64,000 bases of DNA. Origin: Nitrososphaerota archaeon (lineage in GTDB: Archaea > Thermoproteota > Nitrososphaeria > Nitrososphaerales > UBA183). The notes beneath the pieces are model-generated. The model ran no database searches. It worked only from the letters and a program-made list of their open reading frames with translations, and was not told the origin of the DNA. How positions within the stretch are numbered: position 1 is the first letter of the stretch; the number at the start of each line of letters is the position of its first letter. The stretch covers positions 1 through 64,000 of the forward strand of contig JAFLZE010000002.1 of assembly GCA_029785685.1 (NCBI GenBank). The letters are read 5' to 3'. Below, piece after piece: positions 1 to 64,000 of the stretch. The translations under genes were made by a program, and so were the position numbers.

Positions 1-25
1 GTCGGTTCAAATCCGACTACCCCCA
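1..25 (+). tRNA. 3' end of a tRNA gene, cut by window edge
   Basis: The first 17 bases form a perfect T arm: stem GTCGG/CCGAC around the loop TTCAAAT. They are followed by a seven-base acceptor strand TACCCCC and discriminator A at 25. No CCA is encoded, as in the other tRNA genes here. The matching 5' acceptor would read GGGGGTA. The anticodon lies outside the window, so the isotype cannot be assigned. Confidence 0.85.
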
Positions 26-91
26 CACACCAGTTTGAGTCGGTCGTTAAATTGTTAGGATTATATACAGAGACGGCAACCGAATCCTGTC

Positions 92-724
92 GTGACACCC
101 CGGAGCTCCACGGCGTCCATTCTGCTGCTTGCCTTGGCCATCTCCCTAGCGACCCAGGGTGCAGTTGCCCAGACGTCATATACTCTGACGGTCTCAACAG
201 ACGAACCTTCGTATATCAGCGGACAGACGATTCAGATAACAGGTAAGGTCGCGCCACCACCAGGCCCGAACACTGCCGTCTTCCTGGAGATAATCAACCC
301 ACGAGGCACCGTGGTTGCTCCGGGAGAAGCGCCGGTCGGGACCTCCACCGGTCTCTACAATTTTACTCTCGTCGCTGGCGGGACTTCAGCGTGGGTTGCA
401 GGGACATACACCGTGAACGCAACGTGGGGCGCCTATTCTCCACAGGTAAGCGCCATGGCCACGTTCCAGTACGCTACGTCCGTGGTCACGTCTACCAGTT
501 CGAGCACGTCTAGTAGCGAGAACACTACGAGCAGCCAGAGCATTACGACGACAACGTCGACCTCCTCCAGTTCCACTGTTTCGACTTCCAACTCCGCCAA
601 CGGCGGCGGGATACCCGAGTTCCCGTTCCAGGCTGCGATGGCGGGCATCTTCGTCCTTGTGGTAGTCTCGGCATACCTGGTAATGAAGAAGGCTCCTTCC
701 GGGGCACATCTGAGTCACCGGTGA
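92..724 (+). CDS. Secreted Ser/Thr-stalk surface protein with IPEFP C-terminal sorting tail
   Basis: A 210-residue protein with four parts: a signal peptide (about residues 1-26, ending AVAQ), one beta-rich Ig-like domain (about 27-130), a low-complexity Ser/Thr stalk likely to be glycosylated (about 131-170), and a tripartite tail. The tail has the motif IPEFPF, a hydrophobic helix and a short Lys-containing end. Such PEF-type tails are processed by archaeosortases, and one is encoded 13 bases downstream. The start is GTG at 92. A TATA box (TTATATA, 61-67) lies about 27 bases upstream, so the mRNA should be leaderless. The exact role at the surface is unknown. Confidence 0.82.
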   Translation: MTPRSSTASILLLALAISLATQGAVAQTSYTLTVSTDEPSYISGQTIQITGKVAPPPGPNTAVFLEIINPRGTVVAPGEAPVGTSTGLYNFTLVAGGTSAWVAGTYTVNATWGAYSPQVSAMATFQYATSVVTSTSSSTSSSENTTSSQSITTTTSTSSSSTVSTSNSANGGGIPEFPFQAAMAGIFVLVVVSAYLVMKKAPSGAHLSHR

Positions 725-737
725 ACGTGGCCAGCTT

Positions 738-1637
738 TTGGGAGCTGCATCAAGATTCGCCGCTTGGATCGGGGCGGGAGCAGCCTTCTGCCTGGCCACA
801 GCACCAAACTTTCTCAACCTTCTGGGCCAGTCGCTGGGAGACACATTCGGCAGCATCTTCCCAGCCATCCCCTTCGCCGCACTATTGACCCTCATTTTCG
901 CACTGAGGTGGAAGGAGCTTCGGGGCCTGCTTGAGGCTGAAGGTGGACCAGCGTCCGAACTCAGGACTAGGGGCCTCGGTGCAGGGATCCTGGCGGTGTT
1001 ATGGCTGTCTGAGCCATTTACAGGCAAGACGGTGGAGACAGCAGGCATTTCAGTCATTTTCACTCTGTATGCTGCTTCCTTGGTCGTCAACCCTCTGACG
1101 AAGGGCATGCTCCTCCCCTATGCAGCGATTTACACTGTGGGGCTGGGCGCGCCCTTTGTCCTCCAGTGGGCGTTCGGCGAGCCGCTGGCCTATGCATCGG
1201 CTGTCCTAGCTTCGAGGTTTGTCGGTGTAGTCGGGCTGCCCGTGGTTTGGCAGGGTACCCAGTTCCAGCTGTTTTCGAGGACAGGCGATGTAGTCAACGG
1301 CTTTGTCGCACCAGGATGCTCGAGTGTCATTTCAATAACAACTTTCGTCGGTCTGCTTGCTCTCATGCACCTGGACATGAAGAAGGACATTCGGTCGACG
1401 GCCGTCGTCGCGGTCGCGGGGGTGGCGGTGTTGACGTTGCTCAATTCGCTCAGGATACTTCTTCTGATGTGGGTGGGGTACGTCGATGGGGCTTCGACGT
1501 TCTGGGGAGTCCACAATTGGATAGGATACGCCATGTTTCTCGTATTCTACCTAGCAGCGCTCACAGTCTATTCCAAGATGGGGAGGAGCGGCGTGGCTGG
1601 TTACTCCATCTCTGGAACACCATACAGACCACCGTAA
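738..1637 (+). CDS. Archaeosortase/exosortase family transpeptidase
   Basis: A 299-residue polytopic membrane protein with many hydrophobic helices. The family's catalytic set is visible in order: Cys194 (in APGCSS), Arg239 (in NSLRILL) and His259 (in GVHNWIG). Exo/archaeosortases cleave C-terminal PEP/PGF/PEF-type tails and are thought to pass the protein to a lipid anchor. The start is TTG at 738, just after the surface-protein gene, so the two are probably one transcript and a dedicated enzyme-substrate pair. The subfamily (ArtA-E) cannot be fixed by eye. Confidence 0.85.
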   Translation: MGAASRFAAWIGAGAAFCLATAPNFLNLLGQSLGDTFGSIFPAIPFAALLTLIFALRWKELRGLLEAEGGPASELRTRGLGAGILAVLWLSEPFTGKTVETAGISVIFTLYAASLVVNPLTKGMLLPYAAIYTVGLGAPFVLQWAFGEPLAYASAVLASRFVGVVGLPVVWQGTQFQLFSRTGDVVNGFVAPGCSSVISITTFVGLLALMHLDMKKDIRSTAVVAVAGVAVLTLLNSLRILLLMWVGYVDGASTFWGVHNWIGYAMFLVFYLAALTVYSKMGRSGVAGYSISGTPYRPP

Positions 1638-1826
1638 CCAGGTTTCATCCTCACCTCCTCCTCTCTTGAGCCGATATGGCTCTGCCGCCCTTGACGCGGT
1701 ACTCTGGACCCATGTTTTTGCTGGTGGCCATCGCAGACTTTGAGTTGCAGTTCGGCCGCGATTTTCGTCGATGCGCGGACAGACTAGCTGATTAATTAAC
1801 TGAATCAAGCGGAACAAAGAGAGACT

Positions 1827-2429
1827 TTGCGCAACCGGATTCCGAGAGACTTCTATGACAGATACACCCCCGAAGTGGCGAGAGACTTAATCGGGTGCCG
1901 CCTTGTCCGGGTAACAAGGGGGAGAAGGTTGTCAGGGACCATCGTCGAGACGGAAGCATATAGGGGCCCGAGGGACCCTGCGAGCCACGCTTACAGAGGC
2001 ATGACTCCGCGTAACCGTGTTATGTTCGGTCCGCCAGGATACGCCTACATCTACTTCACGATGGGCTTGCACTACTGCCTAAACGTCACCACAGAACCAT
2101 GGGGGACACCTGGCGCAGTACTGCTGAGAGCAATTGAACCATACGAGGGAATCTATACCATGTCGAAGAACAGAGGGTCGGCCCCACTCATCAGGCTCGC
2201 TTCGGGGCCGGGGAACCTGACTAAGGCTCTGGGCATAGACAACGGGTTGGCCGGAGAAGACCTGGTGATGTCTGACAGGCTCTTCTTAGAAGGCGGGCGG
2301 AAACCGAAGACGATATTGACGAGCACGAGGGTGGGGGTGTCTGCCGGGTGGTCGAATAGGTGGAGGTTCTTCGAGCAGGGGAACCGCTTTGTATCAGGAG
2401 GGAAGCCATCTTCGCCACAGAACCCATAA
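1827..2429 (+). CDS. 3-methyladenine DNA glycosylase (AAG/MPG family)
   Basis: A 200-residue base-excision-repair enzyme that removes alkylated purines. It has family hallmarks in order: the N-terminal DLIG motif, IVETEAY with the catalytic Glu, the DPASHAYRG motif, GPPGYAYIY, and ASGPGNLTKALGI. The length fits the family. The start is TTG at 1827. A TATA-like element GATTAATTAA (1789-1798) is about 30 bases upstream, giving a nearly leaderless transcript. It stands alone between the sortase gene and tRNA-Pro. Confidence 0.9.
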   Translation: MRNRIPRDFYDRYTPEVARDLIGCRLVRVTRGRRLSGTIVETEAYRGPRDPASHAYRGMTPRNRVMFGPPGYAYIYFTMGLHYCLNVTTEPWGTPGAVLLRAIEPYEGIYTMSKNRGSAPLIRLASGPGNLTKALGIDNGLAGEDLVMSDRLFLEGGRKPKTILTSTRVGVSAGWSNRWRFFEQGNRFVSGGKPSSPQNP

Positions 2430-2457
2430 CTATCTCAGGATTAGACCAAGTAACACA

Positions 2458-2565
2458 GGGGTCGTCGGCTAGTCTGGTCTAGGCTTCAAGCCTTGGGTGC
2501 CCTTCCAGCCGTCACCGAAGGGCCGAGTCCGCTTGAGACCCCCGGTTCAAATCCGGGCGACCCCA
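2458..2565 (+). tRNA. tRNA-Pro (TGG) with canonical 32-nt intron
   Basis: The acceptor is GGGGTCG (2458-2464) with CGACCCC (2558-2564) and discriminator A at 2565. The anticodon stem is CAAGC (2487-2491) with GCTTG (2531-2535), and the anticodon TGG is at 2494-2496. The T arm is CCCGG-TTCAAAT-CCGGG (2541-2557). The intron 2498-2529 sits at the canonical 37/38 site. It forms a textbook bulge-helix-bulge: bulges GG^T and TC^C, a four-pair central helix CTTG/CGAG, and an inner helix GCCCTTC/GAAGGGC. CCA follows at 2566-2568 only as CCA within genomic CACCA, so encoding of the tail is uncertain. Confidence 0.95.
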
Positions 2566-2634
2566 CCAATTATAGCTCGAATTAAATCGAGTCGTCATAG
2601 CGTTAAATACTTTTGACCTCGACGTCCAGTCGCG

Positions 2635-4722
2635 TTGCAGGCTGCTCCGCGCCGAGTCAAGACAATCTACAGTGTGATAGCGTCTCCGCAGAGGCTCGAG
2701 ATACTGAGGATACTGAACATCAAAGGCCCTCTGACCTACAGCGCGCTGAAAACCCTGGCTGGCTTCAAGTCGAAGAAAGAGTCGGGAAAGTTTGCCTACC
2801 ACCTACGAAAGCTCGTGAAGCAACTCCTCATCCAGCTCAACAGGCAGGAGAGGAAGTATACAGTCACCAACCTAGGCCGGCTCGTGCTCAATCTGACCAG
2901 GCAGATAGAAGAGCAGTCTCTCGTAGAGAGTGGGAAGCTGTATGTACGAACTTCGCATCAGACGATGGAAGAGTTCAACGCCAACAAGATACTGCAGTCC
3001 TTGGTGAAGGAGGCGGGGATGCCGGTGGAGTTGGCTCAAAAGATCACTAGCGAGACCGAGTCCAGGCTGTACAAGTTCCAGACTCAGTACCTGACTGCCC
3101 CTCTCATCCGAGAGATAGTCAACGCACTCCTTGTGGAGCACAGCATGGAAGAATACAGGCACAAGCTCACAAGATTGGGTATGCCGATTTACGACGTCAC
3201 CCAGCTCTTGGGGAAGGCTGGGGACGACGGTGGGAATGTCGAGTCGCTGATTCACCAGACTGGGAAACAGGTGTTCTCTGAGTACCTCCTCTTGGAGCAG
3301 CTATCAAGAGACGTGGCGGACGCCCACCTCTCAGGCGACATCCACATCAGCAATGCGGGCTCCTGGGGACTTTCCCCCGACGCCGTGTTCGTCGACCTAC
3401 TCTCAATGAGGTCCGCAGGGCTCAACCCGAAGGGGAAGATACTCAATACCTCGATGATACCGAGCCCTGAGAACGCCGAAAGGGCGCTCAACATAGTCCT
3501 CAACATGGCTTCCATGCTCACGAGGGAAGCCTCCGACGAGGTGACCTTTCGTAACTTCCTCCAGTATATCGGCCCGTACTGCAGATCCAAGGGGAAGAGG
3601 GAACTCGAATCGCTCTTCCTGAGATTCTACGAAGTCGTCGGCTCGCCCGTAGCTGGAGCTACCGGTCCGGCCATCAGCATCGATCTGAATCCGTACAAGC
3701 ACGATGACGTCGGCCGAGAAGTTCTGGACAAGACCCTGGACGCTGCCCTCGGCGCCTACAGAAGCTACGTCGAAGAGACGCCTAGGCCCGACGTCCGGCT
3801 CCTGCTGGCGAAGCCCAACAGGGTGGATGAGACCAAGACACTGAAGGACGCGGCGTCGATCATATTCAATGGAGGGAGAATTGCGTTCTTCTCCTCGGAC
3901 CAGCGGAGGAGTTTCCTCGGACTTAACGCCAACGTACTCTCTCAGGAGGCCCAGGCAGATAACATCAGTGTCCTCCATGGGCTCAGCCTGAATCTCCCAA
4001 GGCTCGCCTATGACTCCAATCAAGACGAGACGTATTTCAGAGCGAAGCTGGCGCTCCTCATCGGAGTAGCAGCTGATGCCCTTTCGACGAGGAGGAGGCT
4101 GATTGAGAGGGCGTTGAAGAGAGGCCTACTCCCGTCGCTGGCGTCTGGTTCTGACGCAGTGACTTCAGACACGATGCCTCTCATCATGAATTTGGTCGGC
4201 CTCGAGGAGACCCTTGCCAGCCTGATAAGGGACCCGACAACGGCCTCTCGCTATGAGCTGGCCGACAAGATAGTGGGGACTGCCACCCAGGTGACAGACG
4301 ACAAGTCGACCAAGATTGATAGGCTCGGCGTGGCGATGCTTGACTTGGATGGGGCGTTCAGGCTCGCGAGCCTTGACTCTGAGAAATATGGGAAGGCGAA
4401 CCTCCAACCCCTCATGAAAGGGGCATACACCCAGGCCCCCAGGCTCCTTCTCGGAGACCTGGAGAATCTGGAGAAGATGGATTATGTGGCGAAGCTCTCC
4501 ACAGGGCTACGCGGTGGGATTTCCGTCACCCTGGATGGGTCTACTGATGAAGTAAGGGGGATATACAACCTCATCCTCAACGCGACGCCCAAACTTTCCT
4601 ACTTCAAGGTGGACAGGACCATATCGGTCTGCAGAAACTGCGGCACGAAATTGCCGCAGAGCGCGACCAGGTGCCCTAGATGCAAGTCGGTGGCGACGTC
4701 TCAGTATTCAACGGCCGGCTAG
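2635..4722 (+). CDS. HTH + ATP-cone + NrdD-like protein lacking the glycyl-radical motif; candidate RNR regulator
   Basis: A 695-residue protein in three parts. Residues 1-95 are an ArsR-like winged helix. Residues about 101-195 match an ATP-cone, the dATP/ATP-sensing domain of ribonucleotide reductases and NrdR. The rest resembles class III reductase NrdD (DAHLSGDIHIS near residue 230) and ends in a zinc knuckle with Cys666, 669, 680 and 683. The C-terminal RVxGY-type glycyl-radical motif is absent, and only one other cysteine (Cys316) is seen in the body. It is therefore unlikely to be a working reductase. Placed directly upstream of nrdJ, it is more plausibly a nucleotide-sensing regulator (inference). 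The TTG start lies about 27 bases after TTAAATAC (2602-2609). Confidence 0.75.
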   Translation: MQAAPRRVKTIYSVIASPQRLEILRILNIKGPLTYSALKTLAGFKSKKESGKFAYHLRKLVKQLLIQLNRQERKYTVTNLGRLVLNLTRQIEEQSLVESGKLYVRTSHQTMEEFNANKILQSLVKEAGMPVELAQKITSETESRLYKFQTQYLTAPLIREIVNALLVEHSMEEYRHKLTRLGMPIYDVTQLLGKAGDDGGNVESLIHQTGKQVFSEYLLLEQLSRDVADAHLSGDIHISNAGSWGLSPDAVFVDLLSMRSAGLNPKGKILNTSMIPSPENAERALNIVLNMASMLTREASDEVTFRNFLQYIGPYCRSKGKRELESLFLRFYEVVGSPVAGATGPAISIDLNPYKHDDVGREVLDKTLDAALGAYRSYVEETPRPDVRLLLAKPNRVDETKTLKDAASIIFNGGRIAFFSSDQRRSFLGLNANVLSQEAQADNISVLHGLSLNLPRLAYDSNQDETYFRAKLALLIGVAADALSTRRRLIERALKRGLLPSLASGSDAVTSDTMPLIMNLVGLEETLASLIRDPTTASRYELADKIVGTATQVTDDKSTKIDRLGVAMLDLDGAFRLASLDSEKYGKANLQPLMKGAYTQAPRLLLGDLENLEKMDYVAKLSTGLRGGISVTLDGSTDEVRGIYNLILNATPKLSYFKVDRTISVCRNCGTKLPQSATRCPRCKSVATSQYSTAG

Positions 4723-4831
4723 ACGTCGGCTCTGGCTTTTTGTCAATATCAATTCACAGGTGAGCGTCTCATGTCGTCGAGAAAAGTGCTGGCTCCACCA
4801 AGATAGTTAACTCGGGATAAGCCGACTCGGA

Positions 4832-4841
4832 ATTATATATC
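4832..4841 (+). promoter_or_regulatory. TATA box of nrdJ
   Basis: ATTATATATC lies about 33 bases before the ATG at 4870, giving a predicted start site near 4863 and a leader of a few bases. The 147-base gap after the upstream gene shows that nrdJ has its own promoter. Confidence 0.6.
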
Positions 4842-4869
4842 ACGAGCAGCAGGGTTACAGGCTAAGGTT

Positions 4870-7188
4870 ATGACGTCGATAGTTGAACAACCACACGACT
4901 CTCCGGACGTAGGAGAGGCGACGAGAGGAGAAGTCAGAATCCCCGCTGAGACTCTGGCGGCGTTCGGAGGAGATGAGCTGCGCGCCCGGGTCTTCTACGA
5001 GAAGTATGCTCTGAGAGACGCGACGGGGCAACAGATGGAGAATGTCCCGGCCGACATGTGGCGCAGGGTAGCGAAGGAGCTCGCTTCGCCCGAGAAGGAC
5101 GAAGAGAAGAAGAGAGAATGGGCCAACAAGTTCTATTGGCTCCTTGAGAACTATCGCTTCGTCCCCGGAGGCCGGGTCCTATTCGGCGCAGGGCAGATGA
5201 GGAAGTCCACGCTCCTGAACTGCTACTTCTTCAAGATCAAAGAAGACTCGATTGAAGCCATATTCGACTGGTGCAAGGAAGCCGCCCGAACCTACAGCTT
5301 CGGCGGAGGGGTGGGGACGGACATCTCAATCCTGAGGCCGAGGGGTGCGCCGGTGAATAACTCAGCCATCTACAGTTCTGGCTCGGTTTCTTTCATGGAA
5401 CTTCTCTCGACGACGACTGGGACCATCGGCCAGGCGGGGAGGCGCGGAGCGCTCATGATCACCATCAGGATAGACCACCCCGACGTGATGGATTTCATCG
5501 GCGTGAAACGGGACCTCAAGAGGGTCAACTACGCCAACATCTCGGTAAAGATCACCGATGACTTCATGAGGGCCGTCGAGACCGACGGAGACTTCCTACT
5601 CCACTTCAAGAACGAGAAGGTTGAGGTGAACCGCACAGTGAGGGCCAGGGAGGTTTGGAAGTCCTTGGTCAAGGGCGCCTGGCAGTCTGCGGAACCAGGG
5701 GTACTCTTCTGGGATGCCATCAAGCGCGAGTCAACCACCGAGTACAATGGTATGGAGGTGCAGGGGGTCAATCCTTGCAGCGAGCAGACCCTTGAAAGCT
5801 ATGGATGCTGCTGCCTGGGTTCGGTTAACCTAAGCGCCTTTGTGAAGGACCCATTCACCGAACGCGCGAGCATCGATTGGGACCAGCTCACCAGAGCCAC
5901 CCAATATGGGGTGAGGTTCTTGGACAACGTCCTTGACTATAATGCAGAAAGGCACCCGCTCCCGCAGCAGAAGGAGGCGTCCCTCTGGAGCAGGAGAATC
6001 GGAATGGGGATTACCGGCCTGGGGGACATGCTCATCAAGCTGGGGCTGAAGTACGACGAAGACTCGACCATCGGGTTCGTAGACCACCTGTTCGAGAGGG
6101 TCAAGAACGTGATCTATGACTACTCGTCCGAGCTTGCGAAGGAGAAGGGGAGCTTCCCCGCGTTCGATGCCGACAAGCACCTGGCCCAGCCGTTCATTTC
6201 AAGACTGGGTGAGAAGGTGAAGGAGAAAATCAAGGCCCAGGGCATCAGGAACGCCGCCGTCACCACAATCCCGCCGGTGGGCTCCGGATCGATCCTCGCT
6301 GGGACCAGCAGTGGAGTCGAGCCTGTCTTCGCACTCTATTACACACGGAGGAGCAAGTCGCTGAGCGAAGGAGAGTTCAAAGTGTTCCACCCGCTCGTGA
6401 AGGAGTACATGACAGCCACAGGAGCAAGAGACGAGGGTCAACTCCCCAACTACTTCGTCACCGCCCACCAAATCAAACCGGAGATGAGGGTGAAGATGCA
6501 GGCGACCATCCAGAAGCACATCGACACTGCCATCTCCAGCACTGTGAACCTCCCGGAGGAGATAACATCTGAAGAGGTCGAAAAGATCTACCTACTCGCC
6601 TGGAGGATGGGGTGCAAGGGCATCACGGTCTACAGGGAGGGGAGCAGGGAAGGAATCCTTGAAACGGAGAAGGTCGCCAAGAAACCCGAGGCTCCGAAGT
6701 CTGCGGCAGCCTTCGAGCGACCCAAAGTGATGGAAGGGAGGACCCTCAAACTCAAACTCCCCCAGGGTAGCATCTACCTCACAGCGAACCTGGTCGAAGG
6801 AGCGATCAAGGAGGTCTTCGTGACACTGGGCAAATCTGGAGCCGACGAGAACGCAGACGCAGCTGCACTCGGCAGGCTGATTAGTCTGTACCTCCAGCAC
6901 GGAGGGGACATCAAGAACGTCATCTCCACCCTGAAAGGAATCAAAGGGAAGTACGTATCCTGGGACGAGGGGACCCAGCTGCAGTCCATTCCGGACGCCA
7001 TCGCGAAAGCCCTGGAACTCCTGACCCTCAACCACGTGGTCAAGGAGTCAGGCTTCGTGAGCGAATACAAGGGGAAGCAGGCGTCCAGAGGAGGGACAGG
7101 CACATGCCCCGACTGCCATGAGAGCACTCTGGTGTTCGAGAACGGGTGCTACCACTGTAACACGTGTGGCTACTCAAAGTGCGAGTAG
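4870..7188 (+). CDS. nrdJ: Adenosylcobalamin-dependent (class II) ribonucleotide reductase
   Basis: A 772-residue enzyme that makes deoxyribonucleotides using a B12-generated thiyl radical. Visible marks are Cys118 (LLNCYFF), the NPCSEQ radical-cysteine motif near residue 303, the following YGCCCLGSVNL, and PPVGSGSILAGTSSGVEP. A TSCPD-type domain (about 635-715) follows, then a C-terminal cysteine cluster (about 746-771) of the kind that re-reduces the active site. No small subunit is needed. The upstream ATP-cone protein and the B12-related genes near 28.3-29.6 and 35.4-36.2 kb give functional context. Confidence 0.95.
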   Translation: MTSIVEQPHDSPDVGEATRGEVRIPAETLAAFGGDELRARVFYEKYALRDATGQQMENVPADMWRRVAKELASPEKDEEKKREWANKFYWLLENYRFVPGGRVLFGAGQMRKSTLLNCYFFKIKEDSIEAIFDWCKEAARTYSFGGGVGTDISILRPRGAPVNNSAIYSSGSVSFMELLSTTTGTIGQAGRRGALMITIRIDHPDVMDFIGVKRDLKRVNYANISVKITDDFMRAVETDGDFLLHFKNEKVEVNRTVRAREVWKSLVKGAWQSAEPGVLFWDAIKRESTTEYNGMEVQGVNPCSEQTLESYGCCCLGSVNLSAFVKDPFTERASIDWDQLTRATQYGVRFLDNVLDYNAERHPLPQQKEASLWSRRIGMGITGLGDMLIKLGLKYDEDSTIGFVDHLFERVKNVIYDYSSELAKEKGSFPAFDADKHLAQPFISRLGEKVKEKIKAQGIRNAAVTTIPPVGSGSILAGTSSGVEPVFALYYTRRSKSLSEGEFKVFHPLVKEYMTATGARDEGQLPNYFVTAHQIKPEMRVKMQATIQKHIDTAISSTVNLPEEITSEEVEKIYLLAWRMGCKGITVYREGSREGILETEKVAKKPEAPKSAAAFERPKVMEGRTLKLKLPQGSIYLTANLVEGAIKEVFVTLGKSGADENADAAALGRLISLYLQHGGDIKNVISTLKGIKGKYVSWDEGTQLQSIPDAIAKALELLTLNHVVKESGFVSEYKGKQASRGGTGTCPDCHESTLVFENGCYHCNTCGYSKCE

Positions 7189-7281
7189 GAGACCAGGCCG
7201 GAGCGTCATCCGGCCCTCGCCTTGGGTATGGGTCTGAAATGTTCAACTCATGAGCGCGGGGCACACGAGCGGAGGGCACAA

Positions 7282-8193
7282 GTGAGGCCAATCACCGTCG
7301 TCGGGAGTTACAACGCCAGCGAGACCATACGGGTGTCGCGCCTCCCCAGACCAGGCGAGACAATCATGGGCACAGGCTATTCCAAGGGGCCTGGAGGGAA
7401 GGGATCGAATCAGGCTGTCGCGGCGCGGCGGCTTGATGGCGAAGTGCGATTCATAGGCTGCGTGGGAAGGGATGGAAATGGGGATGAGGCAGCCCTGCTC
7501 TGGGAGTCGGAGAAGGTCGCGTCAGAAGGAGTCAGGCAGGTGTCAAGGCACACGGGTACGGCGCTGATAGTCGTTAGCGAAGGCACAGGTGCCAACATCA
7601 TAACCATAGCCCCGGGCGCCAACCTCGACCTCTCCCCGGCCCACATCTTGGAGTCCAGGGCAGCCATCACTGGCTGTGGAGTGGTGCTCACGCAGCTCGA
7701 AATCCCAGTCAAAACAGCGATGGCAGCTGCCAGGGTCGGGAGGGAAGAGGGAGCGTTGGTGATCCTGAATCCGGCTCCCGCGGTATCTGCGTCGGAACTC
7801 GACCTGTCGCAGGTGGACGTGATCACGCCCAACGAACAGGAGTTCGGTTTGCTTTCAGGAAGCGACAGCCTCGAAGCCGGCACGGTAGCCATACTGAAGA
7901 AGGGACCCCGAACAGTGATCGTCACTCTTGGTGAAGGAGGGGCGTACGTGGCCACCGAAAAGAGATCATACAGGGTTCCTGCGCCCCGGGTGAAGTCGGT
8001 GGACGAGACAGGGGCAGGGGACGCCTTCAACGGTGCCCTCGCGGTAGCGCTTTCAAAGGGGGAAGAAATGGAAGAGGCCATTCGGTTCGCCAACGCCGCG
8101 GGGGCCCTGACGGTCACCAAAGAGGAGGTTATCCCCGCCCTCCCTCGCAAAGCAGAAGTCGAGGCGCTTAGGCGGTCGGCAATCCTGTCCTGA
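7282..8193 (+). CDS. PfkB-family carbohydrate kinase (ribokinase-like)
   Basis: A 303-residue sugar or nucleoside kinase. The N-terminal GPGGKGSNQAVAA and C-terminal DETGAGDAFNGALA are the two PfkB signatures, the latter carrying the catalytic Asp and anion hole. I chose GTG at 7282 because GGAGG (7271-7275) sits at Shine-Dalgarno distance and the protein then begins RPITVVGSYNAS as family members do. An upstream in-frame ATG exists at 7228. It lies close behind nrdJ. Ribokinase is the best guess, but the substrate is not proven. Confidence 0.88.
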   Translation: MRPITVVGSYNASETIRVSRLPRPGETIMGTGYSKGPGGKGSNQAVAARRLDGEVRFIGCVGRDGNGDEAALLWESEKVASEGVRQVSRHTGTALIVVSEGTGANIITIAPGANLDLSPAHILESRAAITGCGVVLTQLEIPVKTAMAAARVGREEGALVILNPAPAVSASELDLSQVDVITPNEQEFGLLSGSDSLEAGTVAILKKGPRTVIVTLGEGGAYVATEKRSYRVPAPRVKSVDETGAGDAFNGALAVALSKGEEMEEAIRFANAAGALTVTKEEVIPALPRKAEVEALRRSAILS

Positions 8194-8283
8194 CGCCTCA
8201 CTGACCCATCATGGAAAGCTGATTCCCAGGATGCCCCAGGTCTGAAGCTCCAGCTCCAGGGCCTGGAGTGACCATAATCGAGG

Positions 8284-8310
8284 TGCCGAGAAAACCTGTA
8301 GGCCTCGGCA
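8284..8310. other. Perfect hairpin between convergent genes
   Basis: TGCCGAG (8284-8290) and CTCGGCA (8304-8310) form a seven-pair stem around a 13-base loop. A second imperfect stem CTCCAG/CTGGAG lies just upstream (8248-8269). They occupy the 139-base space between the converging kinase and NAC genes. They could aid 3' end formation or be a small RNA; no U-tract is seen, so the role is open. Confidence 0.35.
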
Positions 8311-8332
8311 GTAATCGAACCTGCCGGGCTGG

Positions 8333-8665
8333 TCAGGATGTGAGCTTCAGGATTGCCCGGGCGACCTCACCGTCTGACTGGTCGAGGGCTGCCACAGCTT
8401 TCTCCCGGGAGGCTCCGGTCTGCTGCTGTACTAGCAGGATGTCCTCTTCGCTGAACGTCTTCCGCTCTACTTCCACTTCCTCAACGTCTCCCGCGACCTG
8501 GAACATCCTCTGCCCCTGGGCGTTGACTTCTGAAACTGACGCATTGGTGATATGCATCTCTACTTCAGGCGTCTTGATCACAACCTCCTGGACGTTGGGA
8601 ATCTCTTTCATGTTGATTCCAAGGCGATCCATCATCCTTCTCGCGTTCCTGTTGTCCATTTTCAT
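8333..8665 (-). CDS. nac: Nascent polypeptide-associated complex protein (archaeal NAC)
   Basis: A 110-residue ribosome-associated chaperone that contacts emerging chains. It has an N-terminal NAC beta domain (IPNVQEVVIKTPEVEMHI...) and a C-terminal UBA domain starting at FSEEDILLVQQQTGAS, the archaeal NAC arrangement and length. Its ATG overlaps the stop of the upstream PUA gene by four bases, so the two are translationally coupled. Confidence 0.96.
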   Translation of the reverse strand: MKMDNRNARRMMDRLGINMKEIPNVQEVVIKTPEVEMHITNASVSEVNAQGQRMFQVAGDVEEVEVERKTFSEEDILLVQQQTGASREKAVAALDQSDGEVARAILKLTS

Positions 8666-9129
8666 GCTGCTACACCTGATCTGACCTTCACTGCCGTCCC
8701 GGACTTAAATTGTTCCATGTGCGCCCCATTGAGCACCGCCATTCCCACACCAAGGACTTTCCAGTTCCCGTCTACTACTGCCACTTCGCTCTTGGGGTAG
8801 ATGTTCTTCCCTGACCAGGTGACAAACTTGCAGAACACAGACCTCCCGCCCCGTACGAATCGGGAAACGTCGTCAGATACCTGCACGCAGCTATCCTTGA
8901 ACCTGGGGCTCCGGGAGAGGGTCTGGGCTCCGAAGACTGACAGGGCCATGGCCCCGTTCGGCTTTACGGTGGCGAAGAGTCTCCCGTCGAGATGAATCAG
9001 CTTCACCCTCCCGGATCTTCTGGACCGGAAGAGCCGATAGCCGCTCTTCGGCAGGGCCCTGCTCACGCCTTTCCCGAACAGGTAGTCGACCATCAGGGCC
9101 ACCTGCCTGCGGTCCGAGTGAAGGGTCAT
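8662..9129 (-). CDS. PUA-domain RNA-binding protein
   Basis: A 155-residue protein. The C-terminal half (from about residue 75) is a PUA domain of the archaeosine-transglycosylase type (VFCKFVTWSGKNIYPKSEVAVVD, then a GVAVLNG-like strand). The N-terminal half resembles the small domain before PUA in archaeal tRNA- or ribosome-linked proteins. It overlaps nac by four bases, which fits a role in translation. The RNA target is unknown. Confidence 0.85.
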   Translation of the reverse strand: MTLHSDRRQVALMVDYLFGKGVSRALPKSGYRLFRSRRSGRVKLIHLDGRLFATVKPNGAMALSVFGAQTLSRSPRFKDSCVQVSDDVSRFVRGGRSVFCKFVTWSGKNIYPKSEVAVVDGNWKVLGVGMAVLNGAHMEQFKSGTAVKVRSGVAA

Positions 9130-9230
9130 CGCCGAGAGCCGCCAATGTGGGGGGCGATAAAGCTGCGCTGGGACATGATGCCACTATTCATCTACCGGGG
9201 GCGGAGGAGGCCGGACGAAAGGAGTTGAGT

Positions 9231-9755
9231 GTGAAGAGCATCAGGGTGCTTAGACTAGGGCAGAGATACGTGAGGGATGAAAGGACGCTCACACATCTTT
9301 GCCTGGTTTCTAGGGCGTTGGGGGCAGAGTGTATCTATCTCGAAGATGCGGAGAATGACGTCACGGCCACACTCGATGAAGTGAATAAGACGTGGGGCGG
9401 GGATTTCCACGCCATACTAGGCGCACCGTGGAGGGGGGTGATAAGAGAGGCGAAGAAAGAGGGAAGGAGCGTCGTCCACCTTACCATGTATGGTATGCCC
9501 ATCCAAGATGTGATTCATGACCTTCGAAGCCTGGAGAAATACCTTATTGTCATAGGCGGGCCGAAGGTTCCAGGAAAGGTATACCACGAGGCTGACTTCA
9601 ACGTCGCGGTTACCTCGCAGCCTCACTCGGAGGTGGCCGCCCTTGCTATCATGCTTCACGAGGTCCAGGGCGGGGAAGAGCTTAAGAGGACGTTCAGCCA
9701 AAGTAGACTTAGAATCTTGCCTTCCGCCCGGGGCAAGAGAGTTGTAGAAAATTGA
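9231..9755 (+). CDS. tRNA (cytidine-56 2'-O)-methyltransferase Trm56
   Basis: A 174-residue SPOUT-type enzyme that methylates C56 in the T loop. The archaeal signature VLRLGQRYVRDERTLTHLCL is at the N-terminus, and IGGPKVP and TSQPHSEVAALA match the SAM-binding knot. I chose GTG at 9231 because AAAGGAG is five bases upstream; TTG at 9225 is an alternative. The stop overlaps the next start (TTGA), making this the first gene of a tight trm56-tfe-HD operon. Confidence 0.93.
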   Translation: MKSIRVLRLGQRYVRDERTLTHLCLVSRALGAECIYLEDAENDVTATLDEVNKTWGGDFHAILGAPWRGVIREAKKEGRSVVHLTMYGMPIQDVIHDLRSLEKYLIVIGGPKVPGKVYHEADFNVAVTSQPHSEVAALAIMLHEVQGGEELKRTFSQSRLRILPSARGKRVVEN

Positions 9756-10261
9756 AGATTGAATACGAAGATACCTTTGTGAAGGTCGCCGGACTCATAG
9801 GCGGGCCCGACTACGTCAGGGTGGCAAGGGCGCTCCTAAACAATGAGAACGCCACAGACGAGGAGATTGCGTCCGCCACAGGGCTCAAGATAAAGACGGT
9901 CAGAAAGGCCCTCTACGATCTGTTCGGCCGGAGCCTCATAACCGGGGTCAGGGTCAGAGATCCCAAGAGAGGCTGGTTCGTCTACAGGTGGAAGGCCCAG
10001 AGAGACCAGACGGATGGGTTCATTCAGACCCAGCGGAAGAAAGTTCTGAACAGGCTGAGGCAGCGACTCGAGTATGAAGACATGCACGAGTTCTACCACT
10101 GCGGGACCCCAACCTGCCTGACCAGGACATTCGAAGACGCCATGGAGAACTTCTTCAAGTGCCCAGTCTGCGGCAAGTCCCTGAACCGCCTTGACAACGC
10201 AGAGCTGAAAGATGCCCTGCACTCGAAGATCAAGCAGCTGGAAGAGGAACTCGCCAAGTGA
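9752..10261 (+). CDS. tfe: Transcription initiation factor E, alpha subunit
   Basis: A 169-residue general transcription factor that stabilises open complexes with TBP, TFB and RNA polymerase. The N-terminal winged helix (about 1-90) includes NENATDEEIASATGLKIKTV. A basic linker follows, then a zinc ribbon with HCGTPTC and FKCPVCGKSL. The start is TTG within the upstream stop, and the stop overlaps the next GTG. Length is typical for archaea. Confidence 0.95.
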   Translation: MKIEYEDTFVKVAGLIGGPDYVRVARALLNNENATDEEIASATGLKIKTVRKALYDLFGRSLITGVRVRDPKRGWFVYRWKAQRDQTDGFIQTQRKKVLNRLRQRLEYEDMHEFYHCGTPTCLTRTFEDAMENFFKCPVCGKSLNRLDNAELKDALHSKIKQLEEELAK

Positions 10262-10800
10262 TCACTTCCGAAGGAGAAGCGGAGGCGCTCCATCGGAAGT
10301 ACGGCAGCGATGAAGGAATCGTCCTGCACTGCAGGACTGTGACCAAGGTCGCGTTGGTCCTAGCTGAAGAGTTCAGGAGACGTGGGTATGCGATAGACGA
10401 CAAAGCGGTGCGTGTCGCAGCCATGCTCCACGACATCGGGAGGTCGAGAATCCAGACTGTCAAGCATGGTGTAGAGGGGGCAGGGATTGCGGAGAGGGAA
10501 GGAGCAGGGAAGAAGGTCGCTGGGATAATCCAGAGGCATGTAGGAGCTGGGATTTCTCCCGAGGAGGCAAAGTCGCTCGGGTTGCCAGACCTGGACTACA
10601 TACCCCGGACTCTGGAAGAAAGGGTCGTCTGCTTCGCAGATAAGATGGTCGACGGAGACAAGGTCAGGCCCTTCGAGGAAGAGGTGCGCAGGTTCACGGC
10701 CAAGAAGCACGATGTGGCACGCCTCCTAGGCCTCAAAGAGAGGCTCTGGGAAGAGCTCGGTGAGGACCCTGAAAAAGTCGTCTTCGACAATGTGAAATAG
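10258..10800 (+). CDS. HD-domain metal-dependent phosphohydrolase
   Basis: A 180-residue protein with the HD superfamily metal ligands: His near residue 24 (VLHCRTVT), the AAMLHDIGRSR doublet and the distal FADKMVDGDK Asp. Such proteins hydrolyse nucleotides or cyclic phosphodiesters; the substrate here is unknown. GTG overlaps the tfe stop by four bases, indicating coupled translation. Confidence 0.88.
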   Translation: MITSEGEAEALHRKYGSDEGIVLHCRTVTKVALVLAEEFRRRGYAIDDKAVRVAAMLHDIGRSRIQTVKHGVEGAGIAEREGAGKKVAGIIQRHVGAGISPEEAKSLGLPDLDYIPRTLEERVVCFADKMVDGDKVRPFEEEVRRFTAKKHDVARLLGLKERLWEELGEDPEKVVFDNVK

Positions 10801-10822
10801 TTGCGGCCCCGGCGACCTAACC

Positions 10823-10933
10823 ATGGCATCCTGCATCTGTAAGGTCTGCAGGCACAAGGACTACGAAAGTTGCTCGAACTGCACCTGCTGCAGATACCAG
10901 CGGGCGGCATGCATGCAGGTCCCTGGGCGCTGA
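10823..10933 (+). CDS. Tiny cysteine-rich protein, putative zinc binder
   Basis: A 36-residue frame starting MASCICKVCRHKDYES, with eight cysteines and one histidine spaced C-x-C-x2-C-x-H-x5-C-x2-C-x-CC-x6-C. That density is hard to obtain by chance and suggests one compact metal site. It starts 22 bases after the HD gene, so it may be the last gene of that operon. No family is recognised and no clear ribosome-binding site is seen, so expression is uncertain. Confidence 0.55.
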   Translation: MASCICKVCRHKDYESCSNCTCCRYQRAACMQVPGR

Positions 10934-11016
10934 TGACTGAAGCGTCAGAAGCCCCGGATGACTAGCTTGACGAGAACCCCGAAGCATATAAGAGCTAACT
11001 CATCCGAGCCCATCGA

Positions 11017-11134
11017 AGCGAGGTGGGGAAGCCAGACCCCCCGTGGGGGTAAGGATCATCCCGGCGGGCTCATAACCCGCAGAGCGGAGATCGGGCGAAA
11101 AACCCGACCGTGCGTTCAAATCCTCCCCTCGCTA
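11017..11134 (+). tRNA. Initiator tRNA-Met (CAT) with two non-canonical introns
   Basis: The acceptor AGCGAGG/CCTCGCT has the A1-U72 pair, and the anticodon stem GCGGG/CCCGC has the three G-C pairs of initiators; CAT is at 11071-11073. The D stem is GGGA/TCCC (11026-11029, 11059-11062). Intron 1 interrupts the D loop: about 18 nt, roughly 11036-11053, with edges ambiguous by two bases. Intron 2, 11090-11113 (24 nt), splits the T stem before its last pair. Removing it restores GGAGG-TTCAAAT-CCTCC. Intron 2 forms a bulge-helix-bulge with AG^A and GC^G bulges. The mature RNA is about 76 nt. A TATA box (CATATAAG) lies at 10985-10992. Confidence 0.9.
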
Positions 11135-11298
11135 CTTCTGCAACAGGATGCATAACTCCATGTAGCAACAGCAAGTGTGAATCACGCAGTCGTGTGGCTT
11201 CGCATCTGACTGTGAACCGCGGCTCGATTGGTGGCGCCAGAGAACAGGCGCGAGTTTTATATCGGATTGTGATGTCCTGCAAGATGCGCTAGAGGAAC

Positions 11299-11640
11299 TT
11301 GAGCGAGATAAAGGCAATACACGTGGTGCATGCGACGTGGTGCCCACACTGCCACCCGACCACGGTAGAACCGATGAAAGCAAAGGCCGCGGAGCTAGGG
11401 GTGGACTTCTACGATTACGATATAGACAACCCTGAGCAAGCGAACAAGGCGGACGACCTCGTTAGAGGCCACGGCGACTGGGCGGAAGACTATCTGATAC
11501 CCCAGGTGTTCCTGGAGATGAGGGACGGGACGCTACGTCACGTCCTAAGCGGCTACTCTGAAGGAGTAGAACTCACCAAACGCGGGGTCGAGAATCTGCT
11601 GAAAAGCCCTTACTTTGACGGTGATACATCTGCAAGATAG
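11299..11640 (+). CDS. Thioredoxin/glutaredoxin-like redox protein
   Basis: A 113-residue thioredoxin-fold protein with the active-site motif ATWCPHCHP near residue 16 and a cis-Pro region IPQVFLEM. Reduction or isomerisation of disulfides is likely. The start is TTG at 11299, close after AGAGGA; a TATA box (TTTTATAT, 11254-11261) lies 38-45 bases upstream. It overlaps the next gene by 26 bases. Confidence 0.82.
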   Translation: MSEIKAIHVVHATWCPHCHPTTVEPMKAKAAELGVDFYDYDIDNPEQANKADDLVRGHGDWAEDYLIPQVFLEMRDGTLRHVLSGYSEGVELTKRGVENLLKSPYFDGDTSAR

Positions 11641-12082
11641 CATAGTAGAGATAGCGCGCTCGTTCCTGGCGACCACGGTGAAGTGTCAGCATTGTGGCGG
11701 CCAGGCTGCAATGGAGTACGTTGGGGATGGCTCGATTGGGCTGCACGTCTGCCCGGAGAGATATGTCTCGAGGATAATCGGGTATGGAAGCCAGTTTGAC
11801 ACGGGCCGCTTCATGGGGTTCGTGCAGAAGGCCATCCAGGGAGCGCAGGAAGTCGAGGCGGGAGACATCAGGGTCGCGAGTCGTTACGCCTGGGATCTGG
11901 GGCTCGCCAGAGAGAGCAACGACCCGATTCTCAAGGAGATGTACTGGACACAGAACTATCGCAGAACGAGGAGCGAAGACCCCGACGGGGTGGGGGTCTT
12001 TTTCTGTGCCAATGGGGATTCCTTCTTCATCCAGCCGCTAAAGAACGATGAAAGACTCTGTGGTAAGTGCAGAACGTCATAG
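11615..12082 (+). CDS. Conserved-looking zinc-binding protein of unknown function
   Basis: A 155-residue protein with CQHC near residue 24, HVC near residue 45 and a C-terminal LCGKC, so a metal site built from both ends is possible. The middle is soluble and mixed. No family is recognised. It starts inside the thioredoxin gene (TTG at 11615, or GTG at 11621) and probably shares its mRNA, hinting at a redox partner. Its 3' end overlaps the convergent tiaS by six bases. Confidence 0.7.
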   Translation: MTVIHLQDSIVEIARSFLATTVKCQHCGGQAAMEYVGDGSIGLHVCPERYVSRIIGYGSQFDTGRFMGFVQKAIQGAQEVEAGDIRVASRYAWDLGLARESNDPILKEMYWTQNYRRTRSEDPDGVGVFFCANGDSFFIQPLKNDERLCGKCRTS

Positions 12083-13252
12083 GAAAGGCATAGCACTGCA
12101 CCAGCCGTCGACCGGCTTCGCCTCCCCATAGACCTCGAGGCCGTATCTGATGAGAGGCTTGGTCAGATGCCTGTTAGCCCTGGGGGACGAGATGTATACC
12201 CCTGTCTCCAGCCTGCCCTGGGTGCATCTCACCTCCAGTTTCTCCAGGTTGAGGACTTTCGGGTGGCGGGCCGTGGCCCTCCGTACCCCCCCGGATACAC
12301 GGACAGTGTCACCTTTACCCAGCAGCTTGGCCGAACGTCTGAGGTCTCCTGTGGGTTCGTAGGCGGCGACCGACCGCCTTCGCCCCCTATCGATGATTGT
12401 GATGTAAACGTGCCCGCCTTCGCCAACGCTCACCTGATCGACAGTCCCGTCGACCCAGCCCGACGAGTAGACTTTCCAGTCCAGCGCCCTCTGAACGTGA
12501 GCATCGGTGTGCTGGTTGGATATGTACACCATGTACCCTTCCAAGGGTTCGTCATATCTCAGCATGCCGAAGCCCCTGATTACGCTGGACGGAGAGTCGC
12601 CCCGGATTCCGACGAACACGGGGTCAGGCCCGTGGGGGGCGACCAGGACCTTCCTCTTCTGATAGTCGTAGCTGTTGAAGGCGTGAGGGAACAGCCTAGC
12701 GTCCATCTTCTTGACCGAAGAGCTGTCGATGAGACGCTTGGTGCCCCAGTTCTCCCTACGCCTGTAGCCTATCAGTTCGTAGGTGTGGTCGGAGTGGCAG
12801 TCGAAGCCCAGGGACGCGGCAGCCCCGACTATACCCATCCCGTTCCCAAGCTCAAGGGTCCTTCCCCCAAGCCCCTCGATGAGCTTTCGAACCCTGTGGG
12901 GACTGACTACTGCAGCTAGTGCGTCCTGATAGAGGCCCCTGAAGCCCTCGGCTTTGGAGGGGTCGTCAAGGAAGACCATCCCTGAGTTAGCCCCGCCGCT
13001 GACGTCTGACAATTCCTTGACCTTCTCAGAGAGGGACTGGAAGACCGTGTCCGGGTTGTCTCCCTCAAGCGTCAGACACACCGCTGCGTTCCCTCGTGTT
13101 TTGAACGGGATGTTTGGGTTAAGCCTGACCAGACGAGGGTAGGCACACACTCTGACTTCTGGGTCCAAGTCAGAAGCGATCCGGTAGGCAAGGTACGTTG
13201 TGCAGTAACCCCGTGAGGAGTCGGTGTCGTCAACACCCACGAGGAAGCGCAT
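12077..13252 (-). CDS. tiaS: tRNA-Ile2 2-agmatinylcytidine synthetase
   Basis: A 391-residue archaeal enzyme that attaches agmatine to C34 of tRNA-Ile2 so that it reads AUA. The N-terminus FLVGVDDTDSSRGYCTTYL is the ATP/kinase signature. GNGMGIVGAAAS, an OB-fold and a late ANRHLTKPLIR motif follow. The C-terminal zinc ribbon usual before that last motif seems reduced to one cysteine (VRCTQGRLETG). A TATA box (CTTAAAAC, near 13276-13283) about 27 bases upstream gives a leaderless ATG. Confidence 0.93.
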   Translation of the reverse strand: MRFLVGVDDTDSSRGYCTTYLAYRIASDLDPEVRVCAYPRLVRLNPNIPFKTRGNAAVCLTLEGDNPDTVFQSLSEKVKELSDVSGGANSGMVFLDDPSKAEGFRGLYQDALAAVVSPHRVRKLIEGLGGRTLELGNGMGIVGAAASLGFDCHSDHTYELIGYRRRENWGTKRLIDSSSVKKMDARLFPHAFNSYDYQKRKVLVAPHGPDPVFVGIRGDSPSSVIRGFGMLRYDEPLEGYMVYISNQHTDAHVQRALDWKVYSSGWVDGTVDQVSVGEGGHVYITIIDRGRRRSVAAYEPTGDLRRSAKLLGKGDTVRVSGGVRRATARHPKVLNLEKLEVRCTQGRLETGVYISSPRANRHLTKPLIRYGLEVYGEAKPVDGWCSAMPFL

Positions 13253-13294
13253 GAGAAGAGACGCTGGCCTAGGATGTTTTAAGCGTGGGATGAC

Positions 13295-13528
13295 CTACGC
13301 GTCGACAACGATCATGGTGAGGGTGCTCCTCACCTTGTCGAGGCGCCTGATGTTCCAGGTGATGGTCTCCTTGACCTTCTCCATGGTGTCCGCTTCTACC
13401 CTTGCCACTATGTCATACACGCCATAGACGACATAGACTTCCTTGACGTTGGCAATCTCTCTCAGCTTCTTGAGAAGATCCTCTTCAGCGCCGAGGTCAG
13501 CATTGACTAGTACGAACGCCTGTGGCAT
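13295..13528 (-). CDS. Stand-alone Lrp/AsnC ligand-binding domain protein
   Basis: A 77-residue protein matching the RAM/ligand-binding domain of Lrp/AsnC regulators (MPQAFVLVNADLGAEEDLL, then VYVVYGVYDIVARVEA). It lacks the DNA-binding half. Such single-domain forms assemble into ring-like oligomers and may modulate full-length Lrp proteins or sense amino acids. A TATA-like TTAATACTC lies 40-50 bases upstream. The frame stays open upstream, but that part is not protein-like. Confidence 0.85.
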   Translation of the reverse strand: MPQAFVLVNADLGAEEDLLKKLREIANVKEVYVVYGVYDIVARVEADTMEKVKETITWNIRRLDKVRSTLTMIVVDA

Positions 13529-13817
13529 GGCCACCCAATAGCCCCCTGTTTCCAACGGATATTTACGACGAGTATTAATCCTTGCGCCCAGATTCTCCAA
13601 GTCTAGCCGCAGCGACTGACCCGGAGATGGTTGCTTGACCAAGGCTGTGGTGGCGAGGGTTTCCCGACAGCCAGGCTTCTGTTCAAACTGAGTCTGCCGC
13701 AGCTTGCGGTCGACCAGCTTCAAGAGGGCCTGGACAGGGTGCGTCTTTGGAGCCAGTGTCGTCGGCTGCACCGACACCACCTTAAGTGAGCCCGAGCCGG
13801 CCCCGAACTGAAGCCGC

Positions 13818-14351
13818 ATGCTAGGAGTGTTCGCCCTCGAGATGGGACAGGATGACCCAACCAAGTGCACCGCGCGGAAGATGGTCAATATGGACCTGGC
13901 CAAGGGTGTGAGCAGGAAGTTCCATGCCTCTGACAAGGTGGTAGTCCTGAATCCCTGGGCGCATCGGGTCCTCTCTTCTCCGGATAAGGGCGCGAAGGCG
14001 GTCCTCGTTGTCGACGCTTCATGGAACCAGGCGCAGGAGGTGTTCTTCAGGAAGCTAGGAGGGAAGCATAGGAGGCTCCCCGTCCTTTTGGCGGCGAACC
14101 CCACCAATTACTCCAAAGCAGGAGTGCTCAGCTCGTTGGAAGCAGTCTCGGCCACGATGTACATACTCGGCGAAGTCGAAGAGGCTGAGAGATACCTCAG
14201 CATATACAAGTGGGGCCCGACCTTTCTTACCCTCAACCAGGAACCGCTGGAAGCCTACCGCCGGGCAAGGACGGAAGGGAAGGTGCGGCAAGTTGAGAGA
14301 GAGTTTTTCCCTCACCTCTTCGCGTCTGACTCCCTCCAGCGCGAAGAATGA
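13818..14351 (+). CDS. tsr3: Tsr3-family rRNA aminocarboxypropyltransferase
   Basis: A 177-residue SPOUT-like enzyme that adds the acp group to small-subunit rRNA. MGQDDPTKCTARKM near the N-terminus is the family signature, and VLVVDASWNQA and LPVLLAANPTNYSK match its core. CTTAAGTG (about 13780-13787) is the likely TATA box, giving a leader of about nine bases. Confidence 0.92.
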   Translation: MLGVFALEMGQDDPTKCTARKMVNMDLAKGVSRKFHASDKVVVLNPWAHRVLSSPDKGAKAVLVVDASWNQAQEVFFRKLGGKHRRLPVLLAANPTNYSKAGVLSSLEAVSATMYILGEVEEAERYLSIYKWGPTFLTLNQEPLEAYRRARTEGKVRQVEREFFPHLFASDSLQREE

Positions 14352-14814
14352 TGCATCTCCAGGGTACGGTTCGCGAAGCACTCCCACCAGGAACTCGGAG
14401 AGCGCACAGCGGCCTTTCTGGGGCGTAGGCGCACGCTCTCATAGCGGCCCTCCTCACCTCTGGATCGTCTGCGGCCCTTGCCCTTTCAACTTGTTGGGAG
14501 CCCTCCATCCGAGTCGTTGGGCCACTTCGCGAGAGAGCGGACTGTGTATCGACCGTTTAAGTCACCCCTTGCGTGAAGTTGGTTCTATGAAAGCGCATAG
14601 GCGTCTTCCGGCAATGAACGGGGCGAATGGGTAGACCGAGGATAACCTTCTCTCCTGACTGCGCTGAGATACGTCACATTCTCGGCCAGACGCCCGGTGC
14701 CGAGCTTGGCCATATCCGAGAGGGACTCTCCCAACTGAGAGATGCGGCCTGGCTACTGTTCCTGCTAAACCCCCTTTCGCCCTTCAGTAACGGTTAACTG
14801 AGGGCGGTCTGTAA
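14352..14814. other. Non-coding stretch before RNase P RNA
   Basis: No convincing protein gene. A TATA-like GTTTAAG occurs near 14550 and could drive a short RNA or a longer leader. GGTTAACT near 14792-14799 is about 26 bases before the predicted RNase P RNA start and is the better promoter candidate. Otherwise I see nothing definite. Confidence 0.4.
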
Positions 14815-15115
14815 TGCGTGGCCGACGCGAGCCGGTGGACGGGCCACGGGGATCTCCTGGGGAAGTTCCTCCCTCGCTGCAGGACGCACGGCGCCAGGAG
14901 GCGCGACCGGAGACGGTCGGCTCCAGAACAGAAACGGAACCCGACCCACCACGAGCGGTGATGGGGCGACCTTGAGGTCGGTGGGATGCGGGATGAAACG
15001 GCTGACCCGTGCGGAGCAAGGCCAAATGTGGCCGATGAAGTGCCTGCGACAGGCCAAGGTAGGCCGCTGAGCGGAATCCCGTCTAGAACAGAAGGAGGAC
15101 TACGGCCGGCACGAG
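14815..15115 (+). ncRNA. rnpB: RNase P RNA
   Basis: The catalytic RNA that trims tRNA 5' ends. Universally conserved blocks are present in the right order: GGGGAAGTTCCTCC (P4 5' strand, about 14859-14872), the GATGAAACGG block (about 14992-15001), GGAGCAAGGCCAAAT (15016-15030), GTAGGCCGCTGAG (15059-15071) and ACAGAAGGAGGACTA (15088-15102, P4 3' strand). GGCCG near 14820 can pair with CGGCC near 15104 for P1. The ends are approximate. An archaeal type A RNA is likely from its size. Confidence 0.92.
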
Positions 15116-15272
15116 TCGAATTCCTCGGCGGAGGGGAGACCCCCCGCCGGGGCTGATTCACTCCCCATTCACTCTTGGGCGCACCCGCGAGGTGACGGAC
15201 TGTCTGGCGGGCGTGGAGCTGTATGGGTTGGCGTCCAGAAGAGTGATAAGCGGTATAGTCGATCGGCGCCGC

Positions 15273-16001
15273 GTGGAGAGAATCAGGTCAGACGTCGAAG
15301 GCCTCGATGAGGTCTTGAGGGGCGGATTCATACCAGGTAGTTGCGTCGTCATTTCAGGCGGGCCGGGGAGTGGGAAATCCACGCTCTGTTCGCAGTTTCT
15401 CTTCAACGGGTACAAGAATCACGGAGAGGGCGGAATCTACGTCACATGTACCGAGAGTCCGGAGGAAGTCAAGAACAATTTCAGGGACCATGGATGGGAT
15501 GTTGATAGTGCCATCAAAAATGGAAAGATGAAAGTCATTGATATGAGACCTGTGGTCGCCACCGAGTCAGGACTGATTACCCGCAACGAAGCCGTCTTCC
15601 AAGGCGAAAAGATGCCATTCAGTGTTGTCGCGAAGGCCACCCTCGACGAGATAAAGCGTGCCCATGCGAAGAGGGTGGTCATCGACTCGTTGACCACTGT
15701 AGAGATGCAATACAAGGACCAGTTCGAGGTCAGACAGGGCCTGCTCGGGCTGATCCAGGGGCTCTCATCCGAGGACTGCGTCAGTCTCTTGATTGTCGAG
15801 TCGATAGGGCCTCATAGAGGGATTCCTGTGGAGTGGGCGCTGTCCCACGGAGCGATTCAGCTGAACTATTCGAATGAAAACTCCGAAGTCGTGAGGTCGA
15901 TACAAGTGGTGAAGATGAGGAGGACGGCCCACGACCAGACGGTCTATGGGATGGAGATTACGAATGAAGGAATCGTAGTTCACACTGACGTTCGAGTCTG
16001 A
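15273..16001 (+). CDS. Single-domain KaiC/RecA-superfamily ATPase
   Basis: A 242-residue ATPase with Walker A GGPGSGKST, the usual SDVEGLDEVLRGGF lead-in, and a Walker B-like RVVIDSLTT. Archaea use such proteins as signalling or regulatory ATPases. GTG at 15273 puts the start just before the conserved domain; GTG at 15243 and 15192 are longer alternatives. It faces a small winged-helix gene and, beyond it, a V4R protein with a degenerate KaiC domain, which suggests one signalling cluster. Confidence 0.88.
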   Translation: MERIRSDVEGLDEVLRGGFIPGSCVVISGGPGSGKSTLCSQFLFNGYKNHGEGGIYVTCTESPEEVKNNFRDHGWDVDSAIKNGKMKVIDMRPVVATESGLITRNEAVFQGEKMPFSVVAKATLDEIKRAHAKRVVIDSLTTVEMQYKDQFEVRQGLLGLIQGLSSEDCVSLLIVESIGPHRGIPVEWALSHGAIQLNYSNENSEVVRSIQVVKMRRTAHDQTVYGMEITNEGIVVHTDVRV

Positions 16002-16004
16002 AAC

Positions 16005-16340
16005 TCAGTAGAGCCTGGCCATCCTGAACAGCACTTTTTTCCCAGCCCTGGCGCGAGTCAGGGCGCCGAGCCTCACGAGTTGGTTGAGATAGATGGTCTC
16101 GACACTCCTGTTCCTCTCTGTCTTCTTGCTTACCGTGGTGGCGTCAGCTTCGCCGAGGGCCTGCATGGCTCGCAGAGTCCGGGCGAGCGAAGTGGGGAGA
16201 TTGTCGAACCGGTAACCAGACGCTTCGGTCATCGGCGAACCTGATAGTGCATCTGCACCTGACCTAAAGGACACTTCGAGGTCGCTCATACGCTTCTCGA
16301 GCATCATCAGTCTCTTCACTATCTCTTCTTGGCCACTCAT
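16005..16340 (-). CDS. Small winged-helix DNA-binding protein
   Basis: A 111-residue protein with an N-terminal coiled-coil-like helix (EEIVKRLMMLEKRMSDLE) and a C-terminal winged helix (LPTSLARTLRAMQALGEADATTVSKKT...) of the archaeal predicted-regulator type. The start is ATG at 16340, or TTG at 16349, which has GGAGG at good spacing. A TATA (TTTAATT, about 16380) is upstream. It lies between the KaiC and V4R genes, so it may be their output regulator (inference). Confidence 0.82.
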   Translation of the reverse strand: MSGQEEIVKRLMMLEKRMSDLEVSFRSGADALSGSPMTEASGYRFDNLPTSLARTLRAMQALGEADATTVSKKTERNRSVETIYLNQLVRLGALTRARAGKKVLFRMARLY

Positions 16341-16444
16341 GTTAGACAAGTAGTCCTTCCTCCGCGGGAACTGTTCAACAATTAAACCCTTCTGCAGATT
16401 GCGCATCCCTAACAGTTAAACCGAAGGGGCGTCATGACTGCGTT

Positions 16445-17968
16445 GTGGATTTGGAGGGAGGGCGACCAACCGTCGCCAACAGTGCGAGCGCTCGGAAGGA
16501 AGACCAACGGTCCGCAAGGGTTCTTACTGGCCATCCGGTTCTCGACAGCATACTGAACGTCTACGAAGGGACGTCGATACTGATGCTGGACGAGACGTAT
16601 TCTGAGGCCAGAAACGTCATGCAACTCATCGCAGAACAGTACAATTCAGGGCTGAAGTTCACAGAGATAACTGACAGGGCGTCCCTAGCCAATACTGAGC
16701 ATGTGGAGGTGTTGACCGGAGAGTCGCTGGCTGACAAGGTGGTCAGGGTGAACGCGATACGAAGGAAGCATAGGGACGAGGTGATTATCCACTCCTATCT
16801 GCCTTCCCTGTTGATCAGCCAGTCTCAGGAAAACGTCCTGAAATATGTGGATTCTTGGAAGAACGCAGCAAAGGAGTTCGGAACGGTCGAAGTATACCTG
16901 ATGCCGTCCAACTCGTTCAAGGATGCGGAACGGAAAATGATTGCCATCTTGGACTGCAGGATTGAGTTCAGCGTCTCCAGAAAAGAGGAGCGGATGGTCA
17001 AGAACTTCGTAGTATCCGGCTGCTGTAGGCCTGAGTTCAACCTCAGGGAGTTCGAGTACCTGGTGGAAGATGGAAGACTACTCATCAAGTGGGACGGGCA
17101 ACTCACCGACAGGCCGTCTATTGTATCCGAGGACCTCGTAGAAACCAGGTTCGTGGAACTGAAGGAAAAGCCTGCGACGTTCATCCTCAGGAAGGGGTTC
17201 AACGCATCTCGCGGGGGCATCTCCGTGGTGGACTACGCCTTAGTCTCCCAGTTGGAAGGAAGGTCCCTTGAGGAGGCGGTCCAGCTCTACCCGGAGAAGG
17301 CGAAAGAGCTGCTGCAGCAGTTCGCACGCTGGGAACAAGCCGGAGTCGTCGAGTTTGACCGGGACTACGCGAGAAACAACAAGCCAGTAGAAGACATGGA
17401 ACCAGATGGATATTCCCCCCTCAACTTCTTTCGCCTGCTCTTGCCTGACAGGATAGTGGCGTGGAGCTACCAGCTGGGGACGCAATCAGTTCCCCTCCAG
17501 TACTTCGCGGCCAACAGGGACGCCTTCGCTATAGTGATTGATATGCTGATGGAGCGCTCGGGAATTAAGAACAAGCAAGAGTACCTGAAGTCGATGTACG
17601 AGGTTGAGAAGTCGGTGTTTGAGATGAGCGCAAGGAAGGCAGCCTTGGCGGAGGTCCCGCGACATCACGAATCCACCGCAGCGGCGGCCGCCAAGAAGTA
17701 CATCCCGAAGGTGGTGCGGGTGGCTCTCCTGAGCGCATTCATACTCAGGTCTAACGTAAAGAGAATCACGGGCAGCGAATACCATGTCGTTGTCGAAGAC
17801 TGCTATCTTTGCAAAGACCACGAGTCCAAGGACCCCATGTGCGCGAGCATATCTGGTGCACTCGAAGGGATATCGGGGACGGTGTTCAAGCTCAAGGCGA
17901 CCTGTGAAGAGGTCAGATGCCGTGCGACGGGGGACAGCGATTGTGAGTTCAGGCTCAAGCTTTCCTGA
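16445..17968 (+). CDS. Degenerate KaiC-like domain fused to C-terminal V4R sensor domain
   Basis: A 507-residue protein. Residues about 20-250 resemble KaiC-type sensory domains but lack a Walker A loop (EGTSILMLDETYSEAR stands there). A helical middle follows. Residues about 430-505 are a V4R domain with conserved cysteines (DCYLCKD, CASISG, CEEVRC, DCEF), a small-molecule or metal-binding fold. The TTG start is about 26 bases after GTTAAAC (16411-16417), so it is leaderless and transcribed divergently from the winged-helix gene. A ligand sensor working with the neighbouring KaiC ATPase is the likely role. Confidence 0.8.
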   Translation: MDLEGGRPTVANSASARKEDQRSARVLTGHPVLDSILNVYEGTSILMLDETYSEARNVMQLIAEQYNSGLKFTEITDRASLANTEHVEVLTGESLADKVVRVNAIRRKHRDEVIIHSYLPSLLISQSQENVLKYVDSWKNAAKEFGTVEVYLMPSNSFKDAERKMIAILDCRIEFSVSRKEERMVKNFVVSGCCRPEFNLREFEYLVEDGRLLIKWDGQLTDRPSIVSEDLVETRFVELKEKPATFILRKGFNASRGGISVVDYALVSQLEGRSLEEAVQLYPEKAKELLQQFARWEQAGVVEFDRDYARNNKPVEDMEPDGYSPLNFFRLLLPDRIVAWSYQLGTQSVPLQYFAANRDAFAIVIDMLMERSGIKNKQEYLKSMYEVEKSVFEMSARKAALAEVPRHHESTAAAAAKKYIPKVVRVALLSAFILRSNVKRITGSEYHVVVEDCYLCKDHESKDPMCASISGALEGISGTVFKLKATCEEVRCRATGDSDCEFRLKLS

Positions 17969-18010
17969 CTCCGAAAAGTGCATAAGCTGATATTGGCCTG
18001 AGGTCTTGAG

Positions 18011-19264
18011 TTGCACAAGCTCGCTCACCTGGCAGACGCTCACCTTGGAGCGCACAGGGAACCGCGCCTCCAGAAGCTTGAGTTGCAGACCTTCGACTCG
18101 GCGATGAAGAAGTGCGTTGAACTTGGTGTGGATTTCGTCCTCATTTCCGGGGATTTATTCCACGTGGGCATCCCAGACCTGGGAGTCGTAGACGCCGCAC
18201 TCAGGAGCATGGTCGAGGTACAGCGGCACGGGATTCCAATCTATGCCATATATGGGAGCCATGACTATACCCCTAACGGCACTTCAATCATTGACATACT
18301 CAACACGGTTGGAGTCCTCACCAATGTGTTCAAGCCGACCTTCTACGGCGACAGCCTCAGACTGGGAGTTACTGTCGACGAGAAGACAGGGGCAAAGATA
18401 GCTGGCATCTCGGCGCGAAAGATAGGCCTCGAGAGCCGGTACTTCGAGGCACTTGACAGAGGGGCGCTGGAGGCCGAGCGGGGGTTCAAGATATTCGCGT
18501 TTCACAGTGGACTGACTGAGCTGAAACCAGAGCATCTAAGCGCCATGGAGACGGTGGAATCCTCCATGCTCCCAAAGGGGTTCGATTATTATGCGGGGGG
18601 GCACATCCACGAAAGAGGCGAGTTTACACTGCCGGGGATGGGGAACATAGTCTTCCCCGGCCCGCTGTTCACAGGCTACGGACATGACCTCGAAGCTACA
18701 GCGAAGGGGGAGATGCGCGGATTCTATGTGGTGGAGTTCGACGAGCACGTAAGAAGCAAGACGTTCATACCGATGAAATCGTTCGAGAGCGTATTCAGAG
18801 AGTACGATTTGACGGGGCGTAACGCCCCCGACGCAGGGTCTATGATAGAGGAAGACTTCAGGGGCGTGGACGTATCCGGTAAGCTGGTAGTCATCAAAGC
18901 CTTCGGCGAGATAGCCGGGGGGAGAGTATCAGAGGTGGGATTGGCCGATCTGCGCGCTAGCCTTTCCGAGCGGGGAGCTACCCACGTCTACCTCAACAGG
19001 AGCGGCCTGAAGTCTAAGGAGACTACGGGCTCTATCTTCTCCGGAGAAGAGCCTTCTTCCATCGAGAGGAAACTCTTCGAAGGTGAGGTGGGCAAGATCC
19101 AAGTGACTGAAGGGCACCTTCAGGGGGGGCGTGGCGTAGAAGTTGCCGTCGAATTGCTCAGGCTCTGGCGGCAGGCGCCCAAGCTTGGAGAAACGAAGAA
19201 AGATTACACCGGGAGGATGGTAAGGGATGGGGTTCAGGCGCTGGAGAAGAAGGAAGCAAGTTGA
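18011..19264 (+). CDS. mre11: DNA double-strand break repair nuclease Mre11
   Basis: A 417-residue nuclease of the Mre11-Rad50 complex. The phosphoesterase motifs are in order: LADAHLG, SGDLFH, YGSHDYT, FHSGL and GGHIHE. The C-terminal third would hold the capping and Rad50-binding parts. The start is TTG at 18011 with a TATA-like GCATAAG about 30 bases upstream. The stop overlaps the rad50 TTG start by four bases, giving equal co-expression. Confidence 0.95.
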   Translation: MHKLAHLADAHLGAHREPRLQKLELQTFDSAMKKCVELGVDFVLISGDLFHVGIPDLGVVDAALRSMVEVQRHGIPIYAIYGSHDYTPNGTSIIDILNTVGVLTNVFKPTFYGDSLRLGVTVDEKTGAKIAGISARKIGLESRYFEALDRGALEAERGFKIFAFHSGLTELKPEHLSAMETVESSMLPKGFDYYAGGHIHERGEFTLPGMGNIVFPGPLFTGYGHDLEATAKGEMRGFYVVEFDEHVRSKTFIPMKSFESVFREYDLTGRNAPDAGSMIEEDFRGVDVSGKLVVIKAFGEIAGGRVSEVGLADLRASLSERGATHVYLNRSGLKSKETTGSIFSGEEPSSIERKLFEGEVGKIQVTEGHLQGGRGVEVAVELLRLWRQAPKLGETKKDYTGRMVRDGVQALEKKEAS

Positions 19265-21285
19265 TAGTCAAAGAGCTCGAGCTCACGAACATCAGAAGCC
19301 ACGCACACTCTCTGATCAAGTTCCCCCTCGGCAGGACCTTGTTGGAAGGAGACATAGGCTCGGGAAAATCTAGCGTCTTGATGGGTATCGAGTTTGCCCT
19401 CTTCGGCCTGGGATCTGGCTCTGGCAGCTCGGTCCTGAGCCTGGGGAAGGATAGCGGCGAGGTGAGGATGGCCTTCGAGGTCGACGGATCGGAGTACCAG
19501 GTCACGAGAAGACTCCAGAGGAAGGCAGGGAAGGTCCAGCAGATTGACGGGGAGCTGAAGACCCCCAGCGAGACACTTCTGTTGTCGCCGAGCGAACTGA
19601 AGGAGAGGGTGCTCGAGACACTGGAGTTCAACGAGGCTCCGGACCCCAAGGCCCAGAGCTGGATCTATCGCTACGCAGTCTACACCCCCCAGGAGGAGAT
19701 GAAGAGCATCTTGGCGCTCGTTCCGGAGCAGAGGCTCCAGATACTGAGGCGGGCATTCAGGGTCGAAGACTACAAGATTGCCGTCACTAATGCGGACGAA
19801 GCAGTAAGGAGCATTAGAGGAGAGGCACAGAAACAGGACGGCATAGCCACAGGCATGGAGGAACTCCGTTCGCAGGTGCAGAGGCTGCAAGTGGATGAGC
19901 AGAAGCACAGGGCTGAGCTGACCAAGTTGGAGGACATGGAGACGGCTCAGGAGGAACAGGTGCGCCGTCTAAAGGTGGAGCGGGAAGACTTGCAGAAGCG
20001 CGAGGTCAGCCTTCAGAACACCAAGGCTGAAACGGAGTACTACGAACGGCTCGGAACTGATGCCGCTAAGGATGCGAATGAGTTGGGCGACGAAATCACC
20101 GGACTGAACGGAAGCCTCAGAGAGCTAGAAGCCGCTCTAGCCCGGGCCGATGTCGAGCGACCCTCCTCAGTCAATACCCTCTCCGAACTGAAGAGGCGAG
20201 AGAAGACACTCGAGGCGAAGGCGAAGAAGCTCATCGAGCTCAAGGCTGCCACCGAAGCTAAGCTCTTAGACTACGAGTCAATAATGAAGAACGGCGTCTG
20301 CCCTGTCTGCGATCGGGCGGCTGAGGCCCACGACTTCGAAGGCAAGAGGGCGAGGAAGGATGCGGAGAAGAATCACCTGGCCGAGGAGCTAGCATCGCTC
20401 GATGGAGAGGCCGAAGCTCTGAAAGTGAAGATTGAGCAGGGGGAATCCTACAAGGAGGCGGTGAAGGAAGCGGCCCATCAGCGGATGGAAAGGTCGAAGT
20501 TGAAGGCTGAGATTGAGAAGAAGGAGCAGTCTAAACGCAAGTTCGAAAAGAGGGCTGCCTTCGCAAAAAACACCCTCCAGCGGCTTGGAAAACAGCTAGG
20601 GGAACTGAGTGGGCTCGCCAAGGAAAAGGAGACGACCGACAAGAAGCTGACCGGAGCGGAGGAGAGCCTGAGGACAACCCGGGATAAGCTCGCTAGGACC
20701 AGGGGCCTACTCGAGTCGGTCCAGAAGAGGCAGACGGAGATTGCTATCGAAATAGTCGCCAAAGAAGAGGCATTTAACAAGAGCAAGAGGCTCAGAGAGC
20801 GAGAAATCTGGCTAGAGGACTACTTCGTCCCCACCGTCAGGGTCATCGAGAAGTCGGTACTGGCCACCATCAACCAAGAGTTCGACTCGCTGTTCAAGAG
20901 GTGGTTTGGCATGCTCGTAAGCGGACCAGACAAGGAGGTCAGTGTGGACGAAGACTTCACCCCAGTGGTTACGCAGGGAGGGTACGAGCAGGACGTGCGA
21001 TACCTGAGCGGAGGCGAGAGGACGAGCGTCGCGCTCGCCTACCGCCTCGCGCTGAACGTTCTCTCCCAGAGAGCGTCAATTGGGATGAAATCCAACCTCC
21101 TGATACTCGACGAGCCCACAGACGGGTTCAGCAGAGAACAACTGGGGATGGTGAGGGAGGTCCTCGACGATGTGGGTTGCCCGCAGGTCATAGTCGTGTC
21201 GCACGACAAGGAACTCGAGAGTTTCGCCGATCAGATCTTCAGGGTAGAAAAGTCTGGGAGCGAGTCTGCTGTCAGGGTCCCCTAG
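19261..21285 (+). CDS. rad50: DNA double-strand break repair ATPase Rad50
   Basis: A 674-residue SMC-like ATPase. Walker A GDIGSGKSS is near residue 35, a long coiled coil surrounds the zinc hook CPVC near residue 347, the ABC signature YLSGGERTS is near 580, and Walker B is LLILDEPTDG. The arms are short compared with the roughly 850-900 residues common in archaeal Rad50, but all functional motifs are present. Translationally coupled to mre11. Confidence 0.95.
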   Translation: MIVKELELTNIRSHAHSLIKFPLGRTLLEGDIGSGKSSVLMGIEFALFGLGSGSGSSVLSLGKDSGEVRMAFEVDGSEYQVTRRLQRKAGKVQQIDGELKTPSETLLLSPSELKERVLETLEFNEAPDPKAQSWIYRYAVYTPQEEMKSILALVPEQRLQILRRAFRVEDYKIAVTNADEAVRSIRGEAQKQDGIATGMEELRSQVQRLQVDEQKHRAELTKLEDMETAQEEQVRRLKVEREDLQKREVSLQNTKAETEYYERLGTDAAKDANELGDEITGLNGSLRELEAALARADVERPSSVNTLSELKRREKTLEAKAKKLIELKAATEAKLLDYESIMKNGVCPVCDRAAEAHDFEGKRARKDAEKNHLAEELASLDGEAEALKVKIEQGESYKEAVKEAAHQRMERSKLKAEIEKKEQSKRKFEKRAAFAKNTLQRLGKQLGELSGLAKEKETTDKKLTGAEESLRTTRDKLARTRGLLESVQKRQTEIAIEIVAKEEAFNKSKRLREREIWLEDYFVPTVRVIEKSVLATINQEFDSLFKRWFGMLVSGPDKEVSVDEDFTPVVTQGGYEQDVRYLSGGERTSVALAYRLALNVLSQRASIGMKSNLLILDEPTDGFSREQLGMVREVLDDVGCPQVIVVSHDKELESFADQIFRVEKSGSESAVRVP

Positions 21286-21337
21286 GCGCCTACCGAGGCC
21301 GCGCCGAGTTTAAGAGGCAAATCCCCCCGGTCGAATC

Positions 21338-22654
21338 GTGCCCCGGCGTATCACCTGGCTCTCGAATGTGATGGCTGCCTCGGTCACCGGGCTCGAGGAG
21401 GAGGCGGCCAGGTCCATCGAAGTCGTGGAAACCCCGCCAGCGTGGATGTGCCTCGCGTGCCGTGGGTCCAAGCTCCTTTGTGGCAAGCCGAGATGCCCCG
21501 TCATAGTGAAAGCCCAGGCAATGGCGAAACTGAGTCCGTCCCTGGCCACTAACGAAATAGCAGGTTCCTCCCCTCCCGGGGTCTTCGTAGGAAGACTCGG
21601 ATATCCGAAGGTGTCCATAGGACCCATGGTCCCCCCGAGTTTTGGAGACACCTCCGTCCTGGACACGCCGGAGGAGTGGCTGGGCAGGCCGATAGACCAG
21701 ATAGTCGACTACAGATACTCCCTTGTCAGAGGGAACTCCAAGGCGAGCGTCGAGGACGCGCGCGACCCTGGGCGAATTCTCTCCTCCCTCCAGGAGCTCG
21801 CGATGGCGGCCAGGCCTGTGGACACAGAGCTGAAGCTCACGAAGGCGCCGAGACGCATGTTGACCTTGAGCGAAGACGCACAACCCTACGGCCCCTCTGG
21901 ACCCCTCGACAAGTTCAGGATTGACAACCCTTCTGTCGATAGGAGGGTACAGACAGCGTACTATGATAGAGACCTTGGGGCTGCCGGCGCGGTAGGTGAG
22001 TTGTACAGGAAGGGCGTGCTGGTCACAAGAATCCAGAAGGCATTCTCCCTGGGCATGTTCGGCATCGGTGCGAGGAGGAGAATTGTGCCCACTAGGTGGA
22101 GCATCACAGCCGTTGACAGCTCCATCAGCCTTGAGCTCATCGAGAAGCTAAAGCGGTACCCAACCATCGACGAGTATCGGGTATACAGTTTCGCGGTCTA
22201 CGACAACCAGTACGTAGCCATATTGATGCCGGAACCCTGGAGATTCGAGTGGATCGAAGCCTGGTTCCCAAACACCACGTGGAACCAGTTCACCAGTGAG
22301 CCGTATATGATTGGCGATTACGAAGAATACTTCGGGAGGACAAAGTACGCCCGAGTAGGAGGATGTTACTACTCCACCAGGCTAGCTGTGGGAGAAGCGC
22401 TGGAGAGGGAGAGGAGGCAGGCAGCGGCGATCGTCCTGCGCGAGACTTACCCAGGATTCATCATACCGCTGGGCGTATGGAATGTGAGAGAGAGCATAAG
22501 GACGCTCTTCAGGCAGCAGTTCCAGAAGCATGATACGTTCAGGGGTGCGATGGACTCTGCGCTGTCGAAGATGAGAATTTCGAAGGCCAGATGGAGGAGG
22601 GAAAGCGTGCTGATTTCTAGAGAGCTGACTCAGACGAAAATCAGCGCGTACTGA
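21338..22654 (+). CDS. nreA: Nre family DNA repair protein
   Basis: A 438-residue archaeal repair protein. The N-terminal zinc motif CLACRGSKLLCGKPRCP (residues about 38-54) is diagnostic. FVGRLGYPKVSIGPMVPP and the later RRIVPTRWSITAVDS match the conserved domains. Nre proteins bind PCNA by a C-terminal PIP box; here the last residues are QTKISAY, a shortened PIP-like end. Leaderless GTG at 21338, about 26 bases after GTTTAAG (21305-21311), so it has its own promoter next to rad50. Confidence 0.92.
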   Translation: MPRRITWLSNVMAASVTGLEEEAARSIEVVETPPAWMCLACRGSKLLCGKPRCPVIVKAQAMAKLSPSLATNEIAGSSPPGVFVGRLGYPKVSIGPMVPPSFGDTSVLDTPEEWLGRPIDQIVDYRYSLVRGNSKASVEDARDPGRILSSLQELAMAARPVDTELKLTKAPRRMLTLSEDAQPYGPSGPLDKFRIDNPSVDRRVQTAYYDRDLGAAGAVGELYRKGVLVTRIQKAFSLGMFGIGARRRIVPTRWSITAVDSSISLELIEKLKRYPTIDEYRVYSFAVYDNQYVAILMPEPWRFEWIEAWFPNTTWNQFTSEPYMIGDYEEYFGRTKYARVGGCYYSTRLAVGEALERERRQAAAIVLRETYPGFIIPLGVWNVRESIRTLFRQQFQKHDTFRGAMDSALSKMRISKARWRRESVLISRELTQTKISAY

Positions 22655-22697
22655 TATCCGTAGAATGTTAAATCTGGGAATGTCGGAGGAGGGTGGT

Positions 22698-23393
22698 TTG
22701 ACCAGGCGGATTTTCTGGGATGACGCATATGTAAGGGAATTCGATGCTGAAGTTGTATCCGTAGACGGGAACAGGGTCGTGCTGGATCAGACGGCTTTCA
22801 ATCCACGGGGAGGAGGGCTGGTATCTGATACCGGGACTCTTGGGGGGTCGAGGGTAGTCGAAGCCGTGAAGGAAGGCGAGGAGATATTTCATGTCCTGGA
22901 AATGGCGTCCGGACTAGCCCCGGGCGACAGGATTCACGGAGTCCTTGACTGGGAGAGGCGCCTCCGAGTCATGCGGATGCACACAAGCGCCCATATACTC
23001 AGTTCGGTGGTCAACAGGGAGACCGGCGCGCTCATCACGGGGAACCAGATTAACCCGGATGGCTCCCGGGTCGACTTTAACATGGAGAACTTTGACAAGG
23101 AGAAGATGTCGTACTACATCGACAGGGTTAACGAGGCGGCGGAGCGGGCACTGGAAGTCAAGTCGTTCTTCATGAGACGGGAGGAAGCGCTGGCCAACCC
23201 GGGTTTCGTCAAGCTCGCCAACGCGATGCCACCTTCGCTGGACGTGCTACGGATCGTCCAGATAGGTGACGTGGACATCCAAGCGGACGGCGGAGTCCAC
23301 GTGAAGAACACCAGAGAGATAGGGAAGGTCGTCGGAGAGAAGACCGAGAACAAGGGCAGGAGCAATAGGCGGCTTTACTTCACAGTAGAGTAG
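22698..23393 (+). CDS. alaX: Alanyl-tRNA editing protein AlaX
   Basis: A 231-residue trans-editing enzyme that hydrolyses Ser-tRNA-Ala (and perhaps Gly-tRNA-Ala). It has FNPRGGGLVSDTG, the zinc motif HTSAH and a late DGGVHVKNTREIG. The residue normally Cys in the late CGGxHV motif is Asp here, while a nearby upstream ligand is not obvious. TTG at 22698 is preferred because GGAGGAGG sits just upstream and the product then begins TRRIFWDDAY. ATG at 22680 or 22665 would also be in frame. Confidence 0.9.
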   Translation: MTRRIFWDDAYVREFDAEVVSVDGNRVVLDQTAFNPRGGGLVSDTGTLGGSRVVEAVKEGEEIFHVLEMASGLAPGDRIHGVLDWERRLRVMRMHTSAHILSSVVNRETGALITGNQINPDGSRVDFNMENFDKEKMSYYIDRVNEAAERALEVKSFFMRREEALANPGFVKLANAMPPSLDVLRIVQIGDVDIQADGGVHVKNTREIGKVVGEKTENKGRSNRRLYFTVE

Positions 23394-23452
23394 CAGGAAT
23401 TCTTTAACCATGCAGAATCGTTCAAAGAAGTCCTGTCGGCCGTACCTCTGTC

Positions 23453-23806
23453 ATGCCTACAAATTGGGAAGAGACTGGGAAGACGAAGGCGCCTATTTTG
23501 AAAGGCATGGGGTCTTACGCGCACCCTGAGAACCTCGCCGAAGTGCACCCCAACTTCGTGAAGGAGGCAAAAGCCCTCGGCAACGAAGGTGGAGTCATCA
23601 GGATTGAGCAGCAAGCAGCCATCCTTCGACGAAGTGACCAAGACCGTCCACTTACACTGTAGGGAGACGGCAAGGAGAGCAAGACGACCATGACCCTCAA
23701 GTCGCGGATGGAACTGAGGCAAAGTACTCAGCGAATAATGGAGATGGGAACGTTGGGCCTCTTCGCGGAAGGGATCCACCAGGGGACGACTCAAGAGGAC
23801 CGTTGA
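23453..23806 (+). pseudogene. Probable decayed gene, broken by frameshifts
   Basis: Three adjoining frames read like one small protein. Frame 1 from ATG 23453 gives HPENLAEVHPNFVKEAKAL and IRIEQQAA. A one-base shift near 23618 continues as SFDEVTKTVHLHCRE. A second shift near 23665 gives KESKTTMTLKSRMELRQS to the stop at 23806. No family is recognised. The 69-residue first frame alone (to 23662) could be an intact short gene, but the protein-like continuation argues for decay. Confidence 0.45.
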
Positions 23807-23963
23807 CGAGGACATGGCCGCCATGGGTGAGCTCTGACTGTCTTTCGACTAGCGCGTCCCCGCGGTCAGGACAGCCTCGAGCATCCAGGAATGCAATTGG
23901 CCCGGTAGACTCCACATCTAGACTTTACAGTAGGTTGTCCGCGCTGGAAGACGTTTTGTGGTC

Positions 23964-24140
23964 TTACCTTCGCCGAGCTACCCACATGGGCATCCGCTTA
24001 GCCGTACAGTTGCCGCAATAGGTCTTCATAGCCCTGCTTCCCTCGTCAAAGATTGTAGTGGAGTGCGACATACACACCAATGCTTGGCATTCCGCGCACG
24101 ATGCAACCGCGTGACCCTTGCATACCGAACATCTTGCCAT
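23964..24140 (-). CDS. Small B-box-like zinc-finger protein
   Basis: A 58-residue protein with CSVC, CAEC, C-x2-H and CGNC, ordered C-x2-C-x7-C-x2-C-x4-C-x2-H-x15-C-x2-C. It resembles a B-box or AN1-like finger. GGGGGTGA lies four bases before the ATG, a good ribosome-binding site. Too short for most gene finders. The partner or function is unknown. Confidence 0.68.
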   Translation of the reverse strand: MARCSVCKGHAVASCAECQALVCMSHSTTIFDEGSRAMKTYCGNCTAKRMPMWVARRR

Positions 24141-24274
24141 TCGTTCACCCCCAATTTCTCTGCGTCCAACTTGCACGGTCCTGGCTTCAGAACAGGAGTT
24201 CCTTTCGAAGCATAGGGCAGACGCAGGCTGGCCGCAAAATCTTCTGACCCTTGACTGGTTAATAAATAGGACGC

Positions 24275-24595
24275 TCAGATTGGGAGCTTGACCTCTCCAG
24301 GAAAGACAGGGATCCCTTCTGCATCCAGCCTCCTGGAAGCCTCTTCCGCCTCCTCTGCGGGAAGCCAGGCACTCATCGCCTTCGAATTTCCTCCGGCGTC
24401 GCAAATCACTAGGGCGGCTGTAGAATTCTTCCCCGGGACAACCTTGTTCATCATCTCCTCTCCGACCGGGGTCCAACCTGGGGCACCGAGCTTCAGGATG
24501 AGCATCGGATAGGATGGGCCGGCGACCTTCTGCAGCGCCGTCAGCGCCCGATTGACCCTCCTTTTCCCCTCTTGGACCGCGGCGAAGTAATCCAC
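24275..24595 (-). CDS. Unrecognised 106-residue soluble protein
   Basis: A mixed alpha/beta protein with an N-terminal helix (EGKRRVNRALTALQKVAG) and a C-terminal helix before IPVFPGEVKLPI. Codon usage and the position three bases after the DMT transporter gene show a real operon partner. No motif was recognised, so no function is offered. Confidence 0.72.
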   Translation of the reverse strand: MDYFAAVQEGKRRVNRALTALQKVAGPSYPMLILKLGAPGWTPVGEEMMNKVVPGKNSTAALVICDAGGNSKAMSAWLPAEEAEEASRRLDAEGIPVFPGEVKLPI

Positions 24596-24598
24596 ATC

Positions 24599-25486
24599 CT
24601 AGCCCCCTAGGCACAGTAGAGTGAAGACACCCAGGAGGGACAGGACCACCCCGATTATCTGATTCGGCTCGAGCCTCTCTTTCAGTATGACGAGCCCATA
24701 GCCAGCGGCCACGGCTCCTCCCATGCCAGATATCGCAGTTACAATCGGGAGGGACCCCCCAGGGGCAGAGATGCCATACGTCAAGGAAAGGAAACCTACA
24801 GCCTCCAGGACGCCCATGGCGATAATCCCTCTTGAGAAGACCCCCTTGGTGGGCCTGGCGTTCTGCTTGAGGGCTGGGGCCAGCGCGAAACCCATCGCTA
24901 TACCCACTATCCGGAGAATCATGACCGGGACTATCAGGCTCACCAACGGAGCAGCGTAACCGACCCCCACATAGACGAAGCCGAAGAACAGAGAAGCAGC
25001 GGCGGCGGGAATGAACCCTGCGGTAAGCCCTGTGGAACCCTTGCCAGCGGTGTATCGCTTTATCTCGGAGAATCGCGTCGAGGTAAGGACCACGCCGATG
25101 ATGATCCCTGCGATAGCGAGGATTTCTATGGACCGCAGAACCGTGCCCAAGAGGAAGATAGAGAGGACTGTTGTGATAGCTGGATAGGTATAGGCGACAG
25201 GCGCGACGACGGAGACGACCCCTTTGTGGAAGGCGCGGTAGAGGAAGCTGAAGGCTACAAAGTTCAAGATTCCTGCGACCACGAGGACGGCCAGGGGACC
25301 AGACGGAGCCCTGAGTCCAGGGCTGATGACCGGAGTGAGGGCGACGAGAACCACGAAAGTCACTATCATTGAGTATACGAGAGTCTTGTAGTAACCCACT
25401 CTTTCAGACTGGCTCCTAGACAGGTAGTCACCAGTCCCCCAGCACAGGGCGGTTACTAGGCCGGTGACGACCGCGAGATTCGGCAA
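24599..25486 (-). CDS. DMT/EamA-family transporter
   Basis: A 295-residue membrane protein with about ten helices arranged as two repeats, the EamA pattern. CWGTGDYLSRS is near the N-terminus and VILKERLEPNQIIGVVLSLLGV near the end is the classic EamA closing helix. It probably exports a small metabolite; the substrate is unknown. Its start is about 30 bases from a TATA box at 25515-25520, which also faces the divergent oxidoreductase gene. Confidence 0.88.
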   Translation of the reverse strand: MPNLAVVTGLVTALCWGTGDYLSRSQSERVGYYKTLVYSMIVTFVVLVALTPVISPGLRAPSGPLAVLVVAGILNFVAFSFLYRAFHKGVVSVVAPVAYTYPAITTVLSIFLLGTVLRSIEILAIAGIIIGVVLTSTRFSEIKRYTAGKGSTGLTAGFIPAAAASLFFGFVYVGVGYAAPLVSLIVPVMILRIVGIAMGFALAPALKQNARPTKGVFSRGIIAMGVLEAVGFLSLTYGISAPGGSLPIVTAISGMGGAVAAGYGLVILKERLEPNQIIGVVLSLLGVFTLLCLGG

Positions 25487-25514
25487 GAGATGCAGACGAG
25501 CCCCGACGGCCCGG

Positions 25515-25520
25515 CTTTAA
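25515..25520. promoter_or_regulatory. Shared TATA box between divergent genes
   Basis: TTTAAG (bottom strand CTTAAA) is central to both directions. It is about 31 bases before TTG 25548 (top) and about 31 before ATG 25486 (bottom), so both leaders would be about five bases. No other TATA-like element lies in the 61-base gap. Confidence 0.55.
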
Positions 25521-25547
25521 GAAGCGCTCGCGGTGTGGTGCCCTCCG

Positions 25548-26555
25548 TTGAAGATAGACGCAGAAGCGGCGTTAGGCGAACCCGGGGAGGCGGGCGAGCT
25601 CTCGAAGAAAGCTGAGGAGTACGGCTTCGACGCCTTCTGGGTTAACGAGACGAAGCACGACCCGTTCGTGCAGCTAGCCCTGGCGGCAGTTGCCACGAAG
25701 CGCATAGGGCTGGGCACTTCGATAGCCCTGGCATTCACCAGGAGCCCCACGACGATGGCATATACCTCCTGGGACATCCAGGGCGTTTCTGGAGGCAGGT
25801 TCATGCTGGGTCTGGGGAGCCAAGTCAAGGGCCATATCGAACGGAGGTTCGGGATGAACTGGGACCCGCCCGCTCCGAAGATGAAGGAGTATGTCTCAGC
25901 TCTGAGGTCTATATGGAAGAGTTGGCAGGACGGGTCTAAGTTGAACTTTAGGGGACGGTTCTACACGCTTGACCTCATGACCCCCTTCTTCACTCCAGGC
26001 CCAATAGGGCACCCCGCAATTCCGATTCTAGTTGCCGGGGTCAATGAGATGATGTGCAGGGTAGCAGGGAGCGTTGCAGACGGTCTCCACGTCCACCCTC
26101 TCCACACGCTCGGGTACCTCCGTGGGGTCATCGAGCCTGCGCTGTCAGCGGGTGCGGCGAAGTCTGGGAGGAAAAGGACAGAGGTGCAGGTGGCCGCGTC
26201 GGTGTTTGCTGCCGTAGGAGACAATGAACAGGAGATTTCTGCGGTCAGGGAAGCGTACAGGGAGCAGATAGCATTCTACGCCTCGACGCGGACCTACAGG
26301 AAAGTGATGGAGTTTCATCATTGGGGGGACGTGGCAGAACGGCTGCATGGCCTCTCCGTAAGAGGGGAATGGCGCAGGATGGCGTCCGAGGTGGATGATG
26401 CGATGCTGGAAGAGTTCGTGGTAGAGGGGACTTGGAGAGAGGTCGGCGGGGAGATCAAAAGCAAATACCACGGACTCCTGGACAGGGTGAGAGTCTACCT
26501 ACCTTTCGACGGTAGCTCCAAGTGGAAGGATATGGTGCAAGGGTTCAGAGCCTGA
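25548..26555 (+). CDS. Luciferase-like (probably F420-dependent) oxidoreductase
   Basis: A 335-residue TIM-barrel protein of the LLM class. Typical features are the initial KIDAEA strand, EEYGFDAFWVNET, KRIGLGTSIALAFTRSP, DIQGVSGGRFMLGLGSQ and a late SVADGLHVHPLHT. Archaeal members generally use F420. The TTG at 25548 is chosen over GTG 25533 because the barrel strand follows directly and it suits the TATA spacing. The 3' end overlaps the convergent methyltransferase by 11 bases. The substrate is unknown. Confidence 0.87.
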   Translation: MKIDAEAALGEPGEAGELSKKAEEYGFDAFWVNETKHDPFVQLALAAVATKRIGLGTSIALAFTRSPTTMAYTSWDIQGVSGGRFMLGLGSQVKGHIERRFGMNWDPPAPKMKEYVSALRSIWKSWQDGSKLNFRGRFYTLDLMTPFFTPGPIGHPAIPILVAGVNEMMCRVAGSVADGLHVHPLHTLGYLRGVIEPALSAGAAKSGRKRTEVQVAASVFAAVGDNEQEISAVREAYREQIAFYASTRTYRKVMEFHHWGDVAERLHGLSVRGEWRRMASEVDDAMLEEFVVEGTWREVGGEIKSKYHGLLDRVRVYLPFDGSSKWKDMVQGFRA

Positions 26556-27114
26556 CGCTGACTTCCACGGCATCTCCTTCGTCTGTTCCCCAGTTCGATG
26601 GAGCCTCCCTGTAGGAGCTCGCGTACGTTCCCGAATTGCGCACGTAGTCAAGATAAGTTTTGACCGCGGAGGAGAAGGACTTCACGTTGTCCGCCGCCAC
26701 CACGCTCCCCGCATGGAGGAGCTTCTCGACCGACCTCAGATATTCCAAGTAGTCGTCCTTCACCGCATCGAGAAAGACCATGTCGAAACCCGTGGTGAGC
26801 GTCGGAAGTATGGACCGCGCGTCCCCCACGATTACTTCAATCAGCTCGGAAAGCCCTGCCCTCTCGAAGTTTACTATGGCCGTTCGTGCCATATCCCCGC
26901 TGATCTCGATGCAGGTGAGCCGCTGGCCTGCTTTCAGGTGCCTTGCCATCCTTATAGCGCTGTAGCCGACATTTGTCCCCACTTCGAGTATGGAAGACGG
27001 TTTCTGACTCTCCACCACTTCATCCAATATGACGCCTCTCTTAGGGCCGATGATGGGCCATCCTTTGCTTGGCGCGACAGCCTCTATGGACTCGAGCACC
27101 TCCTCTGGCTTCAT
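26545..27114 (-). CDS. SAM-dependent O-methyltransferase
   Basis: A 189-residue class I methyltransferase of the catechol/caffeoyl-CoA type. Motif I is SILEVGTNVGYSAI, then CIEISGDMA, GDARSILP and MVFLDAVKDDYLEYL with metal-binding acidic residues, and VAADNVK. The acceptor is unknown. It is convergent with the oxidoreductase gene. Confidence 0.88.
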   Translation of the reverse strand: MKPEEVLESIEAVAPSKGWPIIGPKRGVILDEVVESQKPSSILEVGTNVGYSAIRMARHLKAGQRLTCIEISGDMARTAIVNFERAGLSELIEVIVGDARSILPTLTTGFDMVFLDAVKDDYLEYLRSVEKLLHAGSVVAADNVKSFSSAVKTYLDYVRNSGTYASSYREAPSNWGTDEGDAVEVSVRL

Positions 27115-27204
27115 GGAACGATACCTGCGCTGACATGGTGTAAACCTGTCGGAGCTTGTCCCGGGACAAGCTTTTTAGCGGCGACGGTGCTATTTTCATA
27201 ACAT

Positions 27205-27549
27205 ATGTCATCAGAAGAGGTGGACGTGAGGGAGGTTCAGAAACAGGTCTCTAAGATTGTGGATCCAGAAATCGGGATGCCAATTGTGGAGATGAACCTC
27301 ATCGACAAGCTAGACGTCAAAGACGGGAACGTAGATGTCGAGTACCATGCAACCACGCAGTTCTGTCCTCCTGTGTTCGCGTTGAAGATATCCCAAGACC
27401 TGAAGGACAATCTCGCCCAGGTCAAGGGGGTGAAGTCTGTGAAAGTGATTGTAACCGGGCATTACTTCGCGGATGCCATCAACCGACAGGTGAACAAACA
27501 GCAATCAGGCCCTCAGGCCGCTCCTGCCGAACAGGCGACCAAGCAATAG
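27205..27549 (+). CDS. DUF59/MIP18-family Fe-S assembly protein
   Basis: A 114-residue protein with the MIP18 fold: VDPEIGMPIVEMNLIDKLDV and a conserved TQFCPP motif, whose cysteine is used in Fe-S maturation or SufT-like proteins. A low-complexity Gln/Ala tail follows residue 95. It is transcribed divergently from the methyltransferase and ends one base before the convergent regulator gene. Confidence 0.87.
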   Translation: MSSEEVDVREVQKQVSKIVDPEIGMPIVEMNLIDKLDVKDGNVDVEYHATTQFCPPVFALKISQDLKDNLAQVKGVKSVKVIVTGHYFADAINRQVNKQQSGPQAAPAEQATKQ

Positions 27550-28170
27550 TCATAGAAGCGTGAGAGCCGCCGAGAGGGCACCAAGCCTGGCCGTGGTCTC
27601 ATCGGCCGCACCACAAAGGATGACCACATCCCCGTCCTTTGGCGACAGCTCTGACCGGAGGATTCGCCATACAGACCCTGGAAAATCTCTCTCGCAGTCG
27701 GGCGAGTTTCCGGGGATTGCAAACTTCCCGTTCTTGACCACATATGTGGCGGCCCCGGTGGCTCCCGCCTTGATCGCGGAGTCGCGCTGGTCTAGACCGT
27801 TGGCGGCGACATCGGTCGTAGGCCGCGCCAGGACAGCGACCTTGGACCTGCCGAGCTCGACTTGGGAGTCTAGGACTGGCGCCATGGTTGGGATGCTCCT
27901 CAGGATAGAAGCGTGCAGCCGTCTGCCCGAAGGCGTGAGATGACATCCCAGGGTGTCTGTCTCCACATAACCTGCGCGGGTGAACTTTCTCAGGATTGTC
28001 CGCATCGACCCCTCGCCCAGGTTCAAGCTCCTTGCTAGCGCCTGTCTTCCGATCTCCCTGGAAGTCCCGATGGTCAGGAACGCTAGCAGGACGTGCTCCC
28101 TGCTGAACCCTGGCGAAGGCCCCTGGCCTCTCCTTTCTCCGAGTTCGAGGAGGGTCGAAACGGCTACCAT
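27550..28170 (-). CDS. Winged-helix regulator with DUF4443-like C-terminal domain
   Basis: A 206-residue protein. The N-terminal winged helix (REHVLLAFLTIGTSREIGRQALARSLNLGEGSMRTILRKF) is followed by a domain of DUF4443 type (AVLARPTTDVAANGLDQRDSAIKAGATGA). The family is an archaeal predicted regulator that may bind a small ligand. ATG at 28170 is chosen because GTTATAG (about 28196-28202) lies about 27 bases upstream, predicting a leaderless mRNA. A longer in-frame extension is rejected. Confidence 0.82.
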   Translation of the reverse strand: MVAVSTLLELGERRGQGPSPGFSREHVLLAFLTIGTSREIGRQALARSLNLGEGSMRTILRKFTRAGYVETDTLGCHLTPSGRRLHASILRSIPTMAPVLDSQVELGRSKVAVLARPTTDVAANGLDQRDSAIKAGATGAATYVVKNGKFAIPGNSPDCERDFPGSVWRILRSELSPKDGDVVILCGAADETTARLGALSAALTLL

Positions 28171-28273
28171 CGTACGACACTCTACCTTTGGTTCTCTATA
28201 ACCAGTTCTTCGTTCTCTGGTTTCGAGGACCCCGAAGCGCTTAAATCCCCCTGGTTGGATAATCCATCCAGCC

Positions 28274-28867
28274 ATGGAGCATAGAGACACCGCAGCTGTT
28301 GCAGTGTTCACAGCGCTGGTGATCAGCTCCAATTTCGCCCTCTATCCTCTCGCCAACGTCAAGCTCCTGGACATGGTTGTCTTTGTCGCCGCGTTCGTCT
28401 TCGGTCCTAAGGTCGGAGTCGCCGTGGCAGTCCTCTCCGAGACATCCTGGGGTTTCATCAGCCCGGCGGGAAGTGCCGGGGCGATCCTGCCATTCCTCGT
28501 CGCTGGTGAGCTGTTGTTCGTGCTGGCTGGATACATCGCCTCGAGGTTGGGCAACCCAGGTAGCGTTGCGGCGGTTTCGACCAGGAATCTGTTCTTTGGT
28601 GGACTCATGGCGATTTGTGCGTTCTGCTGGGATTTCGAGACCAACATAGCCACGGGGCTCTTGGCGGGCGCTCACACTATTCCTACTATGCTCGCTTATG
28701 AGATTCCCGGAATCCCCTTCATGATTTTGCACGAGGTGAGCGATTTCATGTTCGGTACACTAGTCGCCCCGCCAGTCATTGTGTACGCCTGGCGCACCCT
28801 GGCCCGGAACACCGACGCAATCGGGACAGCACGGCGAGGTCAGACTCCAGGTATTGGGGGCGCGTGA
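28274..28867 (+). CDS. ECF transporter S-component-like membrane protein
   Basis: A 197-residue protein with about six helices and the small-residue-rich pattern of ECF S components (LANVKLLDMVVFVAAFVFGPKVGVAVAVLSE). S components bind a vitamin and dock with a shared ATPase module, which is not in this window. The adjacent DUF4430 gene, six bases downstream, suggests a cobalamin or related ligand (inference). A TATA-like CTTAAAT (28238-28244) is upstream. Confidence 0.8.
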   Translation: MEHRDTAAVAVFTALVISSNFALYPLANVKLLDMVVFVAAFVFGPKVGVAVAVLSETSWGFISPAGSAGAILPFLVAGELLFVLAGYIASRLGNPGSVAAVSTRNLFFGGLMAICAFCWDFETNIATGLLAGAHTIPTMLAYEIPGIPFMILHEVSDFMFGTLVAPPVIVYAWRTLARNTDAIGTARRGQTPGIGGA

Positions 28868-28873
28868 GAGCGA

Positions 28874-29560
28874 ATGTCTAAGGGCACAGCCTCGCCTGCG
28901 GTGGTAGTCTTTGTCGCCATCCTGCTCATGACGTCCAGCGTTGGCGCATACTACTACTATCAGGACCAGCAGCAAATCCAGGTCAACAGGACCTACACGA
29001 GCGAATTGAGTGCGGCCTTAGCCAGCTACAGGACGCTTTCAGGTAACTTTCACTCCAGCATGCAGGACTACAACACGACTCTCTCTTTGTTGGCGGCTGC
29101 AGTTGCAGATCTTAACACGAGCACACCGGCATACCAGAACGCCAGCCGCGCTCTCGCGACCCTCTGGAATGCGTATCAAGTGCTTTCCCGCGAAGGTGGT
29201 AACGGTGTCCCCACTTACGAGGTGAACATGCTCGTGGACTATGGGAACGGCACCAGGGTCTGGTACAATGACACCAGGGCGCAGCCTGGATGGAATGGCT
29301 ACTTGGTCACCTTAGTGCTGTTGAACGGGGACGTTCAGGCGACCTGGTATCCTCAGTACGGAGAACATTATGTGACAGGGATAGGGGGAGTATCTAACAC
29401 CCAGGACAAGTTCTGGTTTCTCATCACCGCCAACCAGACAGGTTCTTGGCAGGTGGCCCAGTATGGCGCAGATCAGATTCACGTAGTCAATGGAACGACC
29501 TTCGCCTGGATCTACTGCCCGGAGAACGCAGCCTATGGTCCTTCCTGCCCTCTGCCGTAG
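28874..29560 (+). CDS. Membrane-anchored DUF4430 (transcobalamin-like) surface protein
   Basis: A 228-residue protein. A hydrophobic N-terminal anchor (about 8-25) and a helical stalk (about 30-110) precede a DUF4430-type domain (VDYGNGTRVWYNDT, GIGGV, FWFLITANQTGSWQ, GADQIHVVNGTTFAWIY). DUF4430 is related to the C-terminal domain of transcobalamin. It is co-transcribed with the ECF S-component, so it may capture the ligand outside the membrane. Potential N-glycosylation sequons are many. Confidence 0.8.
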   Translation: MSKGTASPAVVVFVAILLMTSSVGAYYYYQDQQQIQVNRTYTSELSAALASYRTLSGNFHSSMQDYNTTLSLLAAAVADLNTSTPAYQNASRALATLWNAYQVLSREGGNGVPTYEVNMLVDYGNGTRVWYNDTRAQPGWNGYLVTLVLLNGDVQATWYPQYGEHYVTGIGGVSNTQDKFWFLITANQTGSWQVAQYGADQIHVVNGTTFAWIYCPENAAYGPSCPLP

Positions 29561-30229
29561 TCACCCTGGGAGAATGTCAGCGAAGTAGAACCCTTCTCTG
29601 AGTACGACTCCCCCTTTCCTGATCGGAACCTCTTTTTCGAACATCGGCCCATCGTACACGAAGGTGTGAAACTCTCCGTTCTCTCCGCATGGGTCCACGG
29701 AGGGTGGAAGGTCAGAAAGGAACGACTCGTCGAACTCTCTGCCGCAGTAACTCCTGTCGAGCGCCTTTGGATCTACGGTGCACACGACCGCCTTGAACCC
29801 GTCCTTGACGAACTGGGCGGCCAGCCTCTTCGTGTCCTTCATCCACAGGGGGAAAACTCCTTCCATTGCCACCTTTGAAAGCTCGTCTTCCCGGAAGCGG
29901 CGTATATCTTCGAGGAATAGGTCGCCGAAGACAACGCGGCGCAGGCCACGAGCGCGGTGCCTGAGCAGGGCCTCGTGCATCGCAGAAGAATACTTGACGT
30001 TGGAAGCCCCTTTCCCAATCCAGACTTCGTCGAGCGGAAGCCGCAAACTCCTAGCTTGCATATTCAGTAGGACCCTTCGCACCCCGTGCATGCTGACCCT
30101 ATCGAAGTCTCTTGTCAGAGTTGTCAGGAGCAATGCGACCTCCAAGTCCGCAGACCTCGACGCCTCCTGCAAAGCCAGCGAACTGTCCTTTCCTCCGCTC
30201 CATGAGAGAATCGCCTTGGCTCGGAGCAC
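29561..30229 (-). CDS. dph6: Diphthamide synthase Dph6 (ATP-PPase)
   Basis: A 222-residue ATP-pyrophosphatase-fold enzyme that performs the final amidation of diphthamide on elongation factor 2. The PP-loop SWSGGKDSSLAL is at the N-terminus, GDLFLEDIRRFRED in the middle, and PCGENGEFHTFVYDGPMF near the end is the family signature. GTG at 30229 is chosen because TTTAAG (30255-30260) is about 27 bases upstream, so it is leaderless. Confidence 0.92.
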   Translation of the reverse strand: MLRAKAILSWSGGKDSSLALQEASRSADLEVALLLTTLTRDFDRVSMHGVRRVLLNMQARSLRLPLDEVWIGKGASNVKYSSAMHEALLRHRARGLRRVVFGDLFLEDIRRFREDELSKVAMEGVFPLWMKDTKRLAAQFVKDGFKAVVCTVDPKALDRSYCGREFDESFLSDLPPSVDPCGENGEFHTFVYDGPMFEKEVPIRKGGVVLREGFYFADILPG

Positions 30230-30563
30230 ATTAATCCCTCTGGCGCGCTTGATGCTTAAACCTGCCAATTGGCCGCAGCGACTAGTCTGCGGGCGAGCCG
30301 TCGGCCAAGAGGGCCACCTAGGCAGAAAGCCATGCCGCTAGCAGCGTATGAACCCAGTGACTTCAGCCGATGGAAAACAGCGAGGGTGGTCCCCTGAACC
30401 TGGTTCCCTTCGGGCCGTCGAGTCTTATGTGTCTTCGCCTGTTCATGCCTGCCATTCCGCCCCGATTGCCAGTTGAACGGAGGAATCAATGATTGCTGAC
30501 CAACGGCTCAACTGACAACGACAGGTTCGATTGCTTAAGTGAGACCAGAGTACTGGAACCTCG
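30230..30563. other. Divergent intergenic region
   Basis: Holds the dph6 TATA box at 30255-30260 (bottom strand) and GCTTAAG near 30531-30537, about 27 bases before the peptidase-like gene at 30564. The 270 bases between carry no convincing gene or structured RNA. Confidence 0.4.
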
Positions 30564-30917
30564 ATGGAGCTCTCGCAGGAGCAGATGCAGGCATACGTGG
30601 TCACGCTCATCTTTGACTCCAAACCCGAGGAGGCCATAAGGATCCTTTCGAAGTGGTACAAGGTCTCAGAACCTAGGCTAGGGGTTGGGGTGGTCGAAGG
30701 GAAGACCAAAGGCGTAGCCGCCGTCTATTCGCAGAGACGAAAGGAGATACTCGCTGCGCGTCGTGAGTTCCTCTTCAATCCTTTCGTGATGATCCACGAG
30801 TTCTATCACCACCTGAGGTCCGTGAGCGGGAAGCACCGTGGAACCGAGAAGCAGGCAGACAAATTCGCGCTCGAATTCATAGCGACGTATCAACGGACCG
30901 TTCTGAAGGAGAACTAG
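30564..30917 (+). CDS. Small HExxH metalloprotease-like protein
   Basis: A 117-residue protein with a zincin motif IHEFYHHLRS near residue 78 and a downstream acidic stretch EKQADKFALEF that could give the third ligand, as in ImmA/IrrE-type minimal peptidases. The first 70 residues form a small alpha/beta domain. Target and secretion are unknown; no signal peptide, so it is cytoplasmic. The 3' end overlaps the convergent small zinc gene by four bases. Confidence 0.78.
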   Translation: MELSQEQMQAYVVTLIFDSKPEEAIRILSKWYKVSEPRLGVGVVEGKTKGVAAVYSQRRKEILAARREFLFNPFVMIHEFYHHLRSVSGKHRGTEKQADKFALEFIATYQRTVLKEN

Positions 30918-31069
30918 AGCCCGACCACTGTCCAGATAGCCTCGTCATCTGCCAGTTCGGTGTAGCCGCATAGGCTGCACCGGGCACCTCTGATGGTGAC
31001 CTTTTCATCGCCCCCCACTTTGCGTTCATACTCCATCATCTGCCCGGCACGGCACCTCTCGCAGAGCAA
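30914..31069 (-). CDS. Small two-CxxC zinc protein
   Basis: A 51-residue protein starting with TTG, with LCERCRAGQ near the start and ARCSLCGYTEL near residue 34. Two CxxC knuckles 27 residues apart make a plausible zinc ribbon. A stop lies just upstream, so no longer start exists. The TTG is about 28 bases from the TATTAA at 31096-31101, which supports a leaderless gene divergent from the HIT gene. Function unknown. Confidence 0.68.
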   Translation of the reverse strand: MLCERCRAGQMMEYERKVGGDEKVTIRGARCSLCGYTELADDEAIWTVVGL

Positions 31070-31095
31070 TCGTCTGGGGGCCTACCCCGAGCGCG

Positions 31096-31101
31096 TATTA
31101 A
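31096..31101. promoter_or_regulatory. Palindromic TATA box shared by two divergent leaderless genes
   Basis: TATTAA reads TTAATA on the other strand. It is about 27 bases before ATG 31125 (HIT, top strand) and about 29 before TTG 31069 (bottom strand). It is the only TATA-like element in the 55-base gap. Confidence 0.6.
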
Positions 31102-31124
31102 GGACGGCCAGGAAGAGGGCAACC

Positions 31125-31607
31125 ATGGCAGGGGCCGGCGGGCAAGTGGCGCCTCCAAGGCGGATAGGGTTCAGCTCTTCCAGCAGGGGGGTCGGGGACT
31201 GCGTATTCTGCCAGATTGTGTCAAGGAAGGCCCCCTCGAACGTAATATACGAAGACGAGAAGTATCTCGCATTCTTGGATATCTTTCCCTTCTCGAGAGG
31301 CCACACCTTGGTCTGCCCGAAGGAGCACGGAGAGACCATTTGGGACATGAAAGAGGGGGACATCGCGGGCCTCTTTCGGGTCGCATCCAGGGTGTCAAGG
31401 GCTGTAGTGTCAGCGGTGGGGGCCGACGGGTTCAGATTCGTCCAGAATAACGGCGAGGCCGCCAATCAGGTGGTTGCCCACGTTCATGTGCACGTCATAC
31501 CGGTGAAGATGGAGGACAAAGGCAGATTCGGGGACAGGAAGAGGCTCGCCCAGCCTGAGATGGACGAGACCGCCAGGATCATCAGGGCAGAGATGAAGCA
31601 GGCCTAG
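31125..31607 (+). CDS. HIT-family nucleotide-binding hydrolase
   Basis: A 160-residue protein with CVFCQIVSRKAPSNVIYEDE near the start and the histidine triad HVHVHVIP near residue 125. HIT proteins cleave nucleoside phosphoramidates, AMP-lysine or dinucleoside polyphosphates. The first 22 residues are a poorly conserved extension. ATG at 31125 fits the TATA spacing. The 3' end overlaps the convergent CAP gene by four bases. Confidence 0.9.
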   Translation: MAGAGGQVAPPRRIGFSSSSRGVGDCVFCQIVSRKAPSNVIYEDEKYLAFLDIFPFSRGHTLVCPKEHGETIWDMKEGDIAGLFRVASRVSRAVVSAVGADGFRFVQNNGEAANQVVAHVHVHVIPVKMEDKGRFGDRKRLAQPEMDETARIIRAEMKQA

Positions 31608-32773
31608 GACACGAAGACAGATAGAGTGGTCATGGCCGTGTCGGTGCTTGGGCCCGTGACCAGATAGATGGTGTAGACCCCCGGTCCGTCTTCCTTGACG
31701 AATTGGTCTAGGGAGAAGGAGATGTAAAGAGCGCTTGAGTTGAATACCCATCGGCCTGCGCATTCGGTGATTCCCGTCGTGAACTGGCCGCAGCCCCCGA
31801 ACAGCCCCGTCTGTGGGAGAACACCGCCCGACACAGTACCCGGTCCGTATTCGTGGGGTCCGCTCTCGAGTTGGGCCCTTGTCTCCGGCGCGGGCGTAGT
31901 ATCGAAAGCCACGTAGATTGCGGTCGGGGTCGGGGTACCCGAAATCGGAGTGCCCCGCATCGTAACTTGATACGGACTCGGCGAAGATGCGGCGGTCACC
32001 GTTAAGTTCAGGCCGAGGTACTCATTCTGGAACTCCTCGTCTAAGAAGACGTAGGTGCTGTTGTAAGCAACGCCGATGGATACGAAGTTGTGGAGTGGGT
32101 TGAGTATGTTGTACCTGTGGCCATTGTTGCAGCAGACCACGTCGTCATAGACCATCAGGTGTTCCAGATTCTTAATCGCGCTTTCTACGGCTACCGTACG
32201 CCCAAAAAGACCTGCCGAATACTCCGAGTATGCTACGTTCTCGAAATCAGCCCCGCGCCCACCGAGGAGGGTGTACCTCATGTACGGTTTGTACCCCTGG
32301 GTGTCGAAGTGACTGAAGTAGGAATAGTAGAGCATTGAGTCGGCGTGCTGCTGGGCAGCGCGGTTGAAGCCAAGCGCGACCGGCCCTGTGCCGTTAGCCG
32401 CCCTGTCGGCGTTAATCTGGGCGAGTGTGTATTCCGCCAAGGTGCAGTAGTCAGGAGGATATGCGACGGCGGCGGATCCATTCACTATGTCTGGGTTGCT
32501 CAGTGGCAGGATTGTGACAGCGCTTGAACAGCTTCCGGTGCTTGTTCCGACTGAAATGCTCGAGGCTGAGTTTCCTCCCGGTAGCAGACTGGCAAGGGCC
32601 GAGTAATCACGTACGAGAGTGGCAGACAGTGAGGGGTCGACTACCACGGACGCAGCCACCAGAATCAGCACCACTATGATTAGCCCTCCCGTCCTTCTTC
32701 TTCGGCTGGGTGGCGTCGATGAAGGCGGCCCGTCCGTTGAAAGTGAGCGAGTTCGCGCACCGACGAATTTCAA
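31604..32773 (-). CDS. Membrane-anchored CAP/SCP-domain surface protein
   Basis: A 389-residue protein. A basic N-terminus and one transmembrane helix (about 29-46) anchor it. A CAP (SCP/PR-1) domain covers about 105-245 (LAEYTLAQINADRAANG, HADSMLYYSYFSHFDTQG, FENVAYSEYS). A beta-rich C-terminal domain follows. TTG at 32773 is leaderless, about 27 bases from TTAATATC (near 32800). CAP proteins are usually secreted; their archaeal role is unclear. Confidence 0.85.
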   Translation of the reverse strand: MKFVGARTRSLSTDGPPSSTPPSRRRRTGGLIIVVLILVAASVVVDPSLSATLVRDYSALASLLPGGNSASSISVGTSTGSCSSAVTILPLSNPDIVNGSAAVAYPPDYCTLAEYTLAQINADRAANGTGPVALGFNRAAQQHADSMLYYSYFSHFDTQGYKPYMRYTLLGGRGADFENVAYSEYSAGLFGRTVAVESAIKNLEHLMVYDDVVCCNNGHRYNILNPLHNFVSIGVAYNSTYVFLDEEFQNEYLGLNLTVTAASSPSPYQVTMRGTPISGTPTPTAIYVAFDTTPAPETRAQLESGPHEYGPGTVSGGVLPQTGLFGGCGQFTTGITECAGRWVFNSSALYISFSLDQFVKEDGPGVYTIYLVTGPSTDTAMTTLSVFVS

Positions 32774-32878
32774 GCCAAGGTCTGACTCGACCTTCCCGAT
32801 ATTAAGCGAATCGAGGTGGCGGGCCAGTCAAGGTCATTGCATTAAATGATAGTGCAGTGGCCGCGGAGAATCCACAGC

Positions 32879-33526
32879 CTAAGCAGTGAGACCTTCGCTC
32901 TCATCCTGGCTGAAGACCCCGACTGGTATCTCCGGGAAGCTGTCCTTCATCCTTTGCTCTGCGACAGCCGCAGCCTCTTCGAGGACCCTCTGTGCGTCCT
33001 CGTTGGCGGCGTCGAAGTTCAAGAAGATTCCTCCGGATGTGCTGGCGTCCACGAGGACGCTGCTGAGGAGGCCAGATATCTCGCTGATTTCCCTGTCGGC
33101 GTCTGGAAGCGCGCTGCTCAGGCCCTCCTTCATGTTCTTGATGACCGAGACCGCAGGGGCCAGCGTGTTGGCTATCTCACCAAGGTCGGTGATGGTCCCT
33201 AGTCTAAGCGAAATCTGCTCCATGGCCAGCTGTGCCTGGGTCACCATCTTTCCCATCTTGCGCACTTCGGAGAGCTCGTTGGCGTAAACCGCTGCATGCT
33301 GCATGTCGTGCTTCGCGAGAGAGGATACCACGTTCTTGAAGATGGTCGAGTCGCGCTGCTTGATTCTGTTGACTGTGCTATCAAGCTGAGAGATGAGCAG
33401 CCTGATTTGCCTGTTTGCCTGCTCAATCTGGGATTTCAGCGGCGTCGGGGGCCTGACCGTTCCCCTTAGCCTGTCCACCAAGCCAGGGCCCTGGTCTTTC
33501 CTCTGCCACTTGGACGAGAAACTCAT
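32879..33526 (-). CDS. cdvB: ESCRT-III-like cell-division protein CdvB
   Basis: A 215-residue helical protein of the Snf7/CdvB family that polymerises at membranes during division or budding. A basic first helix (PLKSQIEQANRQIRLLISQLDS) is followed by helices matching the ESCRT-III core, then an acidic tail (SQDESEGL). No obvious CdvA- or MIT-interaction motif could be confirmed by eye. A TATA box (GTATATTC, about 33554-33561) is about 30 bases upstream. Neither cdvC nor cdvA is adjacent. Confidence 0.85.
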   Translation of the reverse strand: MSFSSKWQRKDQGPGLVDRLRGTVRPPTPLKSQIEQANRQIRLLISQLDSTVNRIKQRDSTIFKNVVSSLAKHDMQHAAVYANELSEVRKMGKMVTQAQLAMEQISLRLGTITDLGEIANTLAPAVSVIKNMKEGLSSALPDADREISEISGLLSSVLVDASTSGGIFLNFDAANEDAQRVLEEAAAVAEQRMKDSFPEIPVGVFSQDESEGLTA

Positions 33527-33673
33527 TTCTGGGTTTGAAGCGTCCCCGAGGTCGAATATACCTCGGGCTCTAAACCGCGTGCCATTTTGAAGAAATATAG
33601 TTGACAGGTGCTATGCAAGAGAGGGAGCGTCAGCCCGACCAATCCTGAAATATGAAAACCCTGGAGGCAGAAG

Positions 33674-34390
33674 GTGATGAGATTGGAACATGGGTTCGCG
33701 TTCCTTTCGGCTGAGGAGATGGCCGAAGCCGACAGGATGGCGATTGAGTCGTGTGGCATCGATGTGCTCTCCCTGATGGAAAACGCTGGCCTCAGGACTG
33801 CCGAGGTCGCCAGAGAGATGTTAGGCGGTGAGGTCCTAGGAAAGGTGGTGTGCTGCCTAGTCGGCCGGGGAAACAATGGAGGTGACGGCCTTGTCGCTGC
33901 GAGGCACCTGTACGACTGGGGCGCCAGCGTGCGGGTGATGCTCGGGGGATCGAGGAAAGGAGTCCGCGACGTCCCGGCTAGGCAGCTCGCCGCCGCCGAG
34001 AAGATTGGGATTGAAACCGCGGGACCCGAAGGAGACATCGGGGAGGCCGACCTCTTGGTTGATGCGCTGCTGGGCTATGGGTCAAGAGGAGACCCCAGGG
34101 AACCTGTGGCGACCCTCATAACCAAGGCGACCAAGTCTGCAGCCAGGACGCTCGCTGTGGACATACCCTCAGGGTTGGACGCCACGTCAGGAGAACCGGG
34201 TCACCCGTGCATCGACGCGGACTTGACGTTGACCTTTGGGCTTCCAAAGGTCGGGTTCCTTAACCCCAAAGCCAGAACTCTTCTCGGAGACCTCTACCTG
34301 GCTGACATCTCACTCCCACCCAATGTCTACACGCACTTCTCACAGGCGAGCAGCCTTTTCAGAGTGAGGCCCGTTGTCAGGGTCTGGTGA
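33674..34390 (+). CDS. nnrE: NAD(P)H-hydrate epimerase (YjeF_N domain)
   Basis: A 238-residue protein with FLSAEEMAEADRMAIES, GRGNNGGDGLVAARHL and DIPSGLDATSGEPG, the YjeF_N signatures. It repairs damaged NAD(P)H hydrates. The kinase half found in many fused Nnr proteins is absent. GGAGG (33663-33667) precedes GTG 33674/ATG 33677. Confidence 0.9.
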   Translation: MMRLEHGFAFLSAEEMAEADRMAIESCGIDVLSLMENAGLRTAEVAREMLGGEVLGKVVCCLVGRGNNGGDGLVAARHLYDWGASVRVMLGGSRKGVRDVPARQLAAAEKIGIETAGPEGDIGEADLLVDALLGYGSRGDPREPVATLITKATKSAARTLAVDIPSGLDATSGEPGHPCIDADLTLTFGLPKVGFLNPKARTLLGDLYLADISLPPNVYTHFSQASSLFRVRPVVRVW

Positions 34391-34433
34391 TGGCGCCAAC
34401 ACTTTTGAGTCGGCCCTACGCCTGAGACGAGTC

Positions 34434-34619
34434 ATGACGGCCCAGCGGGACGAGATGAAGTGCCCGAAGTGTGGACGCTTTGACCTGAAGGAGACGGGTC
34501 AAGGCGTTTCCTGCCGGGTGTGCGGCTATACCCTCTCGCCAGGAGAGAACGACAGGTTCAGACTGTATAAGATCCTCAAGGAAGAGGAGAAACGACCCAA
34601 ACGCCCAGGCGCCTCCTGA
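34434..34619 (+). CDS. Small zinc-ribbon protein
   Basis: A 61-residue protein with MKCPKCGRFDLKE and CRVCGYTLSPGE, a single CxxC-CxxC zinc ribbon, and a Lys/Glu-rich tail. ATG 34434 is used; a second ATG at 34458 opens exactly at the ribbon. Function unknown; similar ribbons occur in archaeal transcription or ribosome proteins. Confidence 0.72.
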   Translation: MTAQRDEMKCPKCGRFDLKETGQGVSCRVCGYTLSPGENDRFRLYKILKEEEKRPKRPGAS

Positions 34620-34676
34620 AGATGACAGCCGAAGGCCGCAATAGCCGTTTAAGCCCCTCTTCCAAACGTCGGCAGG

Positions 34677-34907
34677 TTGGCAGTAAGAGCTAGCCCGATA
34701 TCGAAGACCGCCGCGATTCTGATAATAGTCATTGGTCTATTCGTCTTGCTCACTGGACTCATCGCCAGAGTTATGACAAACGAAGTCGAAGGGGCCGTCT
34801 TCGTCGTCCTCGGGGTCGCGCTCTATGGTTTCCTCCGAAGGTTCACCAGGAAACTGAGTCGGGAGGTCCGAGGCACCCCAGCTAGTTCGCAGGCGGCTGG
34901 ACGGTAG
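34677..34907 (+). CDS. Small two-helix membrane protein
   Basis: A 76-residue protein with two hydrophobic segments (about 11-30 and 37-53) and a basic C-terminus. The TTG start is about 27 bases after GTTTAAG (34647-34653), indicating a leaderless gene. Function unknown. Confidence 0.62.
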   Translation: MAVRASPISKTAAILIIVIGLFVLLTGLIARVMTNEVEGAVFVVLGVALYGFLRRFTRKLSREVRGTPASSQAAGR

Positions 34908-34909
34908 TG

Positions 34910-35310
34910 AATCTGTGCCTGAGGTTCCGCTCCCACAGCCTGGTGCCAAGGAATCCACCAGGGTTCCGTTCACGGCCTCTACGACCAGGATGGGCAGGTA
35001 TATTTCCAGAAAAGGCGCCGAAAAGCCGAAGTCGATGAAAGCATAGGTCACAACCACTCCAACTATGATGGTGCTCGCGGTCAACACGACCACGAGCCTC
35101 TTTGGATGGACTTTGAGCCTGTGTGTGTCGCGCCACCGGGACTGAGAAGAACGAAACTGAGTGAAAGGAGCATAGCTTCGAAGATTATCAACGAGTCACC
35201 AATCTCGAACGGAAGTGCGCCATAGACGACGCCTATCATTACGCCGAAAAGCGTGGCGGTGATCAGCTTCTTGGAATCTGTTAAGCCTGTTGGTCGAAAG
35301 ACTCCAACGA
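34910..35310 (-). pseudogene. Probable frameshifted membrane protein
   Basis: Two bottom-strand frames look like one membrane protein. The upstream part (about 35290-35130) reads LITATLFGVMIGVVYGALPF and an AMLLSLSFVLLS helix. The downstream part (about 35110-34915) reads VVLTASTIIVGVVVTYAFID and APFLEIYLPILVVEAVNG. They are joined by a shift near 35120. No good start codon is seen for the first part. Gene decay is likely; an intact 118-residue protein starting at 35093 is an alternative. Confidence 0.4.
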
Positions 35311-35318
35311 ATGTTATT

Positions 35319-35336
35319 TAACAGCTGTTATAACTT
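35319..35336 (+). promoter_or_regulatory. Palindrome overlapping TATA box of the BtuF-like gene
   Basis: TAACAGCTGTTA (35319-35330) is a perfect 12-base palindrome, running into TTATAAC (35329-35335). That TATA-like element is about 33 bases before ATG 35364. A regulator dimer bound here would block the basal machinery, so this is an operator candidate. Confidence 0.45.
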
Positions 35337-35363
35337 CCCAGGTCTTCAGGAATAGATATCACA

Positions 35364-36215
35364 ATGGCGGTTCAACGAAGTGCGATGGTGAAGGTCTTCA
35401 GTGAAGTTCTCGGGACGGCGGTACCAGTTCCCGATCCCCCTGAAAGAATCGTGAGCTTTAGTCCCGCGGCCACCGAGACGCTCTTCCAACTCGGGCTCGG
35501 CGAGAAGGTCGTCGGCGTCACTGCGTTCTGCGCTCGCCCGGCGGAGGCGCAGTCGAAACGAAAGCTTGGGAGTTACAACACGGTAAGAGAAGAGATCCTC
35601 GATGAACTCAACCCGGATCTGATTCTTGCCGTAACAGGATACCAGCGCGAATTCGCAGTTAGGCTGTCGAAGAAGTATCCAGTGTATCCTCTCGAGTTGC
35701 CTCTGTCGGTGGCGGGCATCATAGACTTCGTCGTAAAGGTCGGCCTGGTGACAGGTGCAGCCGGAAAGGGCCGGGAGTTGGGGGCGGCTCTCCTCAGGTC
35801 CCTTGGGAGACTGCCGCGGGTTTCGAAGCTGGATTCCTACGTTGAGATTAACTTAGGGGGCCCCGTGAGCTTCGGCGCCTACAGTTACATCACTGATGCG
35901 TTCAGACTCCTCGGCAGCTCGCATCTGTACGAAGACGAGCCTCGTGAGTGGCTAGTCCCAGACCTGAAGGCAGTATCATTAAGGAACCCTGACGCCGTTT
36001 TCTATGAGCCCAAAATGTACTCCAAGTTCGAAGGCGGTGACCTCGCGACCCTGCTACGCTCAAGAGGCTGGACAGGGCTGAAGGCTGTGGCTCTTGGAAA
36101 TGTGTTCGTGACCCCTGGCCCGCTGGACTTTCTTGCACATCACGGGCCGTCGTTCATCACGCAGGCGCTCCCATGGCTGGCGGAGCAACTTGCAGCGGCG
36201 AGCGAGAGGGTTTGA
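35364..36215 (+). CDS. BtuF-like helical-backbone metal/cobalamin-binding protein
   Basis: A 283-residue protein of the type III periplasmic-binding fold: PPERIVSFSPAATETLFQLGLGEKVVGVT, LNPDLILAV, SFGAYSYITDAFRLLGSSHLY. No signal peptide or anchor is visible, which is unusual for a true uptake protein and fits cytoplasmic family members. No ABC permease or ATPase is next to it. A cobalamin or heme/iron ligand is plausible but unproven. A second possible start is ATG 35385. Confidence 0.8.
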   Translation: MAVQRSAMVKVFSEVLGTAVPVPDPPERIVSFSPAATETLFQLGLGEKVVGVTAFCARPAEAQSKRKLGSYNTVREEILDELNPDLILAVTGYQREFAVRLSKKYPVYPLELPLSVAGIIDFVVKVGLVTGAAGKGRELGAALLRSLGRLPRVSKLDSYVEINLGGPVSFGAYSYITDAFRLLGSSHLYEDEPREWLVPDLKAVSLRNPDAVFYEPKMYSKFEGGDLATLLRSRGWTGLKAVALGNVFVTPGPLDFLAHHGPSFITQALPWLAEQLAAASERV

Positions 36216-36417
36216 CTGCGAGCCATGAACCGGCATGGCCAAGCAGGAAGCAGGTAACGGCGGTCGGCCCAGGAGAATCTCTGGCGCTCATGCCCGCGGG
36301 TTCATAGCGGCAGAACTCTTCTCGTCCCCGTCCTACGTCTCTACGCTCCTACTCGACGGGAACCTGTGCACTCGATAGGATTCAGAAACGGGGCGCTCCG
36401 GAGGAGCGGAAACGGGC

Positions 36418-37509
36418 TCAGCTCTTGGTCCAATCGTCGAGTCTAGAGGGGTCCGAAGATGAGCGTTGAATACCTGCGACCCTGACCCCTATCAGGCGCA
36501 CCGGCTTTCCCTTCGACTCGAACTCGTCCAGAAGCCTGTCGACGCTCTCGAGCAGGGGGCCTTCGCTGTCGGTGCGGCTCACGAGAGTCCGCTCCCGGGT
36601 GTGGGTCTCGAACCCGCGGAACCTGATTTTTATGCCAGCCACCTTGTAAGCATAGCCAGCCGACTTCACCCTCCGCATTAGTTCGGCGACCCCGTCGGCT
36701 GCTTCTCGCCTGACTGTCCCGAAGTCGCTAGTATCGTCCTTGAAAGTTCGTTCTACGCTGAGCGACTTCGGGAGTTCCTGCTGCTTCACTTCTATGGCTT
36801 CTTCGCCATGGACGACCCCCCAGAGCCAGACCCCGTTCTTTCCGAACCATGCGAGTAGTTGCCTGCCCTCTAATTGCTGGAGTTGTGAGATGGTCGCGAT
36901 GCCCTTCTCACGGAGGAACTCGCGTGTCTTCGGGCCGATACCTGGGACGACACCCACGGGGAGGGGGGCGAGGAACCCGCGTACGTCGCCGAACGGCACA
37001 ACGGTCATGCCGTCGGGCTTGTTCCTGTCGGAAGCGATTTTCGCCGAAGACTTGTTCGGCGCGACCCCGATAGAGCAGGTGAGGCCGTGCTTCTCTCTTA
37101 TGGTCCTCTTAATCTCCATGGCCAAGTCTGCTCCGGAATGCTCGTCTCCCGCTCTGCTAGTGACGTCGAGGTAGGCCTCGTCTATGCTCCCCTGCTCGAA
37201 CCTGTCAGCAAAATTCCTCAGTGTAGCCATTACTTCTTCCGAAACACGTTCATAGAGACCCCAGTTCGGTTGAATGTACTGCGCCTGGGGGCAGAGCCTG
37301 TAGGCCTGTGTGATTGGCATTCCTGAACGAAGGCCGAACTTCCGGGCGGCGTAGGAGCATGCGACGACGACACCTCTGCCCATCCCTCCTTCCGGGTCTG
37401 CGCCTACGACCACCGGAAGCCCCTTCAGTTCGGGGCGCTCTCTAATCTCAGCGGAGACGTAGAACGCGTCCAGGTCGACGTGGAGGACGGACCGGCGCTG
37501 TGGGTGCAT
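36418..37509 (-). CDS. dinB: Y-family translesion DNA polymerase (Dpo4/DinB)
   Basis: A 363-residue polymerase that copies damaged templates. The N-terminus SVLHVDLDAFYVSAEIRERP holds the first catalytic Asp, and QGSIDEAYLDVTS holds the second acidic pair. A PGIGPKTREFLREKGI helix-hairpin-helix and the little-finger domain follow. No obvious PIP box is seen at the C-terminus (DDWTKS). It ends the transcript begun by the DUF72 gene, seven bases upstream. Confidence 0.94.
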   Translation of the reverse strand: MHPQRRSVLHVDLDAFYVSAEIRERPELKGLPVVVGADPEGGMGRGVVVACSYAARKFGLRSGMPITQAYRLCPQAQYIQPNWGLYERVSEEVMATLRNFADRFEQGSIDEAYLDVTSRAGDEHSGADLAMEIKRTIREKHGLTCSIGVAPNKSSAKIASDRNKPDGMTVVPFGDVRGFLAPLPVGVVPGIGPKTREFLREKGIATISQLQQLEGRQLLAWFGKNGVWLWGVVHGEEAIEVKQQELPKSLSVERTFKDDTSDFGTVRREAADGVAELMRRVKSAGYAYKVAGIKIRFRGFETHTRERTLVSRTDSEGPLLESVDRLLDEFESKGKPVRLIGVRVAGIQRSSSDPSRLDDWTKS

Positions 37510-37516
37510 CTGTCAG

Positions 37517-38338
37517 CTACTGCCCGAACAGCGTCTGCTGCCCAGTCCCCTGGGCATTCCAGTCGAGTTCCATCATGCCGAGGAGCCTCCGGAATTCGTT
37601 GGCGGATTCAGGGCTGAAACCCGCGAAGTGATTGTTGAAGAAGACATAACCAGATTCGAACTTGCTGGCGTTCTCCTTGACAGAGGTTGCCCACCGGTCC
37701 ATGTCCTCAGACCTGTCTTTCTGCACCCCTGTGAACTCTGTGATCTCTCTGTCGCCCACCATCCTGAGATAGACGAAATCTGCAGTCGCCTCTGGGGGGC
37801 TCTCGACATACTGGTTCAAGGCCCATATCATGGAGACGTTATTCTTTCTCAGGAGTGAGTAGACTTCAGGCGTGAACCAAGATCGGTGGCGGAACTCTAT
37901 GGCGTGCTTGAACTCTGGGCTGAGCGTGGAGAGGAACTCTTTCAATATGTCCTGGTGGGTGCTCAGTTTGACGGACGGCGGGAGCTGTATCGCTATCGGA
38001 CCGAGTTTCTCCTTCAGCTTGCTCATCACACTGTAGAAATACATGAGAGTGGACTCTGAGTCCTCCAGCTTCTTCTCGTGAGTGATTTTCTTGGGGAGCT
38101 TGGGTGAGAAGACGAAGCCGACGGGGGTATTGCTCCGCCACTTGCTCACCATGAACTGGCTGGGAATCCTGTAGAAGCTGGAGTCGACCTCCACGCAGTT
38201 GAATACCTTGGAGTAGAATGAAAGATAGTCCTCTGACGCCAGCCACTTAGGGTAGAATACCCCGTCCCAGTCCTTGTAGGACCATCCGCTGCACCCAATC
38301 CTGACCTTATCGAGATTCGTGTTAGGAGACCTTTGCAA
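37517..38338 (-). CDS. DUF72-family TIM-barrel protein
   Basis: A 273-residue protein of the DUF72 family: VRIGCSGWSYKDWDGVFYP, CVEVDSSFYRIPS, FSPKLPKKITHEKKL, AIEFRHRSWF and a late GYVFFNNHFAG. Its biochemical role is unknown. I use TTG 38338 instead of ATG 38359: the TATA box TAAATAAA (38361-38368) lies only a few bases from the ATG but about 26 from the TTG. Co-transcribed with dinB. Confidence 0.88.
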   Translation of the reverse strand: MQRSPNTNLDKVRIGCSGWSYKDWDGVFYPKWLASEDYLSFYSKVFNCVEVDSSFYRIPSQFMVSKWRSNTPVGFVFSPKLPKKITHEKKLEDSESTLMYFYSVMSKLKEKLGPIAIQLPPSVKLSTHQDILKEFLSTLSPEFKHAIEFRHRSWFTPEVYSLLRKNNVSMIWALNQYVESPPEATADFVYLRMVGDREITEFTGVQKDRSEDMDRWATSVKENASKFESGYVFFNNHFAGFSPESANEFRRLLGMMELDWNAQGTGQQTLFGQ

Positions 38339-38360
38339 AGGATGGCGGACGTTCGCCATA

Positions 38361-38368
38361 TTTATTTA
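38361..38368. promoter_or_regulatory. TATA box shared by DUF72-dinB and the SPFH operon
   Basis: TTTATTTA reads TAAATAAA on the other strand. It sits about 26 bases before TTG 38338 (bottom) and about 32 before TTG 38397 (top). These spacings argue for the downstream TTG starts over the two ATGs that lie almost on the box. Confidence 0.55.
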
Positions 38369-38396
38369 GATGGAAGGGAGGTCGAGACGTAGGTCC

Positions 38397-38945
38397 TTGA
38401 CACAAGGCAGTCCAGACATCAGACAGCAGGTGGATGCCAATAGGGGGATCGCGAAAAAGCTTGAGCTTCTCATACCAGGTCTTAGGGGATACAGGAGCAA
38501 GGAGGACATTAGGGTCTCCGACGAACTCTTGAGGAATCAGGTGGCGGACAGGCTTGACAAGGTTAGGGACAACCTGCAGCAGTTGAGGAAGCAGGTGGCG
38601 TCCAGCGGCGACTTTACGAACCTGACGAGCGTCGGATCGGTCATTTCTCAGGTGCAGGCCCTCAGCGGAGAGGTGCGGCACGCAGGACAGGGATATGCGG
38701 GCTGGGCCGCCCCGATTCAAGTCACGGACGACAAGTTGAACAAGTTGTATGATTATGACTACTCGTTCGTCAGTGCGGTCTTCCAGCTGGACGATGCTAC
38801 GTCGTCTGGGAGACTGGTGTATGACAGCGCTGCTCCGAGCTCAATTCAAGCGGCGATTGGCGGGTTCGTTCGAGACGTGGCTGATATCAAGCAGAAGTGG
38901 TCACAGAGGATAGAAGCGATAGAGGGCATAGCCCTCGGTCAGTGA
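38397..38945 (+). CDS. Helical protein of a family linked to SPFH genes
   Basis: A 182-residue, largely alpha-helical protein starting TQGSPDIRQQVDANRGIAKK. The region LELLIPGLRGYRSKEDIRVSDELLR recalls an IPGYRGY-type motif in bacterial proteins encoded beside SPFH genes, from memory only. The stop overlaps the next GTG by four bases, so it is translationally coupled to the SPFH protein and is probably its partner. Function unknown. Confidence 0.75.
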   Translation: MTQGSPDIRQQVDANRGIAKKLELLIPGLRGYRSKEDIRVSDELLRNQVADRLDKVRDNLQQLRKQVASSGDFTNLTSVGSVISQVQALSGEVRHAGQGYAGWAAPIQVTDDKLNKLYDYDYSFVSAVFQLDDATSSGRLVYDSAAPSSIQAAIGGFVRDVADIKQKWSQRIEAIEGIALGQ

Positions 38946-40045
38946 GAGCGGTGGTCTTCGGCAAGAAAAACGATGGGGTCCCCGCGGCAGGTGGAAGCGT
39001 ATTCGGTTCGACGACGTTCGCCTGGGACGACAAGGACAAGCAACCCGCACCGGGGGTCTACAACGTGCTCTGGAAAGCGCCCCGTCAGATACGGCTCAAC
39101 GACAACGTTGTCGTGAGGGAGGACGAGATAGCGGTTTTCTACCGCGACGGAAAGGCGCTGACTTACTTCGATCAACCCAACAGGTATGCGCTGACTGACT
39201 TCAACGCGCCGGTGGTGGGTAAACTCCTGAAGTTCTTTACGGGGGTAACACAGTGGGCCGAGGTCTACTACGTCCCCAAGCGGTATCTGGATGGGAAGTT
39301 CGGGAGCACGCAGCCCTACCAGTTCACTGACCCGACCTTCGGAATAATCAACCTGCGGGTTTTCGGTGAGTACAGGTGGAGGATTTCTTCCCCTGAGCTT
39401 TTCATCAACCAGTTCGTCGGAACCTTCGGCGCGGACACCTCCGATGACGTGGAAGGGAGGGTGAAGGAGCAGATTGTCATCCTAGTCTACAGCGCGCTGG
39501 GGAAGATGAAGCAGCAGGGTTTGAAGGTCACTGACCTGGCTGCCAACCTCATGAACATTGAGCAGGTGGTGCTCGCCTCTGGTCCCGACAACCTCGGCCA
39601 GTTTGGCATGGAGATCAACAAGATATCCGGATTGACGATAAGCCTCCCCGATGACGTCCAGAAAGCCATCGACACAAGGTCGGAGATGCAGGTGCTCGGC
39701 GTCAACTATATGCAGTACCAGACTGGGAAGGCCGTCGACGATGCGGCAAGGAATCCCTCAGGAGGAGCGGGCGTGACAGCTGGGCTCGGGGCCGGTCTGG
39801 GCGTCGGCTACGCCATCGGAGGGCAGATGGCCCAGGGGATGGGCCAGAACATCCAGTCGAGGAGCTGTCCCAATTGCGGATCTTTGGTCCCGATGACTTC
39901 GAAGTTTTGTCCTAACTGTGGGGCCACCATGGCTGCACCTCAAGGTTCGTCTGCGCCTGCAGGGGCAGCGAAGTTTTGTCCTAACTGTGGGAGTTCGATA
40001 ACCGTAGGTTCGAAGTTTTGCAACAACTGCGGGACCAAGCTCTAG
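38942..40045 (+). CDS. SPFH/Band7-type protein with C-terminal zinc ribbons
   Basis: A 367-residue protein. The SPFH-like domain spans about 35-250 (VLWKAPRQIRLNDNVVVREDEIAVFYRDGKAL...). A Gly/Ala segment (about 270-300) follows, then two zinc-ribbon pairs: SCPNCGSLVP/KFCPNCGATM and KFCPNCGSSI/KFCNNCGTKL. The layout matches YdjI or virion-core-like SPFH proteins in bacteria. A scaffold at membranes is likely. The two KFCPNCG codings share a 23-base identical stretch. Confidence 0.83.
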   Translation: MRAVVFGKKNDGVPAAGGSVFGSTTFAWDDKDKQPAPGVYNVLWKAPRQIRLNDNVVVREDEIAVFYRDGKALTYFDQPNRYALTDFNAPVVGKLLKFFTGVTQWAEVYYVPKRYLDGKFGSTQPYQFTDPTFGIINLRVFGEYRWRISSPELFINQFVGTFGADTSDDVEGRVKEQIVILVYSALGKMKQQGLKVTDLAANLMNIEQVVLASGPDNLGQFGMEINKISGLTISLPDDVQKAIDTRSEMQVLGVNYMQYQTGKAVDDAARNPSGGAGVTAGLGAGLGVGYAIGGQMAQGMGQNIQSRSCPNCGSLVPMTSKFCPNCGATMAAPQGSSAPAGAAKFCPNCGSSITVGSKFCNNCGTKL

Positions 40046-40052
40046 GTGATTC

Positions 40053-41069
40053 TTGACGTTCTGCCAAAAGTGCGGAGCCCAGCTGCCTGACGACGCCGAG
40101 TTCTGTTACAAATGCGGTGCGAAGGTCGGCCAGTCTTCCCAGGCGACACCCCAGGCAGCCACCGTACGACAAGAGGTCATCGCCCCAACCGGTGCTACCA
40201 CACTGAAGTGCCCTAGTTGCGGCGCCCCCATAGCGCCCAAGTTCGGCGAGATGTTCATCACCTGCGAGTATTGCGGTAGCAGCATCTCACTCGGGAACGA
40301 AGGATGGAAGAGCATTGACAAGCACACCATGCTCCCGGTCAAGATTTCTCAGCAGGACGACGTGATGAAGGAGATTCATGGGCTGATGGACAGGGGACTG
40401 CTTCATCGCCATCTTCAGGAGTCCTCCACGTTGGAAGAAGTCAACCTTGCGATGGTACCATATTGGCTGCTGCCTGTCTCTGCGAGGACCTCCCTGGTGG
40501 CGGTCGATATGGCTGCCGAGGCGGGCCAGATAGCAACCACCGCTGCCCTGGCCGGGATAATGGGGGGCGCCCTGGGCGGCGGGAGGAATAACGGGTTCGG
40601 AGGAGGAGGCTTGTTCACCGGGATGATGTTCGGGACGGTGATGGGGGGAGGAGGGTTCGTGGGCGGCGGCCAGGGGAACAGGAAGGCATACCAGTTGGAC
40701 AACGACTACAATTTCCCTATAGTCGGCTTGAAGGCCCTCACTGACTACCAGCCCAAGGACTACCAGTTCAACCTGGCTGACAGGGTGGTGTTTGACGCGG
40801 CCAAGGTGAAAGGGATCAAGGTCCTCAACGGGGATGTAGGCGAGGAGGTTGCTAAGACCCAGGCCAAGACGCTGGTGGACCAGCTGCAGTCGCAAAAGGC
40901 GCATGCTGCACACCACATGATTCAGAAGCTCACCACAGAATCGGACGTCGGCGATGCCGAGCTGCTTCATGCCCCTGTCTGGTTCGTGCGATACCAGCAC
41001 AAGAATGGGAAGATTGTGTTGGTAATTGACGCGAACTCTGGCGGCGTTATCAACAGCATCGGGCTTTAG
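40053..41069 (+). CDS. Double zinc-ribbon protein with glycine-rich segment
   Basis: A 338-residue protein. FCQKCGAQLPDDAEFCYKCGAKV (residues 3-25) is one ribbon, and LKCPSCGAPIAPKFGEMF with CEYCGSS (about 51-76) a second. A body domain, a Gly-rich stretch (about 175-210) and a C-terminal domain ending IVLVIDANSGGVINSIGL follow. It starts with TTG seven bases after the SPFH gene, so the three genes form one operon and perhaps one complex. Function unknown. Confidence 0.78.
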   Translation: MTFCQKCGAQLPDDAEFCYKCGAKVGQSSQATPQAATVRQEVIAPTGATTLKCPSCGAPIAPKFGEMFITCEYCGSSISLGNEGWKSIDKHTMLPVKISQQDDVMKEIHGLMDRGLLHRHLQESSTLEEVNLAMVPYWLLPVSARTSLVAVDMAAEAGQIATTAALAGIMGGALGGGRNNGFGGGGLFTGMMFGTVMGGGGFVGGGQGNRKAYQLDNDYNFPIVGLKALTDYQPKDYQFNLADRVVFDAAKVKGIKVLNGDVGEEVAKTQAKTLVDQLQSQKAHAAHHMIQKLTTESDVGDAELLHAPVWFVRYQHKNGKIVLVIDANSGGVINSIGL

Positions 41070-41113
41070 AGCCCCGCCTAATCCAGAAATACGCGGGGAA
41101 CCGCCGGGCGGCC

Positions 41114-41335
41114 ATGTCTTCAAGCAAGCAGGGGGTCCCCGTCGTCATCCCGAGTGATGTCTGGCAACCTTTGATGGAGATAAGGTCCCAGCTGGACTCA
41201 GAGTGTCCTGGGGCTCCTACGCCCATTGAAGAGCTCCTCCGCGAGATAGTGAGGCACTACGAGCGCTGCGACATTGCAGCGAATGAGGCTGAGGAGTTCT
41301 GCAAGCGGGCCCAAGCATGGAAGGGGAGCAAATAG
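41114..41335 (+). CDS. Small hypothetical helical protein
   Basis: A 73-residue protein (IPSDVWQPLMEIRSQLDSE..., then PIEELLREIVRHYERCDIA). Its ribbon-helix-helix-like sequence suggests a small DNA-binding or antitoxin-like fold, but this is weak. It follows the SPFH operon by 44 bases and may be its last gene. Confidence 0.6.
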   Translation: MSSSKQGVPVVIPSDVWQPLMEIRSQLDSECPGAPTPIEELLREIVRHYERCDIAANEAEEFCKRAQAWKGSK

Positions 41336-41446
41336 CACCTGCGGAGCCTAGATGTGGCCGGGAGCAACCTCCAGAGTAATTCCCTGTATGCCTATGGCAT
41401 CCAGGTGACTCTTGGAGGGCTCTCTCCCGGTTTTCGCAGTTTAAGG

Positions 41447-41869
41447 CTACGGCGTTGGTTGGAGAGGCATGGGCTGGGCGCTCCGTCCGAAGAATGCCCG
41501 CACGTTAGGCCGGAACATATACCATAGTATGAACCCGTCGATGACGAGCCCCACGAGGCTTGGAATCGAACCCAAAGCGAGCCCCACGAGGCTGGCCAAG
41601 ACTCCGAGACCAGAAAGGATGATGGCCAGTATTCTTGCCCATCCCCTTCCGGTCCAAAGGCCCCAGCCCACAAGGAGCCCCAGTAACCCGAATATGACCA
41701 CCACGCCCCCTGCGGCGACTCCTATCCCTGCTGGTATGGCGAGGCCGAGGGCAGAGAAGAGCGTCCCACTTACGGCAGCCACGGCAAGGCCGAGGAGAAG
41801 TATGAGCAAACCACCGAGAATCTCCAAGATTGCCAAGATAGCTATACCCATAGGCCTGGGGGGCCGCAT
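41447..41869 (-). CDS. Small four-helix membrane protein
   Basis: A 140-residue protein with about four hydrophobic helices (MGIAILAILEILGGLLILLLG, then LFSALGLAIPAGIGVAAGG, ARILAIILSGLGVLASLVG and VGLVIDGFILWYMF). It ends in a Pro/Gln tail. ATG 41869 is about 27 bases from a TTATGTATT element (near 41890-41900). It resembles predicted archaeal DUF2127-like proteins only loosely. Function unknown. Confidence 0.75.
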   Translation of the reverse strand: MRPPRPMGIAILAILEILGGLLILLLGLAVAAVSGTLFSALGLAIPAGIGVAAGGVVVIFGLLGLLVGWGLWTGRGWARILAIILSGLGVLASLVGLALGSIPSLVGLVIDGFILWYMFRPNVRAFFGRSAQPMPLQPTP

Positions 41870-41932
41870 CAAGACAAGACAGGTTCGGGTTCTCAATACA
41901 TAAGCCTAACCTTCAATCCTGCAAGAGCAGCG

Positions 41933-42127
41933 TCACTGCTGCGGCTGTTTGAATTCGAAGCCGCACTTAACGCAGACTCTCATGCCAGGTTTGTCTGTGA
42001 TGACCTGCCTTGCGCCACACTTGGGACATTCGACGGTCATACTCGCATGCTTCACAGACTCTGAGTGCGCCGAACGGACCTTGTTTATGGCATCGCTGTA
42101 AGCGTCACGCCTGTAACCCGGCGCCAT
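41933..42127 (-). CDS. Small zinc-ribbon protein
   Basis: A 64-residue protein. The first 28 residues are helical and polar; VECPKCGARQVI and RVCVKCGFEF form one CxxC-CxxC ribbon. The end is QQ-rich. A TATA-like TTTAGTTAA (42149-42157) is about 26 bases upstream, indicating a leaderless gene. Function unknown. Confidence 0.72.
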   Translation of the reverse strand: MAPGYRRDAYSDAINKVRSAHSESVKHASMTVECPKCGARQVITDKPGMRVCVKCGFEFKQPQQ

Positions 42128-42157
42128 GTCTATCCCTAGATGGCCCTTAACTAAAGG

Positions 42158-42439
42158 TTACCCCACTTCTTCCAAAGTAAAGGTGAATCTGGCACCGGCG
42201 AACTCTCCGGTGCTCACCCTCTCCCAAGTGACCTTGTATGTCTTAGTGACGTTCGCCCCGATGATGCTTACTTGCTTCGGGACTTCAGAGAAGAGCTTCT
42301 CGACCTTGGCGGGGTCCTTGGTGAATATCAGGCTACGCCTGCGCTTCATGAGGTACTTTACCGCCACGTTCTGGTGGGCGTGACCTTCTACTGGTATCTT
42401 CTCGGTGCCGGTATCTATTGTGAACCCTCTCTTAGCCAT
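42158..42439 (-). CDS. Conserved-looking small archaeal protein, function unknown
   Basis: A 93-residue basic alpha/beta protein (AVKYLMKRRRSLIFTKDPAKVEKLF, then TKTYKVTWERVSTGEFAG). The TATA box ACTATTTA-like (about 42468-42475) is about 30 bases upstream, so it is leaderless and has its own promoter. No family is recognised. Confidence 0.7.
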   Translation of the reverse strand: MAKRGFTIDTGTEKIPVEGHAHQNVAVKYLMKRRRSLIFTKDPAKVEKLFSEVPKQVSIIGANVTKTYKVTWERVSTGEFAGARFTFTLEEVG

Positions 42440-42530
42440 CTCTTGGCGTCTGGGCGGCGGCGCCGATGGTAAATAGTTTCGGGGTCAATGGGGGTGCACA
42501 ATGAACTCGAATGCAGTCAGTACTGCAGAG

Positions 42531-42863
42531 TCAGGGCCGTTTGATGCTTGTCACGAGCAGTCTGAACTGAAGCGTCTTCCCCGCCATGGGATGCCTGCCT
42601 GTCTTCCCATAGGCTCTTTCCGGAGGGAGTGTAATCTCCTTGGTTTCGTTTACCTGCATGCCGACGAGCGCCTCCTCGAAGCCGCTTATCACCTGGTGCT
42701 GGCCGAGCACGACTTGAAGTGGCTTGTAGTCCCGCGCTGGGGTGTATAGTCCTGACTTCATCGCCTCAGCCTTCATACTAGTGTCGAAGACCTTCCCGCC
42801 CGGGAATTTCCCGACGTAGTGGACTGACACCGTGTCGCCATTCTGAGCTTTCGTTTCACTCAT
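42531..42863 (-). CDS. FKBP-type peptidyl-prolyl isomerase
   Basis: A 110-residue FKBP: NGDTVSVHYVGKFPGGKVFDTS at the start, then VVLGQHQVISGFEEALVGMQVNETKEITLPPERAYG. It is a short form without the large insert and histidine tail of SlyD. It catalyses proline isomerisation and may act as a chaperone. A TATA box (CTTTAATTA, about 42888-42896) is about 28 bases upstream. Confidence 0.92.
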   Translation of the reverse strand: MSETKAQNGDTVSVHYVGKFPGGKVFDTSMKAEAMKSGLYTPARDYKPLQVVLGQHQVISGFEEALVGMQVNETKEITLPPERAYGKTGRHPMAGKTLQFRLLVTSIKRP

Positions 42864-42910
42864 GGCAAAGGCACTAGCCTGATCGCGGTAATTAAAGAGA
42901 AGCCGCCCCT

Positions 42911-43233
42911 CGCTGTCTTCGTCTGCTCCCGTGCAGGGTCAGGCGAGGTCAGGATTCAGCGCCCAGTTCCGGCTTCAGACCGCGGAGCAGAGGTCAATCC
43001 GCACTGTGGGCTTGGCCGCGCTCTGGATTCGGGCTCTTCTTAGGTCGAGGCGGTGCTAAGCATGGAGCTCCACACCCCACTCGACCGAAGAAGGGCCGTC
43101 TACCGTCCTGCGTGCCTCCTCCTTCGTGCTTCTCAACCCCTGCCCGCGCTCCTCCACTTTCCCTGGGCGCGGTCGCCTGACCGCACCGGGCTCTGGTGAG
43201 CACAAGGCCCTACTCCTGACCCGAGAACAGCCC
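42911..43233 (-). ncRNA. Candidate structured RNA of about 322 nt, family not recognised
   Basis: Read on the bottom strand. GCTGTTCTCG (43231-43222) pairs with CGAAGACAGC (42921-42912), nine of ten positions. GGTCAGG next to it can pair with a CCTGACC near the 3' end. TTATAC (43260-43255) is about 26 bases before the predicted 5' end. Inside are a GCGGTC/GACCGC hairpin and a long arm CTTCTTCGGTCGAG / CTCGACCTAAGAAG. The size suits SRP RNA, but I cannot find the helix 8 GNAR loop with its conserved asymmetric loop, so I do not name it. Confidence 0.5.
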
Positions 43234-43909
43234 GGAATATTCCCAGCCTCGCGCGTATAACCGGCGTCGACTCGGGCTGCACCCCAGGCCATCGGCAGGG
43301 CCGACAGCGAGAGAGCTGACACTGTCTAGGCGCCCTTCGCTGTTATCCTAGCTTGACTCTTGTTGCTGACAAAGAACGAATATTTTCTTTACCACCGCAT
43401 CAGTCACGCCGAAATGTTGGGGCCTCCTGATGTAGGCAACCCTCCGTGGCGAAGTCTATGGGCTTGGACGACTGGTGAAACGTGCTTGAGCCCAAGCATG
43501 ATATCTCGAGGGCTATGCCGCTTCGGTATGAGAGTCGGCGGTCCACAGATAGATGAAGGCCATCATTAGGGCTGGAGCTCGAGCGAGAGCGATTCGCGGT
43601 GGTGGAAGTGCCACATTCCCTTTCCAGGCGCAGAATCTCATGGGCAGATTCGAAGCAAAAAATCGTTCGGCGGTGTGGTTCAGCCCAGCATCTGCCATGG
43701 GGGCATAGTCAGGAAGATACTCGCAATCCCGCAGGGTGGGCTCTGCCTGGCCGACGTGGGAATCAGACGTAGCCGGGACGTCTGGGTCTTGGCGGGCTCA
43801 CGACAATGGCGAAAATTCCAGTGATGCCGGAGGCGGCAGCCGCTACTGACGATTCCTAAGATTGGGAATCGAAGTAAGCGATTAATAGTAGCAGGCCGTT
43901 CAATACGAT
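43234..43909. other. Gene-poor stretch between two predicted RNAs
   Basis: Short open frames occur (for example 43360-43569 and 43553-43708), but they lack homology I recognise, promoters at the usual distance and normal composition. The stretch contains the bottom-strand TATA for the 42.9-kb RNA at 43255-43260 and the top-strand TATA (GATTAATAG, 43880-43888) for the next RNA. Otherwise I see nothing. Confidence 0.4.
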
Positions 43910-44131
43910 ACTCGTCCGGCCTGGAAAAGGATGGATTCGCGGAAAGGAAGAGGTGCCGGGGAAAGCCTTGGCGCCTGATACCATCCGCGAGCGGGATGGT
44001 GGCGCGTAGAGCCGGGGGAACCCGGACTTCACGAAGGCCAAACCGAGGGCGAACCGGGACGGCGGCGGTGAAGGAACGCTACGAGGCCGCCGTCGGAGGA
44101 AAGCCACATCCCTCCTGAGAGCCGGGCGAGG
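43910..44131 (+). ncRNA. Candidate structured RNA of about 222 nt, family not recognised
   Basis: CTCGTCCGGC (43911-43920) pairs fully with GCCGGGCGAG (44121-44130). GATTAATAG (43880-43888) is about 26 bases before the 5' end. Internal stems are ACCATCC/GGATGGT, CCGGG-GGAA-CCCGG with a GNRA loop, GACGGCGGC/GCCGCCGTC (nine pairs) and GGAGG/CCTCC. Loops are purine-rich on this strand, supporting the direction. No RNase P, SRP, 5S or guide-RNA boxes are evident. No protein frame explains it. Confidence 0.6.
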
Positions 44132-44172
44132 CAACCAAATAACAGAGGGTTAATACCCGTGGTGGGGTATAT

Positions 44173-44817
44173 TTGCGGTACAAGAACCGAGTGGACGCAG
44201 GGAAGCGCCTCGCAGAGGTCCTCCTGAGGCTCAGAGGGGAAGATGTAGTCGTGCTCGGGATACCCAGGGGAGGCGTAGTGGTAGCGAACGAAGTGGCCAA
44301 GGCGTTGGAGGCTCCACTGGACGTGGTGGTCACCAGAAAAATCGAAGCACCAGGGGAACCCGAGTACGCCCTCGGAGCGGTCACTCAGGAAGGAGACGTG
44401 ATGATGGACAGGCAGGCTGCCGAGTCGCTGGGGGCGAGCGCGGCGTACTTGGACGACCAGATCCGCCTGAAGAGAGAGGAGGTCAAGGATCGAATGCAGA
44501 GACTTCGGGGGTCGGCACCTTACCCTAGATTGGGCGACAAAGTGGTGGTCGTAGTGGACGACGGTATCGCTACCGGGAGCTCAGTCGGCGCCGCAGTGAT
44601 GTCGGTGAAGAAGAGGGGACCAAAGGAAGTGATAATAGCAGCCCCAGTTGCGCCGGCCGATGCCGTGCAGGCGCTATCTGAGGATGGGACCAAGGTCGTC
44701 TGCCTATCGACCCCAGGGCCGTTCTTGTCCATCGGAGAGTTCTACGAGGACTTCGGACAGGTGGAAGACATCGAAGTGAAGCGGATACTTGACGAGAACG
44801 CCTCCCGGCGACGCTGA
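44173..44817 (+). CDS. Phosphoribosyltransferase-fold protein
   Basis: A 214-residue protein with the PRPP loop VVVVDDGIATGSSVGAAV near residue 125. The N-terminus FKNRVDAGKRLAEVL-like and VVLGIPRGGVVVANEVAKAL match predicted PRTases often found near hydrolases. The nucleobase, if any, is unknown; many of this type may be regulatory. The start is TTG at 44173. Confidence 0.87.
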   Translation: MRYKNRVDAGKRLAEVLLRLRGEDVVVLGIPRGGVVVANEVAKALEAPLDVVVTRKIEAPGEPEYALGAVTQEGDVMMDRQAAESLGASAAYLDDQIRLKREEVKDRMQRLRGSAPYPRLGDKVVVVVDDGIATGSSVGAAVMSVKKRGPKEVIIAAPVAPADAVQALSEDGTKVVCLSTPGPFLSIGEFYEDFGQVEDIEVKRILDENASRRR

Positions 44818-44856
44818 GGGCCTTTACACCCTGACACAGCGAGGGTTCAGCTAGGC

Positions 44857-45531
44857 TTGGACGTCCGCAGGTTCAAGGACGACCTCTATGAACTGGCCGG
44901 GAGAGCCTGCCATGAGGACGGCGAAGAGGTGAGGTCGAAAGTCTTTGCCATCACAGACATCCTGGTGAACCTTTACAGGAAGAACCTCGTGAAGATCAAC
45001 CACTCGGCCCTTGAGCTGGTGTGCGCCAGGACCTTGATAAAACAAGGATATGATGTGAAGGTGGAGCACAGGCTGGACAAGATCTTGGTCTGTGACGTGA
45101 TGGGGTCGAGAGGGGACGGGCGCCTCATAGTCGAGATAGAAACCGGGTTCATACCACCCGAAGCGGCCCTGGAACCTTCGGCGTACGCACAGAACAGAAT
45201 TTCCAGTAAGATCGCCCGATATAGCAAATATGCAGGTAAGTTCGCCCTGGGGACCACCCCCTCATACACGTTGGATCTCCCCCGCTTCTTCATCAAGCCC
45301 TCTCGGAATAGGACTCGTGAAGAAGCCGTTCGAATAAAGGCGCGGACCGATGTCACGTACAACAGGCCTGAAATCTCGATAGATGACCTGATGCAAGCGA
45401 GGCTTCACATGGTGTTTCTCATAGACATCGACTCGGCGAGCGTTCAAGAAATCGATCCCGAGACGTACGACAGGATGGCAATGTCTGTCTTGGATTGGCA
45501 CCGGACCGTCCAAGGCTTAAATCCACGCTGA
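44857..45531 (+). CDS. Unrecognised protein with nuclease-like core
   Basis: A 224-residue protein. KILVCDVMGSRGDGRLIVEIETGFIPP (about 75-102) has the spacing D-x(n)-E-x-E of PD-(D/E)xK nucleases, and YAQNRISSKIARYSKYAGKFALG could follow as the helix and strand. That is only a resemblance. The rest is unrecognised. It precedes pyrE by 73 bases. Confidence 0.68.
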   Translation: MDVRRFKDDLYELAGRACHEDGEEVRSKVFAITDILVNLYRKNLVKINHSALELVCARTLIKQGYDVKVEHRLDKILVCDVMGSRGDGRLIVEIETGFIPPEAALEPSAYAQNRISSKIARYSKYAGKFALGTTPSYTLDLPRFFIKPSRNRTREEAVRIKARTDVTYNRPEISIDDLMQARLHMVFLIDIDSASVQEIDPETYDRMAMSVLDWHRTVQGLNPR

Positions 45532-45604
45532 AACCCGAGGTAGCGCGGGTTCAATTTCGCGAGTACATGCAAGCAGACAGGACCCGTTTTTAGAGGCGTG
45601 ATTC

Positions 45605-46222
45605 TTGACTGACCAGGGAAGCGGAAGGGTCGCACTCGCAGAAGCCCTCTTCCGGATAGGATCCCTCAGGTTCGGGAAATTTACTCTGGCCAGCGGCAAA
45701 GTAAGCTCATACTACCTCGACCTGAGGGTGGTCCCAAGCGACCCTAGGACCTACGAATTAGCGGTCGCGGCATACCTGGCCATGGTCAAGGAGACAATTG
45801 AACTGAGCTTCGACGTCGTGGCTGGGGTGGCTACAGCTGGCATAACCATCTCTTCGCCCCTGGCCTACATCCTCAAGAAACCTATGGTCTACGTGAGGAG
45901 CGAGCGGAAAGGGCATGGATTGGGCAAGCTCGTCGAAGGGGCTGTCGCCCCGGGCTGGCGGGCGTTGGTGGTCGACGATTTGATTACCGATGGAGGAAGT
46001 AAAGTCGCGGCGGTTGAGAATCTTAGGATGGCAGGATGCGTGGTCAGCGATGTGATGGTGCTGGTAGACAGGCTCGAAGGCGGAAAAGAGAGCTTGGCGA
46101 AGGCTGGAGTGAAGCTCCGCTCGTTTACTGATATCAAGGACCTCGTAGAGACGTTGTATGTCCAGAAGAAGGTCACGAAAGGCAACTATGAAGCAGTCAT
46201 GAAGCAGATGGGGGCGCGGTAG
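45605..46222 (+). CDS. pyrE: Orotate phosphoribosyltransferase
   Basis: A 205-residue enzyme that converts orotate and PRPP to OMP. SGKVSSYYLDLR binds substrate, VAGVATAGITISSPLAY and YVRSERKGHGLGKLVEG are the central motifs, and ALVVDDLITDGGSKV is the PRPP loop. It leads the pyrE-pyrD-pyrF cluster, consecutive late steps of UMP synthesis. Confidence 0.95.
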   Translation: MTDQGSGRVALAEALFRIGSLRFGKFTLASGKVSSYYLDLRVVPSDPRTYELAVAAYLAMVKETIELSFDVVAGVATAGITISSPLAYILKKPMVYVRSERKGHGLGKLVEGAVAPGWRALVVDDLITDGGSKVAAVENLRMAGCVVSDVMVLVDRLEGGKESLAKAGVKLRSFTDIKDLVETLYVQKKVTKGNYEAVMKQMGAR

Positions 46223-46244
46223 CCTGGACGCCGATGCAATCGAA

Positions 46245-47135
46245 GTGAAAATAGGAAGTTTGCATCTGCACAACCCCACCATGCTGGCTTCCGGAGTGCA
46301 CGGAAGCTCCCTCGAGAAGGTAATCCAGGCTCTGAGGGTGGGGGCAGGCGCCGCCGTCACGAAGTCGATTGGACTCGAGCCCAGGGAAGGGTACCCTGAA
46401 CCGACCCTGGTCGATGTGGAGGGCGGGTTGGTGAACGCCGCCGGGCTGCCGAACCCAGGCGCGGAGGAATTCGCGGAACGGCTTGCCCAGATCAACGGCA
46501 AGGGGCTGCCGATATTCGTCTCTGTGTTCGGAGGGGACGAGAAGGAGTTCGAACGCGTGGTCAGAATTCTGGACGGTAACGACTTCGCCGCCTACGAACT
46601 CAATCTCAGTTGCCCGCATGTTTCAGGCGTCGGCACCGAGGTCGGACACCTCCCTGAGGAAGTTAGCAGGGTCACCAGGGTGGTGAAAACTGCCACTGAC
46701 AAACCGGTTTTCGCCAAGCTTTCCCCCAATACGGAGAGGTTAGTCGAGGTCGCCAGAGCTGCCGTGGACGCGGGGGCCGACGGTTTGACTGCCATCAACA
46801 CTGTGAGGTCGTTCCCCATCGATGTTGAGAAAGCGGGACCTGCCCTTTCAAATGGCTTCGGTGGGCTGTCTGGGGCAGCGATTAGACCGATCGCACTGCG
46901 CTGTGTCTATGAGCTGAGGGAGCAGTTTGATGTCCCTATCGTCGGATGCGGCGGAGCGGCCACCTGGGAGGACGCAGTGCAATTCTTCCTGGCTGGCGCG
47001 AACATGGTGCAGTTCGGTACTTCGACTATCAAGAAATTTGACAGGTTCAACGATGTCAATCTTGGAATCATCTCATACCTGGAGAGAAAGGGGTTTGCAA
47101 AGCTTGAAGACCTCGTCGGGAAGGCGCACGCCTGA
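46245..47135 (+). CDS. pyrD: Dihydroorotate dehydrogenase
   Basis: A 296-residue class 1B-type catalytic subunit. ELNLSCPHVSG carries the active-site motif, with the cysteine at the base position, and VFAKLSPNTERLVEVA, AINTVRSFPIDVE, GFGGLSGAAIRPIALRCV and VGCGGAATWEDAVQFFLAGA are FMN-binding motifs. GTG starts 22 bases after pyrE, and the stop shares one base with the pyrF start. No pyrK partner is in the window. Confidence 0.95.
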   Translation: MKIGSLHLHNPTMLASGVHGSSLEKVIQALRVGAGAAVTKSIGLEPREGYPEPTLVDVEGGLVNAAGLPNPGAEEFAERLAQINGKGLPIFVSVFGGDEKEFERVVRILDGNDFAAYELNLSCPHVSGVGTEVGHLPEEVSRVTRVVKTATDKPVFAKLSPNTERLVEVARAAVDAGADGLTAINTVRSFPIDVEKAGPALSNGFGGLSGAAIRPIALRCVYELREQFDVPIVGCGGAATWEDAVQFFLAGANMVQFGTSTIKKFDRFNDVNLGIISYLERKGFAKLEDLVGKAHA

Positions 47136-47881
47136 TGAGTTCTGAGAAAGTGGCACCGGGCTTCAGACAGAGGCTTCTTGACGCCTCAAGAAAGAGGGGG
47201 TCGAAGCTCATCCTTGCCCTCGACTTCTCCGGCCCCTACGAGGAGAGACTGGACAACGCACTGCGGGTGCTCAACGCGACCAAGGAGCATCTGGCCGCGG
47301 TGAAGGTGAATCACCACCTGTTGCTTCCATACGGCCTCCATGGCATACGAGGCGTCATCAGTGTCTGTAAAGAGGAAGGGCTCCCTCTGATAGCCGATTT
47401 GAAGATTAACGACATAGAGTCCACCAACCTGAACATTGTCGATTCGCTCATCGACTACGGTTTCGACTCCGTCATAGCGAACCCCTTCATAGGCAGGGAA
47501 GAAGGTCTTGGAAGGGTGATTGAGAGAGTTCACTCCAAGAACGGCGGGATACTCTTCCTTGTCTACATGAGCCACAAGGGCGCAGAGGAGGGGTACTCGC
47601 TCCGCCTCGAAGGAGGCGAACGATTGTACCGCGTTTTCGCGCATAGGGCAAGAGAGTGGGGCGCGGACGGGGTAATCGTATCTGCCAAGTCGTCTGATAA
47701 GATAGCCGAGACCAGGCAGATAGTGGGCGAGAGGTGCCTGATACTCTCGCCAGGTGTAGGCGCACAAGGCGGGGACGCCGCACTGGGGATTTCGGCTGGG
47801 GCGGATTTCGTGCTCGTGGGGAGGTCGATTACGGAGTCTCGCGACCCGGCTAAGATTGCCGCCGGGCTGAAGTCTTCCTAG
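47135..47881 (+). CDS. pyrF: Orotidine 5'-phosphate decarboxylase
   Basis: A 248-residue enzyme that makes UMP. LILALDFSGPYEERL is the first strand, LIADLKINDIESTN holds the catalytic Lys/Asp set, and LSPGVGAQGGDA and ADFVLVGRSITES bind phosphate. The ATG shares one base with the pyrD stop. The end of the pyrimidine operon. Confidence 0.95.
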   Translation: MSSEKVAPGFRQRLLDASRKRGSKLILALDFSGPYEERLDNALRVLNATKEHLAAVKVNHHLLLPYGLHGIRGVISVCKEEGLPLIADLKINDIESTNLNIVDSLIDYGFDSVIANPFIGREEGLGRVIERVHSKNGGILFLVYMSHKGAEEGYSLRLEGGERLYRVFAHRAREWGADGVIVSAKSSDKIAETRQIVGERCLILSPGVGAQGGDAALGISAGADFVLVGRSITESRDPAKIAAGLKSS

Positions 47882-47911
47882 GCGGCGGCTCCGCGGCACC
47901 GACCCGGAGAG

Positions 47912-48271
47912 CTATGTCTGGGCGCTTGAGTAGTAATCCCAAATCCTCTTCTGGGCGCTCTTGACGTAGTTCATCTCCGCAGTAGAGAGTACGGGGTCAG
48001 AGGCCCTCGAATAGGGACGCCTCAGGGAAGGAGGGAGTTCGTCGTCGCAGAAGAACCCCCCACCGGGGAAGCCAGTGTCTTTGCGGACGATGATGGCGGC
48101 GAATCCGGGAGCTCCCCTAGCGTATTCCGCTCTGTCAACGGCGACGATGGCGGCGAAGAGGGGTTTCCCTCTTGAAACTCCCGTGATTTTCATCAGCCGC
48201 CCATAGGTGAGCGTCCCATGGGATTTGGCTGCCTTCAGGAGTTCTTGTCTCAGGTTTTCCACTCCAAGCAA
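47912..48271 (-). CDS. Small protein of unknown function
   Basis: A 119-residue protein with TYGRLMKITGVSRGKPLFAAIVAVD and a later PGFAAIIVRKDTGFPGGGFF, a pattern I recall from small uncharacterised proteins but cannot name. The start is TTG at 48271, 60 bases after the CBS gene on the same strand, so likely the same transcript. Confidence 0.72.
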   Translation of the reverse strand: MLGVENLRQELLKAAKSHGTLTYGRLMKITGVSRGKPLFAAIVAVDRAEYARGAPGFAAIIVRKDTGFPGGGFFCDDELPPSLRRPYSRASDPVLSTAEMNYVKSAQKRIWDYYSSAQT

Positions 48272-48330
48272 TGCTTCGCGCCTCTCTTCGATGTTCCCCG
48301 CGGCTTCGGCGGGACGGTCTCCTTGGAAGC

Positions 48331-48843
48331 TCAGGACTCCAGGTTCCTCGCCACTTTGAACTGGTCACCTACCACAGACCGCATGTTGAGCAGTCCGAGG
48401 GGCTTGCCGTGGTCAGTCACGAAGACCGTCCTTATCTTGTGCTTCGCCATTAGTTTTATTCCTTCGGACAGTGGTTCGTCAGCCTCAATCGAGACCATAG
48501 GGGAAGTCATTATCTTCCGTACAAGCACAATTGAAGCGACCAGGTCGTCTGCTGCCACGTGGTTCAGTATGTCTCGCTCAGTCATAATCCCCTTCGGTTC
48601 TCCGTTCACGAGAACCAATATGTTCCCTGCGCCCTTCTCGCGCATTTTCTGGGCCGCGCTCAGGACGGTCTCGTTGGCGTCAATCGTAAGAGGATCGGTC
48701 TTGACGAAGCTCCTGATCGTGGGGGGTTTCGTCTCCGTAGCTTCAATCCAGAATGCGAGGGAGTACTGGCAGTTCGGGCACTCGTCGGGGGTCCTGTCCC
48801 CTTCGAAGATGTACCCACAGCGGTAGCACTGCCATTTTGCCAT
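48331..48843 (-). CDS. Rubredoxin-like ribbon plus CBS-pair protein
   Basis: A 170-residue protein. WQCYRCGYIFEGDRTPDECPNCQYS (residues 3-27) is a rubredoxin-type metal site. A CBS pair follows: TIDANETVLSAAQKMREKGAGNILV..., then SIEADEPLSEGIKLMAKHKIRTVFV. CBS pairs bind adenosyl ligands. ATG 48843 is leaderless, about 27 bases from TTAATATAAG (48867-48876), which lies over the end of the MIT-like gene. The partner enzyme is unknown. Confidence 0.87.
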   Translation of the reverse strand: MAKWQCYRCGYIFEGDRTPDECPNCQYSLAFWIEATETKPPTIRSFVKTDPLTIDANETVLSAAQKMREKGAGNILVLVNGEPKGIMTERDILNHVAADDLVASIVLVRKIMTSPMVSIEADEPLSEGIKLMAKHKIRTVFVTDHGKPLGLLNMRSVVGDQFKVARNLES

Positions 48844-48871
48844 TAGTGACAAAATGGCTTGCCGTCTTATA

Positions 48872-49159
48872 TTAAGAGCGCGGGGAGGCGCCGGTGGGAG
48901 AGACCGAGGGGGCATGCCAGCCAGTGTCGCTCGGCGACTGGGCAATCAGCATCCTTGCCTTCCGCTGGCAGAGGGATGCCTTGTCAGTGTAGTTCTTCCA
49001 AGCAGCATAACTCGCCTCCACCTTGGCCAGGAGCAGCAGGATCTCCGCCGCCTGAAGATACTGCGCGACCGCATGCTCTCCGTTTCCTGCTTTCTCTGCG
49101 GTCTCAGCCTCGGAAATCAGCTGTTGCGAGTACCAGTTGAGCTTCTGAGCACGATTCAT
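48872..49159 (-). CDS. Stand-alone MIT-like helical protein
   Basis: A 95-residue protein. Its three predicted helices (AQKLNWYSQQLISEAETAEKAG, HAVAQYLQAAEILLLLAKVE, YTDKASLCQRKARMLI) match the MIT domain of Vps4/CdvC, which binds ESCRT-III tails. A TPR-like alternative is possible. No AAA domain is attached. The tail (SPSDTGWHAPSVSPTG) is disordered. It might link to the cdvB product at 33 kb. Confidence 0.65.
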   Translation of the reverse strand: MNRAQKLNWYSQQLISEAETAEKAGNGEHAVAQYLQAAEILLLLAKVEASYAAWKNYTDKASLCQRKARMLIAQSPSDTGWHAPSVSPTGASPRS

Positions 49160-49264
49160 TGGAGGCCTAGGAGATGGCTGCACGTCTTCATGGCGGAATC
49201 GGTTGAGGCAAAAGAAAAGCGTGTCGAATTCACTTGACGATTTGGGAAAACAGACGAATCCAGC

Positions 49265-49747
49265 TCACCCAAACTCGATGGTAGTGCCGATGGTTATCCC
49301 GTTGGCTGCCGCGAATCCCCCTCTGGCTTCGATGACATAGTTCGCCCCGGAAGTGGGCCTGTAGACGGCGCAGGCCACGCTGCTGTAGCATGGCGGAGCA
49401 GTCGTCACGAGGTAAACAACCTGACCAGAGTCGCCTGACGCGGTTACCCATATGATGTCAAGGCTGGTGTTGGTGTCATACATCCAAAACGCCCACTTGC
49501 CGGAGGTGGGGAATGCGAAGAGCATTGTTGTGGCTCTAGTCACTTTCGTGTTCATGAGCCCAGACTCCCTTTCTGCCTGGGTCGTGGCAGTGAAATTGAA
49601 ACCGAACGTCCTTCCGTTTACGGTGAAGGTCGACGGCACCGGGGTGGTGACGGTTCCCGGCAGAGAAAGCATAGAATAGAAGTTGTAGGAGAGCAGAACG
49701 ATGCCGGAAACTCCCAGCAGTGCTATCACCAGCAAGACACCTTTCAT
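49265..49747 (-). CDS. Membrane-anchored DUF192 protein
   Basis: A 160-residue protein with an N-terminal transmembrane helix and a DUF192 domain (TTQAERESGLMNTKV, TTMLFAFPTSGKWAFWMYDTNTSLDIIWV, then NYVIEARGGFAAANGITIG). DUF192 proteins are small, mostly extracellular and of unknown function. ATG 49747 begins at the helix. Confidence 0.87.
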   Translation of the reverse strand: MKGVLLVIALLGVSGIVLLSYNFYSMLSLPGTVTTPVPSTFTVNGRTFGFNFTATTQAERESGLMNTKVTRATTMLFAFPTSGKWAFWMYDTNTSLDIIWVTASGDSGQVVYLVTTAPPCYSSVACAVYRPTSGANYVIEARGGFAAANGITIGTTIEFG

Positions 49748-49875
49748 CCGGACAACCAAAGAGGTTTCGCCGGAGGGACTATTTTTGCCCTTGGATAGCA
49801 GAGCTGGGCCGACGTATTGGGCTCAACTCGCGCTTGTTTTTTAAGGGACCCAGAAGGGAACAACAAGGAGATTCT

Positions 49876-50496
49876 TTGTCGGCCCGCGAGAACCGTCTTG
49901 CTGTTGGCGACGGTGTTGATAATCCGAGAGACGCCGAGGTCTTGCGGACGATAGAGGGCGAAAAGCTCGCCGTCTTCACTTTCGATGGACTGCGGCGAAT
50001 CACCCGGGCGCACCCGGAGACGCTCTCCAGGGCCTTGGAAAGACTGGAGGAAAGCGGCATGGTCGTGAGATCTCCAGAAGGCTATACCCTCGCAGAGAGA
50101 GCCAGGGGGCCTCTCCCGCCCAAGGCTGCCGCTGCCGGCTCAAAGAGCGTATCCATACTCCACACGTTTCTTCCCTATCCTGCGAGCGCAGGCAAGATTG
50201 CGGACGCGCTGAAAGGGAGATGGTTTGACAATGCCAGGTGGGTCGGCATGGCAGAGGTTGAAGACGGATTCGTCATGAAGTGGGTCACGGACGACGGGAC
50301 AGCCCTTATCGACGCGAAGTTCTCGTCGGATCAGCTCGACATCAAAGCCAAAATCTCTCGGGACTCAGATCTACCCAAGGCCATACGTGCAGCCCATCAG
50401 CTGATGGGGAGGATTTCGAGGCTCTACAACGGCGCGAAGCCTGGGAACAAGACGGCGCTCACGCGCTTAGGGTACATCGCCCCCACTGCCATGTGA
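49876..50496 (+). CDS. Winged-helix transcription regulator
   Basis: A 206-residue protein with an N-terminal winged helix (VLRTIEGEKLAVFTFDGLRRITRAHPETLSRALERLEESGMV) and a C-terminal domain of about 115 residues that may bind a ligand. TTG 49876 lies just after AAGGAGATT and 30-40 bases after TTTTTAAG (49837-49844). Divergent from the DUF192 gene. Target unknown. Confidence 0.8.
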   Translation: MSARENRLAVGDGVDNPRDAEVLRTIEGEKLAVFTFDGLRRITRAHPETLSRALERLEESGMVVRSPEGYTLAERARGPLPPKAAAAGSKSVSILHTFLPYPASAGKIADALKGRWFDNARWVGMAEVEDGFVMKWVTDDGTALIDAKFSSDQLDIKAKISRDSDLPKAIRAAHQLMGRISRLYNGAKPGNKTALTRLGYIAPTAM

Positions 50497-50550
50497 CCGG
50501 ATACACTCTGAACCCGCTCAACAAGTAACGCGCTCGTCAGACCGTGTGTT

Positions 50551-50975
50551 ATGACTCTGGACAGAGAGAACGAAGAGATTCTGTTGTTGCAGTCGTTCTC
50601 TGACGCTGTGACGGCGCTTGCAGAACGTGTCCCGCAGTCGGTAGTGAGCGTAGGCGCGGGGAGAAGAATGTGGCCAGGTTATCGAAGGGAAGCGGAATGA
50701 AAACGGGATACCTTGGAGTGATGGTCGAAGCCATAGAGTTCCCGCAAGAATTGTCTAGATCGGCAGAGGTAAGCCATGGCGAGGGGCGTCCAGTCACGTC
50801 TGTGGACCCCGGGTCCCCTGCCAGAGCCGCCGGCGTGGCCTCGGGAGACATCTTACGGAGCCTCGGCGAGGCGAAGGCTACCGACGAGTACTCCCTGTAC
50901 CAGGCGCTCGAGGGTGACGTGGTCAGGAGGGAAATGAGACTCATCTTGAGGGCTGAGAAGGTCGTCGAGCTGTAG
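50551..50975 (+). pseudogene. Remnant of an HtrA-type protease: N-terminal piece and PDZ domain, protease domain missing
   Basis: The first frame (ATG 50551 to stop 50700, 49 residues) ends like HtrA N-termini: SFSDAVTALAERVPQSVVSVGAG. The next frame opens at ATG 50697 and runs 92 residues: MKTGYLGVMVEAIEFP and TSVDPGSPARAAGVASGDILRSLG, a PDZ domain. The trypsin-like domain that should lie between is gone, and the join is out of frame. An ATGA overlap could still couple the two short frames, so a functional mini-PDZ protein cannot be excluded. Confidence 0.65.
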
Positions 50976-51146
50976 ATGACACCGAAGGAGTCTGAAGCGT
51001 GAGGCTCGACAACGCCCAGGCGTCTTTCCCGAGGGAACCCGGCTTCCCTCAGCCGGGGAGCCCCAGGGAGCCCCTACCTCCCCTCCGACCTCCTTTCTAG
51101 GTCGACCTAGCTGGATTGAATAGGGGGGCCCGGAGAGGCGTCACCT

Positions 51147-51605
51147 GTGAGCGAAATCAAGGCTAAGACCCCCCACGGTGAAATCACCATCGACCAGCTC
51201 GCGGCAATCCAGCCTGGGATGGCAGCCCTCATGAAGGAAGCAGGGGATAGGTTCACGCAGACCTACTACGCTGCGAAGGGAGGCAACTGGAAACTGGCTG
51301 CCCATCATCTGAACCAGGTGAGGACGTCTTTCCGGACCGCGAAGGTGACGAGGCCGAAGTACACTGACGACCTCGCGGCGTTCGATAAGGAGTATCTCCT
51401 CCCCATCTTCCAGGCTATCCACAATCAAGACTGGAAGAAGTTCGAGAGCGCGTTCAGGAACGGCGAAATTGGTTCTGACATCTACCACGACAAGAGGGGG
51501 TACCCGCACATCAGGTATGTGCTCCCGAAGGTATTCCCCACCAATCTGTATTTGGGCCCTCCCGACAAGTTCCATAGAGAACCGAGCGAGAACGGAGAGT
51601 CGTAG
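51147..51605 (+). CDS. Conserved-type protein of unknown function
   Basis: A 152-residue soluble protein, mostly helical: ITIDQLAAIQPGMAALMKEAGDRF, YYAAKGGNWKLAAHHLNQVRTSFRTAKVTRPKY and a His/Pro-containing end (YHDKRGYPHIRYVLP). The pattern resembles small uncharacterised proteins found in bacteria; none has a role I know. GTG start at 51147 after a GGAGAGG stretch. Confidence 0.72.
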   Translation: MSEIKAKTPHGEITIDQLAAIQPGMAALMKEAGDRFTQTYYAAKGGNWKLAAHHLNQVRTSFRTAKVTRPKYTDDLAAFDKEYLLPIFQAIHNQDWKKFESAFRNGEIGSDIYHDKRGYPHIRYVLPKVFPTNLYLGPPDKFHREPSENGES

Positions 51606-51724
51606 CAGAGTCCTTACGTGTAGTAGAACTTCATGCAATGGTGAAAATCAGGCCCGGAAGGGATCTCTGGACAGCTCAAAGCAACACATGTAATTTATAG
51701 CGGCGGCGCGAAGCCATCAGATTA

Positions 51725-53266
51725 ATGCCGTCACCAGCTGTCGATATAGACCTCCTCAACAGATTCGATTCAGAGGTCATGAGCGGGGTCCCCCAGCTGA
51801 AGGAAGGAACGGTGGGTAACCCTACTCCATTGGTTGAGGTGACTGACGACTTCGTCAGTTGTGCCGACTCAGAATATGGGGTCAAACTGGATGCGAAGGG
51901 AGTCAGGGTGTTTGCCAAGATGGACTCGAAACTGGATGGAGGGTCGGTCAAGGTCAGACCTGCGGTCGCCATCTTGCACGACGCGATAGCCTCTGGGAGA
52001 CTTACCAAGGGGCAGACCGTGTTCGAGGCGACGTCAGGTAACTTCGGACTCGCCCTCAGCGCCCTCCGCAGACTAGGCCTCGAGGTCATAGTCCTGGTCT
52101 CAAGGAGGCTGCAGCAGGGCGTGGTAGACGGCCTGCGTGCTAGTGGGGCCAGGCTCGTGAATCTGGATATCGACATCTGCCCTACACCAGGACTCGGAGG
52201 CGACGCGAACCTGGCCGTCGCGAAGGGAGTCGCGTCGAGCGTCAGACAACAGCTTGCCGAACTCGGCCTGGACCCGGCTGCGTTCGAAGGGGTCAGAGGA
52301 GAAGCTGAAACCCTGCTCACAAGGCAAGATGCAATCGGGCTTGCCAAGCTGCTGGCCAGGGCGTATGGAGGATTCTGCACCGAGCAGTATGAGAACGACC
52401 TGAACGTTGAGGTCCACAGGACGGTGACCGGACCGGAGGTGGACATGCAGTTACGAGACAAGGGGGTTTCTCTCGGAGAGGCTGACTTTGTCTGCGCGTT
52501 CGGCACTGGTGGGACCGCTACTGGTGTTAGCAGGTACGTCAGGTCCAAATATGGGAGGAAGGGCGTGAGGGTAATCTTCCCGATTTCTGGCCAAGACGTA
52601 GCTGGCATAAGGACTAGAGAGAAAGCCCTAGGCCTGAAGTTCTACGAACCGAACTCCTACGCCGGAGAGCATGAAGTAGACTTCGAGGAGGCGAGCAAAT
52701 TCTTCGAGTTCATGAACAGGAAAGGGTACGACGTTGGCGAAAGCGGGGCGCTTGCCCTCTATGCGACCATGCAGCTGGCGAACTTTGGGGTGGGGACGAA
52801 TTTCGTTGTCATGGTGGCTGACGGCTCTTCCAAGTACCTCTCAGAGGTCAGCGCAGTGGCGAAGAGGGGAAGAAGGGACCAGGTCAGGCTAGACGAGGCC
52901 GTTTCAAGCATCAAAGAGTATGGAGGCGTTGTGTGGGTTCACAATACGTTCATTCCGAGGGGAGAAGGGAGGAGCGTCATCGCTTCGGCTTTAGGCGTAG
53001 AAGAGAAGAGCATCAAAGTGGCTGACGCCAAGGACGTCCAGGCGGTGCTCAATGGCGCCGACCCGTCTGAAGCATTCGAAGGTTTGCTGCAGAATGGCGA
53101 TAGGCCCCTATTACTTGTGTGCATTGGCGGAAGCACGTCGATGATGATTGCTAAGGTGCTGGAGAGGAAAGGGGTAGCTGCTGAGAGTCTCGTCGGCGGC
53201 ATATCAGGACTGCCTGGGTCTAAGGGGAAACAGATGTTCGACCTCGTCCAAATTGCAGCGAACTGA
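51725..53266 (+). CDS. PLP-dependent cysteine-synthase-like enzyme fused to a rhodanese-like domain
   Basis: A 513-residue protein. Residues about 25-385 are a fold-type II PLP enzyme of the cysteine synthase/CBS type: Lys in KLDGGSVKVRPA, FEATSGNFGLALSALRRLGL, and AFGTGGTATGVSRYVRSKYG. The last 115 residues end LLLVCIGGSTSMMIAKVLERKG...VGGISGLPG, matching the active loop and final helix of rhodaneses with the cysteine kept. Linking sulfur delivery to cysteine synthesis is an attractive inference. TATA TTTATAG (51693-51699); ATG 51725. Confidence 0.83.
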   Translation: MPSPAVDIDLLNRFDSEVMSGVPQLKEGTVGNPTPLVEVTDDFVSCADSEYGVKLDAKGVRVFAKMDSKLDGGSVKVRPAVAILHDAIASGRLTKGQTVFEATSGNFGLALSALRRLGLEVIVLVSRRLQQGVVDGLRASGARLVNLDIDICPTPGLGGDANLAVAKGVASSVRQQLAELGLDPAAFEGVRGEAETLLTRQDAIGLAKLLARAYGGFCTEQYENDLNVEVHRTVTGPEVDMQLRDKGVSLGEADFVCAFGTGGTATGVSRYVRSKYGRKGVRVIFPISGQDVAGIRTREKALGLKFYEPNSYAGEHEVDFEEASKFFEFMNRKGYDVGESGALALYATMQLANFGVGTNFVVMVADGSSKYLSEVSAVAKRGRRDQVRLDEAVSSIKEYGGVVWVHNTFIPRGEGRSVIASALGVEEKSIKVADAKDVQAVLNGADPSEAFEGLLQNGDRPLLLVCIGGSTSMMIAKVLERKGVAAESLVGGISGLPGSKGKQMFDLVQIAAN

Positions 53267-53332
53267 CCCCGTCCAGCCAAGGCAATCTGTCGGCAGCCGG
53301 GAACTTAGCAGGGCGCCAGCCACAAACCGGAA

Positions 53333-53875
53333 CTATCTTCGGCTTCTCAGGCGGGGACGGACTAGGACTTTCTTTGGCTTCGGCCCGAGGGAAAGGACCG
53401 TCTTCTCATAATCGGACCACCTCACCCCGAGCTTCTGGGCTACCATCATCTCAATTGTAGTAGCGAACGCGTGCTCGTTCCTGTACGGCGCCTTCGGATG
53501 GTCTCCAGGCTCCGCGTCAATCGGGTGGAGGTTCATCTTGCGCTCCGCCTCAAAGTTGACGTCGAAGGCTACAACCTCTTTATCTGAGATGCCGTGCATC
53601 TTACACAGCTCGTACTCAATCATCTCGTGCAGAGCCACCAGGAACACGTACCTCTGATCTCTCATCCTGCTGACCCTGATCTGGGCAGGTTTGCCCGGAA
53701 TCCAGTCGCCAACCGTCTCGTACCTCTGCTTTCTGTGCGGCACCTGTGAGATGGTGAAAATCGGGCGAATGTTCCCCGTCTTCCTAAGGCTCCGGTCATG
53801 GAGTGTGGCAGGGGACTCTCTGCGGACGAGCCCGCCGGAGCGAATCGAAGGACGTCGCAAGCCTTGGGAAGACAT
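53333..53875 (-). CDS. Putative metal-binding protein with HEMIEY motif
   Basis: A 180-residue protein. LHEMIEYELCKMHGISDKEVVAFDVNFE and EPGDHPKAPYRNEHAFATTIEMM give a set of His/Glu residues typical of a small metalloenzyme or hydrolase-like family also seen in phages; I recall no assigned function. The conserved part begins near VPHRKQRYETVGDW (about residue 45), so the start at 53875 may be too long; no better ATG is in frame. The basic tail is RRPR-like. Confidence 0.7.
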   Translation of the reverse strand: MSSQGLRRPSIRSGGLVRRESPATLHDRSLRKTGNIRPIFTISQVPHRKQRYETVGDWIPGKPAQIRVSRMRDQRYVFLVALHEMIEYELCKMHGISDKEVVAFDVNFEAERKMNLHPIDAEPGDHPKAPYRNEHAFATTIEMMVAQKLGVRWSDYEKTVLSLGPKPKKVLVRPRLRSRR

Positions 53876-54153
53876 GTTCGCCAGAAAATCCCCCGTGCAA
53901 CGACCCTAAGGGATAGGCTGTCAAAACGGCATCCCTTTTTGGTTAACCAAATTTAGCCAGGCTCAGTGGTGCCGTCTCTGGTTATCTACATCGTTAACTG
54001 CCGATGAATTCTTCGACGCTTATTCGCTGATTGTCAAACCAATTAACTAGGGGTCTCTAGAGAGATTGAGACGCGTCAGACGGCCGCCGCCGGCCCGCAA
54101 TGGGGGATCGTTGCCGTGTCAGGGGTGCCTGCGGCCTGCCTTCACCTGATTCC

Positions 54154-54537
54154 CTATCTGAATTCCAAGGCTGCCGAGTTTATGCAGTATCGTAGTCCGG
54201 TCGGTTTGGGACCGTCGTCGAAGACGTGGCCCAAGTGGACGCCACAGCTGGCGCATGAAATTTCGGTCCTGACCATCCCAAAGCTGTGGTCTGTCTCTTC
54301 CTTGATTATGTCGCCGGAGACCGGCCGGAAGAAGCTGGGCCAGCCTGTGCCAGACTCGAATTTGGCGTCTGAGCTGAAGAGCGAAGTGCCACAGACCACG
54401 CAGTGGTACGTCCCGGCATCGTGGTTGTCCCAGTACTTGCCTGTGAAAGGTGCTTCAGTCCCTTTGAGGAAGCAGACGTTCACCGCTTCCCGGTCCAGCT
54501 GTGCCCTCTTCTTCTTCATCTCCTCCTTCGTGAGCAT
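54154..54537 (-). CDS. msrB: Methionine-R-sulfoxide reductase B
   Basis: A 127-residue enzyme that repairs oxidised methionine. Zinc ligands are in CVVCG and [13 protein letters not shown] and [24 protein letters not shown] carry the catalytic Cys and conserved core. Leaderless: TTTTAATAC (near 54561-54569) lies about 27 bases upstream of ATG 54537. Confidence 0.94.
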
Positions 54538-54639
54538 CAACTAGGGAACGGGGAACCCGAGTATTAAAACCGAGGCCATCCGGTGTAGAGTGGCTGGATA
54601 GTCTTAAGAGGAGCCGCAAACCCCTGATTTTCGACCTCC

Positions 54640-55542
54640 ATGGTGAAGTTCAGTTCAGCTCAGGAGAACTGGAAGGAGCAAACTGGGAGCATAATGTCGG
54701 TCGAGATATCGAAGCTCTTCGTCGGGAAAACCAATGTCCGTAGGTCCCCTGGAGACGTGGGAGACCTAGTAGACTCGGTGAAGGAGAAGGGGGTTCTTGA
54801 ACCGGTCCTCGTCCGCCCCATCGGCGGAAGATATGAGCTGATCGTCGGGTCGCGGCGGTTTGAAGCATCGAAGATTGCGGGGCTCAAGAAAATCCCGTCG
54901 ATAGTCAGGCCCATGACTGACGAGGAAGCAATCATAGTCTCCCTAGTCGAGAACATACAGAGAAAAGAAATCGAACCCGAGGAGGAGTATGATGCAATCC
55001 TAGCTCTGAAGAAGGCGAACCCGCGCGCCTACGGTACATCAGACCAGGTCGCCAGGGCCTTGGGCAAGTCGAGAAAATATGTGGATGACAGGATAAGCGC
55101 AGTCGAGGTAGTACGGAAGATCAGGCGCGAGACAAGAGCCGACATCACGGTAAAGCACGCCCCTCTTCCAAGCGAGAGGAAAGAAGGCGTCCTGCCAGTG
55201 AGGCATGCGACATTCCTTCACCGTGCCGAAGAGGCGGCCACCGTCCAAGAGCTTCCCCGAAGGGAGAGGGCGACGCAATTGAAGGAACTGGCGGAGACCA
55301 TCGCACCCCTGACTAGTCCCGAGGCAGAGAATGTGGTCAGCCATTTTGTCATGGCCCCGCAGCGTCCCATGGAGGACATCAAGAAGGAGGCAACATATCT
55401 CCATGCAGTCAAGCTGGAGATACTTCTTGACCCGAGGGTCGCCGATGGCCTTCGCAAGGCGGCCGAAGAGAGGAACACCACCATGGAAGCTGTGGCCACC
55501 CTCGCCATACACTCCTGGCTCAGGCAGCAACGCTACGCCTGA
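54640..55542 (+). CDS. ParB/RepB-like nuclease-fold DNA-binding protein
   Basis: A 300-residue protein. The ParB N-terminal domain includes VSVEISKLFVGKTNVR-like start, RYELIVGSRRFEASKIAGLKKIPSIVR and IVSLVENIQRKEIEPEEE. A KorB-like HTH (ARALGKSRKYVDDRISAVEVV) follows, then a long helical C-terminus. Chromosomal archaeal ParB-like proteins may act in segregation or regulation; no ParA is adjacent. TATA-like CTTAAG (54603-54608). ATG 54694 is an alternative start. Confidence 0.86.
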   Translation: MVKFSSAQENWKEQTGSIMSVEISKLFVGKTNVRRSPGDVGDLVDSVKEKGVLEPVLVRPIGGRYELIVGSRRFEASKIAGLKKIPSIVRPMTDEEAIIVSLVENIQRKEIEPEEEYDAILALKKANPRAYGTSDQVARALGKSRKYVDDRISAVEVVRKIRRETRADITVKHAPLPSERKEGVLPVRHATFLHRAEEAATVQELPRRERATQLKELAETIAPLTSPEAENVVSHFVMAPQRPMEDIKKEATYLHAVKLEILLDPRVADGLRKAAEERNTTMEAVATLAIHSWLRQQRYA

Positions 55543-55895
55543 CCCGACGCGGATCGGCGGTCAGTCCACCAGTCTCCGACCGACCTGTGCATTGTGGAGC
55601 ACTCGGCGGACAGGGCATTTCTCTAGCTTCGAGATGATCCACCGCTGTTCCCAACTCCGCATACTATGCGGTCCGCTAGGAAGTAGACGCGCGTAGTCTC
55701 TGTACCGCCCTCGCTTCGGCGCATCCCACGCCGTGGTCAGAGCCGCTCCTGGAAACGATGTTTGGTTGCCTGCTGGAGGTCACGCGCTGGTCCCAAGAGC
55801 ATGGGGCCGACAGGGGTCGCTGGCCGCCAGCTGCGTGCCTTGCGGCGGACTCCCTCGCGTCGAGCTTGGTCGAGATTGCGTCGTAGACATCCAGC
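55543..55895. other. Gap of about 350 bases
   Basis: Between the convergent ParB-like and aldo-keto reductase genes. A 100-residue open frame from 55733 to 56035 overlaps the reductase and looks like its shadow. No promoter, tRNA or clear hairpin array is seen. Confidence 0.35.
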
Positions 55896-56876
55896 CTAGT
55901 CGCCGGCGCCCAAGTCTGGCTTGTTCTGGAGGACCCTGTCGATGCGCTCCATCACATCGGGTTTCAGGGCGGAAACGAAGTCCAATGACGCCATGTTCTC
56001 CTCTACCTGCTCAGGTTTGGTGGCACCTGTCATGACGGTGCTCACGTCTTCGTTCTTCCTTGACCAGGCTAGCGCGAGTTGCGCCATCGTGCAGCCAAAC
56101 TCCTTTGCGATGGGCTCTAGGGCTTTGACCTTCTCGATGTTCGCTGGAGTAATGACCTCTTCTCTGAGCCATTTGTAGCCGTCGAGGGAAGCCCTGCTTC
56201 CAGGAGGGATTCCCGCGTTGTACTTGCCGCTCAGCAGGCCCGATGCGAGAGGACTCCAGATCGTAGTGCCCAGCCCTATCTCTCTATAGAGAGGGAGATA
56301 CTCTTTCTCTACACGTTCGCGATGAAGCATGTTGTACTGCGGCTGTTCCATCTGCGGAGGAGTAAGCCCCAACTCCTTCGCGACGCCGTGCGCGCGCATG
56401 ATCTCTGCTGCGCTCCATTCAGACGTCCCCCAGTAGAGCACCAGGCCCCCACGCACCAAGTCGTCCATGGCCCTGACCGTCTCTTCTATTGGCGTGTTCG
56501 GGTCCGGGCGGTGGCAGAAGAATAGATCTAGGTAGTCGAGCTGCAAGCGTTTCAACGACCTCCTACAGGCTTCGTAGATGTGCTTCCTCGAGAGCCCTGT
56601 GTCATTGGGGCCGTCTCCTCCCCAGAAGACTTTGCTTGAGACCACTATGTCGGATCTAGTCCATCCAAGCTTTTTGATGACGTTGCCCATCACGGTCTCG
56701 GCGTTCCCTCCCGCATACGCCTCAGCGTTGTCGAAGAAGTTCACGCCTAGGTCGAAAGCCGTCGACATGCACTTCGCCGCCTCCTCCTCACCTACCTGCC
56801 CGCCATAGGTTACCCAGGCGCCAAGCGAAAGCTCACTGAGCCTGATTCCAGCGCTGCCGAGTCTTCTATACTTCAT
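55896..56876 (-). CDS. Aldo-keto reductase (Kv-beta-like subgroup)
   Basis: A 326-residue NADPH-dependent oxidoreductase. The catalytic residues appear in order: Asp in [11 protein letters not shown] with its Tyr, Lys in VVSSKVFWG, His in FFCHRPD. Late [15 protein letters not shown] and [16 protein letters not shown] motifs bind NADP. Leaderless ATG 56876 lies about 30 bases from CTTAATAC (56903-56910); two upstream in-frame ATGs are inside that promoter. Substrate unknown. Confidence 0.92.
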
Positions 56877-56980
56877 GATTGGGAGCATTGGAATCGTGCG
56901 CGTATTAAGCTGACGCCGAACCACTTTCAGGCGTTGCATTCAGGCTTTTTATCACCGCCAAGCACCCATGGGTAGCCCTG

Positions 56981-57157
56981 ATGTCCCCGAGAGCCAAGCT
57001 CCTCGTCGTCCTTCCGGTCATAGCCGCAATCGTGATTGTACTCGTCTACTTCAGGCTCTTCGCCAGCCCCGTGGCCGTCGCTGCCATCTTCGCACTCTAC
57101 GTCGCCATCAGCCTTAGAAACAGGCGGAAGTTCAGAAAGCAGGAGAAGGGTACCTGA
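56981..57157 (+). CDS. Small two-helix membrane protein
   Basis: A 58-residue protein with hydrophobic segments LLVVLPVIAAIVIVLVYF and VAVAAIFALYVAISL and a strongly basic tail (RNRRKFRKQEKG). TTTTTATC (56945-56952) is about 32 bases before the ATG, leaving a leader of about five bases. Too short for common cut-offs. Function unknown. Confidence 0.58.
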   Translation: MSPRAKLLVVLPVIAAIVIVLVYFRLFASPVAVAAIFALYVAISLRNRRKFRKQEKGT

Positions 57158-57190
57158 ACGAGAGATGACCCTGCCGCTCGGGTCGTGGAG

Positions 57191-57847
57191 TTAGGGCGCG
57201 AACCGGTCGTAGGGGGCGAAGAGAGCCAGCTCCTTCTCCAGGTCTCGGAAGTCATGGAGGACAGCCCCGAGCCTTCTTCTGAAGGCGGCCGAGTGATTGA
57301 ACTCGAGCAGGTGGGTGAGTTCATGGAGGACCACATACACCCTGAGCCGATCCGGTAGGGCTATGAGTTGCCAGCTGAACGAAAGCCTCCCGCTCCTGGT
57401 GCAGTACCCCCATTTGCCCATCTCCCTTACGTCCACCTTGGCTGGCTTCGCGCCCACCCTCGGTGCCAGTTCGGCCACCTTCCGCACGACGTAGGCTGAC
57501 GTCTCGCGGAGGAACCATCTTCGGACGAGCTCCTTGAATCTCCTTCGGTCGTCGGTGTAGACATCCACCACCCCTCGGGAGATGTCTGGGACCAGCATGT
57601 CCGCGGCGCGGTCGTGGAACACGGCCCTGAGCATTATGCCGCCTATCATCATCGCGTCCGCATGCAAAATCGACTTGGTCATCGACATTCTCTCGTACTC
57701 TCTCAGCAGCCATGATGCCTTGCCTTTGATGGCCCTCTCGACGTCCACAGACCTCCCCCTGGGGAGCACCACCTCTAGTGTCAGATCAGGTCGGAAGCGG
57801 AAGTAAGTGTACCTGCGGCTTGTCCCTCTGACAACCGAATACTTCAC
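57191..57847 (-). CDS. YgjP/DUF45-type zinc metallopeptidase-like protein
   Basis: A 218-residue protein. VVLHELTHLLEFNHSAAFRRRLG near the C-terminus is the HExxH...H motif of this family, and WGYCTRSGRLSFSWQLIALPDRL matches its typical lead-in. Proteolysis has not been shown for the family. GTG 57847 is used because CATATTTCA (about 57869-57877) is about 26 bases upstream and the domain begins there; an in-frame ATG at 57895 lies beyond the box. Confidence 0.88.
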   Translation of the reverse strand: MKYSVVRGTSRRYTYFRFRPDLTLEVVLPRGRSVDVERAIKGKASWLLREYERMSMTKSILHADAMMIGGIMLRAVFHDRAADMLVPDISRGVVDVYTDDRRRFKELVRRWFLRETSAYVVRKVAELAPRVGAKPAKVDVREMGKWGYCTRSGRLSFSWQLIALPDRLRVYVVLHELTHLLEFNHSAAFRRRLGAVLHDFRDLEKELALFAPYDRFAP

Positions 57848-57980
57848 TGGGTTCGGACCGAGTTTGAAATATGGCAATCTGTCCCGGCCTCTCATCCAGA
57901 TAGGTCGGATTTCAAGTTGCCAGCGGATTTGCCAGCGTCCAGAGCCGCCACAGAGCGAAGCGGTGCATCGCCATAGTCAC

Positions 57981-58240
57981 CTAGGCTCGATAGAACTCAG
58001 CGTCCTAGGCTGGAAGTCGTTCGGCGCTGGTGACCTGCGCCCTGCCAGAGAGGAAAGACTTCATGGAAGCGATACGCTCCTTGTTTGGATCGACCGCGTA
58101 GACCTGCGCGTCTTTGGACGCCATCACCCGACAGCCACTTCTCCCCTCCAGGCACCGACGTCAAGTATCTGTTCCCTAGGAGAGGAGAGAGGATGCGGAT
58201 GAACCTCGTCCTGCCTTGGGAGTCAGTCAGAAGGACTCCC
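57981..58240 (-). pseudogene. Decayed SAM-dependent methyltransferase
   Basis: On the bottom strand, the stretch 58175-58140 encodes EQILDVGAWRGEVAV, a clear SAM-binding motif I. A one-base shift later comes MASKDAQVYAVDPNKERIAS and FLSGRAQVTSAERLP (58130-58010), motif II and beyond. Stops TAG at 58007-58005 and 57983-57981 follow in that frame. The upstream part (RFIRILSPL) is in yet another frame. No start or C-terminus remains, so this is a broken gene rather than a small protein. Confidence 0.7.
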
Positions 58241-58245
58241 TGACC

Positions 58246-58968
58246 TCAGCCGGTACCAACCCTGAGTCTGTTTCTCGCCTGGTTAGCGCCGACCATTACC
58301 AGCACCGGTGCAATCAGGCTGAGGAATGGGATAATGGCAAAGATTGCACCCAACTTCAACAGCGTTTCTTTGTACCTGCTCCCCGCCCTCCAGAGGCCTA
58401 GAATCTGACCCCCAATGAGGCCTATCAGAGTCAGTAGCCCCCCGGCGGCGAGCAAGAAGGAGGTGACGATCAGGGAGGCCAAAGTGGATGAGAAAGTCGC
58501 CGAGGTGCCCGGCGTGGACACAGTCGGAGCCTGTGATATGATGCTCCCGATGGATGCTACGAATGGGACCAGCCCAACCACGGCCAACCCGCCGCCTATT
58601 ATTATGACAATCATGAAGATAGACGGCACAGAGAACCTGCGGTCGACCTTCCTAAGCTGCCAGAAACCGATGGCGAGGATTGCCAACGCCACCATCTGAA
58701 CCCCGCCAGCAACTGGGATGACGAAGGACAAGCCTCGGAACGCCGGTCTGAAAGCCGCCATCGTCTGAGCCGAAGTCACGCTCTTGGCCGTGCCGAAAGC
58801 GGCGAGGTTTGAGAACGCAGTTCCGAAGAGGTAGAAGCTGACAATCCACCCGACCACCACACCCACGAGCTGCAGCACACCAAACCAAATCATCTTCTGC
58901 AGGGCGGAAGCGTCGATGGCGCCTACTGGCGCCTGAGCAGCTGGCTCGGAAGGGACTTCCGAGGTCAT
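58246..58968 (-). CDS. Multi-helix membrane protein (DUF973-like)
   Basis: A 240-residue protein with about five transmembrane helices. LAILAIGFWQLRKVDRRFSVPSIFMIVIII resembles the LRK-FS-P core of archaeal DUF973 proteins, a tentative match. The first 25 residues are polar and cytoplasmic. Leaderless ATG about 26 bases from CTTAAATAA (58990-58998). Function unknown. Confidence 0.75.
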   Translation of the reverse strand: MTSEVPSEPAAQAPVGAIDASALQKMIWFGVLQLVGVVVGWIVSFYLFGTAFSNLAAFGTAKSVTSAQTMAAFRPAFRGLSFVIPVAGGVQMVALAILAIGFWQLRKVDRRFSVPSIFMIVIIIGGGLAVVGLVPFVASIGSIISQAPTVSTPGTSATFSSTLASLIVTSFLLAAGGLLTLIGLIGGQILGLWRAGSRYKETLLKLGAIFAIIPFLSLIAPVLVMVGANQARNRLRVGTG

Positions 58969-58989
58969 ATGTCTTAACAGCGACCTGAG

Positions 58990-58998
58990 TTATTTAAG
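58990..58998. promoter_or_regulatory. TATA box shared by divergent genes
   Basis: TTATTTAAG reads CTTAAATAA on the other strand. It is about 26 bases before ATG 58968 (bottom) and about 35 before TTG 59030 (top), the only TATA-like element in the 61-base gap. Confidence 0.55.
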
Positions 58999-59029
58999 TG
59001 AGGCACGGATTCCGGGGGCCGGAAACATC

Positions 59030-59437
59030 TTGCGGGTTCCCAGGCACAAGGCCCTCAGAGTCTATGTCGATGCGAAGATACTGAACATGCATGAGCCGTC
59101 GCTCCCGCGTGAGGCCTACGTCGGCTACATAGTCGAGGGTGGCGGAAGGAGGAATGTGAGGCGCGTGGAGGCCCAGGAGAGTGACGACGCCGAAGTCCTG
59201 GCGATACTCTTTGCAATAGAAGAACTCGGATCCCTCGGCGGATTCACCGTGGTGTGCGACCATGAATCGGTGGTGTCTGAAGCGCGGAGAAGCCTGGTGA
59301 GGAACCCGAGCGAGCTTCTTCAGAAGCTGCGGGAAGTCTTGCGCGTACATCCCAAGGTCAGGCTAGAAGCTCTGCAGTCCAATCCTGCCCATCAGGTGGT
59401 CACAGAGTACGTCAACGCCCTGAGGACGGGCACCTAA
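59030..59437 (+). CDS. RNase H-fold protein
   Basis: A 135-residue protein. LRVYVDAKILN (first Asp), DDAEVLAILFAIEEL (Glu) and FTVVCDHESVVSEA (second Asp) give the acidic triad in RNase HI order. It lacks a fourth conserved His/Asp that I can assign. It could be a minimal RNase HI or a reverse-transcriptase-like domain protein. TTG start at 59030, with one more TTG-free upstream region. Convergent with sfsA. Confidence 0.74.
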   Translation: MRVPRHKALRVYVDAKILNMHEPSLPREAYVGYIVEGGGRRNVRRVEAQESDDAEVLAILFAIEELGSLGGFTVVCDHESVVSEARRSLVRNPSELLQKLREVLRVHPKVRLEALQSNPAHQVVTEYVNALRTGT

Positions 59438-59452
59438 TGAAGTACGCGAAGG

Positions 59453-60193
59453 TTAGTCTGTGCCCCCGGTGTAGGGCCTGCTCCTGAAGTACCTGATTAG
59501 CGAGACTCCCTCGGCTGTCATCTTCATGTTGACCTGCCACCTTTCGACGCCGGCTTCCTCCGCCGACCTTGCGGCCGCCAGGATTCCGGCGTTGGTGCCG
59601 TCCTGAGGAGGAGGATTGAATGGCGCTGCGTCATACAGGTAGCAGAGGACAATCTTGGCCTGCTTGCCTTGGGCGAGGGAACCCCGCAGTTCGCTCATGT
59701 GCCTAATCAGCCTGTCGAAAGAGTCAAACCTGCTCCTCTGCACCCTGGCTTCGCGCGGGCCCGCCGGGAGCGATATCAAAGGCGTCTTCACTTCGACGTA
59801 GGTGTCTCCGACGAGGAAATCGATTCTCGATTCCCCAAGCCGGACTTCGCGCCGCACCTCTCCCGTCGCAAGCTTCGACAGGGAGCCGTTTCTGAGGAAG
59901 AACTCGAAGTACCTGTTGGCCGCGGTCTGGTTGATACCGACCCACTTCCGCTCTGACCGGGAGATGGAGATCGCCTCCACGGTGTGGGCAGTCTTCCTGC
60001 CGGGGTTCTCCGCGGTCGAATACAGGCAAGGAAGGCCGTCGAGCTTCAAGTCCCCGAGCCGCCCGGTGGTGGGGCAGTGACACCTGAGGGTTCTTCCTCC
60101 AGCCCCGACCATCATGATGAAGCGGTTGGGTCTTGACAGCACCCTCCCCTCGTCGAGCCGCCTGGGGAACCTGAAGGTGGCGGTGAATCGCAT
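59453..60193 (-). CDS. sfsA: SfsA-family DNA/RNA nuclease-like protein
   Basis: A 246-residue protein. RVLSRPNRFIMMV, CHCPTTGRLGDLKLDG, ENPGRKTAHTVEAI and WVGINQTAANRYFE are SfsA motifs, and the RLGESRIDFLVGDTYVEVKTP stretch is its nuclease-like core. Originally named for sugar fermentation stimulation in E. coli. Leaderless ATG about 26 bases from CTAATAA (60217-60223). Confidence 0.9.
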   Translation of the reverse strand: MRFTATFRFPRRLDEGRVLSRPNRFIMMVGAGGRTLRCHCPTTGRLGDLKLDGLPCLYSTAENPGRKTAHTVEAISISRSERKWVGINQTAANRYFEFFLRNGSLSKLATGEVRREVRLGESRIDFLVGDTYVEVKTPLISLPAGPREARVQRSRFDSFDRLIRHMSELRGSLAQGKQAKIVLCYLYDAAPFNPPPQDGTNAGILAAARSAEEAGVERWQVNMKMTAEGVSLIRYFRSRPYTGGTD

Positions 60194-60216
60194 GGGCGTT
60201 TAGATTCGGGCTGCCG

Positions 60217-60223
60217 TTATTAG
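60217..60223. promoter_or_regulatory. TATA-like element between sfsA and SIS gene
   Basis: TTATTAG reads CTAATAA on the other strand. It is about 26 bases from sfsA ATG 60193 (bottom) and about 36 from GTG 60256 (top). Possibly shared, less certain for the top strand. Confidence 0.45.
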
Positions 60224-60255
60224 CCTCTGGGAGCCTCTTGGGGGCGCGATGTACC

Positions 60256-61167
60256 GTGGAAGAGCTAGTCTCTGAGGTGGCCCGGCAGCCTGAAGAGCTC
60301 GCATGTTATGCGAGAGCCAGCCTGCCGAAGGCGCCCAGCGGCTCGGTCTTCGTCGGAGCCGGCGACTCCTACGCGTCGGCTCTTCTCGGGTTCTACGCTT
60401 CCAGGGGAAAGTGCATCGCCCTGGACCCATACACCGTAGCGAGCGATCCGGAGGTGGCCCGGGGGGTCGAGGTCATCTTCATCTCGGTCTCGGGGAGGAC
60501 GAAGTCGAACCTGCTCGCGCTTTCCAGGGTCAGGCGCGTGGCGAGGAAGACTACCGCCATGACGGCGGTAGGACGGAGTCCCCTCGCCATGGGCGCGGAC
60601 GAGGTGGTGGCGCTGCCGATTGACTACGTTCCCAGAACGCCTGGGCTGCTCTCGTTCAGCCTCTCCGCCATGGCCGTCCTGCGGATGGTCGGAGCGACCG
60701 GCTCCTTCGACTTCCAAAAGATCTTCGAGAGGGCGAAGGCAGACAGCAGGAGGCTTTCGCTCGCCAAAGGCACCACATACTTCCTCGGGAACTCGCTCGC
60801 CCATGCTGCAGCGCTCTACGCATCCGCGAAGGTCTATGAGCTCCTGGGGGCCCGTGCCCACGCCGAGGCGCTGGAGGAATTCAGTCACATGGAGCTCTTC
60901 TCTCTCAGGCCCTCCGATTCTGTGAACCTGTTCTCTTGCTTCGACCCAGGCGGGATGGCCAGGAGACTGAGCCTTGCCCTGTCAAGGGAGGGTTACCGCG
61001 CGGCGACGGTCCCTGTCCGCGGCCGGGCGCCCCTTGAGAGTTTCTTCCATTGCGTCTTCGCCGCGCAGCTCTGGGCCCTGGCCGAGGCGAAGAGGGCCGG
61101 TCTGGTGAAGCCAGGCTTTCTCGAAGGCGCGAAGAGGCTCAGAGTCAGCGATTCGATGATTTACTAG
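60256..61167 (+). CDS. SIS-domain sugar-phosphate binding protein
   Basis: A 303-residue protein with two SIS-like halves: SVFVGAGDSYASALLGFYAS, VIFISVSGRTKSNLLALS, and TTYFLGNSLAHAAALYASAKVYELLG with EEFSHMELFSL. It resembles the isomerase half of GlmS without the glutaminase domain. A sugar isomerase or regulator is likely. GTG 60256 fits promoter spacing; TTG 60238 would add six residues. The 3' end overlaps the convergent DUF1684 gene by four bases. Confidence 0.83.
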   Translation: MEELVSEVARQPEELACYARASLPKAPSGSVFVGAGDSYASALLGFYASRGKCIALDPYTVASDPEVARGVEVIFISVSGRTKSNLLALSRVRRVARKTTAMTAVGRSPLAMGADEVVALPIDYVPRTPGLLSFSLSAMAVLRMVGATGSFDFQKIFERAKADSRRLSLAKGTTYFLGNSLAHAAALYASAKVYELLGARAHAEALEEFSHMELFSLRPSDSVNLFSCFDPGGMARRLSLALSREGYRAATVPVRGRAPLESFFHCVFAAQLWALAEAKRAGLVKPGFLEGAKRLRVSDSMIY

Positions 61168-61709
61168 CCGTGGTACTTCATTTCCCCGGCCCTTATCGGG
61201 ACCTTCAGCCAGTTCTCCTGAGGAGGCAGGGGGCAGACGTAGTCCTCCGAGTAGGCGCAGTAGGGGTTGTACGCGTAGTTGAAGTCGACCGCGTATTCGT
61301 CGTCGTGCTCAACCTCCATGTCGAGATAGCGGGCCGAGGCGTAGCTCTCCTTCCCCGAGGTCACATCTCTGAATGGGATGAATAGGCCGGGTTCGAGGCG
61401 CTCAGCCGACTGGTAAGCGCTGACCCTGAAGTCCTTTCCTCCCATCGACAGGTCGAAGTACCCCACCGTGTTGAAGAGCTGGCGGGTCCCTTTGCTGGTT
61501 CTCATGGCCGCCCCCTCCGGGCTGGGGGACCTTTGCAGCCTCGCTTCGAATCGATAGTCATGGTCAGGGTCGAAGTAGCTCAGGCCTGAGAAAGCAAGCC
61601 TAGTCTCTGGTGGGAAGGGCGAATCAGGGTCTGACCTGAAGAATTCGTCCTTCTCCTGTCTGAACCGGCTGAGCGCTCTCTTCCAGGTCTCCTGGTCTTC
61701 GGGTGTCAC
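61164..61709 (-). CDS. DUF1684 protein
   Basis: A 181-residue protein. Family signature at the C-terminus: DFNYAYNPYCAYSEDYVCPLPPQENWLKVPIRAGEM. The N-terminus WKRALSRFRQEKDEFFRSDPDSP is also typical. DUF1684 is widespread in bacteria and haloarchaea with no known activity. The start is GTG at 61709. No TATA was identified. Confidence 0.9.
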   Translation of the reverse strand: MTPEDQETWKRALSRFRQEKDEFFRSDPDSPFPPETRLAFSGLSYFDPDHDYRFEARLQRSPSPEGAAMRTSKGTRQLFNTVGYFDLSMGGKDFRVSAYQSAERLEPGLFIPFRDVTSGKESYASARYLDMEVEHDDEYAVDFNYAYNPYCAYSEDYVCPLPPQENWLKVPIRAGEMKYHG

Positions 61710-61797
61710 ACCAGCCCAGAACTCTGACCTGGACTAACTAGAACTTTTCCGGTCCTGGCAGACATAAAAGGCCAGGGGACGGACCGTTGGAGCAACT

Positions 61798-63279
61798 TTG
61801 GCTCAGAATCCTGTAGTCAGAGACATCTTGAAGGGATACCATCGGGTGTGGGCCCTTGGTCACTCGATGGCCGTGCTCGGGTGGGACACTGAGACCCACA
61901 TGCCCGAAGCTGGGGCGAAGGCAAGAGGGATTGCGTCCGGCCAACTCGCCATGATGGTCCAGAAGGCAACCATCGATCTAGAAGCACTGGTGGGGAAGGC
62001 AGAGAAGGCAAGGGATCTAGATGACATGGAGGAAGGAATCGTACGGGTACTAAGGAGGAGCATCGACTACTTCCTGAAGATTCCACCGGAGCTGGTAGAC
62101 GAGATCCAGAGAGAGACCACGGAGGCGACTGTCGTGTGGCGGACCGCGCGCGAGAAGTCCGACTTCAAAATCTTCAAGCCTCACCTTGAGAGAATAGTCG
62201 AACTCGAGAGGAAGGTAGCAGACAAACTAGGCTATGAGAAGCACCCGTACAACGCGCTGCTCGACCTCTACGAAGAGGGCTTTACGGTGAGTGACGCCGA
62301 CAGGGTCTACTCGGTGTTGATACCGGAGAGCAAGAGGCTCCTCAAGAAGGTGGCAGCAAACGGGGTGTACCCCTCGAGGCACCCGCTGGAGTCAGTCATC
62401 TACGACGCTGCGGCCATGGGGAAGGTGAACGAAGAGGTCCTCAAGCTTCTGCAGATGCCCATGACTAGGTTCCGGATGGACGTCTCGACCCATCCGTTCA
62501 CTACACAGATTGCGCCGGACGATGTGAGGATCACTACCAGATACGAGGGGAAGGACTTCAAGGCGTCTCTCTATTCGACAGTCCATGAAAGCGGCCATGC
62601 GATCTACGGGCTGGGGCTCGGCCCGAAGCTTGCATACACGCCTGTCGCCGACGGGGCATCATATGGGATACATGAGTCCCAGTCGAGGTTCTGGGAGAAT
62701 GTCGTGGGGAGGAGCAGAGGATTCGTCAAACTAGTGCGCCCCATGCTGAAACAGAATCTTCCGTTCGTAGAGAAGTACGATGCGGAGCAGCTCTACCTAT
62801 ACTTCAACACGGTCAGGAAGAGCTTCATCAGGGTGGACGCAGATGAGCTGACCTACAACTTCCATACTGCAGTAAGGTATGAAGTTGAGAAGAAGATAAT
62901 CGGAGGCGAAGTGGCGGTTGCAGAAGTCCCGGAGGTCTGGAACGACACCTTCGAGAGCTACCTAGGGATTCGGCCTAAGGACGACGCCGAGGGCGCACTC
63001 CAGGACGTGCACTGGAGTGGGGGCTCCTTCGGCTACTTCGCCACATACACTCTAGGTAACATTGTGGCAGCCATGATATGGCACGAGATGGGGAGAGGCG
63101 CGCTCGTAAAGGAAGCACTGAGCGGGAGCGACATCGGAGCACTCAAGAAGTGGCTTGGGTCCAAAATCCACAGGTTTGGGGCGATATACCCTCCCAAGGA
63201 GCTTCAGGAGAGAGTGTTCGGGGAGTCCTACAAGGCAGAAAAGCTGTTGGCCTATCTGAATCAGAAATTCCTCGACTGA
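61798..63279 (+). CDS. Carboxypeptidase Taq, M32 family
   Basis: A 493-residue zinc carboxypeptidase that trims C-terminal residues. STVHESGHAIYGLGL near residue 264 carries HExxH, and YGIHESQSRFWENVVGRS has the downstream Glu ligand. TGRDDVRITTRY-type (PDDVRITTRY) and the late HWSGGSFGYFATYTLGN are family motifs. The leaderless TTG start is about 28 bases after ATAAAAG (61764-61770). Confidence 0.95.
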   Translation: MAQNPVVRDILKGYHRVWALGHSMAVLGWDTETHMPEAGAKARGIASGQLAMMVQKATIDLEALVGKAEKARDLDDMEEGIVRVLRRSIDYFLKIPPELVDEIQRETTEATVVWRTAREKSDFKIFKPHLERIVELERKVADKLGYEKHPYNALLDLYEEGFTVSDADRVYSVLIPESKRLLKKVAANGVYPSRHPLESVIYDAAAMGKVNEEVLKLLQMPMTRFRMDVSTHPFTTQIAPDDVRITTRYEGKDFKASLYSTVHESGHAIYGLGLGPKLAYTPVADGASYGIHESQSRFWENVVGRSRGFVKLVRPMLKQNLPFVEKYDAEQLYLYFNTVRKSFIRVDADELTYNFHTAVRYEVEKKIIGGEVAVAEVPEVWNDTFESYLGIRPKDDAEGALQDVHWSGGSFGYFATYTLGNIVAAMIWHEMGRGALVKEALSGSDIGALKKWLGSKIHRFGAIYPPKELQERVFGESYKAEKLLAYLNQKFLD

Positions 63280-63342
63280 CCTGGGTGGACGACCGTGCTC
63301 CCAATGGGCGGGCGTGGACCACTTTGCGAGAGGGCAAGCGTC

Positions 63343-63386
63343 AATTTTATATAGATATACCACATTGGGTGATATACCAAAGGTGA
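63343..63386 (+). promoter_or_regulatory. hsp20 promoter with two GATATACCA direct repeats
   Basis: TTTTATATA (about 63345-63352) is the TATA box. GATATACCA occurs at 63354-63362 and again at 63371-63379, 17 bases apart, spanning the predicted start site near 63374. AAGGTG (63380-63385) is the ribosome-binding site of ATG 63391. Repeats placed here suit a repressor that blocks transcription outside heat shock. Confidence 0.55.
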
Positions 63387-63390
63387 AAAA

Positions 63391-63891
63391 ATGACAGACA
63401 AAAATAGGAAAGAGAAGCCCACCAGAGACGACGAATTCGATTCCACAGCGCTAGCGCCGCTTGGGTTTAATGTGCCAAAAATGCTACATGAATTCATGAA
63501 GCCTTTCGACGAGCTCATTGGAGCGTCACTCAAGTCGTTCGGTTCGCCTTGGGCCGAACTCGGTGAACCTAGCATCGACATTCAGGACAGAGGAGACCAC
63601 TACGTGGTCACAGCAGAGCTCCCAGGATTTGACAAGAAGGACGTCGAAGTCAGCGTAAGCGACAACACCCTCGAACTGAGAGGGGAGAAAAGGACGGAGA
63701 ATGAGAGCGAAGAAGGAGGAGTAAGCCAGGCGCTGAGTTCGAGTTCCTACTTGCAGAGACGTGTGAATCTCCCCGACTTGGTCGTCTCAGAGAAAGTCAG
63801 TGGGACAATGAACAATGGCGTCCTCGAGCTGAGACTCCCTAAGCGGGAGCCGAAGGCCCAAGAAGGGTCCAGAAAGGTAGATCTGAAGTAG
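63391..63891 (+). CDS. hsp20: Small heat shock protein, Hsp20/alpha-crystallin family
   Basis: A 166-residue chaperone. A variable N-terminus (1-60) includes LHEFMKPFDELIGASLKS. The alpha-crystallin domain (about 63-150) has PSIDIQDRGDHYVVTAELPGFDKKDVEVSVSDNTLELRGE and the closing GTMNNGVLELRLPK. A C-terminal IxI motif is not obvious. Followed by an ArsR-type regulator on the same strand 37 bases later, perhaps in the same control circuit. Confidence 0.93.
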   Translation: MTDKNRKEKPTRDDEFDSTALAPLGFNVPKMLHEFMKPFDELIGASLKSFGSPWAELGEPSIDIQDRGDHYVVTAELPGFDKKDVEVSVSDNTLELRGEKRTENESEEGGVSQALSSSSYLQRRVNLPDLVVSEKVSGTMNNGVLELRLPKREPKAQEGSRKVDLK

Positions 63892-63928
63892 GGGACGCCC
63901 TACCTTCTTCTTGATTCGGCGAGACAGA

Positions 63929-64000
63929 ATGGAAAGCGAGGAACTCGACAGGCTCCTTCAGGTCATGGAAAACCCTGTCCGGAGGAGAATCATCAGACGG
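63929..64000 (+). CDS. Start of an ArsR-type transcription regulator, cut by window edge
   Basis: The first 24 codons read MESEELDRLLQVMENPVRRR then IIRR, the usual beginning of an archaeal ArsR-like winged helix (a helix, then NPVRRRII). Its position after hsp20 recalls Phr of Thermococcales, an ArsR-like heat-shock repressor. The rest lies outside the window, so this is a suggestion only. Confidence 0.7.
   Translation, partial: MESEELDRLLQVMENPVRRRIIRR

Follow-up and report, generated by a model that had tools for sequence, protein, structure and literature searches.

The window, a 64,000-nucleotide stretch with 57.5% GC, carries an interrupted initiator tRNA-Met(CAU) gene. Its host is a member of Nitrososphaeria (Thaumarchaeota), not of Thermoproteales. 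The gene sits among RNA-biology genes occupying positions 9147-15114. The features of the locus are as follows:

9147-9755: Trm56
9752-10261: TFIIE alpha
10986-10992, forward strand: TATA-like promoter element (ATATAAG), located by eye 25-31 nt ahead of the gene
11017-11134, forward strand: interrupted initiator tRNA-Met(CAU) gene
11017-11035, forward strand: exon 1 (positions 1-18), with the 5' strands of the acceptor and D stems and the first part of the D loop
11031-11033, forward strand: G15 C16 C17, 5' strand of the central helix of the D-loop BHB, pairing with intron positions 11048-11050 (G15 with U); A14 is unpaired
11036-11053, forward strand: intron 1, 18 nt, in the D loop between G18 and G19, assigned from an empty site in genome G262, recurrence in the genus and covariation
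11054-11089, forward strand: exon 2 (G19 to position 52), with the anticodon CAT at 11071-11073
11084-11087, forward strand: GCGG, 5' strand of the central helix of the T-stem BHB, pairing with CCGT at 11108-11111
11088-11090 and 11112-11114, forward strand: bulges AG^A and GC^G of the T-stem BHB
11090-11113, forward strand: intron 2, 24 nt, in the T stem between positions 52 and 53, with the inner helix 11091-11095 / 11103-11107
11114-11134, forward strand: exon 3 (G53 to the discriminator A73), with the T loop and the 3' strands of the T and acceptor stems
12077-13252, reverse strand: TiaS
13818-14351: Ribo_biogen_C protein
14827-15114: archaeal RNase P RNA

ARAGORN called no tRNA in the whole window, in the 118-nt unspliced gene or after removal of the D-loop insert alone. 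Removal of the T-stem insert alone gave a distorted tRNA-Met in which 21 nt at 32/33 were spuriously taken for an intron, and only with both inserts removed was a regular 76-nt tRNA-Met(cat) with a standard cloverleaf restored. The Rfam tRNA model produced a single misplaced match of 16.8 bits. The interruptions thus show why both tools overlook the start tRNA in this window. Initiator tRNAs are marked by an A1-U72 pair and three G-C pairs beside the anticodon loop; A1-U72, the GGG/CCC anticodon-stem pairs and the CAU anticodon can all be read from the gene. CCA is not encoded at its 3' end. The three exons follow one another in order within 118 bp, so the gene is neither permuted nor split. 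The original prediction, an initiator gene with two non-canonical introns, one of about 18 nt in the D loop and one of 24 nt at 11090-11113 separating positions 52 and 53, with the 37/38 site free, and with a mature form of about 76 nt, was accurate in all these points, including the coordinates.

In 23 upstream regions (the window and 22 genomes of its genus), inspection by eye found an A/T-rich element at approximately the same distance from the gene, which we presume to be a TATA box. Its letters vary (CATATAAG, GACTTAAG, CATAATAAG, CTCTTAAA and others), and the leader around it changes in much of its remainder.

The objects for comparative analysis were 30 genome loci, at least 119 contig stretches and further loci. 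The contig stretches had been chosen for the presence of a D-loop insert, so they give no frequency of this intron. A first parse left out 24 of 150 sources owing to another variable loop (17), another T-loop letter (3), a contig end (2), masking (1) or another D loop (L028), and a wider pattern yielded 120 distinct initiator gene sequences from the relatives and the window. One of them, L188, was retained in the counts, although its T stem parses badly and the border of its third intron is unreliable. After splicing, all 120 sequences were called as tRNA-Met (by ARAGORN for the window), as against 1 of the 116 interrupted ones before splicing. The genome nearest to the window among those compared was G001, which shares 93% of sampled 31-mers and is identical at 161 of 161 bases of the locus.

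The T-stem intron has to be removed since the T stem cannot exist otherwise. The BHB with cut points AG^A and GC^G that had been proposed to restore this stem is present, with 4/4 pairs in the central helix (GCGG/CCGU) and 5/5 in the inner helix (UCGGG/CCCGA), and splicing there, with the other insert also out, gives the regular tRNA. When the letters of the insert were shuffled 200,000 times, an equally good motif arose twice. The exact BHB is not the minimum-energy form on free folding of the precursor, lying 0.3 kcal/mol above the optimum. Among 34 T-stem introns, 133 of 136 cells of the central helix and 123 of 136 of the inner helix were paired; the four central pairs were formed in 32, 34, 34 and 33 genes, the outer (last) one variously as G-U, G-C, U-A or C-G. 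With the partner displaced by 1 to 3 letters, central pairing dropped from 0.98 to at most 0.62. With kinship ignored, 5 of 1,000 shuffles reached the observed central pairing (shuffle mean, 0.95), while inner-helix pairing exceeded all 1,000, with 46 cells changed on both sides. The strict BHB lay within 3 kcal/mol of the folding optimum for 30/34 T-stem, 28/29 T-loop and 29/62 anticodon-loop introns.

The D-loop intron has to be removed since G18 and G19 are otherwise not adjacent. Its BHB in the window is of a relaxed form, with 3/4 central and 3/3 inner pairs; the fourth central pair is A-A here and is unformed in 36 of 108 genes. A motif as good was reached by 999 of 200,000 shuffles of the insert, so this BHB is, taken by itself, no more than suggestive. 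On free folding, the exact D-loop BHB of the window is likewise not the minimum-energy form and lies 11.7 kcal/mol above the optimum because a 6-bp hairpin in the D loop, which the minimum-energy fold retains, competes with it. Given this weak motif and unfavorable fold, the case for intron 1 is a comparative one.

One part of the comparative evidence is covariation between exon and intron. In 108 D-loop introns, the four exon-intron pairs were formed in 106, 104, 105 and 72 genes. Position 16 of the exon changed together with its intron partner (67 C-G, 27 U-G, 10 U-A and 4 unpaired). Central pairing fell from 0.89 to at most 0.50 when the partner was slid by 1 to 3 letters and was reached by none of 1,000 shuffles (mean, 0.88; kinship ignored). 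The high shuffle means of the central helices, here and in the T stem, reflect columns that vary little. In the inner helix, 92 cells were changed on both sides in 105 genes and pairing exceeded all 1,000 shuffles, again with kinship ignored, but it was less specific, since slides of +1 and +2 kept 0.77 and 0.79 of the pairs versus 0.83. The D-loop BHB lay at a median of 1.9 kcal/mol above the optimum in the introns tested and within 3 kcal/mol of it in 69 of 105.

Empty sites were also found. G262, of the window's genus, lacks the D-loop insert and reads GCCAG-GATCATCCC, the very junction predicted for the window; the introns of its initiator gene are at 37/38 and 52/53. In genus g27 of the same order, 19 of 20 genomes were matched, and among the genes listed a 15-nt D-loop insert was present in 5 and cleanly absent in 14. 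Thus, the 18/19 site is empty in a close relative and in other genera, and within the window's genus 10 of 21 intact genes have an empty 52/53 site. The comparison with relatives that had been proposed therefore bore the prediction out, the same sites being either occupied or exactly empty in related genomes.

These data bear on the single alternative that keeps some weight, namely that the T-stem insert is the sole intron and the mature tRNA keeps the D-loop insert as a hairpin that lengthens the D loop, with GG at 11053-11054 acting as G18 and G19. The retained hairpin, the lower stability of the strict BHB in the window and the tRNA-Met called with the T-stem insert alone removed all speak for it, but that call includes the spurious intron at 32/33, the site is exactly empty in G262 and in 14 of the 19 listed g27 genes, the exon and the insert covary, and in most relatives tested the motif is close to the folding optimum. 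We consider such retention improbable. The original prediction had named a fold keeping the D-loop insert as evidence against itself; the minimum-energy fold indeed does so, while the empty sites and covariation favor removal. If intron 1 is spliced out of the window transcript, either its motif must be cut as a relaxed BHB, or the enzyme has to open the hairpin, or the hairpin has to be kept from forming while the RNA is transcribed.

The inserts could also be viewed as sequencing or binning artefacts, given that most of the sources are metagenome-assembled genomes. This reading is refuted by the comparative data and retains practically no probability: the same sites recur in many separate genomes, with a D-loop insert in 26 of the 41 matches listed in a pattern search, inserts are present in the records of Candidatus Nitrosotenuis chungbukensis strain MY2 and Candidatus Nitrosocosmicus sp. 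SS, and they carry covarying structure. The phylum-wide pattern search gave, among the matches listed, one genome outside the class, which had no D-loop insert; since the pattern demands exact exon letters, it is uninformative on introns outside the class.

Two to four introns have to be excised from every one of the 21 intact initiator genes of the genus. This tally excludes G020, where the gene meets a contig end, and seven unmatched genomes, and represents G025 by its complete copy. Introns were found at 18/19 in 20 genes, at 37/38 in 15, at 52/53 in 11 and at 59/60 in 11, and the number per gene was two in 8, three in 11 and four in 2. Protein synthesis starts with the initiator tRNA, and its maturation therefore must succeed every time. 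Introns at 18/19 and 52/53 alone, as in the window, also occur in G001, G024, G003 and G282, as well as in three Nitrosocosmicus records (L039, L097 and L109), so the two-intron gene is not unique to the window genome. The two introns and the lack of one at 37/38, called notable in the original prediction, are not special to the window: this pair of sites is shared by relatives, and the 37/38 intron is absent in 6 of the 21 genes.

The interrupted gene was the only initiator locus detected in several genomes. The spliced 76-mer was used as a query in 14 genomes, and no uninterrupted second copy was found with it in G001, G024, G017 or G006; an intact initiator gene elsewhere, which the original prediction had named, together with absent spliced reads, as evidence against itself, was thus not encountered in these four. 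In G001, the 76-mer matched the three exons of the same locus only (E < 0.01) and no contiguous copy. The interrupted gene was also the sole locus at E < 0.01 in G017 (100% complete, 8 contigs) and G006 (100% complete, one contig). G001 is 90% complete, and a working copy could therefore be missing from it, leaving the window locus as a decaying pseudogene. We regard this as very improbable, since no exon is damaged and G001 has the same sequence in all three, the upstream element is kept and the two complete genomes contain no other locus at this threshold. The 161-base query found no match in 7 of 25 genomes of the genus. In one of these seven, G018 (97% complete), neither the query with introns nor the pattern nor the spliced query located the initiator gene, the last giving just a weak 22-base match to a sequence that is not tRNA-like; the gene may be disrupted there to a greater extent or split, or it may be absent from the assembly.

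The splicing machinery was analyzed in G001, the nearest genome, and not in the window's own assembly. It encodes two endonucleases of family PF01974, at L154:1228-1785 and L163:1240-1782, and one RtcB ligase (PF01139). The closest PDB chain to the first endonuclease (185 aa) is 3p1z_B (E = 3.4e-42), which we take to be the catalytic chain of the Aeropyrum pernix enzyme. The catalytic triad of the splicing endonucleases consists of Tyr, His and Lys; the 185-aa protein keeps all three at the aligned positions, while the second one (180 aa) lacks the His. The first protein also reads K-P-K where 3p1z_B has K-P-R. The Crenarchaea-specific loop, in which a lysine precedes a proline or valine and then a basic residue, has been described, and such loops have been tied to relaxed substrate recognition (PMC12397907); Thaumarchaeota are placed among the bearers of alpha2beta2 splicing endonucleases in the relevant part of a review (PMC4090602).

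On sequence grounds, the best reading, and a supported one, is that of two probable non-canonical BHB introns in the only initiator gene detected. We propose that the upstream TATA-like element would drive one precursor transcript, that a two-subunit (alpha-beta) tRNA-splicing endonuclease, presumably assembled as a heterotetramer, would excise both introns at BHB-type motifs, and that RtcB would then join the three exons. With a probability of about 0.88, the gene is a functional and probably the only initiator tRNA gene of this Nitrososphaeria archaeon, spliced twice at BHB-type motifs by the alpha-beta endonuclease and joined by RtcB.

The gene belongs to the known archaeal tRNA genes with multiple BHB introns. 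Multiple non-canonical introns, which the original prediction had mentioned for Thermoproteales, are indeed described there (PMC4390854), although the host of the window is from another lineage. In the part of that paper used here, Thermoproteales pre-tRNAs likewise have several short non-canonical BHB introns per gene and an alpha-beta type enzyme, with three introns each in tRNA-Glu(UUC) of Pyrobaculum calidifontis and tRNA-Pro(UGG) of P. islandicum; the tRNAs differ, and the window gene has two introns and its relatives up to four. Closer in lineage and in the kind of intron are the 107 non-canonical tRNA introns found by tRNAscan-SE 2.0 in the Thaumarchaeota genomes analyzed, for which the passages cited list neither the initiator gene nor its positions (PMC8450103). 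The initiator tRNA is in pieces in Thermofilum pendens, where it is permuted (59/60, 37/38), and in Nanoarchaeum equitans, where it is split at 37/38, according to the relevant section of PMC3218864; both positions are also intron sites in the window's relatives, but in the window the pieces stand in normal order, probably in one transcript, with no permutation or split. Several arms of one tRNA are interrupted as well in tRNA-Ile(UAU) of the red alga Cyanidioschyzon merolae, with introns in the D, anticodon and T arms, as described in the passage cited (PMC9602550), although this is a eukaryote and another tRNA.

The finding of four introns in one initiator gene is the stronger result and the part that would surprise a specialist. 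Such genes were identified in G013 (L014/L077) and G334 (L135/L172) of the window's genus and in G237 (L080/L176) of its family, whose genomes are 79%, 91% and 88% complete, respectively. The introns interrupt the D loop, 37/38, 52/53 and 59/60. The numbers of BHB pairs formed at these sites in this order (central of 4, inner of 5) were 3,3 / 3,2 / 4,5 / 4,5 in G013, 4,3 / 3,2 / 4,5 / 4,5 in G334 and 4,5 / 3,5 / 4,5 / 4,5 in G237. The D-loop value of G237 requires both cuts to be moved by one base, to 19/20 (0,2 if unmoved), and two of the three 37/38 introns have only 2/5 inner pairs. Because the 52/53 and 59/60 introns are just 7 nt apart, their splicing is probably ordered. In the passages of five papers that bear on this question, the maximum is three introns per tRNA gene (PMC8450103, PMC4033280, PMC4390854, PMC3293823 and PMC3218864). 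No paper on four introns in one archaeal tRNA gene was found in main texts of the open-licence literature, which does not prove priority.

Further insertion sites were observed. The D-loop introns of L176 and L180 (genomes G237 and G329, the latter read by eye) are located one base over, at 19/20, and have an unrelated sequence, which suggests an independent gain or a slide. In another family, the acceptor stem of L028, L195 and L196 (genomes G026 and G115) is interrupted after AGCG by an insert of 50-59 nt (4/5; borders by eye), and the D loop of these genes reads GCCTGG without an insert. The BHB of the 4/5 insert, also delineated by eye, uses the 5' leader and comprises the central helix GTAG/CTAC and the inner helix GGCA/TGCC.

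It is quite likely that the Nitrososphaeria initiator gene is a hot spot of intron turnover, with at least six sites (4/5 by eye, 18/19, 19/20, 37/38, 52/53 and 59/60) and three species with four introns, and that the window gene represents one state in this series. Since closely related genes differ by introns gained or lost exactly, turnover, the order of splicing and the tolerance of the endonuclease can be tested directly.

An unusual arrangement was noted in G025 (contig C44; L029:1099-1590), where a complete initiator gene is followed by an ORF of 135 aa and then by an orphan initiator 3' half, which begins at the anticodon and has the 52/53 and 59/60 introns. The layout resembles the outcome of an insertion into the anticodon loop through which the gene acquired a new 3' half bearing a 37/38 intron. 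The ORF represents a small protein family with 40 homologues. Its assignment as a LAGLIDADG homing endonuclease, considered from a motif seen by eye, was dropped, as it was unsupported by profile, PDB and fold searches. The protein itself had no Pfam match, and among 29 members of the family there were only weak matches of single members; no PDB sequence matched with E of 1 or less. The model predicted for the protein, with a mean pLDDT of 90, had no convincing fold match, with TM of at most 0.42 among the best 50 listed, and the only listed match below E of 0.001 was a Pseudomonas periplasmic domain. A class-wide search with the alignment of this family gave nothing at 1e-8 in 300 genomes, a sample that evidently did not include G025 and therefore provided no positive control. 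In G317, a distant relative of the ORF adjoins what appears, by eye, to be an interrupted tRNA gene (L226).
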